Origin: Aquibium oceanicum
GTDB taxonomy: Bacteria > Pseudomonadota > Alphaproteobacteria > Rhizobiales > Rhizobiaceae
Direction of reading: 5' to 3'
DNA length: 64,000 nt
Assembly (NCBI RefSeq): GCF_001889605.1
Contig: NZ_CP018171.1
Location: 3,804,501-3,868,500 of the forward strand
Each line of letters starts with the position of its first letter. The stretch's first letter is position 1. Under the pieces are notes generated by a model, which was not told the origin of the DNA, searched no databases, and saw only the letters and a program-made list of their open reading frames with translations. The translations under genes and the position numbers were made by a program. Positions 1 through 64,000 of this stretch are shown one piece after another.

Positions 1-103
1 TGCGAGCGATCTCGTCCTGGGTGTTGCCCGCGACGTAGTAGAGCCAGCCGGCGCGCGCCGCGTCGTCCAGCCGGTTGCTCTCCGTATCCGCCTTCGCGCT
101 CAT
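1..103 (-). CDS. SorC/DeoR-type sugar-binding transcriptional regulator (5' part only)
   Basis: Only the first 34 codons lie in the window; the gene continues past the left edge. The visible protein begins [20 protein letters not shown] and goes on through a [14 protein letters not shown] stretch. That is typical of the start of the N-terminal helix-turn-helix of SorC-family regulators such as EryD and SmoC, which bind DNA through this domain and a phosphorylated sugar through the C-terminal domain. The ATG overlaps the TGA of the upstream HAD gene (ATGA), so the two are probably translationally coupled and the regulator is made with the sugar-phosphate enzyme. The sensed sugar cannot be inferred because the effector domain is missing. 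Confidence 0.8.
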
Positions 104-828
104 GTCCCCGAAGATTCCCGCTCGTCCCGGCCAAGTCCAGGAGCCATCTGGAAGAACTGGTCCCACTTGTCAAAGGCGGGCACGCCGACGAGCTCCGCGT
201 CCACCTTAGAATGCAGCGGCTCGCAGTGACTGCCGCCGGCAAAGCGCCACACCGCCATCCCGGCCGCCTGGGCCGCGGCGATGCCTGCGAGCGAATCCTC
301 GATGACCAGGCATCGCGCCGGAGGGACGCCCATGGCGCGGGCGGCGAACAGGAAGAGATCCGGCGCCGGCTTGCCGTGCTCGACCTGCGAGGCGGTGAAG
401 ACGCGATCCCCGAAGAACGGCGCGAGCACCGATATCTCGAGCGAACGCCTGGCCCGCGCCGGACTGCTGCTGGTGGCCGCGCAGAAGGGCACCGCCATGT
501 TCTCCAGCACCCGCTCGACGCCCGGCATGGTCATCAGTTCGGTCTCGAAGGCCTTCAGGAGCTCGGAGCGGTAGTTGCCTTCGAAGTCGGTGGAGAGATC
601 GAGCCCGTGCGTCTGGCGGATTTCGGCCGCGACCTTGGCCCAGGAGCGGCCGAGGAAATGTTTCTGGACGTGCGCGAAGTCGACCTCGACGCCGACGAGG
701 CTCAACTGCCTGATGAGCGTGCGCGCGCTGATCACCTCGCTGTCTATCAGGACGCCGTCGCAATCGAAGATCACGAGATCGCAGCCGGCATCCCTTGCTG
801 GGGAATGGGATCCGATGGCATCGAGCAA
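100..828 (-). CDS. HAD-superfamily hydrolase (sugar-phosphatase type)
   Basis: The protein of about 242 residues has HAD motif I as [10 protein letters not shown] (nucleophile and acid Asp at about residues 22 and 24), the small helical cap, a TSSS stretch for motif II, and the later GKPAPD and [12 protein letters not shown] stretches for motifs III and IV. This is a beta-phosphoglucomutase/phosphatase-like protein, probably acting on a small sugar phosphate in the cytoplasm. I place the start at a TTG (828) because GGAGG lies seven bases upstream (836-840) and motif I then sits near the N-terminus as in the family; a reading frame extends to 891 without such a site. It is coupled by an ATGA overlap to the SorC regulator. 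The substrate is unknown. Confidence 0.82.
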
Positions 829-922
829 GAACAAGCCTCCCCACGCGCGAGCTGTTCCGGCCATCCGCCGGGATCGCGATCGCCGAGTCAACAGCAGATA
901 TGTCAGCAGGGAGGAGAAGTCA

Positions 923-939
923 TGGTGCCCAGGGGCGGA
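923..939. repeat. Distal att repeat (copy of tRNA-Phe 3' end)
   Basis: TGGTGCCCAGGGGCGGA is identical to the last 17 bases of the tRNA-Phe gene at 8452-8527, in the same orientation. The sequence beyond it (TCGCAGAAACCACC) no longer forms a tRNA, so this is a duplicated 3' end and not a second tRNA. Confidence 0.82.
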
Positions 940-1354
940 TCGCAGAAACCACCTAACTCATTGACTTGATAAAGCATTCAATTGGCGCTGGAAATGCTGT
1001 TACCCTCAGAGTTACGCGCCACAAAGGCCAAACCGGTGTTTCGGCTTCTTATTCGATGCAGATCAAGGCATCTGGCTCGCCCGTTGCGACACCCGTCCAA
1101 GTAGGCAATCCCGTGCATCAGCCCCAAGGGCATAGCGTTGCCAAGACCGTTTAATCTGGTATGGAATGCAGACAATCGTTAAGATGTGAACGGTCTGGCA
1201 ATTGCCATGCTGGCATTGCGTCGCACCTCGCCGTTCGGCAAGACTATGAAAAAGTTTGTCGAGGAATCTCGCTTCGAGATGCAACCGCAACTAGACGGTC
1301 GGCGGCGTATGGAAAAGCGTCGTATGCATAGCCCTCGTCGAAGGATGCAGTCAG
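940..1354. other. Island left end, no gene recognised
   Basis: About 415 bases with lower GC than the flanking core. Frames of around 60 codons exist on both strands, but none has a convincing ribosome binding site or resembles a known protein. A CCTAACTCATTGA stretch starts 12 bases inside the att repeat (951); a related CCTAACTACTTGA lies near the other end (8392). These could be recombination arm sites or chance. Confidence 0.4.
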
Positions 1355-3100
1355 ATGCCGAGCAATCATGAGCTGATTGCCGCGATCTACGCCGCTACCC
1401 TCTCGCCCAACGATTTCGAAGCGACGTTCGACCGGCTGGACGCCCTCATCTTTCCCGATCAGGGCAGCTCCATCGCCGCAGGCGGAGAGGCGGGTGCGGT
1501 CGATAGCGTCGCGCTCGCCCATATCGACATCGCCCGCAACATCCAGAGGCGCATCGGCCAGGCGGTGACGCAGGACCAGAAGCTCGGCGCCATTGTCGAG
1601 TCAGTATCCAATCCGTCCTGCATCATGACCAGGACCGAGCAGGTCCTCGCGGCAAACCGGATGGCGGTGGCGAGGCACGGCAGAGCGCCCGCCAACCTGG
1701 ACGATCTCGTGCGCGACGAGACGACGCGCGGCCAGATCAGGAAACATTTGAATAGAAAGGATGCGATCGAACCGCTCACCCTCGCGGGCTTCATCGATGC
1801 GTCGCAGGGCGGCCCCGGCCGCATGGTGATCAGCGGCATCGACGCCAGCCTGGTCGACGGAATGCAGGAACTGTTTCTGGTCTCGGTCGTCGATTTCGGT
1901 TTCGACGACACGTCGGTGCGCCTGTTTCGCGAGGCCTATGGTCTCTCCGCAGCCGAATCGCAGGTAGCGGTGATGCTGGCCAGCGGATTGCGGCCGGCCG
2001 AGATCGCCAAGCGCCGCTCGGCCTCGATGGACACCGTCAGGACGCAGATCAAGTCGATCAAGAGCAAGACCTCGGTGCGCCACCTCCCGGAACTCGTGCG
2101 CCTGCTGTGCGGCTTCGCCGCCGGCATCCTCACCGCGGCGCCCACCGGCCGGACCACCGCGACGGTTCGGCTGGAGACCGCGCCGGTCAAGCTCCGGCGC
2201 AGGATAGTCCTGCGCGACGGAAGAAGCCTCGACTATCTCGAACAGGGCGCAGCGGACGGCACGCCTGTCATCCTCTTCCACAACGTTCCCTACGGCGTGG
2301 AACTGCCCTCGGCTGCCATCGTGCGCGCGCACCAGGAGGGGCTGCGGGTCATCGCCCCCTTCCGCCCGGGCTTCGGCCGGTCCGATCCGCTGACAGGTCT
2401 CGGGCAGGACGAACTGATCACCAGGACCGCCGAGGACCTGCGCGAACTCATGCAGCAACTTGGCCTGCGCCGCGCGACGATGGTCAGCCACTCCACCGGA
2501 GCACCCTTTGCCCTGCGCTTCGCGCGGCTCTTCCCAGAGGCGGTCTCGCAGCTTATCGGAATCTCCCGTGGTCCGATCTGGCGCGAGGAGTGGATCGGGC
2601 AAACCCCGCAGCGGCAGCGCTTCATGCTGCGGCTCTCCCGCCGTCTGCCGCAACTGGTGCCGGTCGCTGCCTGGGCAATGGTCGCCTGCATGGACAGCCG
2701 CTTCGCCAACGAATTCGTTGCCCATGCCTGCAAGGATGGCGGCGCGGATTCCAGTGCCGTACGCAACCCGGAGACGCTCGATCTCATCGCGCATGGTTGC
2801 GTCGATGCGCTTCGGCTGCACATGGACGCCCTATACCCGGAACTCCTGATTGTCCAGACCGACTTCACCGAGGAGGCCCGCGGCACGCCCCACAAGTTCC
2901 GCATCCTGCATGGAGACGAGGACAGGATCGTTCCGCTGTCGCAAAGCCTGACCTTCGCCGAGGAAGTGCCGGGCACGTCGCTCGAGATCGTGAGCGGCGC
3001 CGGACAGCTCCTGTTCTATAGCCACTGGCAGGGCGTATTGGCGGCGATCCTGGCTGACCGGATGAAGGCGACCGGCCGGCAGACCGCTGCCGCTCTCTGA
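1355..3100 (+). CDS. LuxR-type DNA-binding protein fused to an alpha/beta hydrolase fold
   Basis: A 581-residue protein with three parts. Residues 1-190 form an N-terminal sensor-like region without a clear family. Residues about 195-250 are a LuxR-type helix-turn-helix (LSAAESQVAVMLASGLRPAEIA, then TVRTQIKSI). Residues about 285-570 are an alpha/beta hydrolase. The nucleophile elbow is S-H-S380-T-G and the acid sits in HGDEDRIVP (Asp523 likely). The usual catalytic histidine after GxG is replaced by Gln551 (GAGQLL), so the hydrolase may bind a ligand instead of cleaving it. AAGGA nine bases upstream supports the ATG. It is the only regulator in the island and may control the exported proteins that follow; that is inference. 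Confidence 0.8.
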   Translation: MPSNHELIAAIYAATLSPNDFEATFDRLDALIFPDQGSSIAAGGEAGAVDSVALAHIDIARNIQRRIGQAVTQDQKLGAIVESVSNPSCIMTRTEQVLAANRMAVARHGRAPANLDDLVRDETTRGQIRKHLNRKDAIEPLTLAGFIDASQGGPGRMVISGIDASLVDGMQELFLVSVVDFGFDDTSVRLFREAYGLSAAESQVAVMLASGLRPAEIAKRRSASMDTVRTQIKSIKSKTSVRHLPELVRLLCGFAAGILTAAPTGRTTATVRLETAPVKLRRRIVLRDGRSLDYLEQGAADGTPVILFHNVPYGVELPSAAIVRAHQEGLRVIAPFRPGFGRSDPLTGLGQDELITRTAEDLRELMQQLGLRRATMVSHSTGAPFALRFARLFPEAVSQLIGISRGPIWREEWIGQTPQRQRFMLRLSRRLPQLVPVAAWAMVACMDSRFANEFVAHACKDGGADSSAVRNPETLDLIAHGCVDALRLHMDALYPELLIVQTDFTEEARGTPHKFRILHGDEDRIVPLSQSLTFAEEVPGTSLEIVSGAGQLLFYSHWQGVLAAILADRMKATGRQTAAAL

Positions 3101-3632
3101 CGCAAGAGCGCTGAGCCACGATGGCCAGGTCTTCCCGTCATTGAGAGAACGATCCGCGAGACCGTAAAAATGCGCCGCTTCACCACATGTGGGTATGCGC
3201 ATATATCCTGAAACTCTAACATCCACTTGCCACAGGAAGGGACGCTTGCGGCATGGAGGCCGCGGCTTTAGGTCTTGGGGTGAGGGATGTCTCTCGTTGT
3301 ACACGCAACCGCGCCGGCGGCCGCGGTAAGGCTGGTCGCGGGCACACGCACGCATTGTGTGTATCGATCATGGAACGCCCTTACGTCCTCGATGCCACCG
3401 CCCGGCATGCCCGAGGCGATGCCGTGAGCTGATGACCTCCCGATTTCCGGCGCCTTGCCAGCAGGCGCCGCGACTGCTCCCGCTCAGTTCGGCCAAAGTC
3501 CGCTCGGTCAAGAACACGGATGGTTGCCTCACCGGAACGGCAGCAGTCTGCGACCGGCCCGGCCGGCTCCGAAAAATCCAACGAACCAGGCCAGCGCGAA
3601 CCGCCAGCAATAACCAGTTGCGAGAAACGACC
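3101..3632. other. Intergenic region within the island
   Basis: About 530 bases between the regulator and the first exported-protein gene. A frame runs upstream of the chosen start at 3633, but its translation is Arg/Pro-rich and lacks a signal peptide, so I treat it as non-coding. A 7-bp hairpin, GGCGCCT with AGGCGCC (3449-3469), is present. No RNA gene is recognised. Confidence 0.4.
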
Positions 3633-4766
3633 ATGGACGGCGATATCCTCACCAAGAACCAATCGATCCGGACCATCGCGGGGGCTGCCGCGCTCCTCGC
3701 CTCGATCTTTGCTTTACAGCCTTCGGCACACGCGCAGACTCGGGAGTTCGGACGCGCTGGCAACTTCACGATCCTCACCGAGCCGCAGGCCCCGGGGAGC
3801 TGTCGCGCCATCATGTACGAACGGAAGCACCAGCCTACATTCGGCGAACTCTTCGCCATCGCCTATGACGGACGCAACTGGCAGATCTGGACGGACTACC
3901 GGATCTACGAGGTGCAGCCCACGCCCGTACTGGTGGACGGAAGGCCGTTCAACCTGCGGTTCGAGCAGATCGAGAATGTCGCGGTGGCTCCCGCCGGCCG
4001 CGACCTTATCGCTGCGATGGAGAGCGGCGGACACATCAATCTCAATCTCGACCCCGAGGGACCCGACTATTCCCTGCGCGGATCCGCCCGCGCCATCAAG
4101 CTGCTGGAGGCCTGCGCGGGCGGTGGCGGCAAGCCCGGCATCGCGGAGGTTCAACCCGGCCCACGGGTCGGCCCCAGGGGGAAGAACGACTATGGCGGCT
4201 ACGACGTCGCCGGCCAGCCGCAGGGCGAGTATTCCTACTCCCGAAGCCGCGGATGGCAAGTGTTCGCCGCCAGGTCGGGCTCGTCGTTCGCCAACTGCGT
4301 TGCGGAGACTCGGCGGAGCGACGGCTCGGCCATTCGCATCGGTTGGGACGGCATGCAGTGGCAACTCGCGGTACCTGTCGATTCCAGGCTGGGCTGGGAA
4401 GGCACGCTGCAGATCGACGGCGCCGGCTCCGGCCACGGCTACAGAAGCGGGGGCGACTTCATTTCCGGCATCGCGCGTGCCGGCTGGACAATCGCCTGGC
4501 TCGGGCAGGCCGAGCTCGACGGCATCCGCCGTGGCAGGGTCGCCGTTCTGGGCGTGGGCAAATTCGACTACGACTTCTCGCTGTCGGGTGCGACGGCGGC
4601 CTCACTGAAGGTGCAGGAATGCGTGGAACGATCCGGCCGCACCGCGCAAGCCCTTCCGCCGCAGCCCCGGTCTCTCGCCGACGCGGCCTTGCACTTCGGA
4701 ATGGCCAGCACGCCGACGGTCGATGATCCGAAACCGACGATCGAGATCGATCGCCACGACACCTGA
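3633..4766 (+). CDS. Exported protein with two copies of an unnamed domain
   Basis: A 377-residue protein with a Sec signal peptide ending near SAHAQ (residue 35). It contains two related segments, about 41-161 and 206-330. Each begins near an early Cys (57; 222), has a DG..WQ motif in the middle (DGRNWQIW; DGMQWQLAV) and ends in a Leu-x-x-x-Cys block (LLEAC161; LKVQEC330), suggesting one disulfide per domain. The same domain occurs in the frameshifted gene at 5539-6449, so the family has expanded locally. I do not recognise the family. The start at 3633 puts the signal peptide near the N-terminus; the Shine-Dalgarno is weak. Periplasmic or secreted location is predicted; function is unknown. 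Confidence 0.72.
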   Translation: MDGDILTKNQSIRTIAGAAALLASIFALQPSAHAQTREFGRAGNFTILTEPQAPGSCRAIMYERKHQPTFGELFAIAYDGRNWQIWTDYRIYEVQPTPVLVDGRPFNLRFEQIENVAVAPAGRDLIAAMESGGHINLNLDPEGPDYSLRGSARAIKLLEACAGGGGKPGIAEVQPGPRVGPRGKNDYGGYDVAGQPQGEYSYSRSRGWQVFAARSGSSFANCVAETRRSDGSAIRIGWDGMQWQLAVPVDSRLGWEGTLQIDGAGSGHGYRSGGDFISGIARAGWTIAWLGQAELDGIRRGRVAVLGVGKFDYDFSLSGATAASLKVQECVERSGRTAQALPPQPRSLADAALHFGMASTPTVDDPKPTIEIDRHDT

Positions 4767-4853
4767 TTTCGCAGATGGTGGCCGCCCGGGCGACGTCCGC
4801 AAACTCCGACACCAACCACACCAATCTCTCAAACCATCGAAAGGAACCCCCAA

Positions 4854-5246
4854 ATGCGTCTGCTGCTTGCATCTCTCGGCCTCCTGCTTCTCGGCGTCGG
4901 AACCTCGCACGCGGCCTCGTCGAGCTTCCAGAGGTCATGCACCGACGTCAGGATGGAGGCGACCAGCGGCGAGGTCTATCTCTTCGCCCAGTGCCGGGAC
5001 CGGCAGGGCCGCTACCACCCGGCGGAGCTGCCCCTTCTGGGCTACCAGAACGATGACGGATATCTCGTGAGGAACGGGTACGAGAACTCATCCTTCCAGC
5101 GCAGCTGCGATCAGTACTGGCTCGACGTGAACAATGCATCCGTAACGCTGAACGGCAACTGTCGGACGAGAAACGGTCAATATCGGGAATCGCGGACCGA
5201 GCTGCAGGACATTCATAACGACGATGGCAGGCTAGTAGGCAACTAA
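4854..5246 (+). CDS. Exported two-repeat cyanovirin-N homology (CVNH) lectin-like protein
   Basis: A 130-residue protein with a signal peptide (about residues 1-20). Two tandem repeats of about 50 residues follow, 23-72 and 79-128. Each starts SSFQRSC, has a second Cys exactly 18 residues later (Cys29/47 and Cys85/103), a C-R-(D/T)-R-x-G-x-Y segment and a closing N-D-D-G-x-L-V. This is the pattern of CVNH domains, where two pseudo-symmetric repeats with one disulfide each form a mannose-glycan-binding lectin. AAGGA lies eight bases before the ATG. A role in binding glycans of a host, competitor or phage is plausible but inferred; sugar specificity cannot be read from sequence. Confidence 0.82.
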   Translation: MRLLLASLGLLLLGVGTSHAASSSFQRSCTDVRMEATSGEVYLFAQCRDRQGRYHPAELPLLGYQNDDGYLVRNGYENSSFQRSCDQYWLDVNNASVTLNGNCRTRNGQYRESRTELQDIHNDDGRLVGN

Positions 5247-5538
5247 CCAGTCAGCGAAAGAAACCCCTGATCCGGACCCTGATGTTGCGACGACAATAGG
5301 GCCCTGTGCTTGACCACATTATGCGCAGCCAAAAAAGACTGGCACCTCGGCTCGACGCATCGATGCGACAGCGGGCTCCGGGCGCAATGGTCCGGATTGC
5401 CGCCAACCAGGCGAGACGACCTTCGACACCCAAGCCCGGCCACGAAGGTTGACGAACCAACGGCAAACCCGTGCCTCATCCGCGCACAGTTCTCTCGGCA
5501 TGTGACCAAATCACCCTAATCCACGAAAGGCTACTGTA

Positions 5539-6449
5539 ATGATAGCTTCCGTCCGCTGGCTCGCCGGCGCAATCGCATTGTGTCTTGCCGCCCCCGCGCT
5601 CGCCCAGGCACCGGCGATGGGCGACGACAGCTTCAACATCGTCGATGACCCCGAGGTAACCCAAGGCGACTTCTACGCCGAAGTGCGCGGCTGGAACGTC
5701 TTTTCGGGCAGCACCGACCAGGGTTTCGCCTTCTGCGCCGCCGAGATGGAACTGCCGGGCCTCACCTGGCGGTTCGGCTACGACGCGTCCCCCCATGGCA
5801 GATCGCCGTCAAGCACCGGTTCTCCGGCGAAACGCCCTACGGCACGTTCGATGTCGACGGGCACAAGTCGGGGATCAGCGGCTGGGGCAGCGGCGAATGG
5901 GTCATCCTGTGGCCCCACAAGGGCGAGTACAACGCGATCGCCAGCGGCAACCGGATGGAAATCCATCTTGGCGAGATCTGGTACGAAATGCAGCTCAAGG
6001 GAACTTCGGCGGCCCCGCTCAAAGTGCAGGAATGCGTGGCCAATCGCGGCAATCCGGAGCGCGCCATGGCATCCGCGCAGCCCCCGGCCCCGGTCAGGTC
6101 GGCCAGCGGTGCCCCGCGCATGCCGGACCCGAACCGGCGCGGCGAGGAGTTCGTCGGCAATTGCCAAACCGACTACGCGAGCTATCGCTGCATGGCGGCG
6201 ACGCTGACGCCGACAGTCGGCAACGCCAAGGCGGAGCTGATCTACGACGCGTTCGGAAGCGAGCCGAACTATATCATCCAGACCGACAAGAACGACATTT
6301 CGGAGGTCTGGGTCAGCTTCGGCAGCGATCCCTACAAATACATGGGTCGCTGGAACACCGACGGCCGCTGCCGCGGCCCGCTGCAGAATCAAGACCCGCA
6401 GGTCGTCGCCAACCTCGGCCACGACTCCTGGAAGCTCTGCGTCGAGTAG
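5539..6449 (+). pseudogene. Exported repeat-family protein gene interrupted by a frameshift in a C tract
   Basis: Codons from 5539 encode a signal peptide (MIASVRWLAGAIALCLAAPA) and the first part of the same domain as the gene at 3633. The frame is lost at a run of six C (5789-5794). Adding one C continues the protein in the frame that ends at 6449, joining ..DASPP to WQIAVKHRFSGE and restoring the family's WQ and LKVQEC motifs, for about 303 residues. The C-terminal 110 residues are Cys-containing and unlike the 3633 protein. The break may be a real null mutation, a slippage (phase-variation) site or a base-calling error; codon use stays coding on both sides, so it is recent or artefactual. 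Confidence 0.72.
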
Positions 6450-6465
6450 CCCGGGCTGGCCGGGC

Positions 6466-6491
6466 GGCGGCGGCCACCGTTGGCCGCCGCC
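6466..6491. terminator. Strong GC hairpin after the frameshifted gene
   Basis: GGCGGCGGCCA (6466-6476) and TGGCCGCCGCC (6481-6491) are perfect 11-bp arms around a CCGT loop, 16 bases past the stop codon at 6449. No T run follows, so it may be a Rho-assisted or RNA-stabilising structure. Confidence 0.55.
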
Positions 6492-6681
6492 ACGGTGTGC
6501 GGCTATCTCAATTTGCCTGGATACAACTCACCAGATTGTCCGTGATGTCCCGGTCAAGCAACAACCACCTTCTTTCGCTCCTACATATCGGAAGATCTGC
6601 AATGCCATGCAGTGCGCAAGAAATCATCTTAGACAATGCGTGACATATCCAATCTTAGGGACTTGAATGAGGAGAACAATA

Positions 6682-7164
6682 ATGCGCCTTGTTATAGTAT
6701 GCTTTACATTTTTCGGAGTGCTTATAACATCTTTGCATGCCTTCGCACAGTCTGACGACAGATTTTGCCGCAACTATGCGTCGGAAGTTTCAGGGATCGT
6801 AGAAAACGCGCTGAAAACCAACCAAGGATGCCTCGACTTCGGTCGCGGAGTCCACAACGTCTATGCTATGCATTACAGTTGGTGCCTGCAAAATTCCCGC
6901 AGCAGCGTCAACGGCGCGGAGCAAAACATCAAGCGTCTCGTGAGACAGTGCACTGGCGGGCGCGCCAGGCAGTCTGGGAACTGGATTTTCTGCGCGCGTG
7001 AGAATGAGTTCTGCGATGCCCCCCACGGCGCTACGGTGCGGTATGGAGCAAACGGAACCTTTGCCGAGCGCCGACAAGTCCGTGCCGGGGTCATGTGCGA
7101 CAACCAATCCTTTGGCGACCCGTTGTACGGCGTCGTCAAGAGCTGCTTCTACTGGTCGCGATAG
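6682..7164 (+). CDS. Exported cysteine-rich protein with a C-terminal RYGA...FGDP domain
   Basis: A 160-residue protein with a signal peptide ending near HAFAQ (residue 23). GAGGAG seven bases upstream favours the ATG at 6682 over one five codons earlier. The C-terminal 60 residues read C-A-x-E-N-x-F-C, then VRYGANG, then VMCDNQSFGDP and VVKSC. I recall this Cys-linked module from secreted and carbohydrate-active proteins, where it is attached to enzymes or lectins, but I cannot name its family. The middle part (about 24-95) is Cys-containing and unrecognised. The gene and its upstream region are noticeably more AT-rich than the core, consistent with transfer. Secretion is predicted; function unknown. 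Confidence 0.7.
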   Translation: MRLVIVCFTFFGVLITSLHAFAQSDDRFCRNYASEVSGIVENALKTNQGCLDFGRGVHNVYAMHYSWCLQNSRSSVNGAEQNIKRLVRQCTGGRARQSGNWIFCARENEFCDAPHGATVRYGANGTFAERRQVRAGVMCDNQSFGDPLYGVVKSCFYWSR

Positions 7165-7185
7165 GGGTAAGAGACCTAGCATCGG

Positions 7186-8216
7186 CCCGATACCAGAGGC
7201 TACCGCGACAGAGACTGGGAGACGTGTGCCGGCACCGTCGAATTGCGCATCCCGAAGCTGAGGAAGGGCTCCTACTTCCCAAGCTTCCTGAAGCCACGCC
7301 GCATGGCCGAGAAAGCGCTGACGGCGGCGATCCAGGAGGTCTATGTCCAGGGCATCTCTACGCGCTCGCTCGATAACCTAGTCAAGGCCATGGGTATGAG
7401 CCGCATCTTCAAGAGCCAAGTGTTGCGGCTGTGTGAGGAGATCGACGGCACTAGCCTGCCCTCGGGCTCGACCCGAGGGTGAAGGCCTTCCCCAATCGCC
7501 CCATCGAGGTCTGGCCGTATCTGTAGATCGACGCCACCTACCTCAAGGTGCGTCGCGGTGGGCGCATAATCTCGGTCGCCGTCATCATCGCCGTCGCGGT
7601 CAACACAGACGGCAGCGCGAGGTGCTGGGCATGGAGATCGCCACGTCCGAAGCCGAGCCGATCTTGACCCAGTTCCTGCGCAAGCTGACGCGCCGCGGCC
7701 TGCGCGGCGTGAAGCTCGCCGTCTCCGATGCCTATGAAGGGCCTGAAGCCGCCGCCGCCAACGTTCTCTCCGCTATCTGGCAATGCTGCCGCGTCCACTT
7801 CATGAGGAACGTGCTGGCGCATGCCGGCAAGAGCGGCCGGCGCGTCGTCTCCGCCTTCATCGCGACCTGCCCTCGCTCAGGAGACGCCCGAGGCCGCCAC
7901 CACCCAGTGGCGCTCCGTCGCCGACCAGATCCGGCCCAAGGTGCCCAAGCTCGCTTCCATCCTCGACGACGCCGAGCCCGAAGTTCTCGTCTACATGACC
8001 TTCCCCAAGGAGCACCCGGCCAAACTCCACAGCACCAATCCGATCGAGCGGCTCAACGGCGAGATCAAGCGGCGCACCGACGTGGTCGGCATCTTCCCCT
8101 ACGACGAAGCCATCATCCGCCTTATCGGTGCACTCCTGCTGGAGCAGAATGACGAATGGGCTGTCCAGCGCGCCCGCTAGATGACGCTGGAAAGCGTCAG
8201 CCAATTAAGGCGATGA
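7186..8216 (+). pseudogene. Decayed IS256-family (mutator-type) transposase
   Basis: Joined across frames, the translation matches the C-terminal three quarters of IS256-family transposases: [102 protein letters not shown] and LLLEQNDEWAVQRAR. The N-terminal part is missing. There are in-frame stops at 7524-7526 (YLW to YL-stop) and 8178-8180, and frameshifts near 7450, 7610 and 7870. No terminal inverted repeats could be identified. The relic lies beside the att end of the island, where insertions often accumulate. It cannot make active transposase. Confidence 0.88.
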
Positions 8217-8290
8217 TCCTCTCATCAGCCTGCCAGCAGTGGCACGCTGATCAGCCCGGCAATGTTGAGCGAGAAATCCGACAGGGTCAT

Positions 8291-8338
8291 TGGGTAACGC
8301 TCCGCAGGCGTGTGGGTAACGCCCAAACCGTTACCCAC
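8291..8338. repeat. Three TGGGTAACG copies, two as a perfect inverted repeat
   Basis: TGGGTAACG occurs at 8291-8299 and within 8312-8321. The latter forms a perfect 10-bp inverted repeat with 8329-8338: GTGGGTAACG, spacer CCCAAAC, CGTTACCCAC. The cluster lies about 115 bases inside the right att repeat. It could bind an integrase, an excisionase or a regulator; none is present nearby. Confidence 0.6.
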
Positions 8339-8451
8339 AAATCGATGCGTTGCAAGGTTCGGCGGTGAGCGGCAATGAGCAGCTCGACCCGCCTAACTAC
8401 TTGAAAATGAACAATGCAGGAGATGCTATGTTCAGAGCGGAGAAGGGTGGG

Positions 8452-8468
8452 TGGTGCCCAGGGGCGGA
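8452..8468. repeat. Proximal att repeat inside tRNA-Phe
   Basis: The 17 bases TGGTGCCCAGGGGCGGA form the tRNA-Phe 3' end and match 923-939 exactly. Integration at this point lets the tRNA keep its function. Confidence 0.8.
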
Positions 8469-8527
8469 ATCGAACCACCGACACTGCGATTTTCAGTCGC
8501 ATGCTCTACCAACTGAGCTACCTGGGC
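8452..8527 (-). tRNA. tRNA-Phe (GAA)
   Basis: The minus strand folds as a 76-base tRNA: acceptor GCCCAGG with CCTGGGC, D arm GCTC..GAGC, anticodon loop CTGAAAA giving GAA, T arm GGTGG-TTCGATT-CCGCC, and an encoded CCA end. Its last 17 bases are the right att repeat of the island, and island integration has left the gene intact. Confidence 0.97.
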
Positions 8528-8762
8528 CTGATGACGGAGGGTCGTGGACCGCCGCGGCATCGTCGGGCATCGGCCCGAAAGCGGGTGGGTTATAGCACGG
8601 GATTCGCCCCTGTCCAGCGCTCCCGTGACAGAAATCCGGGCAATCGTTTCGGCTCAGTGGGGCTGGTACGACGAGCCTGCGAACGGGGCCGAACCTTCGG
8701 CGGAAAGCGAGGCGGGCGGACGCATTCGAAGTGTCTGCCGATGTTTCCGGCGGGGCGCGGTG

Positions 8763-8966
8763 TCAGCCGCGATCCTCGTCGTCTTTCTGCCCGTCCAGCG
8801 GCTCGCCCGGAATGACGTAGCTCCCGGACAGCCACCGGTTCAGGTCGACGTCCTTGCAGCGCTGCGAGCAGAACGGGAAAGACTGCCTGGATGAGAGCCT
8901 GCCGCATTCCGGGCACTTGCCGCGCCGGCGCAGCGGCGTCACACTCGATACCTGTCTTTCGCTCAT
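8763..8966 (-). CDS. yacG: DNA gyrase inhibitor YacG (zinc-binding)
   Basis: A 67-residue protein with the YacG pattern: CPEC (Cys18, Cys21) and FCSQRC (Cys33, Cys37) as zinc ligands, followed by the conserved [16 protein letters not shown] stretch. In E. coli the protein binds gyrase B and blocks its DNA binding. The length fits the family of about 60-70 residues. I chose the third possible ATG because earlier ones add about 33 residues unlike any YacG. The gene lies between apt and tRNA-Phe on the same strand as both. The C-terminus is short and acidic. Confidence 0.93.
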
Positions 8967-9149
8967 TCCGTTTCGCTCGGGCTGTCGCATGTCGGGGGAT
9001 CGTGCCGTACCGCAGGGGCGACGGTCAGATGATCCGAAACTTAGGCATGTGCGCCGCAAATGCAAATCCCTTGCGGTGTCGTCGCGGCGCCTGACGGGCC
9101 AGCCATCGCCGGATCGACTGGAAGACGTGTCACCTTGCCGGCTGGGCGC

Positions 9150-9695
9150 TCAGTGTCCCTCGAAGCCGATCAGCGTGCGCACCTCGACCCCCATGGCCTC
9201 GAGCTTGCGCCGCCCGCCGAGGTCGGGCAAGTCGATCACGAAGCAGGCGGCGACGATGTCGGCGCCCATCTGCCTCAGCAGGCGCGTGGCCCCCTCCGCG
9301 GTCCCGCCAGTGGCGATCAGATCGTCGACCAGGATGACCTTCTCGCCCTCCGTCACCGCGTCCTTGTGCATCTCCATCTCGTCGACGCCGTATTCGAGGC
9401 TGTAGGCGACGCGCACGGTCTCGTGCGGCAGCTTTCCCTTCTTGCGGATCGGGATGAAGCCGGCGGAAAGCTGGTGCGCGATGGCGCCGCCGAGGATGAA
9501 GCCCCGCGCCTCGATCCCGGCGATCTTGTCAATCTTGGTACCGGCATAGGGATGGACGAGTTCGTCGACCGCGCGACGGAAGGCGCGCGCATTGCCGAGC
9601 AGGGTCGTGATGTCGCGGAACAGGATACCCGGCTTCGGATAGTCCGGGATCGTGCGGATCGCCGAAAGCAATGTGTCTTCGAGGGAGGTCTTCAT
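9150..9695 (-). CDS. apt: Adenine phosphoribosyltransferase
   Basis: A 181-residue purine-salvage enzyme converting adenine and PRPP to AMP in the cytoplasm. It shows the N-terminal [12 protein letters not shown] segment, GIEARGF, the flexible loop with RKKGKLP, and the PRPP-binding motif [14 protein letters not shown] (about residues 120-133). Length and motif order are standard for bacterial Apt. It is on the same strand as petABC upstream, but a terminator-like hairpin at 9777-9800 separates them, so it is probably transcribed separately. Confidence 0.95.
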
Positions 9696-9769
9696 GTGGG
9701 GATCCGTTGCGATTCGACGTCCGGGCCGACGGTCCGTCCGGATGGGATTATCCTCGGTCCCGGCTTCGG

Positions 9770-9800
9770 AAAAGACAAGGGCGCCCTCTCGGACGCCCTT
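9770..9800 (-). terminator. Rho-independent-type terminator of the petABC operon
   Basis: On the minus strand AAGGGCG (9800-9794) pairs with CGCCCTT (9783-9777) across a 10-base loop, followed by GTCTTTTC. It lies 25 bases past the petC stop. Confidence 0.7.
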
Positions 9801-9825
9801 CGGAGAATTCGCTCGCCGGGAGAGA

Positions 9826-10689
9826 TCAGTGCGCGAGTTCGTGCCAGACCTTGCGCTTGGTCAGGTAGACCAGGCCGGCGAAGATGACGAGGAACACCAT
9901 GACGCTGAAGCCGGTCCGCTTGCGCTCCTCCATGTGAGGCTCGGCGGCCCACATCATGAAGGCGGCGACGTCCCTGGAGTACTGCTCGACCGTCTGCGGC
10001 GCTCCGTCGTCATAGGTGACGATGTCGTCCGACAGTGGCGGTGCCATGGCGAGCGACTTTCCCGCGATGAAGTACGGATTGTAGTAGGTGCCCTCGGCGA
10101 TTTCCATGCCTTCCGGCGGCTCCTGATCGTAGCCGGTCAGGAGGGCGTGGATATAGTCCGGCCCGCCCTCGGCATATTGCGTGAAGACGTCGAACACGAA
10201 GGTCGGGAAACCGCGCTCGACGACCCTGGCCTTCGCCAGGAGGGAGAAATCGGGGGGAGCCGCGCCGCCGTTCGAAGCGGCCGCCGCTTCCTTGTTGGGG
10301 AACGGCGAAGGGAAATGATCGGACGGTATAGCAGCGCGCTCAAACATGTCGCCATCGGCGTTCGGACCGTCGGTGACCGTGTATTCGGCCGCCAGGGCCT
10401 TCACCTGTTCCTCGGAATAGCCGAGGTCCTCAAGCGTCCGGAAAGACACGAGGCTCATCGAATGACACGAGGAGCAGACCTCGCGATAAACCTTCAGCCC
10501 GCGCTGGAGCTGACCCTTGTCGTAGGTGCCGAACGGCCCGTCGAACGACCAGTCGAGTTCCTGCGGCTTCAGGATCGGGAAATGCGTCGGCTCCGCCTCG
10601 CTCTGATGATCTTCCTGTGCCAGGGCGACGCCGGAGGCCATGCCGAGCGCGACTCCGATGGCTGCCAGACCGCCGAGAATCTTCTTCAT
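9826..10689 (-). CDS. petC: Cytochrome c1 of the cytochrome bc1 complex
   Basis: A 287-residue precursor with a signal peptide (to about residue 24, VALAQ), the covalent heme site C72-S-S-C-H76, an AMAPPLSDD segment carrying the likely axial Met, and a single C-terminal membrane anchor followed by a basic tail ([13 protein letters not shown]). It passes electrons from the Rieske protein to soluble or membrane cytochrome c in the periplasm. The start at 10689 gives the signal peptide at the N-terminus. In some alphaproteobacteria cytochromes b and c1 are fused; here they are separate genes 34 bases apart. Last gene of petABC. Confidence 0.96.
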
Positions 10690-10723
10690 TCCAAAAGTCC
10701 TTTCAGGATTCACGGTGTCCGGC

Positions 10724-12028
10724 TCAGGCGCGGTTCTCGGGCGCCGCGGCGGCGCCTTCCGGTGTGGCGGTCGCACTTCCCCGGGTATTGGCAAGTACCG
10801 CCTCGGTGATCGAGTTCGGCAGCCTGCGCGGCGTCTCGATCAGGCCGAGCACCGGCATGATGATGATGAAGAAGGCGAAGTAGTAGAGCGTGGCGATCTG
10901 CGACATGATCACGTAGCTACCTTCCGCCGGGCGCGAGCCGAGCCAGCCAAGGAAGATGGAATCGATGACGAAGAGCCAGAAGAACAGCTTGTACCAGGGC
11001 CGGTAGACCGCCGAGCGGACCTTCGACGTATCGAGCCAGGGCACCACGAAAAGAACCGCGATGGCGCCGAACATGGCCAGCACGCCGCCGAGCTTCGAAT
11101 CGATCGGTCCGATGTTGAAGGTGATGGCGCGCAGGATGGCGTAGAAGGGCAGGAAGTACCATTCCGGCACGATGTGCGCCGGGGTCTTCAGCGGATCGGC
11201 GACGATGTAGTTGTCGGGATGGCCGAGGAAGTTCGGGATGTAGAACACGAAGTAGGCGAAAATGGCCAGGAATACGATCATCGCGAACGAATCCTTGATG
11301 GTCGCGTAGGGCGTGAAGGAGACCGTGTCGGTCTTCTCCTTGACCTCGATGCCGGTCGGATTGGTCTGGCCCGTGACGTGCAGCGCCCAGACGTGCAGCA
11401 TCACCACGCCCGCGATCATGAAGGGCAGGAGGTAGTGCAGCGAATAGAAGCGGTTGAGAGTGGGGTTGTCGACCGCGAAGCCGCCGAGCAGCAGTTGCTG
11501 GATCCACTCGCCGACCAGCGGGATGGCGGTGAAGAAGCCGGTGATGACGGTGGCGCCCCAGAAGCTCATCTGTCCCCAGGGAAGCACGTAACCCATGAAG
11601 GCGGTCGCCATCATCAGCAGGTAGATGATGCAGCCGAGGATCCACAGGAGTTCGCGCGGCGCCTTGTAGGAGCCGTAATAGAGGCCGCGGAAGATGTGGA
11701 CGTAGACCGCGATGAAGAAGAACGAGGCGCCGTTGGCGTGCAGGTAGCGCAACAGCCAGCCGGAGTTCACGTCGCGCATGATCTTCTCGACCGAGAGGAA
11801 CGCGATCTCGGTGTTGGCCGCATAGTGCATGGCGAGCACCACGCCGGTCAGGATCTGCACCACCAGCATGATGGAGAGGATGCCGCCGAAGGTGTAGGCG
11901 TAGTTCAGGTTGCGCGGAACGGGATACGCCACGAAGCTGTCATACATCAGCCGCGGCAGCGGCATGCGCTTGTCGATCCAGCGCTCGAACCCGGTCTTCG
12001 GCGTGTAGGCAGAGTGTCCACCGGCCAT
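10724..12028 (-). CDS. petB: Cytochrome b of the cytochrome bc1 complex
   Basis: A 434-residue integral membrane protein with the usual eight-helix cytochrome b layout. It has the Qo-site PEWY motif ([18 protein letters not shown]), the heme-ligand helices ([62 protein letters not shown]) and [18 protein letters not shown]. It houses both b hemes and the two quinone sites. It sits between petA (19 bases upstream) and petC (34 bases downstream) in a three-gene operon. Confidence 0.97.
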
Positions 12029-12047
12029 ATCAGTCGTCCCCCTAAAC

Positions 12048-12611
12048 TCAGCCGATCCGGATCGTGGCGTCGGAAATGAATTCGAATGTCGGCACCGCCA
12101 GATTCTGAGGCGCGGGGCCTTTGCGGATGCGTCCCGCCGTATCGTAGTGCGAACCGTGACAGGGGCAGAACCATCCGCCGAAATCCCCCGCCTGGCCGAG
12201 CGGCACGCAGCCGAGATGGGTACAGGACCCGACCATCACGATCCAGTTCTCCATGCTCTCGCCGGCCGAGCGCGCGACGTCGGTCGCAGGCGAATCGGCG
12301 GGGATGTTGGCGTTGCGCGCGATGGGGTCCTTGAGTTCCGTCAGCGGCACACCCTGTGCGGCCTCGACCTCTTCCGGTGTACGGTTGCGGATGAAGATCG
12401 GCTTGCCGCGCCATTTGGCCGTGATCGACATCCCCGGCTCGATCGACGATACGTCGACCTCGATCGTGGCCAGCGCGAGCGTGGAAGCGTCGGGGCGCAT
12501 CTGGTCGATGAACGGCCACACGACCGCTCCGGCGCCGACGACAGCGGCCGTTCCTGTGGCAACGTACAGGAAATCCCTGCGGTTGGGTTCGGTGATGTCG
12601 TGTGCGCTCAC
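12048..12611 (-). CDS. petA: Rieske iron-sulfur subunit of the cytochrome bc1 complex
   Basis: A 187-residue protein with a Tat-type signal-anchor (N-R-R-D-F-L-Y, then a hydrophobic helix to about residue 34) and the two Rieske cluster boxes. CTHLGC carries Cys130 and His132 as ligands, with Cys135 for the disulfide; CPCHGSHYD carries Cys149 and His152 as ligands, with Cys151 for the disulfide. The start is a GTG. It is the first gene of petABC; its promoter should lie in the 206 bases between it and the acyltransferase-associated gene, which is on the same strand. Confidence 0.96.
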
Positions 12612-12817
12612 GGGCCCTTGATCCTCTCGCCACCATTTCGCCGGAGTGGTGTGCCTTCTGCTGGCATCCCGTCTGCCATGCCTGCGCAGACACGGCTACG
12701 CAGGCCGGTCGGAATCCCCCGGCGATTGGCGTTGGTTTCTAGGCGTCATGCCCTTGCTTGTCCATATGATTGCGGGACGGGTGGGCAGTTTGTCGCGGGA
12801 GACCGCGCAGCCCACAA

Positions 12818-13933
12818 CTAGCGTCCCGCCGCGTTCTGTGCGGGCGAGGCGCCGGGCACCTGCTGGAAGGACGTGATCGTCCGTTCGACGGCTTCGAGGA
12901 TGAGGATGTCCGGATCGATCGCGTGGATCAGATCGGGGTCGGGGACGCCGAGTCTGTTCGGCATCCATGTGAAATCGGCCGCGAATCGCATGAAGAGCGG
13001 ACCGAGCAGGCTCGCCGAGAAGGAATCCCCGATGACGAGGGTTTTCGGTCTCCGCGACGGCGGGTCGTACGGGACGCGCGGGCGAAGGCGGTAGATGTCG
13101 TTGCTGCCGCTCTTGTCGAGGACAGTACGTTCAAACGGGGCTTCCGAAAACAGCCCGGGATCGGTCGGCAGGGAGGGGAATTCTATGAATTTCTCCTGCG
13201 ACTGCTGGATCGCGACGAGGTCGCCGCGGCGCTCCACGGACACTGGCGGCCCGAAGACGGCCTCGATATCGACGGCCGCGCCAGAGTGGCCGAGCCTTTG
13301 GACGATCTCGTTGAACGCGACCGCCGCGCCGAACGGGGTCCAGTGCGTGTCACCCCTCCAGTAGACGAGGCGGTCCGAGGTCCAGGACTTCAGGGCCGGC
13401 CTCAGGTCGACCGCATCGATCCCGCGCGTGAGAAGCCGGTCGTGCAGGGCGTCAAGTTCGGTTCGCGCCGGCTCCTCGCGCGCCCAGACCGGCAGCTTGT
13501 CGCGATAGATCGTGTGCTTGTTTGGAGCGATCGCGACCAGCAGAGTGCGCGGCCGATCGGCGAGGATGCGCTGAAGTTCGCCTGCGACGTCCACGAATGC
13601 CGAAAGCGCCGCCACGTCGTAGCGCTGGCCGGTCGCCTGCCCGAGAACGTCGAGATCGGTGATGAAAAGCCACCCGCCCGCGCCCTCGACGACGCGGCGC
13701 GACCCGCCGGAAAACAGTTTCTTCATGTCGCGGTTCAGGTTGACCATTTCTCTGCGCAGGCCGAAGTGGGTCGCGACGAAGCGATCGAACCGCTTCGCAA
13801 AGCCCACGTCCTCGCCCGAACGAACGTCTAGCGGTTCGCCCATCACCCGCAGGGTGTTGTAGGCGAGGCCGACAGCGGGCACCGCCAGAAGGATGGCCAT
13901 CCAGCCGAGGAACCAGATGTGGAGGAACCGCAC
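12818..13933 (-). CDS. AlgJ/AlgX-like SGNH-hydrolase-fold protein for polysaccharide O-acetylation
   Basis: A 371-residue protein with one N-terminal membrane helix (about residues 7-24) and a periplasmic domain with the AlgX/AlgJ signature. RGDTHWTPFGA supplies the Asp-His pair, and a later TLVIGDSFSASL supplies the nucleophile Ser in GDSF. Such proteins transfer acetyl groups that an MBOAT partner moves across the membrane. It starts three bases after the MBOAT stop, so the pair is one transcriptional unit. No polysaccharide-synthesis genes are adjacent, so the acceptor (exopolysaccharide, peptidoglycan or other glycan) cannot be named. Confidence 0.85.
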   Translation of the reverse strand: MRFLHIWFLGWMAILLAVPAVGLAYNTLRVMGEPLDVRSGEDVGFAKRFDRFVATHFGLRREMVNLNRDMKKLFSGGSRRVVEGAGGWLFITDLDVLGQATGQRYDVAALSAFVDVAGELQRILADRPRTLLVAIAPNKHTIYRDKLPVWAREEPARTELDALHDRLLTRGIDAVDLRPALKSWTSDRLVYWRGDTHWTPFGAAVAFNEIVQRLGHSGAAVDIEAVFGPPVSVERRGDLVAIQQSQEKFIEFPSLPTDPGLFSEAPFERTVLDKSGSNDIYRLRPRVPYDPPSRRPKTLVIGDSFSASLLGPLFMRFAADFTWMPNRLGVPDPDLIHAIDPDILILEAVERTITSFQQVPGASPAQNAAGR

Positions 13934-13936
13934 GGC

Positions 13937-15361
13937 TCAGAACCTGAAATAGAGGAAGGGGTTGTTGCCGGCGCCCGCGATGCCGACCATGCTGACGAGG
14001 AGCAGCAGCCAGATCCCGATATCCTTGGCGAGGCGGTGGGCTCCCGCGAAAACGGGCGTGACCGTCCGCTCCCGCCGCCGGGACACGGATAGCCGTCCGA
14101 TACGGATCGTCGACAGCAGAGCCCCGAGAACGAAAACAGTCGACCAGTAGGGTGTAAGGAGCGAGGCGAAATCGGGATCGAACTGTCCGTTGCCCTGGCC
14201 TCCCGCGAGCGCGCTGAAATAGGTTGTCGCCGCGCCGAAGCCATCCGCCCTGAACCAGACCCAGCCCAGCATCACGACCAGCAGGAGATAGGCGTGGCGC
14301 ACGGGTGCGGGAACGCGCCCCAGAAGGCCCATCAGGAATGCGCGTTCGAGGACGAGGAGAGCGCCGTGCCAGGCTCCCCAGGCGACGAAGGTCCATGCCG
14401 CTCCGTGCCAGAGGCCGCAAAGCAGGAAGACGATCACCAGGTTGAGATAGGTCCGCGTAGCGCCCTCCCGACTGCCGCCCAGCGGAATGTAGAGATAGTC
14501 GCGAAACCAGCGCGAGAGGCTGATGTGCCAGCGCCGCCAGAACTCGGTCACGGACCGGGAGGCATACGGCATGTCGAAGTTTCGCGGGAAACCGAAGCCT
14601 AAGGCCAGTCCGAGGCCTATCGCCATGTTCGAGTAGCCGGCGAAATCGAAGTAGATCTGCAGCGTGTAGGAGGCGAGACCCAGCCACGCCTCCAAAAAGT
14701 CGAGGTCGGGGCCGAAGGAGAAAGCCATATCGGCGGCGATGCCGACCTCGTTGGCGATGAGAACCTTCTGCGCCAGCCCGATGGCGAAGATGCGCACGCC
14801 GGTCGCCGCGCGCCAGAGGGTCGTGCGCCGCCGCGACATCTGGGCCGCGACGGTCCGGTACCGCACGATGGGCCCCGCGACGAGTTGCGGGAACATGGCG
14901 ATGTAGAGCGCCACCTTTGCCAGGCTGAGCTCTGCGCGGGCGTCCCGACGGTAGACGTCCACGAGATAGGACATCGCCTGGAAGGTGAAAAAGGAGACGC
15001 CGAGCGGAAGCAGGATATCGATCGGGGCTGCGCCGGAAGCGGGAAAGAGTGTGCCGAACGTCAACATCGCCATATCGGCATACTTCGCGACGCCCAGCAT
15101 GGCGAGGTTGGCGGCAATGCCGAGCGAGAGCCATCGCCGGCGGCCCGCTTCTTCGGAGGTGGAGATTGCGAGCCCCAGCCGCCAGTTTACGGCGATGGAA
15201 GCGAGGAGCACGAACACGAAGACCGGCTCCCCCCAGGCATAGAACAAGAGGCTCGCGCCGATCAGGACCGCGTTTCGCCAGGCGATCGACCCCGCGGCGA
15301 AATGGATGATCAGGAAGACCGGCAGGAAGACGTAGAGGAAGGTGGGCGAACTGAAGACCAT
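13937..15361 (-). CDS. MBOAT-family O-acyltransferase (AlgI/DltB type)
   Basis: A 474-residue membrane protein with around ten predicted helices and the AlgI-like core: FWRRWHISLSRWFRDYLYIPLGGSR followed by LCGLWHGAAWTFVAWGAWHG. The His of WHGA is the conserved active-site residue of the family. It should channel an acyl group, probably acetyl, to the adjacent AlgJ/AlgX-like partner. The N-terminus MVFSSPTFLYVFLPVFL is typical for AlgI relatives. It is the first gene of a two-gene operon; the promoter should lie in the 269-base gap to 15630. Confidence 0.92.
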   Translation of the reverse strand: MVFSSPTFLYVFLPVFLIIHFAAGSIAWRNAVLIGASLLFYAWGEPVFVFVLLASIAVNWRLGLAISTSEEAGRRRWLSLGIAANLAMLGVAKYADMAMLTFGTLFPASGAAPIDILLPLGVSFFTFQAMSYLVDVYRRDARAELSLAKVALYIAMFPQLVAGPIVRYRTVAAQMSRRRTTLWRAATGVRIFAIGLAQKVLIANEVGIAADMAFSFGPDLDFLEAWLGLASYTLQIYFDFAGYSNMAIGLGLALGFGFPRNFDMPYASRSVTEFWRRWHISLSRWFRDYLYIPLGGSREGATRTYLNLVIVFLLCGLWHGAAWTFVAWGAWHGALLVLERAFLMGLLGRVPAPVRHAYLLLVVMLGWVWFRADGFGAATTYFSALAGGQGNGQFDPDFASLLTPYWSTVFVLGALLSTIRIGRLSVSRRRERTVTPVFAGAHRLAKDIGIWLLLLVSMVGIAGAGNNPFLYFRF

Positions 15362-15630
15362 CGGGATTCCGCAAGCGCGTCCCTCTTCCTATGCGAACCC
15401 CGCAGCGGGAGGAAGATGGTCGCTCAGCCTCACGCCGGGAAAGGCGTCACCCTGCCAATCAGAGAAAGGGAAGCAAATCCCTTCGTTGGCTATCCCTGGC
15501 CCGATCACTGACGGTCAGACTGACTGGTACCACAGGTAGTCTTCAGAACTCTTCATTATTCTAGATTGTTGCCCGGAAGTATGTACATTGGCACGTGCTA
15601 ACGCACCAAAGTCGTCTGGAGGGGTAATCA

Positions 15631-16014
15631 ATGATGGGGCAGCGAACTACAACTCTCGCAATCATACTCGGCGGCGCGCTCATGCTTCTGATGCCGACGC
15701 TGGCATCGGCGGCCAACCTTTCCGGACAGGAAGGAGACGTTCGCCGCAAGGTGATGTACATGAACAACGTGAGCGGGGGATGCGCCAGTATCTTCAAGAG
15801 ATACATCGCTGCCTCCGGCCATTCGGCCTTCGCGGCGACGACGATCCACTACTGGGTGGGACCCGGCCACGTCTGTGGCATCTCCATCAACGCGGGCAGC
15901 CAGAAGTCAGCAGAGCAACGAGCGATGGCGAGTTGTCAGGCGGCGCTGAAAAAGTACAAGGGCGCGGGCGAGCAGAAGATCGTGGGGCCCTGCTACGTCC
16001 ACATCTCGAAGTGA
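15631..16014 (+). CDS. Small exported protein, family not recognised
   Basis: A 127-residue protein with a clear signal peptide (about residues 1-28, ending ASAAN) and four cysteines in the mature part (in GGCASI, GHVCGI, MASCQA and GPCYVHIS), suggesting two disulfides in the periplasm. GGAGGGG at 15618-15624 lies six bases before the ATG. It stands alone between a divergent acyltransferase operon and a convergent gene. I do not recognise the family. The sequence before it is AT-richer than its neighbours. Confidence 0.75.
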   Translation: MMGQRTTTLAIILGGALMLLMPTLASAANLSGQEGDVRRKVMYMNNVSGGCASIFKRYIAASGHSAFAATTIHYWVGPGHVCGISINAGSQKSAEQRAMASCQAALKKYKGAGEQKIVGPCYVHISK

Positions 16015-16030
16015 CGGGCGAGCCCCTGCC

Positions 16031-16333
16031 CTATTGCGCACCCAGCCTGACCAGCACCTCGCGCGGAATGCCGTACTCGCGGATGACGTCGTCGTGGCGT
16101 CGCAAGCCGCACAACTCACGCTGGATGAAGTAGGCATGCACCGCCTGCGCGGCCGTTCGCAAAAGAGTTGCGCGGTCTGAAGCGGACCCCTCGTGCGCCC
16201 GCAGGGCGCGGAGCGACCGTTCCACCTTCTCGCCGGCACGGCCGAGCGAGGCGGCCTTCTCGCCCATGATCTCCGCGGCGAGCGGGTCGAAGATCGAGTC
16301 GGACTGCCGCAACGCGGGCGGTCGAACGGCCAT
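16031..16333 (-). CDS. Conserved small helical protein (DUF6665-like)
   Basis: A 100-residue soluble protein, mostly helical and charged, with no signal peptide. The sequence (LAAEIMGEKAASLGRAGEKVERSLRAL.., then YGIPREVLVRLG near the C-terminus) resembles short conserved alphaproteobacterial proteins annotated as DUF6665; that name is from memory and uncertain. It begins eight bases after the stop of the upstream ABC transporter gene, so it is probably co-transcribed with it. No catalytic motif is visible; function unknown. Confidence 0.65.
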   Translation of the reverse strand: MAVRPPALRQSDSIFDPLAAEIMGEKAASLGRAGEKVERSLRALRAHEGSASDRATLLRTAAQAVHAYFIQRELCGLRRHDDVIREYGIPREVLVRLGAQ

Positions 16334-16341
16334 CGCGAAAC

Positions 16342-18234
16342 CTACTCCGCCGCGAGCCTGTCCGCGAGGAAGCCGCCGGACTGCCGCTTCCAGAGCTGCG
16401 CATACAGCCCATCGCGGGCGAGGAGCTCGTCGTGGCTCCCCTCCTCCACAATGCGACCCTGGTCGACGATGACGAGCCGATCGAGCGCGGCGATCGTCGA
16501 CAGGCGGTGCGCGACGGCGATCACGGTACGGTTTTCCATCATTCGATAGAGATTGTCCTGGATCGCCGCCTCGATTTCCGAATCCAGCGCGGAGGTCGCC
16601 TCGTCGAGGATCAGCACCGGCGCGTTCTTCAGCATCATGCGCGCAATCGCGATGCGCTGGCGCTGACCGCCGGAAAGCTTCACGCCTCGCTCGCCAACAT
16701 AGGCGCTGAAGCCCTTGCGTCCCTTGGGGTCGGAGATGTCCTTGATGAAATCGTAGGCCGCCGCACGCCGCGCGGCCTCGGCGATCTCGGATTCCGTTGC
16801 TCCGGGACGGCCATAGGCGATGTTGTCGCGGATGGAGCGGTGCATGAGCATCGGCTCCTGGCTGACGACGCCGAACTGGTCGCGCAGCGAGGCCTGCGTC
16901 AGCCCGCGGATGTCCTGCCCGTCGAGCAGGATGCGGCCGCCCTCCACGTCGAAGAGCCGCAGGAGCAGATTGACGATCGTGGTCTTGCCGGCGCCGGACG
17001 GGCCGACCAGCGCAACGCGCTCGCCGGACCGGATGTGCAGATTGAGATTCTCGACGACGCCGCCGCCCTTGCCGTAGTGGAAGGTGACGTTCTCGAACCT
17101 TATGTCGCCCGTCGTTCGCGGCGCCGCGACCGCGCCGGGCAGATCGCGGATTGCAGGTTCGACCGAGATCGTGCCGGTGGCGTCCTGCACCGTGGCGTAG
17201 GAGCGGATAAGCCCGTTGATGTTGAACATCATCCAGCTCGACATGTTGTTGAGCCGGAACACCAACCCGAGCGCGGCTGCGATGGCGCCAGTGGATATCT
17301 CGCCCCGGGTCCAGCTCGTCACTGCGATGGCGGCGATCGATGCCATCATCAGACCATTGAGGACGGCGACGCAGGAACGCACGGTGGTGATGTTGCGGGT
17401 CAGCCGCGTCACCGCGAGATAGAAGTTCTCCAAGCCCTCGCGCACGAAGGCATGCTCGCGCCGTCCGCTGTCGAAGAGCTTCACCGCGACGATGTTGGTG
17501 AAGGAATCAACCAGCCGCCCGCTGAAGATCGACCGCTGGTCGGCGGTGGCGCGGCCGGCCTTCCTGAGTTCCGGCAGGAGGTAGCGGATGATCAGCGCGT
17601 AGCCGCCGCACCAGACCGCCAGCACGACGCCCATCAGCGGATTGAGTGCGGCGAGCAGCGTCGTCGCCAGGAAAAGGAAGGTCAGGAACGACCAGACCGA
17701 TTGCAGCACCGAAACGATGAAGTCGCCCACCGCCTCGCCGCCCTGCATGATTTTCTGCGCGATGCGGCCGGCGAAGTCGTTCTGGTAGAACTCGTAGGGC
17801 TGTTCGATGACGCGTCGGAAGGCCTGCCAGCGCACCATTGCGAAGAAACCGGGCACGATGATCTGCTGCTCGACGATCGCCGACCCGATCATCACCACCG
17901 CGCGCACGACCAGCACGAGGACGAGCAGTCCGGCGAGCTCGGGCCAGTGATCGGAAAACAGCGTTGCCGGATTGGACTGGTCGAGCAGGTCGATCAGCCA
18001 TCCGATCGCCCAGTAGAGCCCTGCATCGACCGCTCCGACCAGCCCGCCCATGATGAGGAGCAGGATGAACGGTCCTTTCGCCTGGCGGGCGAAATAGAGG
18101 ATGAACCGCCACGCATCGGTCGGCAACACGTCGCGGTCGGTGTCGTGGAACGGGTCGACGACGCCCTCTACGCGCCTCCAGAGCCGGTCACGCAGGCGGC
18201 GGTGGTCTGCATCTTCGTGGTCGCTGATTGCCAT
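16342..18234 (-). CDS. ABC exporter half-transporter (membrane plus ATPase domains)
   Basis: A 630-residue protein with an N-terminal six-helix exporter domain (about residues 40-345) and a C-terminal ATPase. The ATPase has Walker A GPSGAGKT (411-418), signature LSGGQ (520-524), Walker B LILDEATSALD (541-551) and the His switch AVAHRLST. All catalytic residues appear intact. It is related to the exporter at 18293-20140 and probably pairs with it as a heterodimer; the two are co-directional with a strong hairpin between. Substrate cannot be read from sequence. Confidence 0.92.
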   Translation of the reverse strand: MAISDHEDADHRRLRDRLWRRVEGVVDPFHDTDRDVLPTDAWRFILYFARQAKGPFILLLIMGGLVGAVDAGLYWAIGWLIDLLDQSNPATLFSDHWPELAGLLVLVLVVRAVVMIGSAIVEQQIIVPGFFAMVRWQAFRRVIEQPYEFYQNDFAGRIAQKIMQGGEAVGDFIVSVLQSVWSFLTFLFLATTLLAALNPLMGVVLAVWCGGYALIIRYLLPELRKAGRATADQRSIFSGRLVDSFTNIVAVKLFDSGRREHAFVREGLENFYLAVTRLTRNITTVRSCVAVLNGLMMASIAAIAVTSWTRGEISTGAIAAALGLVFRLNNMSSWMMFNINGLIRSYATVQDATGTISVEPAIRDLPGAVAAPRTTGDIRFENVTFHYGKGGGVVENLNLHIRSGERVALVGPSGAGKTTIVNLLLRLFDVEGGRILLDGQDIRGLTQASLRDQFGVVSQEPMLMHRSIRDNIAYGRPGATESEIAEAARRAAAYDFIKDISDPKGRKGFSAYVGERGVKLSGGQRQRIAIARMMLKNAPVLILDEATSALDSEIEAAIQDNLYRMMENRTVIAVAHRLSTIAALDRLVIVDQGRIVEEGSHDELLARDGLYAQLWKRQSGGFLADRLAAE

Positions 18235-18258
18235 TATCCGTCGCTAGCCAGTTTCGGT

Positions 18259-18285
18259 GCGGCCGCTCCTCTTCCGAGCGGCCGC
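18259..18285. promoter_or_regulatory. 10-bp hairpin between the two ABC exporter genes
   Basis: GCGGCCGCTC (18259-18268) and GAGCGGCCGC (18276-18285) are perfect arms around a 7-base loop, just after the upstream gene's stop. No T run follows, so RNA stabilisation or partial termination is as likely as full termination. Confidence 0.6.
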
Positions 18286-18292
18286 CCTTGTT

Positions 18293-20140
18293 CTATTCCG
18301 CCGCTTCCGCCGTCTCGAGATCCAGGAACCCGCCCGACTGGCGATCCCACAACTGGGCGTAAAGCCCGCTATGCGCGATCAGTTCCTCGTGCGTGCCCTC
18401 CTCGATCACCTCGCCCTTGTCCATGACGATGAGACGATCCATCGCAGCGATCGTGGACAGCCGGTGCGCGATGGCGATGACGGTCTTGCCCTCCATCAGC
18501 CGGTAGAGGTTTTCCTGGATGGCCGCCTCGACCTCGGAGTCGAGCGCCGACGTGGCCTCGTCGAGGATGAGGATCGGCGCATCCTTCAGCATGACCCGCG
18601 CTATGGCGATTCTTTGGCGCTGCCCGCCCGAGAGTTTCACCCCGCGCTCGCCGACATGGGCATCGAAGCCTTTTCGGCCCTTCGGGTCGGTCAGGGTGGC
18701 GATGAAATCCAGGGTCTCGGCCTTTCGCGCCGCCTCCAACATCATTTCCTCGGTCCCGTCAGGGCGGCCATAGAGGATGTTCTCGCGAACGGAGCGATGC
18801 AGCAGCGAGGTGTCCTGCGTGACCATACCGATGTTGGCCCGGAGGCTGTCCTGCGTGACCTGCGAGATGTCCTGGCCGTCGATCAGGACGCGGCCGCTCT
18901 CGATATCGTAGAAGCGCAGGAGCAGGTTCACCAGCGTCGACTTGCCCGCGCCAGAGCGGCCGACGACGCCCACCTTCTCACCCGGACGGATGGTGAGCGA
19001 CAGCTCCTCGATGACACCCTTCTGCTTGCCGTAGTGGAACCGGACCTTGTCGAAGACGATCTCGCCGCGATCGACGACGATTTCCTTCGCGTGCGGGCGG
19101 TCTTCCACCAGTCGCGGCAGGGAGATCGAGTTGATGCCGTCCTGCACGGTGCCGATGTTCTCGAACAGCGCCGAGAGCTCCCACATGATCCATTGCGACA
19201 TGCCCCACAGACGAAGCACGAGTGCCAGCGACACCGCCACGGCGCCGATCGACACCGCCTCCTGGAGCCAGAGCCATATGCCGAGCGTGCCCACCAAGAA
19301 CAGGCAGAGCGAGTTCAGAAGGTAGAGCAACCCGTAGAGCCCGGTCACCAGCCGCATCTGGCTGTAGACGGTGTCGAGGAAACCCTTCATTCCGTCGCGC
19401 GCATAGCCGGCCTCACGACGCGCATGGGAGAACAGCTTCACGGTCTGGATGTTGGTGTAGCTGTCGACGACGCGGCCGGTCATCAGCGAACGCGCGTCGG
19501 CCTGCCTTTCGGCGACCCTTCCCATCCGCGGTACGAAGTAGCGCATGAGCAGGACGTACCCGAAGAGCCAGCCAGCGATCGGCGCGGCCAACCTCAGATC
19601 GGCCGACCCGACGATGATGAGCACGCCGGCGAAATAGACGATGACATAGTTCATCACATCGATCAGCTTGATGACGCATTCGCGCACGGCGAGCGCCGTC
19701 TGCATCAGCTTGGTGGCGATGCGGCCGGCGAACTCGTCCTGGTAGAAGGTCATCGACTGCTTGAGCAGGTAGCGGTGCACCTGCCAGCGGATGCGCATGG
19801 GGTAGTTGCCCATGAGCACCTGCTGGTTGAGCAGCGAGTGGAACCATACCATCAGCGGCAGCGCGACGAGCACGATGGCCGCCATGCCGGCGAGCTTCAG
19901 CCCCTCCTGCTCGAGAAATGTCGCGCGGTCCCGTTCCGACAGCCAGTCGACGATGTTGCCGACGAACGAGAACATCCATACTTCGGTGATGGCGATCAGC
20001 GACATGAGGATGGCGGACGGCACCAGCCACTGCCACGAACCCTTCGTGTAGTGCAGGCAGAATGCGACCAGCGTCCTCGGCGGCTCCAGGGGTTCCTCCG
20101 GGGGGAACGGGTCGAGGCGGCTTTCAAACCAGCGGAACAT
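18293..20140 (-). CDS. ABC exporter half-transporter (membrane plus ATPase domains)
   Basis: A protein of about 615 residues with the exporter membrane domain (helices within about residues 35-310) and a C-terminal ATPase. The ATPase has Walker A GRSGAGKS, signature VKLSGGQ, Walker B LILDEATSALD and switch AIAHRLST, all intact. It is the probable partner of the 16342-18234 exporter. I chose ATG at 20140 (MFRWFESRLDPFPPEEP); a GTG eight codons earlier (20164) overlaps the TGA of a small upstream frame and could be the coupled start instead. Exported substrate unknown; lipid, peptide or drug export are all possible for this class. Confidence 0.92.
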   Translation of the reverse strand: MFRWFESRLDPFPPEEPLEPPRTLVAFCLHYTKGSWQWLVPSAILMSLIAITEVWMFSFVGNIVDWLSERDRATFLEQEGLKLAGMAAIVLVALPLMVWFHSLLNQQVLMGNYPMRIRWQVHRYLLKQSMTFYQDEFAGRIATKLMQTALAVRECVIKLIDVMNYVIVYFAGVLIIVGSADLRLAAPIAGWLFGYVLLMRYFVPRMGRVAERQADARSLMTGRVVDSYTNIQTVKLFSHARREAGYARDGMKGFLDTVYSQMRLVTGLYGLLYLLNSLCLFLVGTLGIWLWLQEAVSIGAVAVSLALVLRLWGMSQWIMWELSALFENIGTVQDGINSISLPRLVEDRPHAKEIVVDRGEIVFDKVRFHYGKQKGVIEELSLTIRPGEKVGVVGRSGAGKSTLVNLLLRFYDIESGRVLIDGQDISQVTQDSLRANIGMVTQDTSLLHRSVRENILYGRPDGTEEMMLEAARKAETLDFIATLTDPKGRKGFDAHVGERGVKLSGGQRQRIAIARVMLKDAPILILDEATSALDSEVEAAIQENLYRLMEGKTVIAIAHRLSTIAAMDRLIVMDKGEVIEEGTHEELIAHSGLYAQLWDRQSGGFLDLETAEAAE

Positions 20141-20160
20141 CGTCTTTTCTCTCGTCTTTT

Positions 20161-20460
20161 TCACTTGTGGCCCATCCGCGGACCGGTTCGAACCGGCCCG
20201 GAGGCCGCTGGCCTGGAACCCATGTGTGCGCGGGGATCTTTCGCCAAAGCCGATGCCGGCACCATCGCGCCACCCTTCCCGCCAGCAAGATGGTTCGGCT
20301 GGCCGATCCCGCCAAGGGCGGCCCGGAAGGCTGCTGACAGCCCGGCGGCGGGAACCGGCGCCGGATCGCTCGTAAAGACGACCTTACCCGCATTAGGCGC
20401 GGAGACGGCGGCGATCAGGTCGGAAGGGGCTTTGCGCCCGTAGAAGGGGTTTTTCGTCAT
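20161..20460 (-). CDS. Possible small protein upstream of the ABC exporters
   Basis: A 99-codon frame beginning MTKNPFYGRKAPSDLIAAV and continuing with Ala/Gly/Pro-rich sequence. Its TGA overlaps an in-frame GTG of the exporter gene (GTGA), the arrangement expected for coupling. Against it: only a weak ribosome binding site (GAGAG), low complexity and no recognised family. It could be a genuine short co-transcribed gene or a chance frame in high-GC leader DNA. Confidence 0.35.
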   Translation of the reverse strand: MTKNPFYGRKAPSDLIAAVSAPNAGKVVFTSDPAPVPAAGLSAAFRAALGGIGQPNHLAGGKGGAMVPASALAKDPRAHMGSRPAASGPVRTGPRMGHK

Positions 20461-20555
20461 CGCTGGAATCTCTCGCGGTCGGAAGCAGTGTTCCGGCGGA
20501 AACTCGGGCGATGAAAAAACCGTCTATGGGAAAGTTCGTCGTACCGAAGCCGCCG

Positions 20556-20612
20556 TTAGAGCGGACGCCTGTCGCGCAGGCAGAAAGAAGAAGCGTACAT
20601 CATGATACCCAT
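20556..20612 (-). CDS. Candidate 18-residue leader peptide upstream of the ABC exporters
   Basis: AGGAGG (20623-20618) lies five bases before an ATG that opens an 18-codon frame, MGIMMYASSFCLRDRRPL, ending in TAA. It is followed, about 40 bases on, by a run of six T on the minus strand. A near-consensus ribosome binding site in front of so short a frame suggests a regulatory upstream peptide for the transcript entering the exporter operon. Conservation was not tested. Confidence 0.35.
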   Translation of the reverse strand: MGIMMYASSFCLRDRRPL

Positions 20613-20741
20613 TTCTGCCTCCTGTGGTTCGGGGTTGACGATGGAGAGGCCAATAGACCAATTCGGCGACGCTGGCTACTGCTGCGATGGTCATGGCGGC
20701 TTGCTTTCGAAATGTGTTGCCCTTCCGCAACGGAATGGATC

Positions 20742-21230
20742 GTGGACTTGAAAGACGGCATCCGTATCGCTCTCTATCAGCCCGACATCGCGGGGAATAC
20801 CGGCGCGATCCTCCGCCTTGGTGCCTGCATGGGAATGGCGGTCGACGTGATCGGACCCACCGGCTTCGACATGTCCGACCGCACGCTGAGGCGCGCCGGC
20901 ATGGACTATCTCGAGATGGCAACGCTGACGCTCCACGACGACTGGACAGCCTTCAAGGCTTGGCAAAGCGCGGAAGGCCGGCGGTTGCTTCTGTTTTCGA
21001 CGAAGGCCACCCTGCCCTACACGCGCTTCGACTATCGCGCCGGCGACATCCTGCTGTTCGGCCGGGAATCGGTCGGCGTGCCGGACCATGTCCACGCCGC
21101 CGCCGACGAACGCCTGCTGATCCCGATGCCCGGTGGCGGGCGAAGCCTCAATCTGGCGATGGCTGTGGCAATGGCTGCGGGGGAGGCGGCGAGAGCAGTC
21201 AATCCGCCGTCGGCAGCCGTCTCATCGTGA
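20742..21230 (+). CDS. trmL: tRNA (cytidine(34)-2'-O)-methyltransferase TrmL
   Basis: A 162-residue SPOUT-class methyltransferase. It has IALYQPDIAGNTGAILRLGACMG at the N-terminus, LLFGRESVGVP for motif 2 and IPMPGGGRSLNLAMAVAMAAGEAAR for motif 3, which form the trefoil-knot SAM site. In E. coli TrmL modifies the wobble base of two tRNA-Leu species. The start is a GTG (20742) just before D-L-K-D-G-I-R-I-A, matching family length; the frame is open further upstream but that part is unlike TrmL. Its 3' end overlaps the convergent small gene by 32 bases. Confidence 0.93.
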   Translation: MDLKDGIRIALYQPDIAGNTGAILRLGACMGMAVDVIGPTGFDMSDRTLRRAGMDYLEMATLTLHDDWTAFKAWQSAEGRRLLLFSTKATLPYTRFDYRAGDILLFGRESVGVPDHVHAAADERLLIPMPGGGRSLNLAMAVAMAAGEAARAVNPPSAAVSS

Positions 21231-21540
21231 ACTCAATGACGTCCTCGGGGCGCTCGCACCAGCTTTCGATGGCCGTCCAGTAGGCCTGCTTGGGCCAGCG
21301 GTCGAACCATTCGCGCGCCTTTTCGCGGGCGTCGGTACGCGGCAGGGCGTATGTCTCGCGTATGAAGCCGTCCCGCGGCAGGCGCGCGCCTTCCCTGCGG
21401 TGGCGGTCGAGCCGCTTCTTCAGCCCGTCGAGCGGTGGTCTTGGCGGTGCACGCACAGAACCTCTCCTCGCTTCCTGATAGAAATCTATGGCCGGCCCCG
21501 GGAAATTGCGAGTCGATTCTGTGGCTTGGCCGATTCGCAT
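21199..21540 (-). CDS. Conserved hypothetical soluble protein
   Basis: A 113-residue protein rich in Arg and aromatic residues: [40 protein letters not shown], then [13 protein letters not shown] and [10 protein letters not shown] at the end. It has no membrane segment or signal peptide. It looks like a conserved rhizobial protein that I cannot name. It converges on trmL (32-base overlap) and its ATG at 21538-21540 is divergent from hemF, 73 bases away. The ribosome binding site is weak. Function unknown. Confidence 0.62.
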
Positions 21541-21613
21541 GGCACGGGTTGCGAGGACGGCTTCTCCCGGATTAAGTCGCTCGCAGCGCGAGACGCTGGC
21601 ACCGGAGAGACGA

Positions 21614-22528
21614 ATGGAACGCCCCGAGATCCCGGCTGACATGCCGCCAGACCTGGAAGGCAAGAAGGCGGCCGCGAAGGCCTGGTTCGAGGAGTTGCGC
21701 GACCGCATCTGCGCGCTCTTCGAACGGCTCGACGACGAGGTCTCCGGACCGCATTCCGACCGGGCGCCCGGACGCTTCGAACGCACGCCCTGGCAGCGCG
21801 ACGAAGGACGGGGCGGCGGCGGGATCATGTCCATGTTGCATGGCCGTGTTTTCGAGAAGGCGGGCGTGCATACCTCCACGGTCCATGGCGAGTTTTCGCC
21901 CGAATTCCGCAAGCAGATGCCCGGCGGCGAGGAAAACCCGTCCTTCTGGGCCTCCGGCATCTCGCTCATCGCGCATCCGTGGAACCCGCACGTGCCGGCC
22001 GTGCACATGAACACGCGCATGGTGGTGACGGCACGGCAGTGGTTCGGCGGCGGCGCGGACCTGACGCCGGTGCTCGACAGACGCCGCACGCAGGAGGATC
22101 GCGACACGGTCGATTTCCACGCCACGATGAAGGCGGCCTGCGACCGGAACCCGACCGTCGCCGACTATGACAAATTCAAGCGCTGGTGCGACGAATACTT
22201 CTTCCTGCCCCACCGCAACGAGGCGCGCGGGATCGGCGGGATCTTCTACGACTGGCTCCACTCTCCCGCCGACAAAGGCGGCTGGAACGCCGATTTTGCC
22301 TTCACGCAGGACGTGGGCGCAAGTTTCGCCGAAATCTATCCCGAACTCGTGCGGCGCAATTTCAACACGCAGTGGAGCGAAGCCGAGCGCGAGGAGCAGC
22401 TGGTGCGGCGCGGCCGCTATGTCGAATACAACCTCCTCTATGACCGCGGAACGACCTTCGGCCTGAAGACCGGCGGCAACGTGAATTCCATCCTTTCCTC
22501 GATGCCGCCCATGGTGAAGTGGCCGTAG
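21614..22528 (+). CDS. hemF: Oxygen-dependent coproporphyrinogen III oxidase
   Basis: A 304-residue haem-biosynthesis enzyme that oxidatively decarboxylates two propionates of coproporphyrinogen III. Recognisable family segments are [27 protein letters not shown] with [35 protein letters not shown], and [35 protein letters not shown]. The length is normal. The chosen ATG has GGAG about six bases upstream; earlier in-frame starts add non-family sequence. A trmL-hemF neighbourhood recurs in this group of bacteria (from memory). Confidence 0.96.
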
Positions 22529-22639
22529 GCGATTGCGAGGCGAAAATCGTGATCGGCCTGTCGCAACAAATCCTCCGACCTCATGTTATGGTGACGTCAC
22601 CCGCCAACAAGAAGACTTGAAAAACCGAGGAGGAAAGTC

Positions 22640-22825
22640 ATGAAACAATATCATTGCGGCACCCTCGTTCCGGGGTGCGACTGGCATACGCGCCACGAGG
22701 AAGAGGCAGAGGTGATGCGTCGCGCTGTCGAACACATGCGGCAGGATCACGGCGAGGACACGATCCGCGAATCCATGATCGACGCCATCCGGTCCCGCAT
22801 CGAAAAGGTACGCGACGCCGCCTGA
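22640..22825 (+). CDS. DUF1059 family small protein
   Basis: A 61-residue protein matching DUF1059: an N-terminal CGTLVPGCDW segment with two cysteines, an acidic stretch (HEEEAEVMRRAVEHMRQDHG) and a C-terminal helix. GAGGAGGAAAG lies directly upstream of the ATG. These proteins are small, cytoplasmic and of unknown function; the Cys and His residues could bind a metal. It stands alone between hemF and the convergent cca operon. Confidence 0.85.
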   Translation: MKQYHCGTLVPGCDWHTRHEEEAEVMRRAVEHMRQDHGEDTIRESMIDAIRSRIEKVRDAA

Positions 22826-22849
22826 GCGTCCGCTACAAAGAATCCGCGG

Positions 22850-22870
22850 CGGCCGGCATCACGCCGGCCG
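22850..22870. terminator. Bidirectional terminator-like hairpin
   Basis: CGGCCGGC and GCCGGCCG arms surround an ATCAC loop in the 65 bases between the converging DUF1059 and cca genes. No long T run is present. Confidence 0.6.
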
Positions 22871-22890
22871 TTCTGCGTTGGATGGCAGCG

Positions 22891-24162
22891 CTAGACGTAG
22901 TCGCCCTTGAGGCTCTCCGCCTGCGCGAGCAGGCCATCGCGATCCGGCGCGAAACCGGCGTCCACCCAGCCTTCCTCAAGGTTCCGCAGCAGATTTCCCA
23001 TTTTGGGTCCCGCCGGAACGCCCATGGCGATCAGGTCCGCTCCGGCGACGGGAAATTTCGGCATGTCCCAACTGTCGAGGAACTTCTGCAACCGATACCA
23101 GTTGCCCGCCTCGAGCAGGGCGGCGTCGTCTTCGACTGCCCTGGCGCGCGCAGCAGCGAGCGCCAGCTTCAGGCGGTCGCCGAGGCCCTCGCGGCCAGTG
23201 CGATAGGCGAGCCTTGCGAGCTGGCTCTCCGACATCTCTGCCTTCATCTGAGGCGCCGCTGCCCAGGCGACCAGCCGGTCGCGGTCGGCATTGGATAGCT
23301 TCAGCCGCTGCGCCATCGCGGTGACGCGAACGGGGTCGGGCGGAATGATCGACGCCAGCCGCAGCACGGGGTCCGAGTGCCATCCGAGATCGCCCTCCGA
23401 CTTGACGAGGCCGTGGATGAAGTCGATCCCCCATTTCTCGCTTTCCGGAAGGATGCGCGTCAGCACGCCGGACTGCCGCATCCACAGGAGCGCGCGCGAC
23501 GGATCGGGCGCCGACAGAAGCTTCTTCAGCTCCGCCCACACGCGCTCAGCGGAAAGCGCGTCGACGCCCTCCTTGAGCCTTGCGCAGGCCTTCAGCCCTT
23601 CCGCGTCCGGCCGGCCCGAGCCGTAGTGGGCGAAGAAGCGGAAGAAGCGCAAAATGCGCAGGTAGTCCTCGCGGATCCGCGCATCGGCATCGCCGATGAA
23701 GCGGATCGTGCGGCTTTCGAGATCAGCCAGTCCGCCGACGAGATCGATGACCCTGCCATCCGCGTCCGCGTAGAGCGCATTCATGGTGAAGTCTCGCCGT
23801 TCCGCGTCCTGACGCCAGTCCCGGCCGAAACGCACCCTGGCCTTGCGACCGAAGGTCTCGACGTCGGCGCGCAGCGTGGTGACCTCGTGCGGAACGCCGC
23901 CCGCGATCACCGTCACCGTGCCGTGCTCGTAGCCGGTCGGAACTGCCTTGAAGCCGGCTCGCTCGGCCCGGTCGATCGTCTCGTCCGGAAGCGTGGTCGT
24001 GGCGATGTCGATGTCGCCGGTCGGCTCGCCGAGGAGTGTGTTGCGCACAGCGCCGCCGGCTACGCGTGCTTCCTCGCCACCCTCGTTCAGGAGCGCGAGC
24101 AGCTTCTGCAGCGAGGGATCGGCGAGCCATTCCGCGCGTCCGGCGATGGAAATGTCGCTCAC
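22891..24162 (-). CDS. cca: CCA tRNA nucleotidyltransferase
   Basis: A 423-residue class II nucleotidyltransferase that adds or repairs the 3' CCA of tRNAs. It shows VAGGAVRN (36-41), the metal-binding D50-I-D52 in GDIDIATT, the RRDFTMNAL segment for sugar and base recognition, and the downstream EDYLRILRFFRF motif. The start is a GTG that overlaps the TGA of the upstream Nudix gene (GTGA), so the two are translationally coupled. Last of three genes: DUF1285, Nudix, cca. Confidence 0.95.
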   Translation of the reverse strand: MSDISIAGRAEWLADPSLQKLLALLNEGGEEARVAGGAVRNTLLGEPTGDIDIATTTLPDETIDRAERAGFKAVPTGYEHGTVTVIAGGVPHEVTTLRADVETFGRKARVRFGRDWRQDAERRDFTMNALYADADGRVIDLVGGLADLESRTIRFIGDADARIREDYLRILRFFRFFAHYGSGRPDAEGLKACARLKEGVDALSAERVWAELKKLLSAPDPSRALLWMRQSGVLTRILPESEKWGIDFIHGLVKSEGDLGWHSDPVLRLASIIPPDPVRVTAMAQRLKLSNADRDRLVAWAAAPQMKAEMSESQLARLAYRTGREGLGDRLKLALAAARARAVEDDAALLEAGNWYRLQKFLDSWDMPKFPVAGADLIAMGVPAGPKMGNLLRNLEEGWVDAGFAPDRDGLLAQAESLKGDYV

Positions 24163-24788
24163 GCGTAGAGTCTCTCGTAGAGTGTCCGCAGGATGCCGGC
24201 CGTCACGCCCCAGATGTACCGCTCGCCATGCGGCATGGTGTAGAAGAAGCGCTCCCGCTCCTGCCAGATGCGGCTTTCGCGGCGGTGGTTCGCCGGATCC
24301 ATCAGGAAGCGCAGCGGAACCTCGAAGGCGTCGTCCACCTCGTCCTGGTTGATCGTCAGCAGGAAGCCCGGACGCACGGTCGCGAGCACCGGCGCGATGC
24401 GATAGCCGCTGCCGGTCAGGTAGTCTGGCATGCGGCCGATGACGTCGATGAAGGATGCGCCGAGGCCGATCTCCTCCGCAGTCTCCCTCAGAGCCGCATG
24501 TTCCGGCGTCGCGTCCTCGGGATCGATACGCCCGCCCGGGAAAGCGATCTGGCCGGAATGGCTGCGCAGCTTCTCGGTCCGCTTGGTGAGGAGCACCGTC
24601 GCCTCTTCGCCACGGTCGACGACCGGAACCAAGACCGCCGCGTCCCGCAGGCGGTCGCGCGCGATGAGGTCCTCGGACGACGGGTTGAAGAGATGGTCGC
24701 CGAGTTCCAGGTCGTGCGGCGCCTGTTCGCGCAAAGCGCGCTGCCTGAAGTCAAAAGCGGTAAAGGCGGACAGGGTCGTAGCGACCAT
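24159..24788 (-). CDS. Nudix hydrolase, CoA pyrophosphatase type
   Basis: A 209-residue protein with LLTKRTEKLRSHSGQIAFPGG, the extra signature of CoA-type Nudix enzymes, running into the Nudix box GGRIDPEDATPEHAALRETAEEIGL with all catalytic glutamates. It probably hydrolyses CoA and derivatives to phosphopantetheine and 3',5'-ADP. The start ATG at 24788 lies two bases after the DUF1285 stop. The longer frame upstream is out of register with family homology and was not used. Confidence 0.9.
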   Translation of the reverse strand: MVATTLSAFTAFDFRQRALREQAPHDLELGDHLFNPSSEDLIARDRLRDAAVLVPVVDRGEEATVLLTKRTEKLRSHSGQIAFPGGRIDPEDATPEHAALRETAEEIGLGASFIDVIGRMPDYLTGSGYRIAPVLATVRPGFLLTINQDEVDDAFEVPLRFLMDPANHRRESRIWQERERFFYTMPHGERYIWGVTAGILRTLYERLYA

Positions 24789-24790
24789 CG

Positions 24791-25420
24791 TCAGCGGCTC
24801 CGCCGTTCCAGCTCCGCCGCCGGCATGATAGGGAAGACCTCTCCCTTCGAGCGGATGGCGAACATGGTCGTTCCGTCGATCTCGATCTCCTCGCCATGGT
24901 TGACGAGTTCGTACATCACCGGCCTTGCGACCAGCGCCTCCAGCCTGCCTCTGACAAGCAGGTATGGCTTCAGCCCGCCTGTCTCCTTCTCGTCGACGAA
25001 GCGGATCGGATGTTCCGATCCCGCCTCGACCACATCCCCGACATTGGTGCGGAAGGTCATGACCTGACTGTCGCCCTCCCGCGACACGTCGACCTCGACT
25101 GCGACGAACGGCGCGTCCTCGACGCGGATGCCGACCCGCTCGACCGGCGTGACCAGATAGGTCTTGCCGTCCTCGTCCTTGCGCAGAACGGTGGAGAACA
25201 GCTGCACCAGCGCGTGGCGGCCGATCGGTGTGCCCATGTAGAACCAGGTGCCGTCCGCCTTTATCTCCATGTCGAGATCGCCGCAGAAGTCGGGGTTCCA
25301 TTTGTCGACCGGGGGGAGCCCCTTGCCGGCACGCGATGCACGCGAGACCAGCGCCGCCAGACCGGCGGCGTCACCGGCAGCGCCGAGACCGCCGCCGTCC
25401 TTGTGGATATCCTGAGCCAT
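24791..25420 (-). CDS. DUF1285 domain protein
   Basis: A 209-residue soluble protein with CGDLDMEIKADGTWFYMGTPIGR, diagnostic for DUF1285, and a C-terminal half rich in beta strands. No enzymatic function is established for the family. The ATG at 25420 (MAQDIHKDGG) was preferred over longer extensions whose sequence is compositionally odd. It is the first gene of the leftward DUF1285-Nudix-cca operon and is divergent from the MoxR operon, so both promoters lie in the 139 bases between. Confidence 0.85.
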   Translation of the reverse strand: MAQDIHKDGGGLGAAGDAAGLAALVSRASRAGKGLPPVDKWNPDFCGDLDMEIKADGTWFYMGTPIGRHALVQLFSTVLRKDEDGKTYLVTPVERVGIRVEDAPFVAVEVDVSREGDSQVMTFRTNVGDVVEAGSEHPIRFVDEKETGGLKPYLLVRGRLEALVARPVMYELVNHGEEIEIDGTTMFAIRSKGEVFPIMPAAELERRSR

Positions 25421-25559
25421 GGTCACGAAATAGTCACTCTCGTTGCGCTTGTCAGCCGCAGAGGCCGATTTAAGTTCAACGCAGAGATACCGCAAAGGTG
25501 CGAATCGGAGGAACATGCTTCGGGCAACAGGTTCATAGGCCAGCAGAGGATTGAGCGGC

Positions 25560-26567
25560 ATGAGCGTGATGACGAATGAGAAGGCGGTCTCGGACAAGGA
25601 GATGATCGCCGATGCGGAAGCCGCGCTCGCAGACCTGTCGCGCGTACGCGAAGGGGTAGGAAAGGTCATCTATGGCCAGGAAAGCGTCGTCGAGCGCACC
25701 ATGGTGGCGATCCTAGCCGGCGGTCACGCGCTTCTGGTCGGCGTACCTGGCCTGGCAAAGACGAAGCTGGTCGAAACGCTCGGCACCGTCCTCGGGCTCG
25801 ACGCCCGCCGCATCCAGTTCACGCCGGACCTGATGCCGTCGGACATCCTCGGCTCAGAGGTGATGGAGCAGGACGAAGGCGGCAAGCGCTTCTTCCGCTT
25901 CATACCTGGACCGATCTTCGCCCAGCTCCTGATGGCCGACGAAATCAATCGCGCCAGCCCGCGCACGCAATCCGCGCTCCTGCAGTCGATGCAGGAGTAT
26001 CACGTGACGATCGCCGGTGCCCGCCACGACCTGCCCGCGCCGTTCCACGTGCTGGCCACCCAGAACCCGCTGGAGCAGGAAGGCACCTATCCCTTGCCGG
26101 AGGCGCAGCTCGACCGCTTCCTGATGCAGGTCGATATCCTCTATCCCGAAATCGAGGCCGAGCGGCGCATCCTACTGGAGACGACCGGCGTGCATGACGG
26201 CCGCGCCGAGAACGTGCTGACGGCCGAACGGCTGCGCGCCATCCAGACGCTGATCCGGCGCATGCCGGTTTCGGAGAGCGTCGTGGAGGCAATCCTGAAT
26301 CTCGTGCGATCGGCGCGTCCCGGCAACGGCAACGCCGATACCGACAAGCACGTCTCGTGGGGTCCCGGACCGCGCGCCAGCCAGGCGCTGACGCTCTGCG
26401 CCCGCGCCCGCGCGCTCTACGACGGCCGTCTCGCGCCTTCGGTGGACGACGTCCATGCACTCGCCGAACCCGTGCTCCAGCACCGCATGGCATTGACCTT
26501 CGCCGCCCGTGCCGAGGGGATGAATGTTCGCGACGTCATAGCGCGGCTGGTGAAAGCGGCCGGCTGA
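25560..26567 (+). CDS. MoxR-family AAA+ ATPase
   Basis: A 335-residue AAA+ protein with Walker A GVPGLAKT (61-68), Walker B LLMADEINRASPRTQSALLQSMQE, sensor 1 ATQNPLEQEGTYPLPEAQLDRF and a C-terminal lid. MoxR ATPases act as chaperones with vWA-domain partners during maturation or stress. AGAGGA at 25545-25550 lies nine bases before the chosen ATG. The TGA overlaps the next ATG by one base (TGATG). First gene of a tightly packed four-gene operon. Confidence 0.94.
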   Translation: MSVMTNEKAVSDKEMIADAEAALADLSRVREGVGKVIYGQESVVERTMVAILAGGHALLVGVPGLAKTKLVETLGTVLGLDARRIQFTPDLMPSDILGSEVMEQDEGGKRFFRFIPGPIFAQLLMADEINRASPRTQSALLQSMQEYHVTIAGARHDLPAPFHVLATQNPLEQEGTYPLPEAQLDRFLMQVDILYPEIEAERRILLETTGVHDGRAENVLTAERLRAIQTLIRRMPVSESVVEAILNLVRSARPGNGNADTDKHVSWGPGPRASQALTLCARARALYDGRLAPSVDDVHALAEPVLQHRMALTFAARAEGMNVRDVIARLVKAAG

Positions 26568-27487
26568 TGGCGAACATCGGCGAGGCGGCGGCACCGGTCA
26601 CACCACGTGACGCGCTGGCGCGCGGCAGGTTGCGCGCCTCGCTCATTCCCGATCTCCTCGTCGAGGCGCGCCGCATCGCCAACACCGTCATCTCCGGCTG
26701 GCACGGTCGCCGCAAGCAGGGCGTCGGCGAGAATTTCTGGCAGTTCCGGCCTTATGTCGAAGGCGAGGCAATCGCGCGTATCGATTGGCGCCGTTCCGCC
26801 CGCGACGACCAGCACACCTATGTGCGCGACCGCGAGTGGGAAGCCGCCCACACGATCTGGCTGTGGGCGGACCCCTCCCCTTCCATGCTCTACAAGTCGG
26901 CGCAGGCGTCCGTTTCAAAGGAATCCCGCGCACTCGTCTTGGTCCTGGCGCTGGCCGAACTGCTTTCGCGCAGCGGCGAGCGCATTGCGTGGCCGGGGCT
27001 TTCCGATCCCTTCAACGCGCGCAACGGCGCCGAAAGGCTCGCCGCGATTCTCGCGCAGGCCAACGACATTCCGACACGGCCCGAACTCATCTCGGTGCGC
27101 CGCTTCTCCGACGTGGTGATCGCAAGCGACTTCCTCGATCCGGTCGAGGAAACGATGGAGTGGCTCGACGTGCTCGCTCGCCACGGCGTGCGGGCGCACC
27201 TGATCGAGGTGGCCGATCCCGCCGAGGAAACCTTTCCCTATGCCGGACGCACCGAATTCGTCGATCCGGAAACACGGCAGAAGTTCACCGCCGGCCGCGC
27301 CGAGACGCTGGGTGACGAGTACCGGCGGCTCTACCTCGCCCGCCGCGAGGCGCTGATTTCCTGGAGCACGCGGCTCGGCTGGAGCTATACCGTCAACCAC
27401 ACCGACCGCCTCGCCTCTGAAGTGCTGGTGCGCGTGCACATGGCGCTGTCGGGCAATGCGGGCCAGATAGCCGGAGGGCGCGGATGA
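26567..27487 (+). CDS. DUF58 domain protein, MoxR partner
   Basis: A 306-residue protein with the DUF58 hallmark FRPYVEGEAIARIDWRRSARDDQHTYVRDREWEA and a degenerate vWA-type fold (LWADPSPSMLYKS). DUF58 proteins are thought to be clients or adaptors of MoxR ATPases. Unlike many DUF58 proteins it has no obvious N-terminal membrane helices, so it is probably cytoplasmic or membrane-associated through the next protein. Both ends overlap neighbouring genes (TGATG upstream, ATGA downstream), consistent with strict co-expression. Confidence 0.9.
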   Translation: MANIGEAAAPVTPRDALARGRLRASLIPDLLVEARRIANTVISGWHGRRKQGVGENFWQFRPYVEGEAIARIDWRRSARDDQHTYVRDREWEAAHTIWLWADPSPSMLYKSAQASVSKESRALVLVLALAELLSRSGERIAWPGLSDPFNARNGAERLAAILAQANDIPTRPELISVRRFSDVVIASDFLDPVEETMEWLDVLARHGVRAHLIEVADPAEETFPYAGRTEFVDPETRQKFTAGRAETLGDEYRRLYLARREALISWSTRLGWSYTVNHTDRLASEVLVRVHMALSGNAGQIAGGRG

Positions 27488-30321
27488 GCCTGCTTTCCTT
27501 CGGCCAGCCGCTGGTTCTCCTCGGGCTCTTCGCGCTTCCCGTCATCTGGTGGCTACTGCGCCTTACGCCGCCGAAGCCGCAGACGGAGGTCTTTCCGCCC
27601 CTGCGCATCCTGCTGCGCGTCATGCGCAAGGAGGAGACGCCGCATCAGAGCCCGTGGTGGCTCACGCTGCTGAGGCTGCTCATGGCGGCGCTGGTCATCT
27701 TCGCGCTCGCCGACCCGATCTTCAATCCGCGCGAACGGCTGGAGACCGGAGGCGAGGCGGTGGCACTCGTCGTCGACAATGGCTGGGCTTCGTCCTCCGA
27801 CTGGGATCTGCGCGTCGCGACCGCCGAGCGGCTGATCACCGATGCGGCCGATGCGGGCGCGCCGGTCATCCTCGCCTTTACCGCGGACAAGCCGAACGTC
27901 GAGATCGGCCCCTTCGACGCCGAACAGGCGCGTGACCGCCTGAGGGCCGCCTCGCCGCACCCGGTGCCTGTCGACCGCGCAGGCGTCTATGGCCGCGTGG
28001 CAGGCATGCTGGAGACAGTTTCCGGTGCGACTGTCGCCGTCCTCTCCGACGGGCTTGCCACGCCCGGCGACGAGGCGGCATTTTCGGCCCTGCTCGGCGA
28101 GAATGCCGGCAGCCTGGTGTGGATCGAACCAGACCAGCTTCGCATGGCCGGACTGACGGGCGTGGACAACCAGCCCGATTTCTTCGAGGTGACCGCTATC
28201 AGGCCATTCGGGGATCCGACGCCGCGGCAGGTCACCGCCGGCGCGTTCGACGACCGCGGCAGGCGCATCGCCGATACCTCGTTTTCCTTCGGTCCGGCCG
28301 AGACGTCGGCCACCGCGGAAATCCGTGTTCCCTTCGAACTACGAAACGATTTCGCCTCGATCCGGATCGACGGGGAGAACCAGGCCGCTGCCGTTCGCGT
28401 GCTGGACGAGAGTTCCAAGCGCCGGCGCGTCGGGTTGATTTCGCAGTCCGAGGCCGACCAGGCGCAGCCGCTGCTTTCGCCGCTCTACTACATTCGCCGC
28501 GCGCTCCAGCCCTTCGCCGATCTCGTCGAGCCGGAGACCTCGGACCTCGCCGAGGCCATACCCGCCATCCTCGAGCAGAAGCCGGCGATGATCGTCATGG
28601 CCGACGTCGGCACGCTGCCGGATACGGCGCGGGAAGAACTGATCGAATGGCTGAACGAGGGCGGCACCCTCGTTCGTTTTGCCGGGTCGCGGCTGGCGGC
28701 TGCCGAGAACGACGAAGAACTGCTGCCAGTGCGCCTGAGGCTCGGCGAACGGTCGCTGGGCGGTTCGCTTTCCTGGACGGAGCCACAGCCGGTCGCCGAA
28801 TTCCCGCCCAGCGGACCCTTTTCCGATCTTTCCCCGCCGCGCGAGGTCTCGGTGATGCGCCAGGTCCTCGCCGAGCCGACCGTCGACCTCTTCGAGCATA
28901 CTTGGGCGAGCCTTGCCGACGGCACGCCGCTGGTCACGGGCGCCCAGCGCGGCGAAGGCATGCTGGTCCTGTTCCATGTGACGCCGGAGGCGACGTGGTC
29001 GACGCTGCCGATCTCGGGCAGCTTCGTCGAGATGCTGCGCCGCGTCGTGCAGCTTTCGCGTAACCAGGGGACGATCGAAGGCAGCGACCGGGCGGGCGGG
29101 CAGACGCTTCCGCCCTACCGCATGATCGCCGCCGACGGATCGCTGGTTCCGCCGGGTCCGGACGCAAAGCCGCTGGTGATCGGCGGTGGCGAGCGGCCGG
29201 TCACGATCGAGAATCCACCGGGCCTCTACGGCACGGAGGAAGGCGTGATCGCGCGCAACCTTCTCGCAGCCGACGCCGTCTTCACGCCCATCGTACGCCC
29301 AGATACCAACCTTCCGGTCACCGAGGCCGCCTACGCCGCCGACAGATCCCGCGACCTCAAGGGCATACTCGTGGCATTGGCCCTGCTCCTGATGGCACTC
29401 GACACGCTGGCGGTCTTCTGGATGGGCGGGCTGTTCTCGCGCGGTCGTCGCTCCTCGGGACGTGCCGCGGGCCCGGCGACCGCAGGTCTCCTCGCCTTCG
29501 CGGCCCTCGGCCTCGTGCTGTCGTCTCCGGGCCAGGGCTACGCGCAGGAAGCCGACGACACCCAGGTCAGCGAAGCCGAAGCCGTCGACGCGATCTCCAC
29601 GACGCGGATCGCCTACGTACTGACCGGAGATTCTTCCACGGACGCGATCAGCCGCGCGGGGCTGACGGGACTGACACGCTTCCTGATCGAGAAGACGGCG
29701 CTGGAACCGGGAGAGCCGGCCGGCATCGACATCGCCAGCGACGAACTCTCCTTCTATCCGCTCATCTACTGGCCGATCGACCCTGACGCGGCCATGCCGT
29801 CGGAAGCCTCGATCGCACGTCTCGACGCCTACATGAAGCAGGGTGGGTCTGTCCTGTTCGATACGCGCGACCAGTTCTCGACTGGCCTCGGCGTTTCGGG
29901 CGCCAGCGCTTCGACGCAGCGCCTGCGTGACATCCTGTCGAGCCTCAACGTGCCGCCGCTGGAGCCCGTCCCGGAGGACCACGTGCTGACGAAGTCCTTC
30001 TTCATTCTCCAGAACTTTCCCGGCCGCTACAATGGCAGCCCGCTCTGGGTGGAGGCGTCCGTGGGTGCCAGCAATCTGGAGGAACGGCCGGTGCGAACCG
30101 GTGACGGCGTCAGCCCGATCATGATCACCGCGAACGATTTCGCAGGGGCCTGGGCGATCGACGCCAATGGCGATCCGCTGCTGCCGACGGTTCCCGCCGA
30201 TCCGATGCAGCGAACCTATGCCTATCGGGCGGGCGTCAACATCATGATGTACATGCTGACGGGTAACTACAAATCCGATCAGGTCCACGTGCCGGTCCTT
30301 CTCGAGCGGTTGGGGCAGTAA
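27484..30321 (+). CDS. BatA-like/DUF4159 membrane protein
   Basis: A 945-residue protein. Residues 1-80 form a BatA-type N-terminal region with two membrane helices around a short loop, followed by a large vWA-like and beta-rich part. Further helices occur at about 620-645 and 660-680. The last 240 residues form a DUF4159 domain (..ELSFYPLIYWPIDPDAAMPSEASIARLDAYMKQGGSVLFDTRDQF..). It belongs with MoxR and DUF58 in a membrane complex whose task in alphaproteobacteria is poorly defined; envelope integrity or stress tolerance is the usual suggestion. It overlaps the DUF58 gene by four bases. Confidence 0.88.
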   Translation: MSLLSFGQPLVLLGLFALPVIWWLLRLTPPKPQTEVFPPLRILLRVMRKEETPHQSPWWLTLLRLLMAALVIFALADPIFNPRERLETGGEAVALVVDNGWASSSDWDLRVATAERLITDAADAGAPVILAFTADKPNVEIGPFDAEQARDRLRAASPHPVPVDRAGVYGRVAGMLETVSGATVAVLSDGLATPGDEAAFSALLGENAGSLVWIEPDQLRMAGLTGVDNQPDFFEVTAIRPFGDPTPRQVTAGAFDDRGRRIADTSFSFGPAETSATAEIRVPFELRNDFASIRIDGENQAAAVRVLDESSKRRRVGLISQSEADQAQPLLSPLYYIRRALQPFADLVEPETSDLAEAIPAILEQKPAMIVMADVGTLPDTAREELIEWLNEGGTLVRFAGSRLAAAENDEELLPVRLRLGERSLGGSLSWTEPQPVAEFPPSGPFSDLSPPREVSVMRQVLAEPTVDLFEHTWASLADGTPLVTGAQRGEGMLVLFHVTPEATWSTLPISGSFVEMLRRVVQLSRNQGTIEGSDRAGGQTLPPYRMIAADGSLVPPGPDAKPLVIGGGERPVTIENPPGLYGTEEGVIARNLLAADAVFTPIVRPDTNLPVTEAAYAADRSRDLKGILVALALLLMALDTLAVFWMGGLFSRGRRSSGRAAGPATAGLLAFAALGLVLSSPGQGYAQEADDTQVSEAEAVDAISTTRIAYVLTGDSSTDAISRAGLTGLTRFLIEKTALEPGEPAGIDIASDELSFYPLIYWPIDPDAAMPSEASIARLDAYMKQGGSVLFDTRDQFSTGLGVSGASASTQRLRDILSSLNVPPLEPVPEDHVLTKSFFILQNFPGRYNGSPLWVEASVGASNLEERPVRTGDGVSPIMITANDFAGAWAIDANGDPLLPTVPADPMQRTYAYRAGVNIMMYMLTGNYKSDQVHVPVLLERLGQ

Positions 30322-30335
30322 CAGGCTTTGCGTTC

Positions 30336-32405
30336 ATGAACTGGTCAATCGCCTTCGAACCCCTGCTCTCCTGGACCTGGCTCGGCCTGGTCCTGGTGCC
30401 GCTGGCGCTGCTGGCATTGGCAGGCGTGCTTTTCCGGCAGCGCGGCGCGGGGTTCCGCATCGCCGCCTTCGCCGCGCTGGCGCTCGCCCTCCTCAACCCC
30501 GTGCTGCTGGACGAGGAGCGCGAGCCGCTGAAGAGCGTCGTGGCGCTCGTCGCCGACCGCAGCCAGAGCCAGGACATCGGCGACCGAAGGGCGGCGACCG
30601 ACGCGGCGATGGAGGAACTGCGTGCCAAGCTCGGCCGGTTCCCGCAGTTCGACGTCCGCGTCGTGCAGGCCGGCCAGGCGAGCGATACCGACGACCGTAC
30701 CGAGACGCGGCTTTTCGGGGCGCTCGACAGCGTCTTCCGCGACGTACCGCAATCGCGCATCGCGGGCGCCATCCTCGTCACCGACGGGCAGGTCCACGAT
30801 GCGCCCGACAGCATCGAAGGCACCAACGCTCCGATCCATTCGCTGATTACCGGCGAGGACGACGAGCGCGACCGCCGCGTCCGCTTCGAGAATGCGCCGC
30901 GATTCGGCATCGTCGACAAGCCGCTCGAGATGACCTACCGCGTCACCGACACCGCCGGAGGCCAGGACGCGGTCGACGTTCGGGTCAGCGTCAACGGCGA
31001 GCAGGTGACGGTCGAGCGCGCCATCATCGGCGAGGAGATGTCGCTCGAGATCATCGTGCCATCGGCCGGCCGAAACATCGTCGAACTTTCGGTCGACACC
31101 GTCGAAGGCGAGATCACCGACACCAACAACCGCGCCATCGCGCTGGTCGACGGGATCAGGGAAAACCTGCGCGTCCTGCTCGTCTCCGGCGAGCCGCATG
31201 CTGGCGAACGCACCTGGCGTAACCTGCTGAAGTCCGACGCCGCGGTCGACCTCGTCCACTTTACCATCCTGCGGCCGCCCGAAAAGCAGGACGGTACGCC
31301 GATCAACGACCTGTCGCTGATCGCCTTCCCGACGCGCGAACTCTTCGTCGAGAAGATCAACGATTTCGACCTGATCATCTTCGACAGGTACCAGCACCGC
31401 GACGTGCTGCCGATCCTGTATTACGACTACATCGCGGAGTACGTCGAGAACGGCGGCGCGCTGCTGATCGCGGCCGGACCGGAATATGCCGGTATGCAGT
31501 CGATCGCGCGCACGCCGCTGATGGCCGCCCTCCCCGCCCTGCCGACCGGCGACGTCATCGAGGAAGGCTTCTATCCGCGCCTGACCGACACCGGTGAGCG
31601 GCATCCCGTCACCCGCGGGCTCGAAGGATCGCAGCAGGACCCGCCGCACTGGAGCCGCTGGTTCCGCCTGATCGGCATCAGGCAACCCGAGGGCCAGGTC
31701 GTGATGAAGGGTCCAAGCGACCAGCCCCTGCTCATCCTCAACCGCAAGGGCGAAGGCCGGGTCGGCATGTTCCTGTCGGACCAGGGCTGGCTCTGGGCGC
31801 GCGGCTTCGAAGGCGGCGGTCCGCATGTCTCGCTCTATCGCCGCATCGCACACTGGCTGATGAAGGAGCCGGAGTTGGAGGAGGAGCGACTGACCGCGAA
31901 CGGCCGCGGCATGACGCTGGATATCCGCCGCCAGACAATGAGCGACGATCCCGGCACCGCTACGATCCTGAGCCCGTCCGGCGAAAGGATGGACGCGCCG
32001 CTGACGTCTGACAGCCCCGGCATCTTCTCGGCCAGCCTGACGGTGGACGAGATCGGCCTCTATCAGGTGGCCAATGGCGACCTGACCACGCTTGCGCATG
32101 TCGGCCCCGTCAACGCCCTCGAATTCGCCGAGACCGTTTCGACCGAGGACGTGCTCAAGCCCGTCGCCGACGCCACCGGCGGCAGCGTGCGGCGTCTCGA
32201 AGGCTTCGCCGGCGGCGTCAGTGTACCGGGCATCGTGCCGGTGCGGGCGACCGGGCAGGCCTCCGGCCGCGACTGGATCGGCCTGCGCACGACCAACGAC
32301 AGCGTGCTGAAATCGGTCAACCGCGTGCCGCTGTTCGGCGGCTTCTTCGGGCTGGGTCTGCTGCTTCTGGCCCTTGGCTCGATGTGGTGGCGCGAGGGGC
32401 GGTAG
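30336..32405 (+). CDS. Large membrane protein with glutamine-amidotransferase-like domain (MoxR operon)
   Basis: A 689-residue protein with two N-terminal membrane helices (about residues 14-50), a vWA-like region (VALVADRSQSQ..AILVTDGQVHDAP), an Ig-like part, a class I amidotransferase-like fold (LLVSGEPHAGERTWRNLL, FDLIIFDRYQHRDVLP, YVENGGALLIAAGPE) and a C-terminal helix. The usual catalytic Cys of amidotransferases is not apparent, so it is probably structural. It is the last gene of the MoxR operon, 14 bases after the DUF4159 gene. Exact function unknown. Confidence 0.82.
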   Translation: MNWSIAFEPLLSWTWLGLVLVPLALLALAGVLFRQRGAGFRIAAFAALALALLNPVLLDEEREPLKSVVALVADRSQSQDIGDRRAATDAAMEELRAKLGRFPQFDVRVVQAGQASDTDDRTETRLFGALDSVFRDVPQSRIAGAILVTDGQVHDAPDSIEGTNAPIHSLITGEDDERDRRVRFENAPRFGIVDKPLEMTYRVTDTAGGQDAVDVRVSVNGEQVTVERAIIGEEMSLEIIVPSAGRNIVELSVDTVEGEITDTNNRAIALVDGIRENLRVLLVSGEPHAGERTWRNLLKSDAAVDLVHFTILRPPEKQDGTPINDLSLIAFPTRELFVEKINDFDLIIFDRYQHRDVLPILYYDYIAEYVENGGALLIAAGPEYAGMQSIARTPLMAALPALPTGDVIEEGFYPRLTDTGERHPVTRGLEGSQQDPPHWSRWFRLIGIRQPEGQVVMKGPSDQPLLILNRKGEGRVGMFLSDQGWLWARGFEGGGPHVSLYRRIAHWLMKEPELEEERLTANGRGMTLDIRRQTMSDDPGTATILSPSGERMDAPLTSDSPGIFSASLTVDEIGLYQVANGDLTTLAHVGPVNALEFAETVSTEDVLKPVADATGGSVRRLEGFAGGVSVPGIVPVRATGQASGRDWIGLRTTNDSVLKSVNRVPLFGGFFGLGLLLLALGSMWWREGR

Positions 32406-32450
32406 GCGAGATAATCGCGGGTGGCGACGAAGACGCCCGCTCACCTTGCA

Positions 32451-32996
32451 CTATGCCGAAGCTGCGAGTTTCCGGTCTGGCTCGGCCACCGGCACGAACG
32501 CCAGGTCGGCATGCGTCATTGCGCCTTCCAGTTGCTCCAGCGCACCGTCCGCGATCTCATGGATGAGGAGCCGGTTGTAGTCGACTGGACGGGGCATGGT
32601 GATGCGGCCGATCGGGATCTGCTGGAACCCAAGCGGGCCGTAATAAGGCGGATCGCCGACGAGGATCACGGAGCTCCAGCCGGATTTCGCGGCGGCTTCT
32701 ACCGCGATCCGCACCAGTTTGCGCCCGATGCCGAGGTCCTTGAAGGCGGGCCTGACCGCGAGCGGCCCCAGAAGCAGGGAGCGGCCCGTGCCGATGGCGA
32801 CGCGCGTCAGCCGCACAGTGCCCACCACGATATCCCCTTGAAGGGCGACGAAGGAGAGATCGCGCTCGTGCGGTCCGCCCTCGCGGATCTTGTAGGCCGC
32901 GCGCGCGAACCGGCCCGGCCCGAAGGCCTCGGCGTTGATCTGCTCGATTTCATGGTCATGTGCGGCCGTTTCGGCCACGTAGGAAATGTCGTGCAT
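32451..32996 (-). CDS. GNAT-family N-acetyltransferase
   Basis: A 181-residue acetyltransferase with the GNAT core: LSFVALQGDIVVGTVRLTRV (beta strands 2-4), LLLGPLAVRPAFKDLGIGRKLVR (motif A, acetyl-CoA binding Q/RxxGxG/A) and VILVGDPPYYGPLGFQ. This arrangement resembles YhbS-type enzymes. The acceptor is unknown. Upstream on the same strand is a 15-codon peptide frame with three CGA codons and two hairpins (33029-33120), which may control it. The gene's own ribosome binding site is weak. Confidence 0.88.
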   Translation of the reverse strand: MHDISYVAETAAHDHEIEQINAEAFGPGRFARAAYKIREGGPHERDLSFVALQGDIVVGTVRLTRVAIGTGRSLLLGPLAVRPAFKDLGIGRKLVRIAVEAAAKSGWSSVILVGDPPYYGPLGFQQIPIGRITMPRPVDYNRLLIHEIADGALEQLEGAMTHADLAFVPVAEPDRKLAASA

Positions 32997-33028
32997 CGGA
33001 ATTTGTCCGTTTCGTCGCGATGAATGGA

Positions 33029-33120
33029 GCCGCGGGGCGCGGCGTTTCGAGCGCTCTCAGGCGCTGGCGCTCATTCGTCGTCGAACAAAAAGGATCGGTG
33101 TCACGGCTGAAGTCTCCTCC
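33029..33120 (-). promoter_or_regulatory. Candidate leader/attenuator before the GNAT gene
   Basis: In minus-strand order: GGAGGAG (33120-33114), a 15-codon frame (33104-33057), a hairpin pairing GAGCGC with GCGCTC that overlaps its stop, and a second hairpin pairing GCCGCG with CGCGGC (33043-33029) about 35 bases before the acetyltransferase ATG. This order resembles ribosome-sensed leaders. No folding or conservation analysis was possible. Confidence 0.4.
33057..33104 (-). CDS. Candidate 15-residue leader peptide with three consecutive CGA codons
   Basis: A GTG nine bases after GGAGGAG opens MTPILFVRRRMSASA and ends in TGA. The three Arg codons are CGA-CGA-CGA, a rare codon choice in a high-GC genome, so ribosome stalling there would be expected when the decoding tRNA is short. 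The Shine-Dalgarno is far stronger than that of the acetyltransferase downstream. Too short for family assignment. Confidence 0.4.
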   Translation of the reverse strand: MTPILFVRRRMSASA

Positions 33121-33276
33121 GTTTTTTTGTCGCTAGCACCAAAGATCGGTGCCGTCCATCGCCTTTTTCGAGGGCGGATGTACTGCGAACACGAAAGGTG
33201 ACGAACTGTTCAGACCGCCTCCCATTTGGTTTTCGACCGCGGCGGCCTAGATGGGAGACTGAAAGGGAGCACGCTC

Positions 33277-34266
33277 ATGGGATTGCTGGTCGACGGACAG
33301 TGGCAGGACAAGTGGTACGACACCAAGAAGAGCGGCGGTCGTTTCGAGCGGTCGGAATCGCGCTTCCGCGACTGGGTCACGCGCGACGGCACGCCGGCCG
33401 AGGGTCGCGAGCGAGGCTTTCGCGCCGAATCCGGCCGCTACCATCTCTACGTCTCGCTCGCCTGCCCCTGGGCGCACCGCACGCTGATCTTCCGCAAGCT
33501 CAAGAAGCTCGAGGACGTGATTTCGCTGTCGATCGTCGACCATTTCATGGGCGAGAACGGCTGGACGTTCAAGGAGCGCGACGGATCGACGGGCGACACT
33601 CTCTACGGCCTTGACTACCTCCACCAGCTCTACACCAAGGCTGACAGCACCTATTCCGGCCGCGTCACCGTCCCGGTTTTATGGGACAAGAAGGAGGAGA
33701 CGATCGTCTCCAATGAGTCCTCCGAGATCATCCGCATGCTGAACGGCGCCTTCGACGAATGGGGCGACGCCTCGCTCGACTTCTACCCGGAGCGGCTGCG
33801 CGAGGACATTGATGCCTGGAACGACCGGGTGTACGGCGCGATCAATAACGGCGTCTACAAAAGCGGCTTCGCCACGACGCAGGAAGCCTATGAGGAGGCT
33901 TTCGACGAGTTGTTCGGCGCGCTCGACGCTGTGGAGGAACAGCTCGGCCATTCCCGCTATCTGGCCGGCGACCGGTTGACCGAGGCGGACTGGCGACTTT
34001 TCACGACGCTCGTTCGCTTCGATCCGGTCTATTACGGCCACTTCAAGTGCAACCTACGCCGCATTCTCGACTACCCGAACCTGTCGAACTACACCCGCGA
34101 TCTCTATCAAGTGCCAGGCGTGGCCGAGACGGTCGACCTCCTCCACATCAAGCACCACTACTACGGCAGTCACGCCACCATCAATCCGACCCGCATCGTG
34201 CCGCGCGGGCCGCTGATCGACTACGCCGCGCCGCACGACCGGGACCGGTTCGCCAAGGCGGCCTGA
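33277..34266 (+). CDS. Glutathionyl-hydroquinone reductase-type glutathione transferase (Xi class)
   Basis: A 329-residue enzyme of the YqjG/ECM4 type. It has FRDWVTRDG, then RYHLYVSLACPWAHRT with the active-site Cys of the Xi class, a thioredoxin-like N-terminal domain and a helical C-terminal domain ending near HYYGSHATINPTRIVPRGP, a highly conserved block. It reduces glutathionyl-quinone conjugates using glutathione in the cytoplasm. The start at 33277 (MGLLVDGQWQDKWYDTKKSG) matches family starts; an upstream extension of 17 codons does not. Monocistronic. Confidence 0.92.
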   Translation: MGLLVDGQWQDKWYDTKKSGGRFERSESRFRDWVTRDGTPAEGRERGFRAESGRYHLYVSLACPWAHRTLIFRKLKKLEDVISLSIVDHFMGENGWTFKERDGSTGDTLYGLDYLHQLYTKADSTYSGRVTVPVLWDKKEETIVSNESSEIIRMLNGAFDEWGDASLDFYPERLREDIDAWNDRVYGAINNGVYKSGFATTQEAYEEAFDELFGALDAVEEQLGHSRYLAGDRLTEADWRLFTTLVRFDPVYYGHFKCNLRRILDYPNLSNYTRDLYQVPGVAETVDLLHIKHHYYGSHATINPTRIVPRGPLIDYAAPHDRDRFAKAA

Positions 34267-34271
34267 GCCGG

Positions 34272-34778
34272 CTACCAGCGATGGGCGGGCGGGCGGTTCT
34301 CGAAATGCTCCGCCAACCGGTCGCGTGTCGCCCTGGTGGTTCCGGCCGGAAGCCCGTCGATCGGAAAGAATCCCGCTTCGGCGATTTCCCGGTCGCCTTC
34401 CTTCGGCGCGCTCTGCCGGGACGAGGTGACGAGGAAGAGCGCCACGTGATCGCGGCGGCTCGCCAAGACATTGTGGTAGATGGCCACGAGCCGCGGCGGG
34501 CTCGTCATTTCGAGGTTTCCTTCCTCGGCGAGTTCGTGTGTGAGCGCCTCGAACAGCGTCTCGCCCGTTTCGACCCCGCCGCCAGGTAGATGCCAGCCGG
34601 GCACATAGGTGTGCCGGACAAGGAACACGGAGCGCTCTGCCTCATTGTACACGATGCATCGCACACCGAGCGTCATCGGTCGCCGCAGGAGGAAATAGGC
34701 GTGGAACAGTCTTCCGCGGAGACGCGGCCAAACCCCGCGGCGACCCTCCATTTCTCCGTTTCGGCCAGGTCCCGTCAT
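34272..34778 (-). CDS. Nudix-domain hydrolase with an altered Nudix box
   Basis: A protein of about 168 residues with GWHLPGGGVETGETLFEALTHELAEEGNL. The spacing fits a Nudix box, but the usual R-E-x-x-E-E-x-G reads H-E-L-A-E-E-G-N: the leading Arg is His and the late Gly is shifted. The catalytic glutamates are kept, so activity is possible with changed geometry. The start is uncertain; an internal ATG at 34751 is equally plausible. It converges on the glutathione-transferase gene with five bases between stops. Substrate unknown. Confidence 0.8.
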   Translation of the reverse strand: MTGPGRNGEMEGRRGVWPRLRGRLFHAYFLLRRPMTLGVRCIVYNEAERSVFLVRHTYVPGWHLPGGGVETGETLFEALTHELAEEGNLEMTSPPRLVAIYHNVLASRRDHVALFLVTSSRQSAPKEGDREIAEAGFFPIDGLPAGTTRATRDRLAEHFENRPPAHRW

Positions 34779-34831
34779 CGGCCGTTGCCGCGAGGCTGGA
34801 TCGCGGCCATGGGCTGCCCTAGAAGATAGGC

Positions 34832-35761
34832 ATGTTCCGTCTCGCGCATCTTTCCGACATCCATCTTGGTCCCCTGCCCGATGTAACCTACCGGGAACTG
34901 GCGTCCAAGCGGATCACCGGCTACGTCAACTGGCAGCGCAACAGGCGGCGGCTCCTGCACAACGGCGTCACCGACGCGCTGCTGGCCGATATGGAGACCA
35001 ACGGGATCGATCATGTCGCGATCACGGGGGATCTCGTGAACCTTGCGCTCGACGCCGAAATCGACCTCGCGCGCGAATGGCTGACGACGGTCGGCACCCC
35101 GGATAACGTCTCCGTCGTGCCGGGAAACCACGACGCCTATGTTCCCGGCGCGCTCGCCAAGGCTTGCAAGGCTTGGCGTCCCTACATGACGGGCGAGAAG
35201 ACGGGTGTCAGCCAGAGCAAAACCGGCTTTCCCTATCTCAGGACGCGCGAGAACGTCGCCCTGATCGGTGTATCGTCCGCGCGTGCCACTGCTCCGTTCA
35301 TGGCGCTGGGCAGTTTCGGAGCGGAACAGGCGGTGCGCGTGGGGCAGTTGCTCGACATCGCGCGGGACCGCGGCCTGTTCCGGGTCGTGCTGATCCACCA
35401 TCCGCCTGTGCGCGGCGCGACGACGGCGCACAAGCGGCTCTACGGCATCGGGCTTTTCCAGAAGACCTTGCGGCGCCATGGCGCCGAGATCGTCCTGCAT
35501 GGGCACACGCATCTTCCGACGCTCTACTGGATCGGCGGCAAGGACAACAACGTTCCCGTCATCGGGGTGCCCGCCGCGGGACAAGGTGCGGGAGGCGAGA
35601 ACCCGCCCGCGCAATACAATCTCCTGGAGATCGGCGGGGGGCCGGGAATGTGGCAGGTGAACCTCACCCGCCGCGGAATCATCGACGGTGCGCCGACTTT
35701 CCGGATCAAGGCGGAAAAGACGGTGAATCTGTTTTCCGAACCTCAGTACGCCGCCAGATAG
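34832..35761 (+). CDS. Calcineurin-like metallophosphoesterase
   Basis: A 309-residue protein with the full set of dimetal motifs in order: HLSDIHLG (motif 1), ITGDLVNL (motif 2), VVPGNHDAY (motif 3), IHHPPV (motif 4) and LHGHTHLP (motif 5). Such enzymes cleave phosphodiesters or phosphomonoesters, for example cyclic nucleotides, UDP-sugars or phospholipid headgroups. No signal peptide, so cytoplasmic. Its last 19 bases overlap the convergent gene at 35743. Confidence 0.9.
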   Translation: MFRLAHLSDIHLGPLPDVTYRELASKRITGYVNWQRNRRRLLHNGVTDALLADMETNGIDHVAITGDLVNLALDAEIDLAREWLTTVGTPDNVSVVPGNHDAYVPGALAKACKAWRPYMTGEKTGVSQSKTGFPYLRTRENVALIGVSSARATAPFMALGSFGAEQAVRVGQLLDIARDRGLFRVVLIHHPPVRGATTAHKRLYGIGLFQKTLRRHGAEIVLHGHTHLPTLYWIGGKDNNVPVIGVPAAGQGAGGENPPAQYNLLEIGGGPGMWQVNLTRRGIIDGAPTFRIKAEKTVNLFSEPQYAAR

Positions 35762-36492
35762 GCCGCGACCTCATCCCAGTAGACGGCGGCGAGGATTGCC
35801 AGCCCCGCAGCCGCGCCGAACAGCACGATCCCGGCTGCCGATGCCAAGGACCGCGCCCTGCTGACCGCCGGCTTCGCCTCGGCCACGGGCTCGGTCTCGG
35901 CCGTTGCTTCCCGTGGCGCGGGTTCCGCTGCATAGGCGAGCAGCGACTTGCCATTGCGATGCTCGTCGTTCGCGGGTGACGCCTTCGAGGCACTCGGTTC
36001 GGGCCTTTCCTGCGTCCGTTCTGCCTTGGCGTCGTGAGCCTCCCCGCCCTGCTCGTCCACCGGACGCAGCGAGACCACGGTGCCGTCCAGCCAGCGCTGA
36101 CGTTCCACCATCCGTTCGGCGACGTAACGCGTCACCTGGTCGGCGACGGGTCTGATCTCGGTGGATTCGGCCAGCACGACGCGTCCGAGCCGCGTGTCGC
36201 GCACGAAGCGGTAGGTGCGGCGGTCGCGGCCCATCGCGACATGGCTCACCGCATCGATCCACAGCCGCGGCTGCGTTCCCGAGGAAATCGCGAAATCGAA
36301 GAGAATCTCCTCGGCAGGCACCTGCTGGAAGACCGGCTCCAACTCCTGCGCGAGGAGTTCCAGCCGCGTCCGGGATGCCTCGCGCAATTCCACGACCACG
36401 TCGTCGCGCTCCGCGGCGGCGACCTTCACCTCGCGGATGGCCTCCGCCAGCCTGCCCCGCCGCTCGGCGGCGATCGCGTCCCTGTCGTTCAT
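35743..36492 (-). CDS. Conserved protein with C-terminal membrane anchor
   Basis: A 249-residue protein. Residues 1-145 are helical and charged with a conserved-looking core (ILFDFAISSGTQPRLWIDAVSHVAMGRDRRTYRFVRDTRLGRVVLAES). A Pro/Glu/Ala-rich linker follows, and a single C-terminal membrane helix (about 215-238, ASAAGIVLFGAAAGLAILAAVYW). It would be a tail-anchored cytoplasmic protein. I recognise no functional family. It is divergent from the adenylate cyclase gene with about 160 bases between. Confidence 0.72.
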   Translation of the reverse strand: MNDRDAIAAERRGRLAEAIREVKVAAAERDDVVVELREASRTRLELLAQELEPVFQQVPAEEILFDFAISSGTQPRLWIDAVSHVAMGRDRRTYRFVRDTRLGRVVLAESTEIRPVADQVTRYVAERMVERQRWLDGTVVSLRPVDEQGGEAHDAKAERTQERPEPSASKASPANDEHRNGKSLLAYAAEPAPREATAETEPVAEAKPAVSRARSLASAAGIVLFGAAAGLAILAAVYWDEVAAYLAAY

Positions 36493-36651
36493 GTCAGGTC
36501 TCCCCCAAGGGGTTCATCGTTTACGAAAGGTTAACACAGACATTCGGGCGAACAAAAGGCGAATTTCCGCCGCAAACAGGTCTGACCCCAGGCGATCGGT
36601 TTGCATCCGGGCCGCGGCATTCTATCTTTCGTGAATCGGCACCCTGGCTGG

Positions 36652-38100
36652 ATGGACGCAATGGCCCTGGCGGAACGCGTTGGATCGGCGATCGCGACCC
36701 GCAGGGCGCGGCGTCGCGCGAACTTTCCGCAACTGCTGGACGAGACCTTTCGCAGCCACGAACGGGAGGGCCGCCGCCTCCAGCTTCGCGGCCGGACATG
36801 GTCGCTCGCGGCCATGCTCGTCATGCTCGGCGTCGTGGCGCCGTATCCGGAAGCGTTCTACTACCAGGGACTGGTCCTTTTCTTCATCTCGACCGGGTTC
36901 ATTCCGTCCCTGCTGGAGCGGTGGGGGAAGCTGCGGCGCTGGCATCTCTACCTTTTCGTCGCCATCGACTTCGCGCTTCTCACTTTCGCGGTCATCTATC
37001 CGAACCCGCTCGCGCCGGAAAACCTGCCACCGCAGCTGACGCTGCATTTCGACACTTCGCTCTACCTGTTCCTGCTTCTCGCGAGCCTCGCCTTCGCCGA
37101 CAATCCGCGACTGGTTCTGTGGGGCGGTTTCGTCGGCGCGGTCAGTTGGGCGGTCGGAGTCGGCTGGCTTGCGAGGCTCCCCGACAGCGTAGTGATATGG
37201 CCGGGCAATGGCGACATCGGGCTCAACGACGTCGTCACGCGCATGCGCCTCATCGCCAATCCGACCACCGTCGACTTGAGCGTGCTCTTCCAGACCGTCG
37301 TCATCTTCGCCATCGTCGCCATGATCATGGCCGGCGGCGTCGGGCGCTCGCGGCGGCTGGTCTGGCGTTATGCCGTCATCGAGCGCCAACGGCTGAACCT
37401 CGCCCGCTACTTCCCGCCGTCCACGGTCGATCAACTGTCCCGGCAGGACGAGCCGCTCCAGCAGATCCGGGAACTGAAGGCGGCGATCATCTTTGCCGAC
37501 CTCGTCGGCTTCACGCGGTGGGCGGAGCGCCACACGCCGTCGGAGGCGATCTCGCTCCTGCGCGAGGTCCACGCGCTTCTCGAAGAGGCAGTCTTCCGGC
37601 ACGGCGGGACGCTGGACAAATTCATCGGCGACGGTGTCATGGCGACCTTCGGAACGCCGGAACCGAAGCCGGACGATTCCCTCAATGCCATGTCGTGCGT
37701 GAAAGCCATTCTTGAGGACGTCGCCGCACTGAACGCGCGACGCCTCGCGCGCGGCGAGGAGGCCGTCCAGATCGCGCTCGGGGTGCACTACGGGCCCGTC
37801 GTCGTCGGCAACATCGGGACCGAGCGTCGGCTGGAGCTCGGCGTCATAGGCGACACGGTCAACGTGGCGAGCCGTTTGGAGGAACTCACCCGCGTGATCG
37901 GGCGCATGGCGGTGGTGAGCGATCAGCTGGTGGCCGACATCAGGGAGCGGCGGCCGGACGCGGCCGACCGGATGCTCGAAGACTTCGCGTTCCTAGGCGC
38001 CAATCACCTGGAAGGTCGGCGGCAAGACATCGCGGTGTGGGGGAGCAACCAGACCCTGGTGGCATCGGAGAGCCAGGCGCGCTGGGCACGCTCGGCGTAA
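36652..38100 (+). CDS. Membrane-bound class III adenylate cyclase
   Basis: A protein of about 482 residues. The N-terminal half has roughly six membrane helices (within residues 50-230); the C-terminal half is a class III cyclase domain. Metal-binding Asp283 lies in FADLVGFT and Asp327 in GDGVMATFG. Lys323 in LDKFIGDG is the adenine-selecting residue, and VIGDTVNVASRLE carries the transition-state region. It should make cAMP in response to a signal sensed through the membrane part. The start is uncertain: ATG at 36652 or 36661, or an upstream TTG. Confidence 0.88.
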   Translation: MDAMALAERVGSAIATRRARRRANFPQLLDETFRSHEREGRRLQLRGRTWSLAAMLVMLGVVAPYPEAFYYQGLVLFFISTGFIPSLLERWGKLRRWHLYLFVAIDFALLTFAVIYPNPLAPENLPPQLTLHFDTSLYLFLLLASLAFADNPRLVLWGGFVGAVSWAVGVGWLARLPDSVVIWPGNGDIGLNDVVTRMRLIANPTTVDLSVLFQTVVIFAIVAMIMAGGVGRSRRLVWRYAVIERQRLNLARYFPPSTVDQLSRQDEPLQQIRELKAAIIFADLVGFTRWAERHTPSEAISLLREVHALLEEAVFRHGGTLDKFIGDGVMATFGTPEPKPDDSLNAMSCVKAILEDVAALNARRLARGEEAVQIALGVHYGPVVVGNIGTERRLELGVIGDTVNVASRLEELTRVIGRMAVVSDQLVADIRERRPDAADRMLEDFAFLGANHLEGRRQDIAVWGSNQTLVASESQARWARSA

Positions 38101-38107
38101 GCCGCTA

Positions 38108-38869
38108 CTAAGATCGCAGCGCCTTTCTGATCGAGCGGATGACCGTCTCGCGCGCCTCTTCCAGCAGCATGTGCCCTTTGCCCGGCAGGGTCTCGAGCGG
38201 CAGATTCGCGGGTAGTCCTTCGGTCTGCGAGTAGGGCAGGACCGTGTCCTCGGTGCCCCAGATCACCCGCGCGGGCATGGCGAGCGAGGCGAGTGTGTCT
38301 CGCGGGATTTCGCCCTGCTTGTCCCCCTTCGTGATGAGGGCGGCAATCTCGATCAGCTTGTCGCGCTGGCCCGCGACGCCGCGCGTGGCGACGAGCCCGG
38401 CGACGTATTTGGTCGGCATGGTGAAACCCGGCGCCGACATCTCGTCCATGCAGGTGCGCAGATCGTCTGCGTTGGTGGCAGCCGCGTAGCGCCTGAGGAG
38501 CTCGAAGTTGATCTCCGCGCCGAATCCGCCCGGCGCGAGCAACGTCAGCGACGCGACCATGTCGGGCGAGCGCAACGCGGCCAGGACCGCGATGGCGCCC
38601 CCCATCGAATGGCCGGAAAAATGCGCCCGCGCGATGCCGCGGGCGGCGAGGTCGGCAAGGATCGCCTTGGCAGCGACGTGCGCCGGCCCGGCGCCCGGAT
38701 AACCGAGCGAGCGGCCGTGACCCGGCAAATCGTAGGCCAGCACGCGGGCGCCGACGGCGAGCGCCGGCTGGATGTCGTACCAGACGTCGTGATGGCCGCC
38801 GAAGCCGTGCAGGAGAACGACCGTCTCCGGCCCCTTCCCCTGCACGCGCGCATGGATGTCCCCGCTCAT
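38108..38869 (-). CDS. Alpha/beta-fold hydrolase
   Basis: A 253-residue enzyme with an intact triad: Ser in GHSMGG, acid in WGTEDTVLP and His in GKGHMLLEE, plus the oxyanion HGFGGHHDVW near the N-terminus. The closest functional analogues in sequence style are acetoin-dehydrogenase-associated or ester hydrolases, but the substrate cannot be assigned. It converges on the adenylate cyclase gene and lies 36 bases downstream of leuA on the same strand, so read-through from leuA is possible. Confidence 0.88.
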   Translation of the reverse strand: MSGDIHARVQGKGPETVVLLHGFGGHHDVWYDIQPALAVGARVLAYDLPGHGRSLGYPGAGPAHVAAKAILADLAARGIARAHFSGHSMGGAIAVLAALRSPDMVASLTLLAPGGFGAEINFELLRRYAAATNADDLRTCMDEMSAPGFTMPTKYVAGLVATRGVAGQRDKLIEIAALITKGDKQGEIPRDTLASLAMPARVIWGTEDTVLPYSQTEGLPANLPLETLPGKGHMLLEEARETVIRSIRKALRS

Positions 38870-38905
38870 TCGTCCCCCCGGTTCATGCGCGAGGATAGCG
38901 CGTCG

Positions 38906-40633
38906 TCACTGCGCCGCAAGGATGCGGTTCGCCGCCGACACCACCGCCTCGAGCGAGGCCGCCACGATGTTGGTGTTGATGCCCGCCCCGAACAGCTTGC
39001 CGCCGGGATGCTCCACTTCCATGTAGCTGATCGCGGCCGCGTTCGAGCCGCGCTGCATGGAATGCTCCGAGTAGTCGAGCACCGTCATCGGAATGCCGAT
39101 GTGGCGCGACAGGGCATCGACGAAGCCGTCGATAGGCCCCGTGCCGGAACCGGTGATCGTGACCTCCTGGCCGCCATCGGTGATCGTCGCCTCCACGTTA
39201 CGACGGCCCTTTGCCGACGTGTCGGGATAGGTGTGATGGTCAAGGAACTTCAGCCGCGCGCCGGGCTGGTCGACATAGCGGTCGATGAAACGCTCGTGGA
39301 TGCGCTTCGACGACAGTTCCTTGCCTTCCGCATCGGTGACCGCCTGAATGTCCTTCGAGAACTCGATCTGCAGGTTGCGCGGCAGGTTCAGCCCGTAGTC
39401 AGCCTGCATGATGTAGGCGATGCCGCCCTTGCCCGATTGCGAGTTGATGCGGATGATCGCCTCGTAGGTGCGGCCGACATCCTGCGGGTCGATCGGCAGG
39501 TAGGGGACCTCCCAGAGCTCCTTGTTGGCCTTGGCCTTTGCCTTCATGCCCTTGTTGATGGCGTCCTGGTGCGAGCCGGAGAAGGCGGTGTAGACCAGTT
39601 CGCCGACATAGGGATGGCGCTCGGGGATCATCATCTGGTTCGAGTACTCGTACACCTCTTTCATGCGGGTGATGTTCGAGCAGTCGAGTTCCGGATCGAC
39701 GCCCTGCGTGTACATGTTCAGCGCCAGCGTCACGATGTCGACGTTGCCGGTTCGCTCGCCGTTGCCGAACAGCGTGCCCTCGACCCGGTCCGCACCGGCC
39801 ATCAGCCCCAGTTCGGTCGCCGCGATGCCGGTGCCGCGGTCGTTGTGCGGATGCAAGGAGACGATCAGGCTGTCGCGATTGTCGAGGTTGCGGCACATCC
39901 ACTCGATCTGGTCGGCATGGATGTTGGGCGTCGACATCTCGACGGTGGCCGGCAGGTTGAAGATGAGCCTGTCCTGCGGCGTCGGCTTCACGATCTCCGC
40001 GACCGCGTTGCAGATTTCGAGCGCCACCTCGAGCTCGGTGCCGGTGAAGCTTTCCGGCGAATACTCGAAGCGATACCCGCCGCCGGCCTTCGCCGCCATG
40101 TCGGTGATCATCTTGGCAGCGTCGGTGGCGATGCGCTTGATGCCGGCGACATCCTTCTCGAACACCACGCGGCGCTGCAACTCGCTGGTGGAGTTGTAGA
40201 AATGGACAATGGGCGTCTTTGCCCCTTCCAGCGCCTCGAAGGTGCGGGTGATCAGTTCGGGGCGGCACTGCACCAGCACCTGGAGATCGACCTCGTCCGG
40301 GACGCCGCCTTCCTCGATGCACCAGCGCGCGAAGTCGAAATCGGTCTGCGAGGCCGAAGGAAAGCCGATCTCGATTTCCCTGAATCCCATGTCGAGCAGC
40401 AGCGCGAACATGCGCGCCTTGCGATCGTGCCCCATCGGGTCGATCAGGGCCTGGTTGCCATCGCGCAGGTCGACCGAGCACCAGATCGGTGCCTTCTCGA
40501 TGCGCTTGGACGGCCATGTGCGGTCGGCGAGGTTCAGTTGCGGATAGGGGTGGTACTTGCGCGGCGCATCGGGCATTCCCCGATGCGCGGGAATTGCCAT
40601 ACCGGCGGGCGTGAAGGTCTCGGGCTTGTTCAT
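38906..40633 (-). CDS. leuA: 2-isopropylmalate synthase
   Basis: A 575-residue enzyme condensing acetyl-CoA with 2-ketoisovalerate, the first committed step of leucine synthesis. The N-terminal TIM barrel shows WCSVDLRDGNQAL (metal Asp55) and SLHPHNDRGTGIA with metal histidines. The C-terminal regulatory domain (..EATITDGGQEVTITGSGTGPIDGFVDALSRH..) binds leucine for feedback inhibition. The length and N-terminus (MPDAPRKYHPYPQLNLADRTWPSK) indicate the longer LeuA subtype. It is preceded by a Leu-rich leader peptide and hairpins (40634-40909), indicating attenuation. Confidence 0.97.
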   Translation of the reverse strand: MNKPETFTPAGMAIPAHRGMPDAPRKYHPYPQLNLADRTWPSKRIEKAPIWCSVDLRDGNQALIDPMGHDRKARMFALLLDMGFREIEIGFPSASQTDFDFARWCIEEGGVPDEVDLQVLVQCRPELITRTFEALEGAKTPIVHFYNSTSELQRRVVFEKDVAGIKRIATDAAKMITDMAAKAGGGYRFEYSPESFTGTELEVALEICNAVAEIVKPTPQDRLIFNLPATVEMSTPNIHADQIEWMCRNLDNRDSLIVSLHPHNDRGTGIAATELGLMAGADRVEGTLFGNGERTGNVDIVTLALNMYTQGVDPELDCSNITRMKEVYEYSNQMMIPERHPYVGELVYTAFSGSHQDAINKGMKAKAKANKELWEVPYLPIDPQDVGRTYEAIIRINSQSGKGGIAYIMQADYGLNLPRNLQIEFSKDIQAVTDAEGKELSSKRIHERFIDRYVDQPGARLKFLDHHTYPDTSAKGRRNVEATITDGGQEVTITGSGTGPIDGFVDALSRHIGIPMTVLDYSEHSMQRGSNAAAISYMEVEHPGGKLFGAGINTNIVAASLEAVVSAANRILAAQ

Positions 40634-40873
40634 CGTCGTCTCTCCCGCGCTACCGCCTACGGATACGGAGCGCTCATGTCACGGATTGGCTGAATTCGAG
40701 CTTCGGGAGCATGGCGCATCGGCGTCACATCGATCGCCGGGCGCTCCCTTTCAGCGGACCCGGCGATCGCCGATAAGGCCGAGAAGAAGGAGAGCCGAAG
40801 AAAGCGCGCGCAACGTCTCGCCGGCGAAATGCCGACGGTCGGAACGGGTTGCGATGTCGCGCGGAGTGGACAT
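40634..40873 (-). promoter_or_regulatory. leuA leader with attenuator-like hairpins
   Basis: The 240-base leader contains a peptide with a run of Leu codons (40873-40751). A perfect 11-bp hairpin pairs CGATCGCCGGG (40769-40759) with CCCGGCGATCG (40741-40731); it overlaps the last sense codons and has the peptide's stop in its loop. The adjacent GGGAGCG can alternatively pair with GCTCCC near 40705-40710 or with CGCTCC near 40667-40673. Mutually exclusive stems next to a Leu-codon run are the mark of ribosome-mediated attenuation, known for leucine operons of proteobacteria. No clear U-tract was found, so the terminator step is uncertain. Confidence 0.65.
40751..40873 (-). CDS. leuA leader peptide
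   Basis: A 40-codon frame ending ALSSALLLLGLIGDRRVR, with five Leu codons (CTC CTT CTT CTC and CTT) within six positions. The proposed ATG (40873) lies seven bases after a -10-like TATACC, so the transcript would start at or next to the ATG and be leaderless, as described for the trp leader peptide of Sinorhizobium meliloti. The Leu run and stop position relative to the hairpin are well supported; the start codon is less certain. Confidence 0.6.
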   Translation of the reverse strand: MSTPRDIATRSDRRHFAGETLRALSSALLLLGLIGDRRVR

Positions 40874-40880
40874 GCGCGGC

Positions 40881-40909
40881 GGTATACCGGAGCCGGAGGA
40901 GAGAGGCAA
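40881..40909 (-). promoter_or_regulatory. Predicted leuA promoter
   Basis: On the minus strand TTGCCT (40909-40904), a 17-base spacer and TATACC (40886-40881) fit a sigma-70-type promoter, with the start site predicted at about 40873. Confidence 0.5.
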
Positions 40910-40926
40910 GCAGGGATGATCGACGA

Positions 40927-41088
40927 TCAGAGCAGTCTCAAGCCGAGGTGTTTTTCGAAAGGAACGAAATCGCGGTCCTGCTGAAGGAGGAAATGTCCCT
41001 GGACCATATAACGGTCCATCGCCAGCATCAGCCTGGCCGACGCACATCGCGTTGCCGCGCGTACCGTCTCCGGGGAAAGGGAGTGCAT
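40927..41088 (-). CDS. Possible 53-residue protein upstream of leuA
   Basis: A frame reading MHSLSPETVRAATRCASARL, then LMLAMDRYMVQGHFLLQQDRD and FVPFEKHLGLRLL. The composition looks protein-like (amphipathic helices, few low-complexity stretches). No strong ribosome binding site precedes the ATG and the 5' end overlaps a vapC relic on the opposite strand. I do not recognise it. It may be a small gene, or the 3' end of a larger gene truncated when the neighbouring relic arrived. Confidence 0.35.
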   Translation of the reverse strand: MHSLSPETVRAATRCASARLMLAMDRYMVQGHFLLQQDRDFVPFEKHLGLRLL

Positions 41089-41189
41089 CCCGCGATTGCT
41101 TCGCCTACGCGCTGGCGCATCGGCATGGTTGTCCCTTGCTCTATGTCGGTCGCGATTTCGCTGCTAGGGACGTATCGTCGGCGATTTGA
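41059..41189 (+). pseudogene. vapC (PIN-domain toxin) 3' relic
   Basis: Two frames joined near 41094 give AYRLRGKGVHPA followed by DCFAYALAHRHGCPLLYVGRDFAARDVSSAI and a stop. This matches the C-terminal part of VapC toxins, whose usual order is AYxxxGKGxHPA-LNFGDC-AYALA-PLLxxGxDF-TD. About four codons (LNFG) are missing at the junction, with a frame change, and the N-terminal half with the catalytic Asp is absent. No antitoxin gene remains. It cannot encode a working toxin. Confidence 0.7.
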
Positions 41190-41216
41190 GCGCCGCCCGT
41201 CGAGCATGTCGGCCAC

Positions 41217-41246
41217 TTGCACTTCGCAACATACCCGGTAGTATGT
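41217..41246. promoter_or_regulatory. Promoter with overlapping palindromic operator before pcaD
   Basis: TTGCAC (41217-41222), a 16-base spacer and TAGTAT (41239-41244) form a candidate promoter. A perfect palindrome, ACATAC-CCGGTA-GTATGT (41229-41246), covers the -10 and part of the spacer, where a bound repressor would block polymerase. The form suits a TetR-family dimer; no such regulator is encoded nearby. Confidence 0.55.
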
Positions 41247-41268
41247 CGGCCGCGAGGGAGGAGCACCC

Positions 41269-42063
41269 ATGACGTTTGCGCGTGTGAACGGCGTCGTTCT
41301 GCATTTCGAAGACCGCGGCGACAAGGCCAGACCCGCGCTGGTGTTCGCCAATTCGCTGGGCACCGACTTCCGTATCTGGGACGCCGTGCTAGACCTTCTG
41401 GGAGATCGCTTCCGCTTCATTCGCTACGACAAGCGCGGCCACGGCCTCTCCGAGGCAACGCCCGCGCCGTACACGCTGGAAGACCACGTCTCCGACCTGG
41501 AATCACTGCTGGAGCATATCGGCGCAACCTCCTGCGCCGTCGTCGGTTTGTCGGTCGGCGGCATGATCGCGCAAGGGCTGGCGGCCAAGCGGCCCGACCT
41601 GGTCAAGGCGATGATACTCATGGACACAGCGCACAAGATCGGTACCGCCGACATGTGGAACCAGCGCATCGAAGGCGTGACCAGGGAAGGGATCGCGTCG
41701 CTGGCCGACGCCATCATGCAGCGCTGGTTCACGCCTGCCTACCGCACCCCCGAAAACCCGGATTTCGTCGGCTACACCGCCATGCTTACGCGCACCACCG
41801 TAGACGGCTATGCCGGCACATGCGCGGCACTGCGCGATGCTGACTTTACCGAAAGCACAAAGGCGCTGACACTGCCGGTGCTTGCCCTGGTCGGAGATCA
41901 GGACGGGTCGACGCCGCCCGACCTGGTGCGCTCGACCGCCGAACTCGTGAAGGGTGCCGATTTCCGCATCATCCCGGACGCCGGCCACCTGCCCTGCATC
42001 GAGCAGCCGCAGGCGGTCGTCAACCTGATGTCGAACTTCCTGAAACAAGCCCGTTTTTCGTAG
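41269..42063 (+). CDS. pcaD: 3-oxoadipate enol-lactonase-like alpha/beta hydrolase
   Basis: A 264-residue protein with the PcaD pattern: VFANSLGTDFRIWD (oxyanion region), RYDKRGHGLS, nucleophile Ser in GLSVGG, acid in VGDQDGSTPP and His in DAGHLPCIEQP. PcaD hydrolyses the enol-lactone to 3-oxoadipate. It is the first gene after the palindromic operator and is followed 46 bases on by the pim-like operon, whose enzymes handle dicarboxyl-CoA compounds. No pcaB, pcaC or other aromatic genes are adjacent, so it may act on a related lactone or ester. GGGAGGAG precedes the ATG. Confidence 0.82.
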   Translation: MTFARVNGVVLHFEDRGDKARPALVFANSLGTDFRIWDAVLDLLGDRFRFIRYDKRGHGLSEATPAPYTLEDHVSDLESLLEHIGATSCAVVGLSVGGMIAQGLAAKRPDLVKAMILMDTAHKIGTADMWNQRIEGVTREGIASLADAIMQRWFTPAYRTPENPDFVGYTAMLTRTTVDGYAGTCAALRDADFTESTKALTLPVLALVGDQDGSTPPDLVRSTAELVKGADFRIIPDAGHLPCIEQPQAVVNLMSNFLKQARFS

Positions 42064-42109
42064 AAGAAGGCCCCGAGGGGTCGATCCGTTCCGCCTGGAG
42101 AGCAGCATC

Positions 42110-44212
<2,103 letters not shown>

Positions 44213-44214
44213 TC

Positions 44215-45909
44215 ATGGACCTCGCCGCCGCTCCCTGGCGCGACGTCTATCCTCCGGGGCTCTCTCCCGCGGTGGACCTTAAGGGATTCCCCGTCCACGC
44301 GATCGTGGACGAGGCGGCGGCAAAATGGCCGGCCAAGGAGGCTGTGGTTTTCCGCGATCGCACGATGAGCTTCGGCGAATTGAAGTCGGATGTGGATCGC
44401 ACGGCCGCGGCCTTCGCGGCGGCGGGCATCGGCAAGGGCGACCGCGTCGCGCTGCTGTTGCCAAACACGATCTATCACCTGCTCGCCTTCTTCGGGGCTC
44501 TGAAGGCCGGTGCGACGGTCGTGCATCTCTCGCCGCTCGACGGACCGCGCGTCATCCAGCACAAGCTGGAAGACAGCGGCGCGCGCCTGCTCGTTACCAC
44601 CAACATCGGCGAACTAGCGATTGGGGCGGCGAAGCTCATTGCGGCGGCGACGATCGACCGGCTGATCGTCGGCGAGGACGAGGCCTTCGGCCCCTCCCCG
44701 CTCACGGGCCCCATGCCGGATGGCAAGGATTTCAGCACCTTCGCCGCGTTTCTGGAATCGGGGCGGGAGTCGGTTGAATCGAGTTCTGAAGGCAGCGGGA
44801 CGTTTCCCAACGTCGCCGTAGAAGACCTGGCGCTCCTCCAGTATACCGGCGGCACGACCGGCATGCCGAAGGGCACCATGCTGACGCACCGCAACCTCTC
44901 GACCGCCGTCGAGAGCTACGATCTCTGGTTCGAGGCCTGGGATCTGATGCGGCCGGGCGAGGATCGCGTGCTGCTCTTCCTGCCGCTGTTCCACATCTAT
45001 TCGCTGTCGGCGGTCATGCTGCGCTGCATCCGCAATGGCCAGGTCATGGTGATCCACACCCGGTTCGACGCCGAGACGGCGCTGCGGGAAATCGAGGCCG
45101 GCATCACCAGCTTCCCCGGCGTCCCGACCATGTGGATCGCGATCTGCGCCACCCAGCGCTTCGAGAAGCGAAACTTCGCCTCCCTGCGCTACTGCGCCTC
45201 CGGCGGCGCCCCGTTGCCGGTCGAGACGGCGCGCAGGCTGAAGGCGGCGACCGGGCACGATATCCTCGGCGGCTGGGGCATGACGGAGACCTCGCCCGCC
45301 GGCACGAACATTCCCTCCAGCCGCCCCGACAAGGTCGGCACGATCGGCGTCCCCCTGCCCGCCATCTGGCTCGACGTCGTGGCGCTGGACGATAACTCCC
45401 GCGTGCTGCCGCAGGGGGAAATCGGCGAACTGCGCGTCTCCGGTCCGAACGTCACGTCCGGATACTGGAACCGCGAGGCGGAGAACCCCGGTTTTTTCTC
45501 CGATGGCGGGTTCCTCACCGGCGACATCGGCTTCATGGACGACGAGGGCTTCTTCACCATCGTCGACCGCAAGAAGGACATGATCCTGTCGGGCGGCTTC
45601 AACGTCTATCCGCAACTCATCGAGCAGATGATCTACGAGCATCCGGACGTGGAGGAAGTGCTGGTGATCGGGGTACCCGACACCTACCGCGGCGAGGCGG
45701 CGAAGGCCTTCGTGAAGCTCAGGGCCGGCGCGGCACAGCTGACGCTGGACGAACTGCGGGACTTTCTCAAGAGTCGTCTCGGGCCGCACGAAATGCCGGC
45801 GGCGCTCGAGATTCGCGATGCGCTGCCGCGCACGCCGGTCGGAAAGCTGTCGAAACTCGAACTTAAACAGGAAGAGGAGGCGCGGCGCACGACCGCCCGC
45901 GCATCCTGA
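44215..45909 (+). CDS. pimA: Acyl-CoA ligase, dicarboxylate type (PimA-like)
   Basis: A 564-residue AMP-forming synthetase with the P-loop-like motif YTGGTTGMPKGTMLTHRN, GGWGMTETSPAG, TGDIGFMDDEGFFTIVDRKKDMI and the C-terminal PRTPVGKLSK with the catalytic Lys. It activates a carboxylic acid to its CoA thioester with ATP. It starts two bases after the pimF stop. By position it corresponds to PimA of R. palustris, which uses C7 and longer dicarboxylates and fatty acids; specificity here is inferred only from gene order. Confidence 0.87.
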   Translation: MDLAAAPWRDVYPPGLSPAVDLKGFPVHAIVDEAAAKWPAKEAVVFRDRTMSFGELKSDVDRTAAAFAAAGIGKGDRVALLLPNTIYHLLAFFGALKAGATVVHLSPLDGPRVIQHKLEDSGARLLVTTNIGELAIGAAKLIAAATIDRLIVGEDEAFGPSPLTGPMPDGKDFSTFAAFLESGRESVESSSEGSGTFPNVAVEDLALLQYTGGTTGMPKGTMLTHRNLSTAVESYDLWFEAWDLMRPGEDRVLLFLPLFHIYSLSAVMLRCIRNGQVMVIHTRFDAETALREIEAGITSFPGVPTMWIAICATQRFEKRNFASLRYCASGGAPLPVETARRLKAATGHDILGGWGMTETSPAGTNIPSSRPDKVGTIGVPLPAIWLDVVALDDNSRVLPQGEIGELRVSGPNVTSGYWNREAENPGFFSDGGFLTGDIGFMDDEGFFTIVDRKKDMILSGGFNVYPQLIEQMIYEHPDVEEVLVIGVPDTYRGEAAKAFVKLRAGAAQLTLDELRDFLKSRLGPHEMPAALEIRDALPRTPVGKLSKLELKQEEEARRTTARAS

Positions 45910-45927
45910 TCGAACAGGGAGAACATT

Positions 45928-47109
45928 ATGGCTGAAGCCGTCATCGTATCCACCGCGCGCACGCCGATCGGCAAGGCCTATCGAGGCGCGCTCAACGACA
46001 CCGACGGACACGCGCTCGGTGCGCACGCGATCCGCAACGCGCTGGCCCGCTCCGGGCTGGAGGGCGGCGAGATCGAGGACGTGATCATGGGCTGCGCCAT
46101 GCAGGAGGGCACCACCGGCCTCAACGTCGCACGGCGCGCGCTGCTGTCGGCCGGCCTGCCGGTGACGGTGGCGGGCACGACGATCGACCGGCAGTGCTCG
46201 TCGGGGCTGCAGTCGATGGCGCTGCTTGCGAACGCGATCCGCAACGACGGAGTCAAGGTCGGCATCGCAGGCGGGCTGGAATCGATCAGCCTGGTCCAGA
46301 ACGACCACCGAAACACTTTCCATCTCTTCGACGTGTCGCTGTCGGGACCCGCCGCCGACGTCTACATGCCGATGATCGACACGGCCGAGAACGTGGCGAA
46401 GCGCTACGGCATCTCGCGCGAGGCGCAGGACGCCTACGGGCTTCAGTCGCAGAAGCGCGTGGCCGCCGCCCGCGAGGCCGGACGGTTCGACGCCGAGATC
46501 GCGCCGATCGACGTGCGCATGGCCGTCATCGACCGGGAGACGAAGGAAGTCAGCCACAAGAACGTGACGCTGGCGCATGACGAGGGACCGCGTCCGGACA
46601 CCTCAGCCGAAGGCCTCGCCGGACTGAAGCCGGTGCGCGAGGGCGGCTTCATCACCGCCGGCAATGCCAGCCAGCTTTCCGACGGAGCCTCCGCCTGTGT
46701 GATGATGGATTCCAAGGAGGCAGAGAAGCGCGGGCTGACCCCGCTCGGCATCTTCCGCGGCTTCAACGTCGCCGGCTGCGAGCCGGACGAAATGGGCATC
46801 GGCCCGGTCTTCGCCGTGCCGCGCCTTCTCGAACGCCACGGGCTCAAGGTGGACGACATCGGCCTGTGGGAATTGAACGAAGCTTTCGCGGTGCAGGTGA
46901 TCTACTGCCGGGACAGGCTCGGCATCGATCCCGAGAAGCTCAACGTCAGCGGCGGCGCCATCGCGCTCGGCCATCCCTACGGAATGTCCGGCGCGCGTCT
47001 GGCCGGCCATGCGCTGATCGAAAGCAAGCGCCGCGGCGTGAAGTATGCCGTGGTGACGATGTGCGTCGGCGGCGGCATGGGCGCGGCCGGGCTCCTGGAG
47101 ATCAACTAG
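45928..47109 (+). CDS. pimB: Acetyl-CoA acyltransferase / thiolase (PimB-like)
   Basis: A 393-residue thiolase with all three catalytic elements: acyl-accepting Cys90 in DRQCSSG, His349 in [16 protein letters not shown] and Cys379 in [12 protein letters not shown]. It cleaves 3-oxoacyl-CoA to acetyl-CoA and a chain shortened by two carbons. GGGAGAA precedes the ATG. As the third gene it fills the PimB position and completes a beta-oxidation set with the flanking genes. Confidence 0.88.
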
Positions 47110-47123
47110 CAAGACATGAAGCA

Positions 47124-47148
47124 CCCCGCTTCGCTTGGCGGAGCGGGG
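47124..47148. promoter_or_regulatory. Intercistronic hairpin between pimB and pimC
   Basis: CCCCGCT (47124-47130) and AGCGGGG (47142-47148) pair across 11 bases, 15 bases past the pimB stop and before the pimC ribosome binding site. No T run follows; it probably tunes expression or RNA stability within the operon. Confidence 0.45.
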
Positions 47149-47176
47149 GTCGATCATCGCCAATGGAGTGCATGAC

Positions 47177-48379
<1,203 letters not shown>

Positions 48380-48419
48380 CCTCGGCATTTAAACATCGAC
48401 GCGAGACCGGGACACATCC

Positions 48420-49574
48420 ATGGACTTTGACCTCACTGAAGAACAATCGATCCTGAAGGATTCGCTCGACCGGCTGCTCGCCGACACCTACGGCTTCGAG
48501 GAGCGCAAGCGCCACATGGCATCGGCGGAGGGCTGGAGTGCGGAGGCCTGGAATCGGTATGCCGAGATGGGCCTGATGGCGCTGCCCTTCGCGGAGGAGG
48601 ACGGCGGCATCGGCGGCGGCCCGGTCGAGACCATGATCGTCATGGAAGCGCTCGGCAAAGCGCTGGCGCTGGAGCCCTATTTCGCGACGGTGATCTTGGG
48701 CGGCGGCTTCCTGCGGCTCGGCGGCTCGGCCGAGCAAAAGGCGAATCTCGTGCCACTGGTGGCGGAAGGATCTCTGAAGCTCGCCTTCGCCCATACGGAG
48801 CGCAACTCGCGCTTCGACCTCGCCCGTGTCGAGACGAAGGCAAGGCAGGATGGCGACGGCTGGGTGTTGTCCGGGTCCAAGAGCGTCGTGCTCCACGGCG
48901 ACTGCGCCGACCGCATTTTCGTCACCGCCCGGACCGGCGGAGCGTCGGGTGACGAGACGGGCATCGGGGTATTCCTGGTCGATGCGAATGCGGAAGGCGT
49001 GTCGCGCCGCGGCTATGCCACGCAGGACGGCCTGCGCGCCGCCGAACTGACGCTGGAGAACGTTCGCGTCGCGGCCGACGCGGTGTACGGCGATCCCTCG
49101 GACGCGCTGCCGCTCGTGCGCCGCGTCGTCGACCAGGCGATCGCCGCGCTATCGGCCGAGGCGGTCGGCGCCATCTCGGCCATGCACGCTCTGACCCTCG
49201 ACTACATGAAAGTGCGAAAGCAGTTCGGCGTGCCAATCGGAGCCTTCCAGGTGCTCCAGCACGCCGCCGTCGACATGTATGTCGCCATCGAGCAGGCGCG
49301 CTCCATCACGCTTTACGCGACCATGATGGCGGATTCGGACGATGCGGCGGAGCGCGCCAAGGCCATGCACGCGGCCAAGGCCGAGATCGGTCGGGGCGGA
49401 CGGCTGGTCGGCGAGAACGCCATCCAGATCCATGGCGGCGTCGGCATGACGATGGAATATGCCGTCGGCCACTACTTCAAGCGCATGACCATGATCGACG
49501 TCGCGTTCGGCAATACCGACCATCACATGCGGGCGCTGGCGCGGGCCGGCGGGCTTTTCGACGCCGCTGCCTGA
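48420..49574 (+). CDS. pimD: Acyl-CoA dehydrogenase, small subunit type (PimD-like)
   Basis: A 384-residue acyl-CoA dehydrogenase-fold protein following the PimC-like gene by 40 bases. The N-terminal domain has MGLMALPFAEEDGGIGG. The usual SEPxAGSD loop is replaced by AHTERNSRFDLARVET, and the C-terminal part keeps RKQFGVPIGAFQVLQHAAVDMYV and AIQIHGGVGMTMEYAVGHYFKR. This divergence is typical of the partner chain in heteromeric enzymes. Probably forms a complex with the preceding protein. It ends the visible operon; a pimE homologue is absent here. Confidence 0.83.
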   Translation: MDFDLTEEQSILKDSLDRLLADTYGFEERKRHMASAEGWSAEAWNRYAEMGLMALPFAEEDGGIGGGPVETMIVMEALGKALALEPYFATVILGGGFLRLGGSAEQKANLVPLVAEGSLKLAFAHTERNSRFDLARVETKARQDGDGWVLSGSKSVVLHGDCADRIFVTARTGGASGDETGIGVFLVDANAEGVSRRGYATQDGLRAAELTLENVRVAADAVYGDPSDALPLVRRVVDQAIAALSAEAVGAISAMHALTLDYMKVRKQFGVPIGAFQVLQHAAVDMYVAIEQARSITLYATMMADSDDAAERAKAMHAAKAEIGRGGRLVGENAIQIHGGVGMTMEYAVGHYFKRMTMIDVAFGNTDHHMRALARAGGLFDAAA

Positions 49575-49890
49575 CGCGGACGCACGGCCACGTCCTGCCC
49601 ATCCGGTTCGGAGCGACAGCGCATCACTGCGTCGTTTTCGTGCGGATCGCGCGCGAACGAAGCTGCTACCAGCGCAAGGTCGCGCAATACACGCATCGCC
49701 CGGGACGGAACTGCCTGGAAGGCAAAGCAGTTGTCGTCTGACAACAACGGTCTCTGCCGGCGCCTGGTGGCGAAGGCGGGTGACCTCGGTAGCCGAGCGC
49801 ACCTTTTGAATGACCGAGAAGATGTCCCGTCAGGGACGCGCATGGACGGCGGTGTCGGCCCATCGTTCCACGAGAGCCGGATCCGATACA
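49575..49890. other. Intergenic region after the pim-like operon
   Basis: About 316 bases with no convincing gene. It contains one 16-bp palindrome, GTTGTC-GTCT-GACAAC (49730-49745), of the kind bound by dimeric repressors. An in-frame extension of the FNT gene begins at 49810 but lacks family similarity. Confidence 0.4.
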
Positions 49891-50745
49891 ATGACAAGCG
49901 AAACCGAGAACCGTCTCAGCCCCGCGTCCGAAATGACGGATCTGAACGAAGGCGAGAAGCGCGCGGTCGATCATCAGAGCCGCCCGAGCGCCGCGCTGAT
50001 CCACGAAACCATACGGGCGGAAGGCGAAAGGGAGCTCGAACGCACGAGCGTCGCGCTCATGCTGTCGGGATTTGCCGCCGGACTGTCGATCGGCTTTTCC
50101 GTCGTCGTTCCGGCAATCCTCATGGTCGCGCTACCGGACGTTTCCTGGAAGCATCTCCTCACGTCGCTCGGCTACACGATCGGCTTTCTGATCGTCGTTC
50201 TCGGCCGGCAGCAGCTCTTTACCGAGAACACGCTGACGCCCGTCTTGCCTTTGCTGAAGAACCGGAATCTCCACCATCTCGCTCAGGTCGGGCGGCTATG
50301 GTCAGTCGTTCTGTTGTCCAACATAGCGGCGACATGGGTCTTTTCGGCCGTCCTGGCCCACACCCCGGTCTTTGATCAGGAGATCAGGACGGCGATCGCG
50401 GCGTATTCGCACACGGCGTTGGATTCCGACTTCTGGCCGATGTTTCTCAAGGCCGTCTTCGCCGGCTGGCTCATCGCCCTGATGGTCTGGCTCATGCCGG
50501 CGGCGGGCGATGCCAGGCCGTTCGTGATCATCATCGTGACCTATGTCGTCGCACTCGCACATCTGGCGCACATCATCGCCGGATCGGTGGAAGCATCGTT
50601 CCTCGTGCACGTGGGCGAAGCCTCGTTCGCCGACTATCTCTTCCGCTTCTTCGTTCCTACGCTGCTCGGCAACACGATCGGCGGTGTTGCCTTGGTTGCC
50701 TGTCTCAATTTCGGCCAGGTCGCACCGGAACTCGAGGAGAGATAG
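49891..50745 (+). CDS. Formate/nitrite transporter (FNT) family channel, YfdC-like
   Basis: A 284-residue inner-membrane protein with about six helices. The N-terminal cytoplasmic ALIHETIRAEGERELERTSVALMLSGFAAGLSIGFS matches E. coli YfdC, as do YTIGFLIVVLGRQQLFTENTLTPVLP, GWLIALMVWLMPAAGDA and PTLLGNTIGGVALVACL. FNT proteins conduct small monovalent anions (formate, nitrite, hydrosulfide). It stands next to a sulfide-responsive operon, so HS- export is conceivable but unproven. The start at 49891 gives a family-like N-terminus. Confidence 0.87.
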   Translation: MTSETENRLSPASEMTDLNEGEKRAVDHQSRPSAALIHETIRAEGERELERTSVALMLSGFAAGLSIGFSVVVPAILMVALPDVSWKHLLTSLGYTIGFLIVVLGRQQLFTENTLTPVLPLLKNRNLHHLAQVGRLWSVVLLSNIAATWVFSAVLAHTPVFDQEIRTAIAAYSHTALDSDFWPMFLKAVFAGWLIALMVWLMPAAGDARPFVIIIVTYVVALAHLAHIIAGSVEASFLVHVGEASFADYLFRFFVPTLLGNTIGGVALVACLNFGQVAPELEER

Positions 50746-50809
50746 AGACGCCGCGCCTCTGTTGATGAGCGGTATCGCCGCCGTTCATGCTCCGCCGCCG
50801 TCTCCGCGC

Positions 50810-51157
50810 TTACGCGTCGGCTTCAGCAGGCACCTTTCCGTGGCTTCGCAGGATCGCCGGCTCGCAATAGAGCCCGTACAACGTCTGCAGCACCTCCGCG
50901 ACCTCCTTCGAAGCTACGCGGTAATAGATCTCGCGGCCCTGCCTGCGGGTCGTGACGAGCTTCGACAGCCGCAGTTTGGCGAGTTGCTGCGAGAGCGCCG
51001 ACTGGGACATGCCGACCGCATCAGCCAGCGGCTGCACGGCCATCTCGCCGTTCAAGAGGTTGCACAGGATCATCAGCCGGTTCTTGTTGGCGAGCGCCGA
51101 CAGCAGCTCCGCCGCCTGCTCGGCAGAGGCATCGAGCTTTTCGAGATCCATTCGCAT
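50810..51157 (-). CDS. bigR: ArsR-family repressor, BigR/SqrR-like persulfide sensor
   Basis: A 115-residue winged-helix repressor with LSALANKNRLMILCNLLNGE and the recognition helix SQSALSQQLAKLRLSKLVTTRRQGREIYYR. Cys32 and Cys98 lie at the two positions that form the sulfur-bridged switch in BigR and SqrR, so derepression by persulfides is likely. AAGGGAAG eight bases upstream favours the ATG at 51157. It is divergent from the sulfur operon, and a perfect palindrome sits between the two, over the operon promoter. Confidence 0.85.
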   Translation of the reverse strand: MRMDLEKLDASAEQAAELLSALANKNRLMILCNLLNGEMAVQPLADAVGMSQSALSQQLAKLRLSKLVTTRRQGREIYYRVASKEVAEVLQTLYGLYCEPAILRSHGKVPAEADA

Positions 51158-51168
51158 CCGAACTTCCC

Positions 51169-51197
51169 TTGAACATATGAACACCCTGTCATATGTA
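51169..51197. promoter_or_regulatory. Promoter and BigR-type operator of the sulfur operon
   Basis: TTGAAC (51169-51174), 17 bases, TATGTA (51192-51197) form a promoter for the rightward genes. The perfect inverted repeat ACATATGA-ACACCCTG-TCATATGT (51173-51196) lies across the whole spacer. Placement between the divergent repressor and its presumed target operon strongly suggests the repressor binds here. Confidence 0.72.
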
Positions 51198-51241
51198 GCC
51201 AACCACACGCGTTTCGCAACCTTCCGGATGAAGGAATCGCA

Positions 51242-51664
51242 ATGACCGAATTCACCCCCTGGCTCTCGCTTTCGGGAGGGCTGCTCATAGGCCTCTCCGC
51301 CGTGCTACTGATGGCTTTGCATGGCCGGATCGCAGGCATGACGGCAATCCTGGCCGGGATCATCCCTCCCTTTCCCTCCGACTGGGCCTGGCGCGCGGCA
51401 TTCCTCGCCGGCGCAATCGTCGCTCCGCTGGGCTGGCTGGCTGCCGGCAACGAGATCGCGTTCGCGGTTCCGCTTTCGACGCCGACCCTTGTCATCGGCG
51501 GACTGATCGTCGGCATCGGCGTGACCTACGGATCGGGCTGCACGAGCGGCCACGGGGTGTGCGGCATGGCGCGCCTGTCGCGGCGCTCGATCGTCGCTAC
51601 GCTCGTCTTCATGGCGTTCTCGATCGCCACCGTCTACGTCATGCGCCACGTCTTGGGGGCTTGA
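51242..51664 (+). CDS. YeeE/YedE-family sulfur-compound permease, first half
   Basis: A 140-residue membrane protein with four helices and the family signature [27 protein letters not shown], whose Cys residues line the transport path in YeeE-type thiosulfate transporters. It is half the size of full-length YeeE and probably pairs with the next protein, whose ATG follows by one base. First gene after the palindromic operator. Confidence 0.88.
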
Positions 51665-51665
51665 G

Positions 51666-52103
51666 ATGAAGAAAATTCTGTCCGCATTCCTGATCGGCGG
51701 CATCTTCGGGCTCGGCATCGCGATCTCGGGCATGGCGAACCCAGCCAAGGTGCTGAACTTCTTCGATGTCGCCGGCAACTGGGATCCCAGCCTGCTCTTC
51801 GTCATGGGCGGCGCGCTTCTCGTCACCGCGATCGGCTACCGGATCGTTTTCGGTGCGCGCAAGCAGCCGATCTTCGAGGCGCGGTACTCGCTTCCGGGAA
51901 CGACCGGCATCGATGCGCAGCTCGTCGGCGGCTCCGCGATCTTCGGCATAGGCTGGGGCATCTCCGGATTCTGCCCCGGCGGCGCCATTCCCGCCCTCGG
52001 CCTCGGCCATGTCGAAACCCCGATTTTCATCGCCTCCATGATTGCCGGCATCGTGATCGCACGCGCCCTCAAGGATCGTGCGGCACGTCCGGCAACGGCC
52101 TGA
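51666..52103 (+). CDS. YeeE/YedE-family sulfur-compound permease, second half
   Basis: A 145-residue membrane protein with four helices. It has FGLGIAISGMANPAKVLNFFDVAGNWDPSL near the N-terminus and FGIGWGISGFCPGGAIPALGLG with the conserved Cys. It complements the preceding half-length permease. Gene pairs of this kind are a regular part of BigR-controlled operons and are thought to move a reduced sulfur species across the inner membrane. Confidence 0.88.
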   Translation: MKKILSAFLIGGIFGLGIAISGMANPAKVLNFFDVAGNWDPSLLFVMGGALLVTAIGYRIVFGARKQPIFEARYSLPGTTGIDAQLVGGSAIFGIGWGISGFCPGGAIPALGLGHVETPIFIASMIAGIVIARALKDRAARPATA

Positions 52104-52129
52104 ACCAGCCCCAGCGAAGGAGAAACGAG

Positions 52130-53026
52130 ATGACCTCTGCCCTGCCCTTCACTCCGGACACCTCGGTCAAGCCGGACGTATTCGGCTTCTTCGACCCGGC
52201 AACCAACACCGTCTCCTACATCGTCAAGGATCCGGCCTCAGACGCCTGCGCGGTCATCGATTCCGTCATGGACATCGACTATGCCGCCGGCCGCATCACC
52301 TACGATCACGCCGACGAGATCATCGGGCACATCCGCAGCAATGGCTGGAAGCTCGAGTGGATCATCGAGACGCATGTCCATGCCGACCACCTGTCGGCCG
52401 CGCCCTACATCCAGCAGAAGCTCGGCGGCAAGCTGGGCATCGGCGAGAACATCACCATCGTGCAGGACACCTTCGGAAAGATCTTCAACGAGGGCACCGA
52501 ATTCCAGCGCGACGGCTCGCAGTTCGACCGCCTGTTCAAGGACGGCGACAGCTACACCATCGGCACGATGACGGCCTATGCCATGCATACGCCCGGCCAC
52601 ACGCCCGCCTGCATGACGCATGTCATCGGCGATGCCGCCTTCGTGGGGGATACGCTGTTCATGCCCGACGGGGGCTCGGCCCGCGCCGACTTCCCGGGCG
52701 GCGACGCGCACGTGCTCTACCGCTCGATCAGGCGCGTGCTCTCGCTGCCGCCTGAAACGCGCCTCTTCATCTGCCACGACTACGGGCCGAACGGCCGCGA
52801 TATCAAGTGGGAGACGACGGTGGCCGACGAACGCGCCCACAACATCCACGTGCACGAGGGGATTTCGGAGGCGGAGTTCGTCAAGATGCGCGAGGAGCGC
52901 GACAAGACGCTGGCGATGCCGAAGCTCATCATCCCGTCGCTTCAGGTCAACATGCGAGCCGGGCGCTTGCCACCCAGGGACGAAGACGGCAAGACTTTCC
53001 TCAAGGTACCCGTCAACGGACTTTGA
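52130..53026 (+). CDS. blh: Persulfide dioxygenase (ETHE1/Blh-type metallo-beta-lactamase fold)
   Basis: A 298-residue protein with ETHVHADHLSAA (His82, His84, Asp86, His87), HTPGHTPACM, GDTLFMPDGGSARADFPGGDA and ICHDYGPNGRD. Mononuclear-iron relatives oxidise glutathione persulfide to sulfite with O2. It lies in a BigR-type operon, where this enzyme is called Blh. AAGGAG precedes the ATG. Together with the rhodanese-like gene downstream it detoxifies sulfide-derived persulfides. Confidence 0.92.
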   Translation: MTSALPFTPDTSVKPDVFGFFDPATNTVSYIVKDPASDACAVIDSVMDIDYAAGRITYDHADEIIGHIRSNGWKLEWIIETHVHADHLSAAPYIQQKLGGKLGIGENITIVQDTFGKIFNEGTEFQRDGSQFDRLFKDGDSYTIGTMTAYAMHTPGHTPACMTHVIGDAAFVGDTLFMPDGGSARADFPGGDAHVLYRSIRRVLSLPPETRLFICHDYGPNGRDIKWETTVADERAHNIHVHEGISEAEFVKMREERDKTLAMPKLIIPSLQVNMRAGRLPPRDEDGKTFLKVPVNGL

Positions 53027-53085
53027 GCAGCGACGCCGGAAGGTTTACTACCGGCGCCTGGAACCTCACTCACAAGGACAGTGCA

Positions 53086-53421
53086 ATGGAATTCCGCAAG
53101 ATCAACGACGACATCGCCGTGGCGCCCCAGATCGGCGCCGAAGACGTCCGGGCGATCGCCGATGCCGGCTTCAAGAGCATCGTGTGCAACCGCCCCGACA
53201 CCGAAGACGGCGCGGTTCCGCATGACCGGGTCGAAGCGGCGGCGAAGGCCGCCGGGCTGGAGTTCCGCTTCATTCCGGTGGTCAGCGGCGCGATCAACGA
53301 AGAGAACGTGCGGGACATGGCGGCGGCCTTGAAGAGCCTTCCGGCGCCGGTGCTCGCCTATTGCCGCACCGGCGGGCGTTGCATGAACCTCTACGGCCTC
53401 GTCCAGCAGACCAGCGCCTGA
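53086..53421 (+). CDS. TIGR01244/DUF442 sulfurtransferase-phosphatase-like protein
   Basis: A 111-residue protein with the family N-terminus FRKINDDIAVAPQIGAEDVRAIADAGFKSIVCNRPDTE and an active-site loop C93-R-T-G-G-R-C99. The loop usually reads CRSGTRS, so the last residue being Cys and the Thr being Gly are unusual. These domains are fused to the persulfide dioxygenase in some bacteria and are separate here, 59 bases downstream of it. It probably transfers sulfane sulfur to or from glutathione. Confidence 0.87.
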   Translation: MEFRKINDDIAVAPQIGAEDVRAIADAGFKSIVCNRPDTEDGAVPHDRVEAAAKAAGLEFRFIPVVSGAINEENVRDMAAALKSLPAPVLAYCRTGGRCMNLYGLVQQTSA

Positions 53422-53520
53422 CAGCAGCCGCCCAAGGGCGAACCGAAAAACCCGACCTTCCGACACGCGCCGTCGATGGCGCGTGGCCGGACACGTCTGT
53501 TCTGAAGAAGGGGAATGAAG

Positions 53521-55287
53521 ATGGCCCGCGCGGGGCAGCGTAGTCGGACGGGGCTGAAGCGCTACCTCCCCATCCTCGAGTGGGGTCGCGCATACGACCG
53601 CGACACGCTGTCGAACGATCTGCTGGCGGCCGTGATCGTGACGATCATGCTCATCCCGCAGTCCCTGGCCTACGCGCTGCTCGCCGGCCTGCCCGCCGAG
53701 ATGGGGCTCTATGCTTCGATCCTTCCTTTGGTCGCCTACGCGGTTTTCGGAACCAGCCGCACGCTAGCGGTCGGTCCCGTCGCGGTGGTTTCTTTGATGA
53801 CGGCGGCAGCCGTCGGCGGCATCGCGGAGCAGGGAACCGCCGGATATGTCGTTGCCGCCATCACGCTGGCATTCCTGTCGGGCTTGTTCCTGCTGCTGAT
53901 GGGCGTCTTCCGTCTCGGATTCCTGGCCAATCTGCTCTCGCATCCGATCGTGGCAGGCTTCATCACCGCGTCCGGCCTGATCATCGCCGCGAGCCAGTTG
54001 AAGCACATCCTGGGAACCAGCGCGGGAGGACACAGCCTTCTGGAACTCGGCATCTCGCTCGCCCAGACGATCGGCGGGACAAACCCGATTACACTTGTCA
54101 TCGGCCTCGCCTCCCTCGCCTTCCTCTTTTGGGTCCGCAAGGGCTTGAAGCCGCTGCTGCTTCGGTCGGGCCTTCGGCCGCGCGTTGCCGATGTCCTGAC
54201 CAAGTCTGGACCTGTCGCGGCGGTGGCGATCACCACGCTCGCCGCTTGGGCATTCGACCTCGGCGAAAAGGGCGTGAAGCTGGTCGGCGCCGTGCCGCAG
54301 GGGCTACCGCCGCTGACGATGCCTTCCTTCGCACCGGACCTGATCTTGAGCCTGGCCGGACCCGCGGCGCTGATCTCGCTGATCGGCTTCGTCGAGTCGG
54401 TATCGGTCGCGCAGACCCTCGCCGCGCGAAAGCGCCAGCGCATCGACCCGGACCAGGAACTGATCGGTCTCGGCGCCTCGAACGTCGCGGCCGCCTTCTC
54501 CAGCGGTTATCCCGTCACCGGCGGCTTCGCGCGTTCGGTCGTCAACTTCGACGCCGGGGCCGAGACGCCGGCGGCTGGCGCCTTCACCGCCGTCGGCCTC
54601 GCGCTGGCCACGCTGCTCCTGACGCCGCTGCTCGCCTACCTGCCGCAGGCGACGCTGGCCGCCACCATCATCGTCGCGGTGCTGTCGCTGATCGATCTCT
54701 CGATCCTGCGCAAGACATGGATCTACTCGAAGGCCGACTTCATCGCGGTTGCAGCCACGATCCTGTCGACGCTGGCGCTCGGTGTGGAGATCGGCGTCAT
54801 GACGGGCGTCGTCCTGTCCATCCTGATCCACCTCTACCGGACGTCGAAGCCCCACATGGCCGTCATCGGCCGCGTGCCGGGCACAGAGCATTACCGGAAC
54901 GTGCTTCGCCACGAGGTCGCAACGGTGCCGGGCGTGATTTCGCTGCGCGTCGACGAAAGCCTCTATTTCGCCAATGCGCGCTATCTGGAAGACTATCTCT
55001 ACGACCTCGTCGCGTCGCGCGCGGAAGTCCGCGACGTCGTGCTCGCCTGCCCCGCGGTGAACCTGATCGACATGAGCGCACTGGAGTCGCTCGAGGCCAT
55101 CAACCATCGCCTGAAGGACATGGGCGTGCGGCTTCACCTGTCGGAGGTGAAGGGTCCTGTGATGGACGCGCTGAAACGCACGGATTTCCTGTCCCACCTC
55201 TCGGGGAAGGTTTTCCTGTCGCACCACATGGCGATGTGCGAACTCGCCGGCGACCCCGGCTGCTCAGGGGCCAACGCGGCTCAGTAG
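53521..55287 (+). CDS. SulP-family anion transporter with STAS domain
   Basis: A 588-residue inner-membrane protein. It has the SulP signature near the N-terminus (IMLIPQSLAYALLAGLPAEMGLYASILPLVAYAVFGTSRTLAVGPVAV), about 12 helices in the first 420 residues, and a C-terminal STAS domain (..VPGVISLRVDESLYFANARYLEDYL..LACPAVNLIDMSALESLEAIN..). It closes the sulfur operon, probably moving sulfate or sulfite. I chose ATG 53521 because AAGGGG lies seven bases upstream; the ATG two codons earlier is too close. Its 3' end overlaps the convergent TRAP gene by seven bases. Confidence 0.92.
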   Translation: MARAGQRSRTGLKRYLPILEWGRAYDRDTLSNDLLAAVIVTIMLIPQSLAYALLAGLPAEMGLYASILPLVAYAVFGTSRTLAVGPVAVVSLMTAAAVGGIAEQGTAGYVVAAITLAFLSGLFLLLMGVFRLGFLANLLSHPIVAGFITASGLIIAASQLKHILGTSAGGHSLLELGISLAQTIGGTNPITLVIGLASLAFLFWVRKGLKPLLLRSGLRPRVADVLTKSGPVAAVAITTLAAWAFDLGEKGVKLVGAVPQGLPPLTMPSFAPDLILSLAGPAALISLIGFVESVSVAQTLAARKRQRIDPDQELIGLGASNVAAAFSSGYPVTGGFARSVVNFDAGAETPAAGAFTAVGLALATLLLTPLLAYLPQATLAATIIVAVLSLIDLSILRKTWIYSKADFIAVAATILSTLALGVEIGVMTGVVLSILIHLYRTSKPHMAVIGRVPGTEHYRNVLRHEVATVPGVISLRVDESLYFANARYLEDYLYDLVASRAEVRDVVLACPAVNLIDMSALESLEAINHRLKDMGVRLHLSEVKGPVMDALKRTDFLSHLSGKVFLSHHMAMCELAGDPGCSGANAAQ

Positions 55288-56603
55288 AGCCATCGCAGCA
55301 GGAACAGCGAGATCGGCGGGAAGATGACCAGGATTGCCGTGCGCACGAGGTCGGTGATGACGAACGGCGTGACCCCGCGATAGGTCGCGGAGATCGGCGT
55401 ATCCTTCGCCATCGAATTGATGACGAACAGGTTCATGCCGACCGGCGGCGTGATCAGCCCGACCTCCACCACGATCAGGACGATGATGCCGAACCAGATC
55501 GCGAACTCCTCCGGATTGAGCCCGTAGTCGAGTGCGCTGACGATCGGGAAGAAGATCGGGATGGTCAGCAGGATCATGGAAAGCGAGTCCATCACGCAGC
55601 CGAGCAGCAGGTAGAGGATGAGGATCACCGTGAGCACGATCCACGGGTTGAAGCCCGATTCCACGATCATCGCGGCGATCTCCTGCGGCACCTGCGACAG
55701 GGCCAGGAAGCCGTTGTAGATCGACGCGCCGAACACGATGAAGAAGATCATCGCGGTCGCGACCGCCGTCGCCAGCACCGAATCGATGAAGGTCCGCCAG
55801 GTGAGACCGCCGTTCACGAGCGCGATGATGCCGGTGCCGGCCGCGCCGATGGCCGCTCCCTCGGTCGGCGTGAACCAGCCGAAATAGATGCCGCCCACGA
55901 CCAGGAAGAAGACCATCAGCACCGGCCATACGTCGAACAGCGCCTTGAAACGCTCGAGATACGGCGCGCGCGGGCTGCTACCGGCGGAGGCTGGATAGAG
56001 GCGGACATAGATCGAGATCGCGATCATGTAACCGATCGCCGCCAAGACGCCCGGCACGAAGGCCGACAGGAACAGCTTGGCGATGTTCTGTTCGGCGAGG
56101 ATCGCATAGATCACCAGCACGACGGACGGCGGAATGAGGATGCCGAGCGTGCCGCCGGCCGCCAGCGTGCCGGTCGCCAGTGCACCCGAATAGCCGTAAC
56201 GCCGCAGTTCCGGCAGTGCGACTTGCGCCATCGTCGCCGCCGTCGCCAGCGAGGAGCCGCAAATGGCGCCGAAACCGGCGCAGGCGCCGATCGCCGCCAT
56301 GGCAACGCCGCCCTTGCGGTGGCCGAGCCAGGTGTTGGCGGCGCGGAAGAGCGACTGCGACATGCCGCCCAGTCCCGCGAACTGCCCCATCAACAGGAAC
56401 AGCGGGATGATGGAGAGCGAATGGCTGGAGAAGGTCGAGTAGGTCTCCGCCTTCAGCTTCGCCAGGATCGGGTTCCAGGTGCCGAGCACCAGCCATGTTC
56501 CCACCATGCCGCACAGGAGCATGGCAAGGCCGATCGGCAACCGCAGGAAGATGAGGATCAGCAGGATCGGGAACGAGGCGATGCCGATTTCGAGACTGGT
56601 CAA
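55281..56603 (-). CDS. TRAP transporter large membrane subunit (DctM family)
   Basis: A 440-residue protein with about 12 helices and DctM family segments: LRLPIGLAMLLCGMVG, LFRAANTWLGHRKGGVAMAAIGACAGFGAICGSSLATAATMAQVALPELRRYGYSGALATGTLAAGGTLGILIPPS, and VGLITPPVGMNLFVIN near the C-terminus. It conducts sodium-driven solute uptake with the DctQ and DctP partners. The start is a TTG overlapping the dctQ stop (TTGA); the first in-frame ATG would remove the first helix. Confidence 0.93.
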   Translation of the reverse strand: MTSLEIGIASFPILLILIFLRLPIGLAMLLCGMVGTWLVLGTWNPILAKLKAETYSTFSSHSLSIIPLFLLMGQFAGLGGMSQSLFRAANTWLGHRKGGVAMAAIGACAGFGAICGSSLATAATMAQVALPELRRYGYSGALATGTLAAGGTLGILIPPSVVLVIYAILAEQNIAKLFLSAFVPGVLAAIGYMIAISIYVRLYPASAGSSPRAPYLERFKALFDVWPVLMVFFLVVGGIYFGWFTPTEGAAIGAAGTGIIALVNGGLTWRTFIDSVLATAVATAMIFFIVFGASIYNGFLALSQVPQEIAAMIVESGFNPWIVLTVILILYLLLGCVMDSLSMILLTIPIFFPIVSALDYGLNPEEFAIWFGIIVLIVVEVGLITPPVGMNLFVINSMAKDTPISATYRGVTPFVITDLVRTAILVIFPPISLFLLRWLY

Positions 56604-57130
56604 TGCATGCCCCCCTGTGTCGGCGCGAAGAAGGACCGGCCGGTGCGGACCTCCTGCAGGCGTATCAAGGTCATGTAGAGGGAGACGACCACCACCACCG
56701 CCGCGCCGACCATTGCGGCCGCGAACCCCCACCAGACCGGATACTGCAGGATGAAGGTGGTCTCGCCGTAGCGGATCTTGTCCATCATGCCGACCCATAG
56801 CCTCCAGGCGATGACGATGAAGACGATCGACATCAGCGTCTCGGAGACCAGGTCGATCCAGCGGTTGGCGCCGTCCGGCAGATAGCTGGTGAAGAGGTCC
56901 ACCGTCGCGTGGCCGCGGTTGAGCTGGCACCAGGGCAGGAAGGCGAACACGGCGAAACCGGTGCCTGCCTCGACGAGTTCGAAGTCACCCGGGATCGGCC
57001 CCAGCCCGGCCCAGATCATCGAGCGGCCCGTGATACTGACGACGGTCATGACAGTGATCATCACGAGCACGATGCCGCCGAGGATCGCCATGAGACGCGC
57101 CAAGTTGCTGACGAACCCGTGCAAGTTCAT
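56600..57130 (-). CDS. TRAP transporter small membrane subunit (DctQ family)
   Basis: A 176-residue protein with four predicted helices and the DctQ-type VSITGRSMIWAGLGPIPGDFELVEAGTGFAVFAFLPWCQLNRGHATVDLF stretch. GGGGAGG six bases upstream fixes the ATG at 57130. It lies 262 bases after dctP with a strong hairpin between, and overlaps dctM by four bases. Confidence 0.9.
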   Translation of the reverse strand: MNLHGFVSNLARLMAILGGIVLVMITVMTVVSITGRSMIWAGLGPIPGDFELVEAGTGFAVFAFLPWCQLNRGHATVDLFTSYLPDGANRWIDLVSETLMSIVFIVIAWRLWVGMMDKIRYGETTFILQYPVWWGFAAAMVGAAVVVVVSLYMTLIRLQEVRTGRSFFAPTQGGMH

Positions 57131-57342
57131 GCGAGGCCTCCCCACCCTTCTTCTTGGTCGCGCACGCTAGCTTCTGACCGTTCGCCGGACAAGCGCATTC
57201 GCGGCATTTTTGCTATGAACGATAACAATTTTCCGCATGGACCGACTCTGGATGCCACGGGAAAGTTTGTCATGCAACGACAGGCCCTGCCAACAGGCCG
57301 TGGCCCGCATCTTCCCGGCTCCTGTGCGGCCGGGTCATGGTT

Positions 57343-57368
57343 CGGGGCAGGCATTGCTGCCTGCCCCG
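57343..57368. promoter_or_regulatory. Strong hairpin between dctP and dctQ
   Basis: CGGGGCAGGCA (57343-57353) and TGCCTGCCCCG (57358-57368) are perfect 11-bp arms around TTGC, 24 bases past the dctP stop. There is no T run. Such a structure would protect the dctP messenger and lower dctQM expression, matching the need for excess binding protein. Confidence 0.65.
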
Positions 57369-57392
57369 GTGACCGGAAGCCGTCGCTGCGAC

Positions 57393-58442
57393 TTACTGGT
57401 TGGTGTACTTGTCGATGAGCGCGCGCGCCTCGTCGATCAGCGCCTGACCATCGATGCCCTTGGCTTCCATCTCCTTGACCCAGTTGGCGTAGACCGGCTG
57501 GGCGGCTTCGCGCCAGCGGGCGACTTCCGCCTCGTCGAGGGTGATGATGTTGTTGCCGTGATCGACGGCAAGCTGGCGGGCCGGTCCGTCGGCGCTTGCC
57601 TGGGTGCTACCGGCGAAGGCGGAGAATTCCTGGCCGGAATTGTCGTCGATGACTTTCTTCAGGTCGTCCGGAAGACCCTCGTAGCGGTCCTTGTTCATAG
57701 CCAGCACGAAGGCCGTGGTATAGAGCGCGTGGTCACCGCCGAACTCGGTGTGGTTGTTGACGAGTTCCGGCACCTTGAGCGCGGTCGTGACTTCCCAAGG
57801 GATGACGGCGCCGTCGATCACGCCCTTCGAGAGTGCTTCCGTCACCGCCGGTACCGGCAGGCCGACAGCCGTGGCGCCGAGTTCGCCCAGAAGCCCGGTG
57901 ATGATGCGGGTCGGCGCGCGCAGCTTCAGGCCGTTCATGTCCTCGAGTTTGGCGACCGGGGTCTTGGAGTGGATCATGCCCGGTCCGTGCACCCAGGTGC
58001 CGACGATGTGGACGTCCTGGAAATCGGTGTCCTTCATCTCCTTTTCGAAGAGGTCCCAGTAGGCGCGCGAAGTCGCGCCGGCATTGGTCATCATGAAGGG
58101 CAGCTCGAACACCTCGACGCGCGGAAAGCGGCCCGGCGTATAACCGACGACGGTCCAGACGACGTCGACGGTGCCGTCGATCGCCTGATCCATCAGCTGC
58201 GGCGGCGTGCCACCGAGCTGCATGGAGGGGTAGCGCTCGACCTTGATGCGGCCGTTGGAGTCCGCCTCGACGTCGTCGGCCCACTTGTCGAGCACCAGCT
58301 TCGGCACATTTGCCTGCGCCGGCAGGAATTGGTGCAGCCGCAGCGTCACCTCCTGAGCGACGCCCACGGCCGTGCTCGAAAGCCACGATGCGGCGGCGAC
58401 GGCGCCGGCAAGCGCCAGCGACTTGATGGATAGGGTCTTCAT
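57393..58442 (-). CDS. TRAP transporter solute-binding protein (DctP family)
   Basis: A 349-residue periplasmic protein with a signal peptide (to about residue 29, VGVAQ) and DctP family features: VTLRLHQFLPAQANVPKLVLDKWADDVEADSNGRIKVERYPSMQLGG, the DGTVDVVW segment, LKLRAPTR with the Arg that salt-bridges a carboxylate ligand, and GLPVPAVTEALSKGVIDGAVIP. The ligand is probably an organic acid. It is the first gene of dctPQM; an Lrp-type regulator gene lies 165 bases upstream on the same strand. Confidence 0.93.
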   Translation of the reverse strand: MKTLSIKSLALAGAVAAASWLSSTAVGVAQEVTLRLHQFLPAQANVPKLVLDKWADDVEADSNGRIKVERYPSMQLGGTPPQLMDQAIDGTVDVVWTVVGYTPGRFPRVEVFELPFMMTNAGATSRAYWDLFEKEMKDTDFQDVHIVGTWVHGPGMIHSKTPVAKLEDMNGLKLRAPTRIITGLLGELGATAVGLPVPAVTEALSKGVIDGAVIPWEVTTALKVPELVNNHTEFGGDHALYTTAFVLAMNKDRYEGLPDDLKKVIDDNSGQEFSAFAGSTQASADGPARQLAVDHGNNIITLDEAEVARWREAAQPVYANWVKEMEAKGIDGQALIDEARALIDKYTNQ

Positions 58443-58607
58443 TCTAGTCCTCCCATTGATCAGCGATCTCGACCGGAGCGAGTATCAGCGAAAACCGGCA
58501 AGCGGTCGAGCATATCCTGATGCAAATACGCGTAACAATGAAGCGGCAGGCGCGCTTTTTCTCGTAACATGAAGCCAAGGGACGACGGATCGGCCCGGCT
58601 GGGTGGA

Positions 58608-59060
58608 TCAGACCGGCAGTCCGCCGTTTTCCTTCAGCGTCTCCAGCACGATAGCGGTCTTGACGTGCTGAACCGATTCGTGCGGCAGAAGCACGCCGTT
58701 GACGAACTCGGACAGCGACTTCAAGTCGGGCGTGACCACCTTCACCACGTAGTCCATTTCCCCGGTAAGGGCATGCGCCTCCTGCACCTCCGGCAGCCGC
58801 GAAAGCAGATCGGCAAAGCGGCGGGCATTGTCGCGGTTGTGCGTGGCGAGCGTGACCGAGATGATGTTGACCAGCGGAAAGCCCATCTTCTCCCGGTCGA
58901 GCACCGCCTTGTAGCCCCGGATGTAGCCTTCCTCCTCGAGCCGGAGGCGCCGCCGCGAACATTGCGAGGGCGAAAGGTTCACGCGTTCGCTCAGATCATT
59001 GTTGGTCAGCCGCGCATCGTCCTGCAACAAGGACAGTATCTTGCGGTCGAACTGATCCAT
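58608..59060 (-). CDS. Lrp/AsnC-family transcriptional regulator
   Basis: A 150-residue regulator with an N-terminal helix-turn-helix (DRKILSLLQDDARLTNNDLSERVNLSPSQCSRRRLRLEEEGYI) and a C-terminal RAM domain (VTLATHNRDNARRFADLLSRLPEVQEAHALTGEMDYVVKVVTPD), which binds amino acids. It is divergent from hppD, so it probably senses tyrosine or a related amino acid and controls tyrosine breakdown. An imperfect palindrome in the shared intergenic region may be its site. Confidence 0.9.
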   Translation of the reverse strand: MDQFDRKILSLLQDDARLTNNDLSERVNLSPSQCSRRRLRLEEEGYIRGYKAVLDREKMGFPLVNIISVTLATHNRDNARRFADLLSRLPEVQEAHALTGEMDYVVKVVTPDLKSLSEFVNGVLLPHESVQHVKTAIVLETLKENGGLPV

Positions 59061-59089
59061 CCCGTCACTCCCGTGCGTCCAGACGATCG

Positions 59090-59112
59090 TTCATGCACAT
59101 ATCGTGTACGAA
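59090..59112. promoter_or_regulatory. Possible Lrp-type operator between regulator and hppD
   Basis: TTCATGCAC-ATATC-GTGTACGAA is palindromic at seven of nine arm positions and lies in the divergent intergenic region, 30 bases from the regulator's start. Lrp sites are degenerate, so this is tentative. Confidence 0.35.
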
Positions 59113-59216
59113 GAGGACATGATCCCGGATGCTTTGCAAGCCCCTTGCATCCGAAATGGCGTAGGATGCGTTGACATTCATTGCCGCCACGGCGGCCACG
59201 GAACAGGAGGCTGACC

Positions 59217-60329
59217 ATGGGTCCTTTCCCGCACGACGCACCCCCCGCCAAAATCTCCGACCAGAACCCCGCCGGCACGGACGGGTTCGAGTTCGTCGAG
59301 TTCGCTCATCCCGAACCGGCGAAGCTTTCGGAACTGTTCCAGCGCATGGGCTACATCCGGGTCGCGAAGCATCGCACCAAGGACATCACCGTCTGGCGCC
59401 AGGGCGACATTAACTACGTGGTCAACGCCGAGCCCGGCTCCCACGCCATGCGGTTCGTGGACGAACACGGCCCCTGCGCGCCATCGATGGCATGGCGCGT
59501 GGTCGATGCGAAGCATGCCTTCGAGCACGCGGTGTCGAAGGGCGCGGAACCCTACGACGGCGACGACAAGGCGCTTGACGTGCCGGCGATCGTCGGCATC
59601 GGCGGATCGCTGCTCTATTTCGTCGACAGGTACGGCGACAAGGGCTCGGCCTACGACGCGGAGTTCGAGTGGCTCGGCGCGCGCGATCCGAAGCCGGAAG
59701 GCGTCGGCTTCTATTTCCTCGACCACCTGACCCACAACGTCTATCGCGGCAACATGGACAAGTGGTGGGCCTTCTACCGCGAGCTCTTCGGCTTCAGCCA
59801 GATCCACTATTTCGACATCGACGGCCGCATCACGGGGCTCGTCAGCCGCGCCATCACCTCGCCCTGCGGCAAGATCCGCATCCCGCTCAACGAGTCCAAG
59901 GACGACACGAGCCAGATCGAGGAATACCTTAAGAAGTACAAGGGCGAAGGCATCCAGCACATCGCGGTGGGCACCGACGGCATCTACGAAGCCACCGACA
60001 AGCTGGCCGCGAACGGGCTGAAGTTCATGCCGGGTCCGCCCGAAACGTACTACGAGATGTCGAAGGAGCGCGTGCAGGGCCACGACGAGCCGATCGACAA
60101 GATGAAGAAGCACGGCATCCTGATCGACGGCGAAGGCGTGGTGAACGGCGGCATGACGAAGATCCTTCTGCAGATCTTCTCAAAGACCGTCATCGGTCCG
60201 ATCTTCTTCGAATTCATCCAGCGGAAGGGCGACGAAGGCTTCGGCGAGGGCAATTTCCGCGCGCTGTTCGAGTCCATCGAGGAAGACCAGATCCGTCGCG
60301 GCGTGATCAGCAAGGAAGCGGCGGAGTAG
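59217..60329 (+). CDS. hppD: 4-hydroxyphenylpyruvate dioxygenase
   Basis: A 370-residue non-haem iron enzyme converting 4-hydroxyphenylpyruvate to homogentisate. Iron ligands are His170 in LDHLTHNV, His248 in IQHIAVGT and Glu332 in IFFEFIQRKGDEGFGEGNFRALFESIE, the last block being diagnostic. AGGAGG at 59205-59210 lies six bases before the ATG. The homogentisate dioxygenase gene expected downstream is not in the window; a fumarylacetoacetate hydrolase gene lies 1.7 kb away. Confidence 0.96.
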   Translation: MGPFPHDAPPAKISDQNPAGTDGFEFVEFAHPEPAKLSELFQRMGYIRVAKHRTKDITVWRQGDINYVVNAEPGSHAMRFVDEHGPCAPSMAWRVVDAKHAFEHAVSKGAEPYDGDDKALDVPAIVGIGGSLLYFVDRYGDKGSAYDAEFEWLGARDPKPEGVGFYFLDHLTHNVYRGNMDKWWAFYRELFGFSQIHYFDIDGRITGLVSRAITSPCGKIRIPLNESKDDTSQIEEYLKKYKGEGIQHIAVGTDGIYEATDKLAANGLKFMPGPPETYYEMSKERVQGHDEPIDKMKKHGILIDGEGVVNGGMTKILLQIFSKTVIGPIFFEFIQRKGDEGFGEGNFRALFESIEEDQIRRGVISKEAAE

Positions 60330-60394
60330 GTCGGGAGACAGCCGGCCGATACCACAAAGCGCGTCTGCGGCCTGCCATGGCTCCCGGGAAAAAT

Positions 60395-60432
60395 TTGCGC
60401 GCTTCGGAAATATGACCTATATTCGGGTCATA
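60395..60432. promoter_or_regulatory. vapBC promoter with autoregulatory palindrome
   Basis: TTGCGC (60395-60400), 17 bases, TATATT (60418-60423) form a promoter. The palindrome TATGACC-TATATTCG-GGTCATA (60411-60432) covers the -10 element, as expected for repression by the antitoxin-toxin complex. Confidence 0.65.
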
Positions 60433-60446
60433 ATCTGGAGCATGCA

Positions 60447-60671
60447 ATGAATATCCCCGTTGCCGAAGCGAAAGCCAGATTCTCGGAACTCGTGAAGCGG
60501 GCTCAGGCCGGCGAGGAGATCGTCGTCACCCGCCACGGCAAGCCAGTGGCCCGCGTGGTGCCGGCGGCGGTTGAGGACGAGCTTCCACGTATTGGAGCGT
60601 TGAAGGGGCTGATACGGATAGCGGACGATTTCGACGCGCCGCTCGAGGAGTTTGCCGAGTACATGAAGTGA
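60447..60671 (+). CDS. Type II antitoxin, Phd/YefM-fold (VapB partner)
   Basis: A 74-residue protein with the Phd/YefM N-terminal DNA-binding fold: MNIPVAEAKARFSELVKRAQAGEEIVVTRHGKPVARVVP. A short C-terminal tail (DDFDAPLEEFAEYMK) would wrap the toxin. It overlaps the toxin gene by four bases (GTGA), the usual arrangement for balanced synthesis. It probably binds the palindrome overlapping its own promoter. Confidence 0.92.
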   Translation: MNIPVAEAKARFSELVKRAQAGEEIVVTRHGKPVARVVPAAVEDELPRIGALKGLIRIADDFDAPLEEFAEYMK

Positions 60672-61042
60672 GCGAGGCATATCTCGCGGACACACATATC
60701 CTTCTCTGGTCGCTGGCAGACGACCCGCGATTGAACGACGTCCATCGGGCGATCCTCGGCTCCCACGCCGTCGTCTATGCCAGCGCGGCGAGCGTCTGGG
60801 AGATTTCGATCAAGAAGGCGCTCGGCAAGCTTGAGGCGCCCGACAATCTTCCGGACCTGCTTCCGCGGATGCGCTTCAGGCCGCTGCCGATATCGATCGA
60901 GCACGCAGCCGCAGTCGCGCGGCTTCCGCGATTTCACGGAGATCCGTTCGACCGGCTTCTGGTTGCACAAGCAAGGTTGGAAGACCTGACGCTGCTTACC
61001 GTCGACACGCTCCTCGCATCCTATGACGTGCGTACCGCGTAA
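60668..61042 (+). CDS. PIN-domain ribonuclease toxin (VapC type)
   Basis: A 124-residue PIN-domain protein with the acidic active site: Asp8 in YLADTHILLWSL, Glu45 in ASVWEISIKKALGKL, Asp92/Asp95 in HGDPFDRLLVAQA and Asp113 in LLTVDTLLASYD. All are present, so the toxin should be active when the antitoxin is degraded; targets of this group are usually tRNA or rRNA. The start is a GTG overlapping the antitoxin stop. It is a different subgroup from the vapC relic at 41059. Confidence 0.92.
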   Translation: MSEAYLADTHILLWSLADDPRLNDVHRAILGSHAVVYASAASVWEISIKKALGKLEAPDNLPDLLPRMRFRPLPISIEHAAAVARLPRFHGDPFDRLLVAQARLEDLTLLTVDTLLASYDVRTA

Positions 61043-61067
61043 CGTTGGGATGGTTGCAAAACCGGTC

Positions 61068-61637
61068 CTATGGTCGTTGCAGCACGGCAGTATTCAATTC
61101 CTCAAACCCCAGCCGCTGCATCTCCTCCCGCCTGAGCGGCGCATCGAAATCGAGCAGGAACTCGTCCAGTTGCGGCGGCTCGACCGACGTTCCGGCGAGC
61201 ATCGCATGCACCTGGCCGCGGTGGTGGATGTCGTGGAGGAAGAGATGCGCGAGCAAGTCGCCGATCCGCTCGGGAAAGCGACCGGCCTCGCCCCTGTCGG
61301 TGACGACGCGGCGCGCCATGTCGTCTTCCGACAAGCCATCGCAGAACGCGATCAATTCCTCATCCCAGTGGCGCTGGGCGGCTTCGAGCGCTGCGACCTC
61401 GTCGTATGGTATGAACTGCTGAAAGGCGGCTGGGCCGATGCCGCCCTGCTTCAACGCGTCGAGATAATAGAGATCGACCGCGAGGATGTGGTTCAATGTC
61501 TCGGCGATCGACGGGAAGAAACTCGTGCGCGGCGCCTCGAATTCTCCCGGCCGCAGCGACAGCACCGCTCGATAAAGCCGGTCGTTGGACCAGCGGTTGT
61601 TGCGAGCCATGCGGCATAGATGCGCTGCGAGCGACAT
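61068..61637 (-). CDS. DinB-family metal-dependent protein
   Basis: A 189-residue four-helix-bundle protein with the DinB histidines: His in ETLNHILAVDLYYLDAL and the pair in LFLHDIHHRGQVHAML. These bind a divalent metal. Relatives include thiol transferases using bacillithiol, mycothiol or glutathione, and proteins of unknown role. It starts three bases after the stop of the small membrane protein gene (61641), so the two are probably co-transcribed. Confidence 0.9.
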   Translation of the reverse strand: MSLAAHLCRMARNNRWSNDRLYRAVLSLRPGEFEAPRTSFFPSIAETLNHILAVDLYYLDALKQGGIGPAAFQQFIPYDEVAALEAAQRHWDEELIAFCDGLSEDDMARRVVTDRGEAGRFPERIGDLLAHLFLHDIHHRGQVHAMLAGTSVEPPQLDEFLLDFDAPLRREEMQRLGFEELNTAVLQRP

Positions 61638-61640
61638 GGC

Positions 61641-61934
61641 TCAGCCGGGCAGGAAGACCAGAACGACCAGGGCGAACAGCACGAAGCCTGCGAGATTCGC
61701 TGCCAGCAGCATGTTCATGCGGCGGCGCAGCCGCTGCGTCTCGTCGTCTCTGGCCACGCGCCAGTTCGTGACCGTGAATGGCATCGCCGCGTAGCGCGGC
61801 AATCCCGTCTCGTTGCGCAGGGCCGAAGAGCGCTGCTCGATCCGGTAGCTAAGGCGGATCGCCTGGATGAAGGCGGCGAGCATAGCCACCGCCCAGACAA
61901 CCGATCCGATGTAGAACCATCCCCCGACCGCCAT
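61641..61934 (-). CDS. Small membrane protein, two helices
   Basis: A 97-residue protein with hydrophobic helices at about residues 5-25 (FYIGSVVWAVAMLAAFIQAI) and 75-95 (MLLAANLAGFVLFALVVLVF), separated by a charged, Arg-rich cytoplasmic or periplasmic loop. No known family. I chose the ATG at 61934, which places a helix at the N-terminus; a longer extension is Pro/Gly-rich. It overlaps neither neighbour and precedes the DinB gene by three bases. Confidence 0.65.
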   Translation of the reverse strand: MAVGGWFYIGSVVWAVAMLAAFIQAIRLSYRIEQRSSALRNETGLPRYAAMPFTVTNWRVARDDETQRLRRRMNMLLAANLAGFVLFALVVLVFLPG

Positions 61935-62007
61935 CGCCCATTCTCCCTGTCCGTCCGGCGCCAGACTGGCAGGCCCGCGCGTCGGCGGCAAGCCGGCGAC
62001 CGTCCGG

Positions 62008-63021
62008 TCAGCGCTCGTACTTCTTCACCGTCTGCTCGATCGCGCCGAAGATCGAGTGCCCGGCCTTGTCCTTCATCTCGATGCGAACCGTATCGCCGAA
62101 CCGCATGAATGGAGTCACCGGCTTGCCGGTGTCGATCGTCTCGATCGTGCGAATCTCGGCGATGCAGGAATAGCCGGCGCCGCCCTGCTCGATCGGTTTG
62201 CCGGGGCCGCCGTCGAGCTTGTTCGAAACCGTGCCGGAACCGATGATCGCTCCGGCGGAAAGCGGGCGCGTCCTGGCGGCATGGGCGATGAGGGTCGGGA
62301 AATCGAACGTCATGTCGACGCCCGCGTCCGCACGGCCGAAGGGTTTTCCGTTGAAGTCGACCATCAGCGGCAGGTGCAGCTTTCCGCCGTCCCAGGCGTC
62401 GCCGAGTTCGTCGGGCGTGACGGCGACCGGAGAGAAGGCCGAGGACGGCTTGGACTGGAAGAAGCCGAAACCTTTGCCGAGCTCCGCCGGGATCAGTCCG
62501 CGCAGCGAAACGTCGTTGACCAGCACGACCAGCCGGATCGCCGCGCGCGCCTCCTCGATACCGGCTCCCATGGGTACGTCGTCGACGATCACGGCGACCT
62601 CACCCTCCATGTCGATGCCCCAGGCCTCATCGGCCATCAGGATCGGGTCACGAGGCGCCAGGAAGCTGTCGGAGCCGCCCTGGTACATCAGCGGGTCGGA
62701 CCAGAAGCTGTCGGGCATTTCGGCATTGCGCGCCTTACGCACGAGTTCGACGTGGTTGACGTAGGCCGAACCGTCTGCCCACTGGTAGGCGCGCGGCAGC
62801 GGCGACAGCACGTCGTGCTCGTGGAAACGCTCGAAGGGGACCGCGCCGTGCTCAAGGCTCTCGGCCAGCGCTTCCAGATGCGCTGAGATGCGCTTCCAGT
62901 CGTCGAGAGCGGCCTGTAGCGTCGGCGCGAGAAAGGACGCGTCCGTACAGCGGGTGAGATCGCGGGAGGCGACCACCAGTCGTCCGTCGCGTTTTCCGTT
63001 CCTGATCGTCGCTAGCTTCAA
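62008..63021 (-). CDS. Fumarylacetoacetate hydrolase family protein
   Basis: A 337-residue enzyme with the FAH fold. It has DMEGEVAVIVDDVPMGA with a metal-binding Glu, LVNDVSLRGLIPAELGKGFGFFQSKPSSAFSPVAVTPDELGDAWDGGKLHLPL, and AIIGSGTVSNKLDGG. In this setting it probably completes tyrosine breakdown by splitting fumarylacetoacetate to fumarate and acetoacetate. The start is a TTG at 63021 with GGGAG eight bases upstream. It is divergent from a MarR-type regulator gene. Confidence 0.87.
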   Translation of the reverse strand: MKLATIRNGKRDGRLVVASRDLTRCTDASFLAPTLQAALDDWKRISAHLEALAESLEHGAVPFERFHEHDVLSPLPRAYQWADGSAYVNHVELVRKARNAEMPDSFWSDPLMYQGGSDSFLAPRDPILMADEAWGIDMEGEVAVIVDDVPMGAGIEEARAAIRLVVLVNDVSLRGLIPAELGKGFGFFQSKPSSAFSPVAVTPDELGDAWDGGKLHLPLMVDFNGKPFGRADAGVDMTFDFPTLIAHAARTRPLSAGAIIGSGTVSNKLDGGPGKPIEQGGAGYSCIAEIRTIETIDTGKPVTPFMRFGDTVRIEMKDKAGHSIFGAIEQTVKKYER

Positions 63022-63116
63022 GGTCTGCGCTCCCTCGGCTTCAAGGCCCGTTTGACGGGTCCCGTATTTCGTTGCATCCGTAACCGTCGAGAATGTAACC
63101 ATCGAGCGGAACGGCG

Positions 63117-63584
63117 ATGATCGCGGAGAAGGAGCACGGCGCAAACCGCGCGGCAAGCCTGGAACTGGAGAATTTTCTTCCCTATCGGCTGAACCGGCTG
63201 GCCGATGCGGTGAGCCGGGAGTTCCAGAAAATCTACAAGGATCGCTACGGCCTGACGCGTCCCGAATGGCGCCTTCTCGCCACGCTGGGTCAATACGGCA
63301 CCATGACGGCGACCGACATCGGTAGCCATTCCGCCATGCACAAGACCAAGGTGAGCCGCGCCGTCTCGGCGCTGGAGAAGCGCAACTGGCTGGCGCGCGA
63401 GACGGACCGGATCGACCGCCGCATCGAGCGGCTCAGCCTGACGAAGATCGGCAACCGGACGTATCGCGAACTCGTGCCGCTGGCGCGCGCGTTCGAGTCA
63501 GACTTGCTTTCAGGGCTGGAGCCGTCCGACAGGCAGTCTTTGCTTGCGGGGCTGGATGCACTCGAGCGCGGCCTCGCGGGTTGA
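63117..63584 (+). CDS. MarR-family transcriptional regulator
   Basis: A 155-residue winged-helix regulator: LTRPEWRLLATLGQYGTMTATDIGSHSAMHKTKVSRAVSALEKRNWLARETDRIDRRIERLSLTKIG, with the dimerisation helices at both ends. It is divergent from the fumarylacetoacetate hydrolase gene with 95 bases between, so by position it is likely to repress that gene in response to a tyrosine-catabolic intermediate. The ligand is not inferable from sequence. Confidence 0.9.
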   Translation: MIAEKEHGANRAASLELENFLPYRLNRLADAVSREFQKIYKDRYGLTRPEWRLLATLGQYGTMTATDIGSHSAMHKTKVSRAVSALEKRNWLARETDRIDRRIERLSLTKIGNRTYRELVPLARAFESDLLSGLEPSDRQSLLAGLDALERGLAG

Positions 63585-63618
63585 AAACGACCAGTGCCAC
63601 CATCGCGTCGGCGATGTC

Positions 63619-64000
63619 TCACCAGTCCAGCACCACCTTGCCCGAATTGCCGCTCTTCATGGCCTCGAAACCGTCGATGTAGTCGTCCACGCCCAACCGA
63701 TGCGTGATAAGGCCGGAGACGTCGAGCGGACCCTGTACCAGCGCGATCATCTTGTACCAGGTCTCGAACATCTCGCGACCGTAGATGCCTTTCAGGGTCA
63801 GCATCTTGAAGATGACCTTGTTCCAGTCGATCTCGAAGCCGGTTGGTGCGATGCCGAGGATGGCGATCTTGCCACCATTGTTCATCGTGTCGATCATGTC
63901 GCGAAACGCCGCCGCGGAGCCCGACATTTCGAGCCCGACGTCGAAGCCCTCACGCATGCCCTCCTCGGCCATCACGTCGGCGAGCTTTTCCCGCGATGCG
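63619..64000 (-). CDS. tdh: L-threonine 3-dehydrogenase (3' part only)
   Basis: The C-terminal 126 codons; the gene continues past the right edge. The visible part ([91 protein letters not shown]) matches Tdh closely. Tdh oxidises L-threonine to 2-amino-3-oxobutyrate with NAD. It converges on the MarR gene with 34 bases between stops. The zinc-binding N-terminal half is outside the window. Confidence 0.94.

Follow-up and report, generated by a model that had tools for sequence, protein, structure and literature searches.

The closest described systems to the locus examined here are the ICEs and IMEs of Mesorhizobium and the cis-mobilizable element (CIME). In its account of 41 Mesorhizobium genomes, PMC8627217 gives tRNA-Phe as one of the 16 integration sites used by 79 ICEs and IMEs, the smallest IME measuring 5.8 kb, and its description of tripartite ICEs includes alpha regions that have no integrase gene. 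Symbiosis ICEs such as ICEMlSym-R7A of M. loti are recognised by a 17-bp repeat of the 3' end of phe-tRNA together with symbiosis and conjugation genes, and the wording of PMC4334631 on the M. loti integrase agrees with assignment to the P4-type class. The CIME, as defined in the relevant passage of PMC5704250, retains attL and attR, has lost its integration and transfer genes, and can be mobilised in cis after accretion.

We compared these systems with the interval 923-8468 of a 64,000-nucleotide stretch of the Aquibium oceanicum genome (hereafter the window, meaning the whole stretch analysed). Two exact putative attachment cores bound this interval, none of the 15 matches to the integrase domain PF00589 in its own genome falls inside it, where an eight-codon integrase stub is left, and the interval ORFs scanned against Pfam and NCBIfam gave no match to a transfer or symbiosis gene. 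Because the integrase has decayed while both attachment sites are kept, the interval is best read as a CIME-like decayed integrative element; it is CIME-like by anatomy alone, and unlike a CIME some of its cargo has kin elsewhere in its own genome. By published descriptions, the interval resembles ICEMlSym-R7A and the Mesorhizobium IMEs in its tRNA-Phe target, its 17-bp core length, its P4-type class and an integrase start near the tRNA end, the agreement in target and repeat being one of position and length alone. Unlike ICEMlSym-R7A, it is 7.5 kb long and its integrase is a stub. The first-pass annotation had drawn a parallel with the M. loti symbiosis island, and this stands for target, core length and, going by the papers, integrase class, but not for symbiosis or transfer genes; the agreement is one of likeness, and shared descent would be a step beyond it.

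Direct sequence comparison confirmed the first-pass observation of an exact 17-bp repeat in direct orientation, 7.5 kb apart, at 923-939 and 8452-8468 (both given on the plus strand), and 100 shuffles of the window yielded no 17-bp match. ARAGORN placed an intact target gene, tRNA-Phe (GAA), at 8452-8527 on the minus strand, and the right copy of the repeat is its 3' end; we therefore refer to 8452-8468 as the putative proximal attachment core and to 923-939, its exact copy, as the putative distal core. A search of the whole genome (5,324,561 bases in 2 contigs, 5.32 Mb) for the 16-mer GGTGCCCAGGGGCGGA, allowing up to one mismatch, recovered these two places only, so the repeat is not common elsewhere, as the earlier reading required, and there is no internal core copy between them; the reversed 16-mer, used as a control, gave 0 matches. 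With the tRNA and its flank as query, a second tRNA-Phe was not found in the genome, the two other matches being partial and 76-77% identical. The outer flank of the left core slightly resembles the right flank (equalled by 26 of 5000 random stretches) and the flank in G002, the closest relative (equalled by 2 of 5000). For the latter likeness, the sole explanation we can offer is that attB and attP shared more than the core, as in G306 and G063.

The sequence beside the tRNA carries the evidence on which integrase was involved. The 187 bp at 8265-8451 align with the arm and integrase start of P4-type integrases in G008 (score 154) and G011 (score 170), compared with a maximum of 106 in 1000 block shuffles for each, and the G008 score also exceeded all of 1000 random window stretches (maximum 94). 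The same arm scored marginally against G052 (114, null maximum 108) and gave nothing against G046 (90, null maximum 100); among eight control stretches downstream of tRNA-Phe, seven scored 76-91 and that of G002 scored 138. The alignment of the arm DNA reveals a stub of a P4-type integrase gene at 8265-8290 on the minus strand, consisting of a start codon and seven further codons (MTLSDFSL; eight surviving codons, 8290 to 8267), after which the IS fragment described below begins. Five of these eight residues are common with the G008 enzyme and five of eight with that of G011, and the distance from the tRNA end to the integrase start codon is 162 bp in the window, 164 bp in G008 and 165 bp in G011. 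Both of these integrases, which come from other genera and are 72.6% identical, are open throughout and have three integrase domains each; in G008, CTGAACATAGC and a GGGTAAC/GTTACCC pair lie beside tRNA-Phe, directly followed by the open P4-type integrase. The G008 and G011 loci thus resemble the window in a homologous arm, repeats, integrase start and spacing, and differ in that the integrase is open and no second exact core is present in either genome.

Repeated motifs within the two arms, picked after inspection, are consistent with this assignment. The proximal arm (8291-8339) holds three copies of TGGGTAACG, two direct and one inverted, and the segment 8291-8337 contains every TGGGTAACG of the window (n = 3, with 0.14 expected). 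At 8427-8435 on the minus strand lies CTGAACATA, which comparison of tRNA-Phe flanks located at the same place in G002, G008 and G011. Inside the distal core, 940-1005 contains CCTAACTCATTGA (952-964) and one GTTACCC (999-1005), and may represent a second integrase-binding arm. The shorter GGGTAAC has five occurrences in the window, four of them within the two arms (999, 8292, 8314, 8330) and one at 30261, a total that was also reached in 2 of 100 shuffles. When 27 distinct stretches adjoining the 3' end of tRNA-Phe were compared, CTGAACATA together with the repeats was confined to four (G000, G002, G008 and G011); in G052 there is a single repeat, and the integrase is broken. A genome-contig search for the core followed within at most 28 bases by CTAACTNATTGA, from which the window's own genome was possibly excluded, gave 0 matches. 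Among 394 genomes the distal arm (940-1360) matched its own place and, in other genomes, two short stretches, and neither 940-1360 nor 8261-8451 had a plasmid match. The G008 integrase itself was matched at 4 loci in viral contigs, and a plasmid search found none at 60% identity or above.

G002 shares this arm and has an integrase stub whose translation in one frame is ALSEFSVRNAKPRE; it matches the integrase of G011 at 51.5% identity across 33 residues (E 7.6e-6), and this locus (L038) gave no further match to the G008 integrase at 1e-6. This broken stub is longer than that of the window and occupies the same place, with different genes beyond it. The G002 flank had at an early stage been read as native chromosome, and the arm alignment points to the element instead. 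An element with this integrase may have been present at tRNA-Phe before G000 and G002 diverged, or there may have been two entries; the integrase would then have decayed in both. The first-pass statement that no integrase was left accordingly needs qualification: there is no integrase domain match in the interval, but the eight-codon stub and arm repeats remain. Six tRNA-Phe integrases, representing three types, and the enzymes of G008 and G011 served as tblastn queries against the interval; no recognizable relic emerged, and the stub was not detected. An ORF in G108 that reads through the tRNA-Phe gene matches the window tRNA at 7e-7 and further stretches of it match 3531-3737 (0.001) and 4971-5150 (0.018) of the searched piece; these matches were left aside, as the ORF continues beyond the integrase domain into sequence that is not integrase.

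A survey of the family places this site in context. The 17-mer is present in 75 of 394 family genomes and occurs twice in 11, in five of them on one contig and strand; we inspected both copies in all 11. In G035 and G222 each of the two copies is a tRNA end at the edge of a contig, and these genomes were excluded from the island count, which leaves nine genomes, the window's own included, with a partial second copy of the tRNA end. An integrase lies beside tRNA-Phe in six of the other eight, and these are of three types: DUF6538-type in G415 and G116 (the Phage_integrase match of G116 being below cut-off), P4-type with an arm-binding domain in G320 and G063, and a third type in G150 and G108. 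No integrase was seen beside the tRNA in G306 or G061, for which the Pfam scan covered one ORF and three ORFs, respectively. With integrases of three types beside it, tRNA-Phe is thus a site into which unrelated integrases of this family insert their elements. The islands of G415, G306, G061 and G150 are similar to the present one in having a repeat of the tRNA end of at least 17 bp on one contig; they differ in that the integrases of G415 and G150 are of other types, and in that none was seen among the few ORFs scanned in G306 and G061. The core is 17 bp here and in the DUF6538-type islands of G415 and G116, and 22 and 23 bp in the P4-type islands of G320 and G063, respectively; a DUF6538-type integrase, first suggested by the 17-bp core, was overridden by the arm homology. 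G008 and G011 have one exact core each, and a search of 116 kb of G008 that allowed 3 mismatches gave no second one.

Neither the genus (5 genomes) nor, for the tRNA side, a set of 61 relatives yielded an empty site. Searching genome contigs with the HAD protein returned two loci, in Tabrizicola soli and on a contig of G002, neither usable as an empty site. The two closest species have both flanks in common (left 92.9%, right 87.2%) and differ in the genes next to tRNA-Phe, the G002 genome (a MAG of 69% completeness in 610 contigs) having other genes between the shared flanks, on broken contigs. The G002 contig with the HAD start contains what we take to be Illumina adapter sequence from about base 340, and its junction was left out.

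The interval is compositionally odd as a whole: the tetranucleotide distance of 940-8451 from the 84-kb mean exceeds the values of all 153 sliding windows, the highest-ranking of which overlap the interval, and its G+C content is 62.7% compared with 64.9%. The contents listed in the first-pass annotation (exported proteins, a lectin, a fused regulator and IS debris) are all present according to Pfam, NCBIfam and reading of the sequence, signal peptides having been judged by eye. All cargo genes lie on the plus strand. The first (1355-3100) encodes a 581-aa protein in which a LuxR-type HTH (PF00196) is fused to an alpha/beta hydrolase (PF00561); its best relatives elsewhere, in G112 (54%) and G001 (52%), are not beside tRNA-Phe, and its HTH region gave the only two matches to defence models, both marginal. 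A 377-aa protein of exported type (3633-4766) had no Pfam family above cut-off and has relatives in 11 of 151 genomes, its own included. Its structural model (mean pLDDT 68.4, pTM 0.45) suggests an IalB-like fold through a weak match to Bartonella IalB (3dtd; best E 4.6e-4, with a query TM-score of 0.26 and a target TM-score of 0.58). A domain is common to this product and that of 5539-6449. Between them, 4854-5246 encodes a 130-aa exported-type lectin of the mannose-binding CVNH type (PF08881, 8.7e-14; NF052356 above cut-off), which matches a solved mannan-binding lectin (2y1s, E 1.3e-5) and is found in 6 of 394 family genomes, its own included (G004 78%, next 39%), and in one plasmid record (31%). 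In nucleotide comparison, 5470-6547 is 97.8% identical to a segment at 1.11 Mb of the same genome (L115), and holds the exported gene 5539-6449, broken in frame here and intact there. A small exported-type protein follows at 6679-7164, identified by sequence reading, with a related gene in L115 (74.5% nucleotide identity over 416). Judged from these sequences, the cargo is likely to be a regulated set of secreted, sugar-contacting envelope proteins.

The right end of the cargo is an IS256-family fragment at 7198-8264 on the plus strand, with its frame broken and its right edge at 8260 or 8264 depending on the comparator. Pfam and NCBIfam detected pieces of IS256/Mutator transposase at 7243-8180, and an IS256-family copy from a Chelativorans plasmid matches 7198-8260 at 85.2% identity. 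Three plasmid copies of the IS agree with one another 239-274 bp further left and 55-60 bp further right than the fragment, which indicates that both of its ends are missing and that it is a deletion product rather than a clean insertion. The fragment abuts the integrase stub, and arrival of the IS may have broken the integrase gene.

The origin of the cargo modifies the view that the interval is unlike the flanking core: two cargo blocks have their nearest relatives in the same genus or the same genome. In G004, exported-protein genes and the CVNH gene lie between tRNA-Ala and what we take, by eye, to be the rpsA-cmk region. The secreted/CVNH block is 77.1-78.7% identical to that of G004, and the four segments flanking the latter are 76.6, 79.0, 84.3 and 85.0% identical; its divergence is thus within, not at, the level of its neighbours, suggesting that the block has changed about as much as the faster of the resident genes. 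It may also have been imported from a congener outside the sample. G001 has an exported gene at the rpsA-cmk place and no CVNH match, and no match for the 377-aa protein was found in G003 or in G002, the latter just 69% complete. In the window's own genome the flanks of this place lie at 1,136,918-1,139,925 and 1,141,242-1,141,936, with 1.3 kb and another gene between them and the secreted/CVNH cluster absent; on the tRNA-Ala side there is a rearrangement, with an offset of 25 kb and reversed orientation. The 97.8% identity of 5470-6547 to 1.11 Mb, against 74.5% for the next gene, suggests that this segment was recently copied or gene-converted. The cargo is therefore not plainly foreign; its kinship is observed, and relocation or gene conversion would account for it.

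Taken together, we consider it probable (roughly 0.8) that the interval is the remnant of an integrative element inserted in the 3' end of tRNA-Phe, with its integrase lost to a stub and both cores kept. The unique repeat at the tRNA end and the stub support the first-pass proposal of a site-specific element that is no longer autonomous. Such an element would have entered when a P4-type tyrosine integrase of the G008/G011 kind recombined its core with the last 17 bases of tRNA-Phe, an event that, to judge from the anatomy, would have rebuilt the tRNA at one end and left the 17-bp copy at the other. All but the first eight codons of the integrase gene would later have been lost; the IS256 fragment now abuts them, and the order of these events is our reconstruction. 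We counted against this reading the lack of an empty site, the brevity of the stub, the choice of arm motifs after inspection, the single exact core in G008 and G011, the marginal arm score of G052 and the score of G046 below its null, the incompleteness of the G002 genome, the likeness between the outer left flank and that of G002, and the 17-bp core as compared with 22 and 23 bp in P4-type islands.

A possibility that we hold at somewhat less than even odds, and that is compatible with this reading, is that an old element left the cores and stub and was mostly deleted, the present genes arriving later and separately, so that 923-8468 was never one travelling unit. The kin of two cargo blocks at other places in the same genus or genome, the IS fragment without both ends, and the different ages implied by neighbours at 97.8% and 74.5% identity argue for such a history, and the odd composition across the whole interval and the lack of an internal core copy argue against it. 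Rather unlikely, in our judgement, is that the emptied element served as a parking place for resident secreted-protein genes, the block having moved from the rpsA-cmk place and its neighbour having been converted with the 1.11 Mb paralogue, with usable attachment sites still framing them. It is improbable that the interval is a non-autonomous element still moved by the integrase of another element, like the alpha regions of tripartite ICEs, for which integrase-free examples are described (PMC8627217): the two cores and the arm repeats at either side are still present, but none of the integrase loci compared in its own genome is close to the G008 type (best 36%, over part), and the cargo looks decayed, with an IS fragment and a broken frame. 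An origin of the 17-bp copy without any integrase, through chance or a plain duplication of the tRNA end, is very improbable, since the slight flank resemblance that duplication would give is set against the absence of the repeat from shuffles and from the rest of the genome, the stub and arm repeats at the expected place, and the presence of the stub also in G002.

The decayed element looks like a genomic island of an ordinary sort, one whose history is unusually easy to read. Lacking an integrase, the island should be fixed, and it offers a readable case of island fixation, in which one tRNA gene bears stubs of one integrase in two sister species, with other genes beyond, in contrast to other genera that keep the integrase open beside tRNA-Phe. 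The class of integrase to supply in an excision test is thereby named. Genes framed by tRNA attachment sites are not necessarily foreign, a point that bears on methods in which all such intervals are called horizontally acquired. Because neither attachment site has been lost, a newly arriving element that encodes the same integrase could insert next to the island or take it along, and, if resident genes were indeed parked here, native chromosomal genes could leave with the next tRNA-Phe element.

In the closest relative (G002, a MAG), the position taken by the cargo in the window is occupied by other genes, which adjoin tRNA-Phe (L038:9974-16367 and L072) and were named by eye as TRAP-transporter, acyl-CoA dehydrogenase, MaoC-like and AMP-ligase-like genes. 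In another family genome, G061, a 19-bp copy of the tRNA-Phe end stands on either side of a 1.9 kb interval (L079:4689-6639), in which an HTH_37 gene adjoins a Gp49 (DUF891) gene, a toxin-antitoxin-like pair; no integrase was found among the three ORFs scanned in this interval.

The secreted-type proteins (L108, L109, L110, L111 and L112-L116) have one beta-rich domain in common, and the family has several copies in the A. oceanicum genome. This domain is combined with other modules, namely Ricin_B_lectin (L112) and a VHL beta domain (L108), and most of the proteins at L108-L116 lack a Pfam family. The window copy of the exported gene has the LuxR-hydrolase fusion gene at its side, and in parallel its copy at 1.11 Mb has a PAS-LuxR regulator (L115:8906-9709). 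Because a relative of the LuxR-hydrolase (39%) and an exported-domain gene lie less than 5 kb apart in another genome, G081 (L108:6840-11334), the regulator and the secreted protein may travel together.

Outside the window, tyrosine-integrase genes were detected in the A. oceanicum genome near tRNA-Ala (GGC), tRNA-Gly (CCC), tRNA-Ala (CGC) and tRNA-Met (L120, L137, L140 and L141), and those at both tRNA-Ala genes and at tRNA-Met are relatives of the DUF6538-type integrases, one of the types found beside tRNA-Phe in the family. Given these integrase genes near four tRNA genes, the genome seems to carry several tRNA islands.
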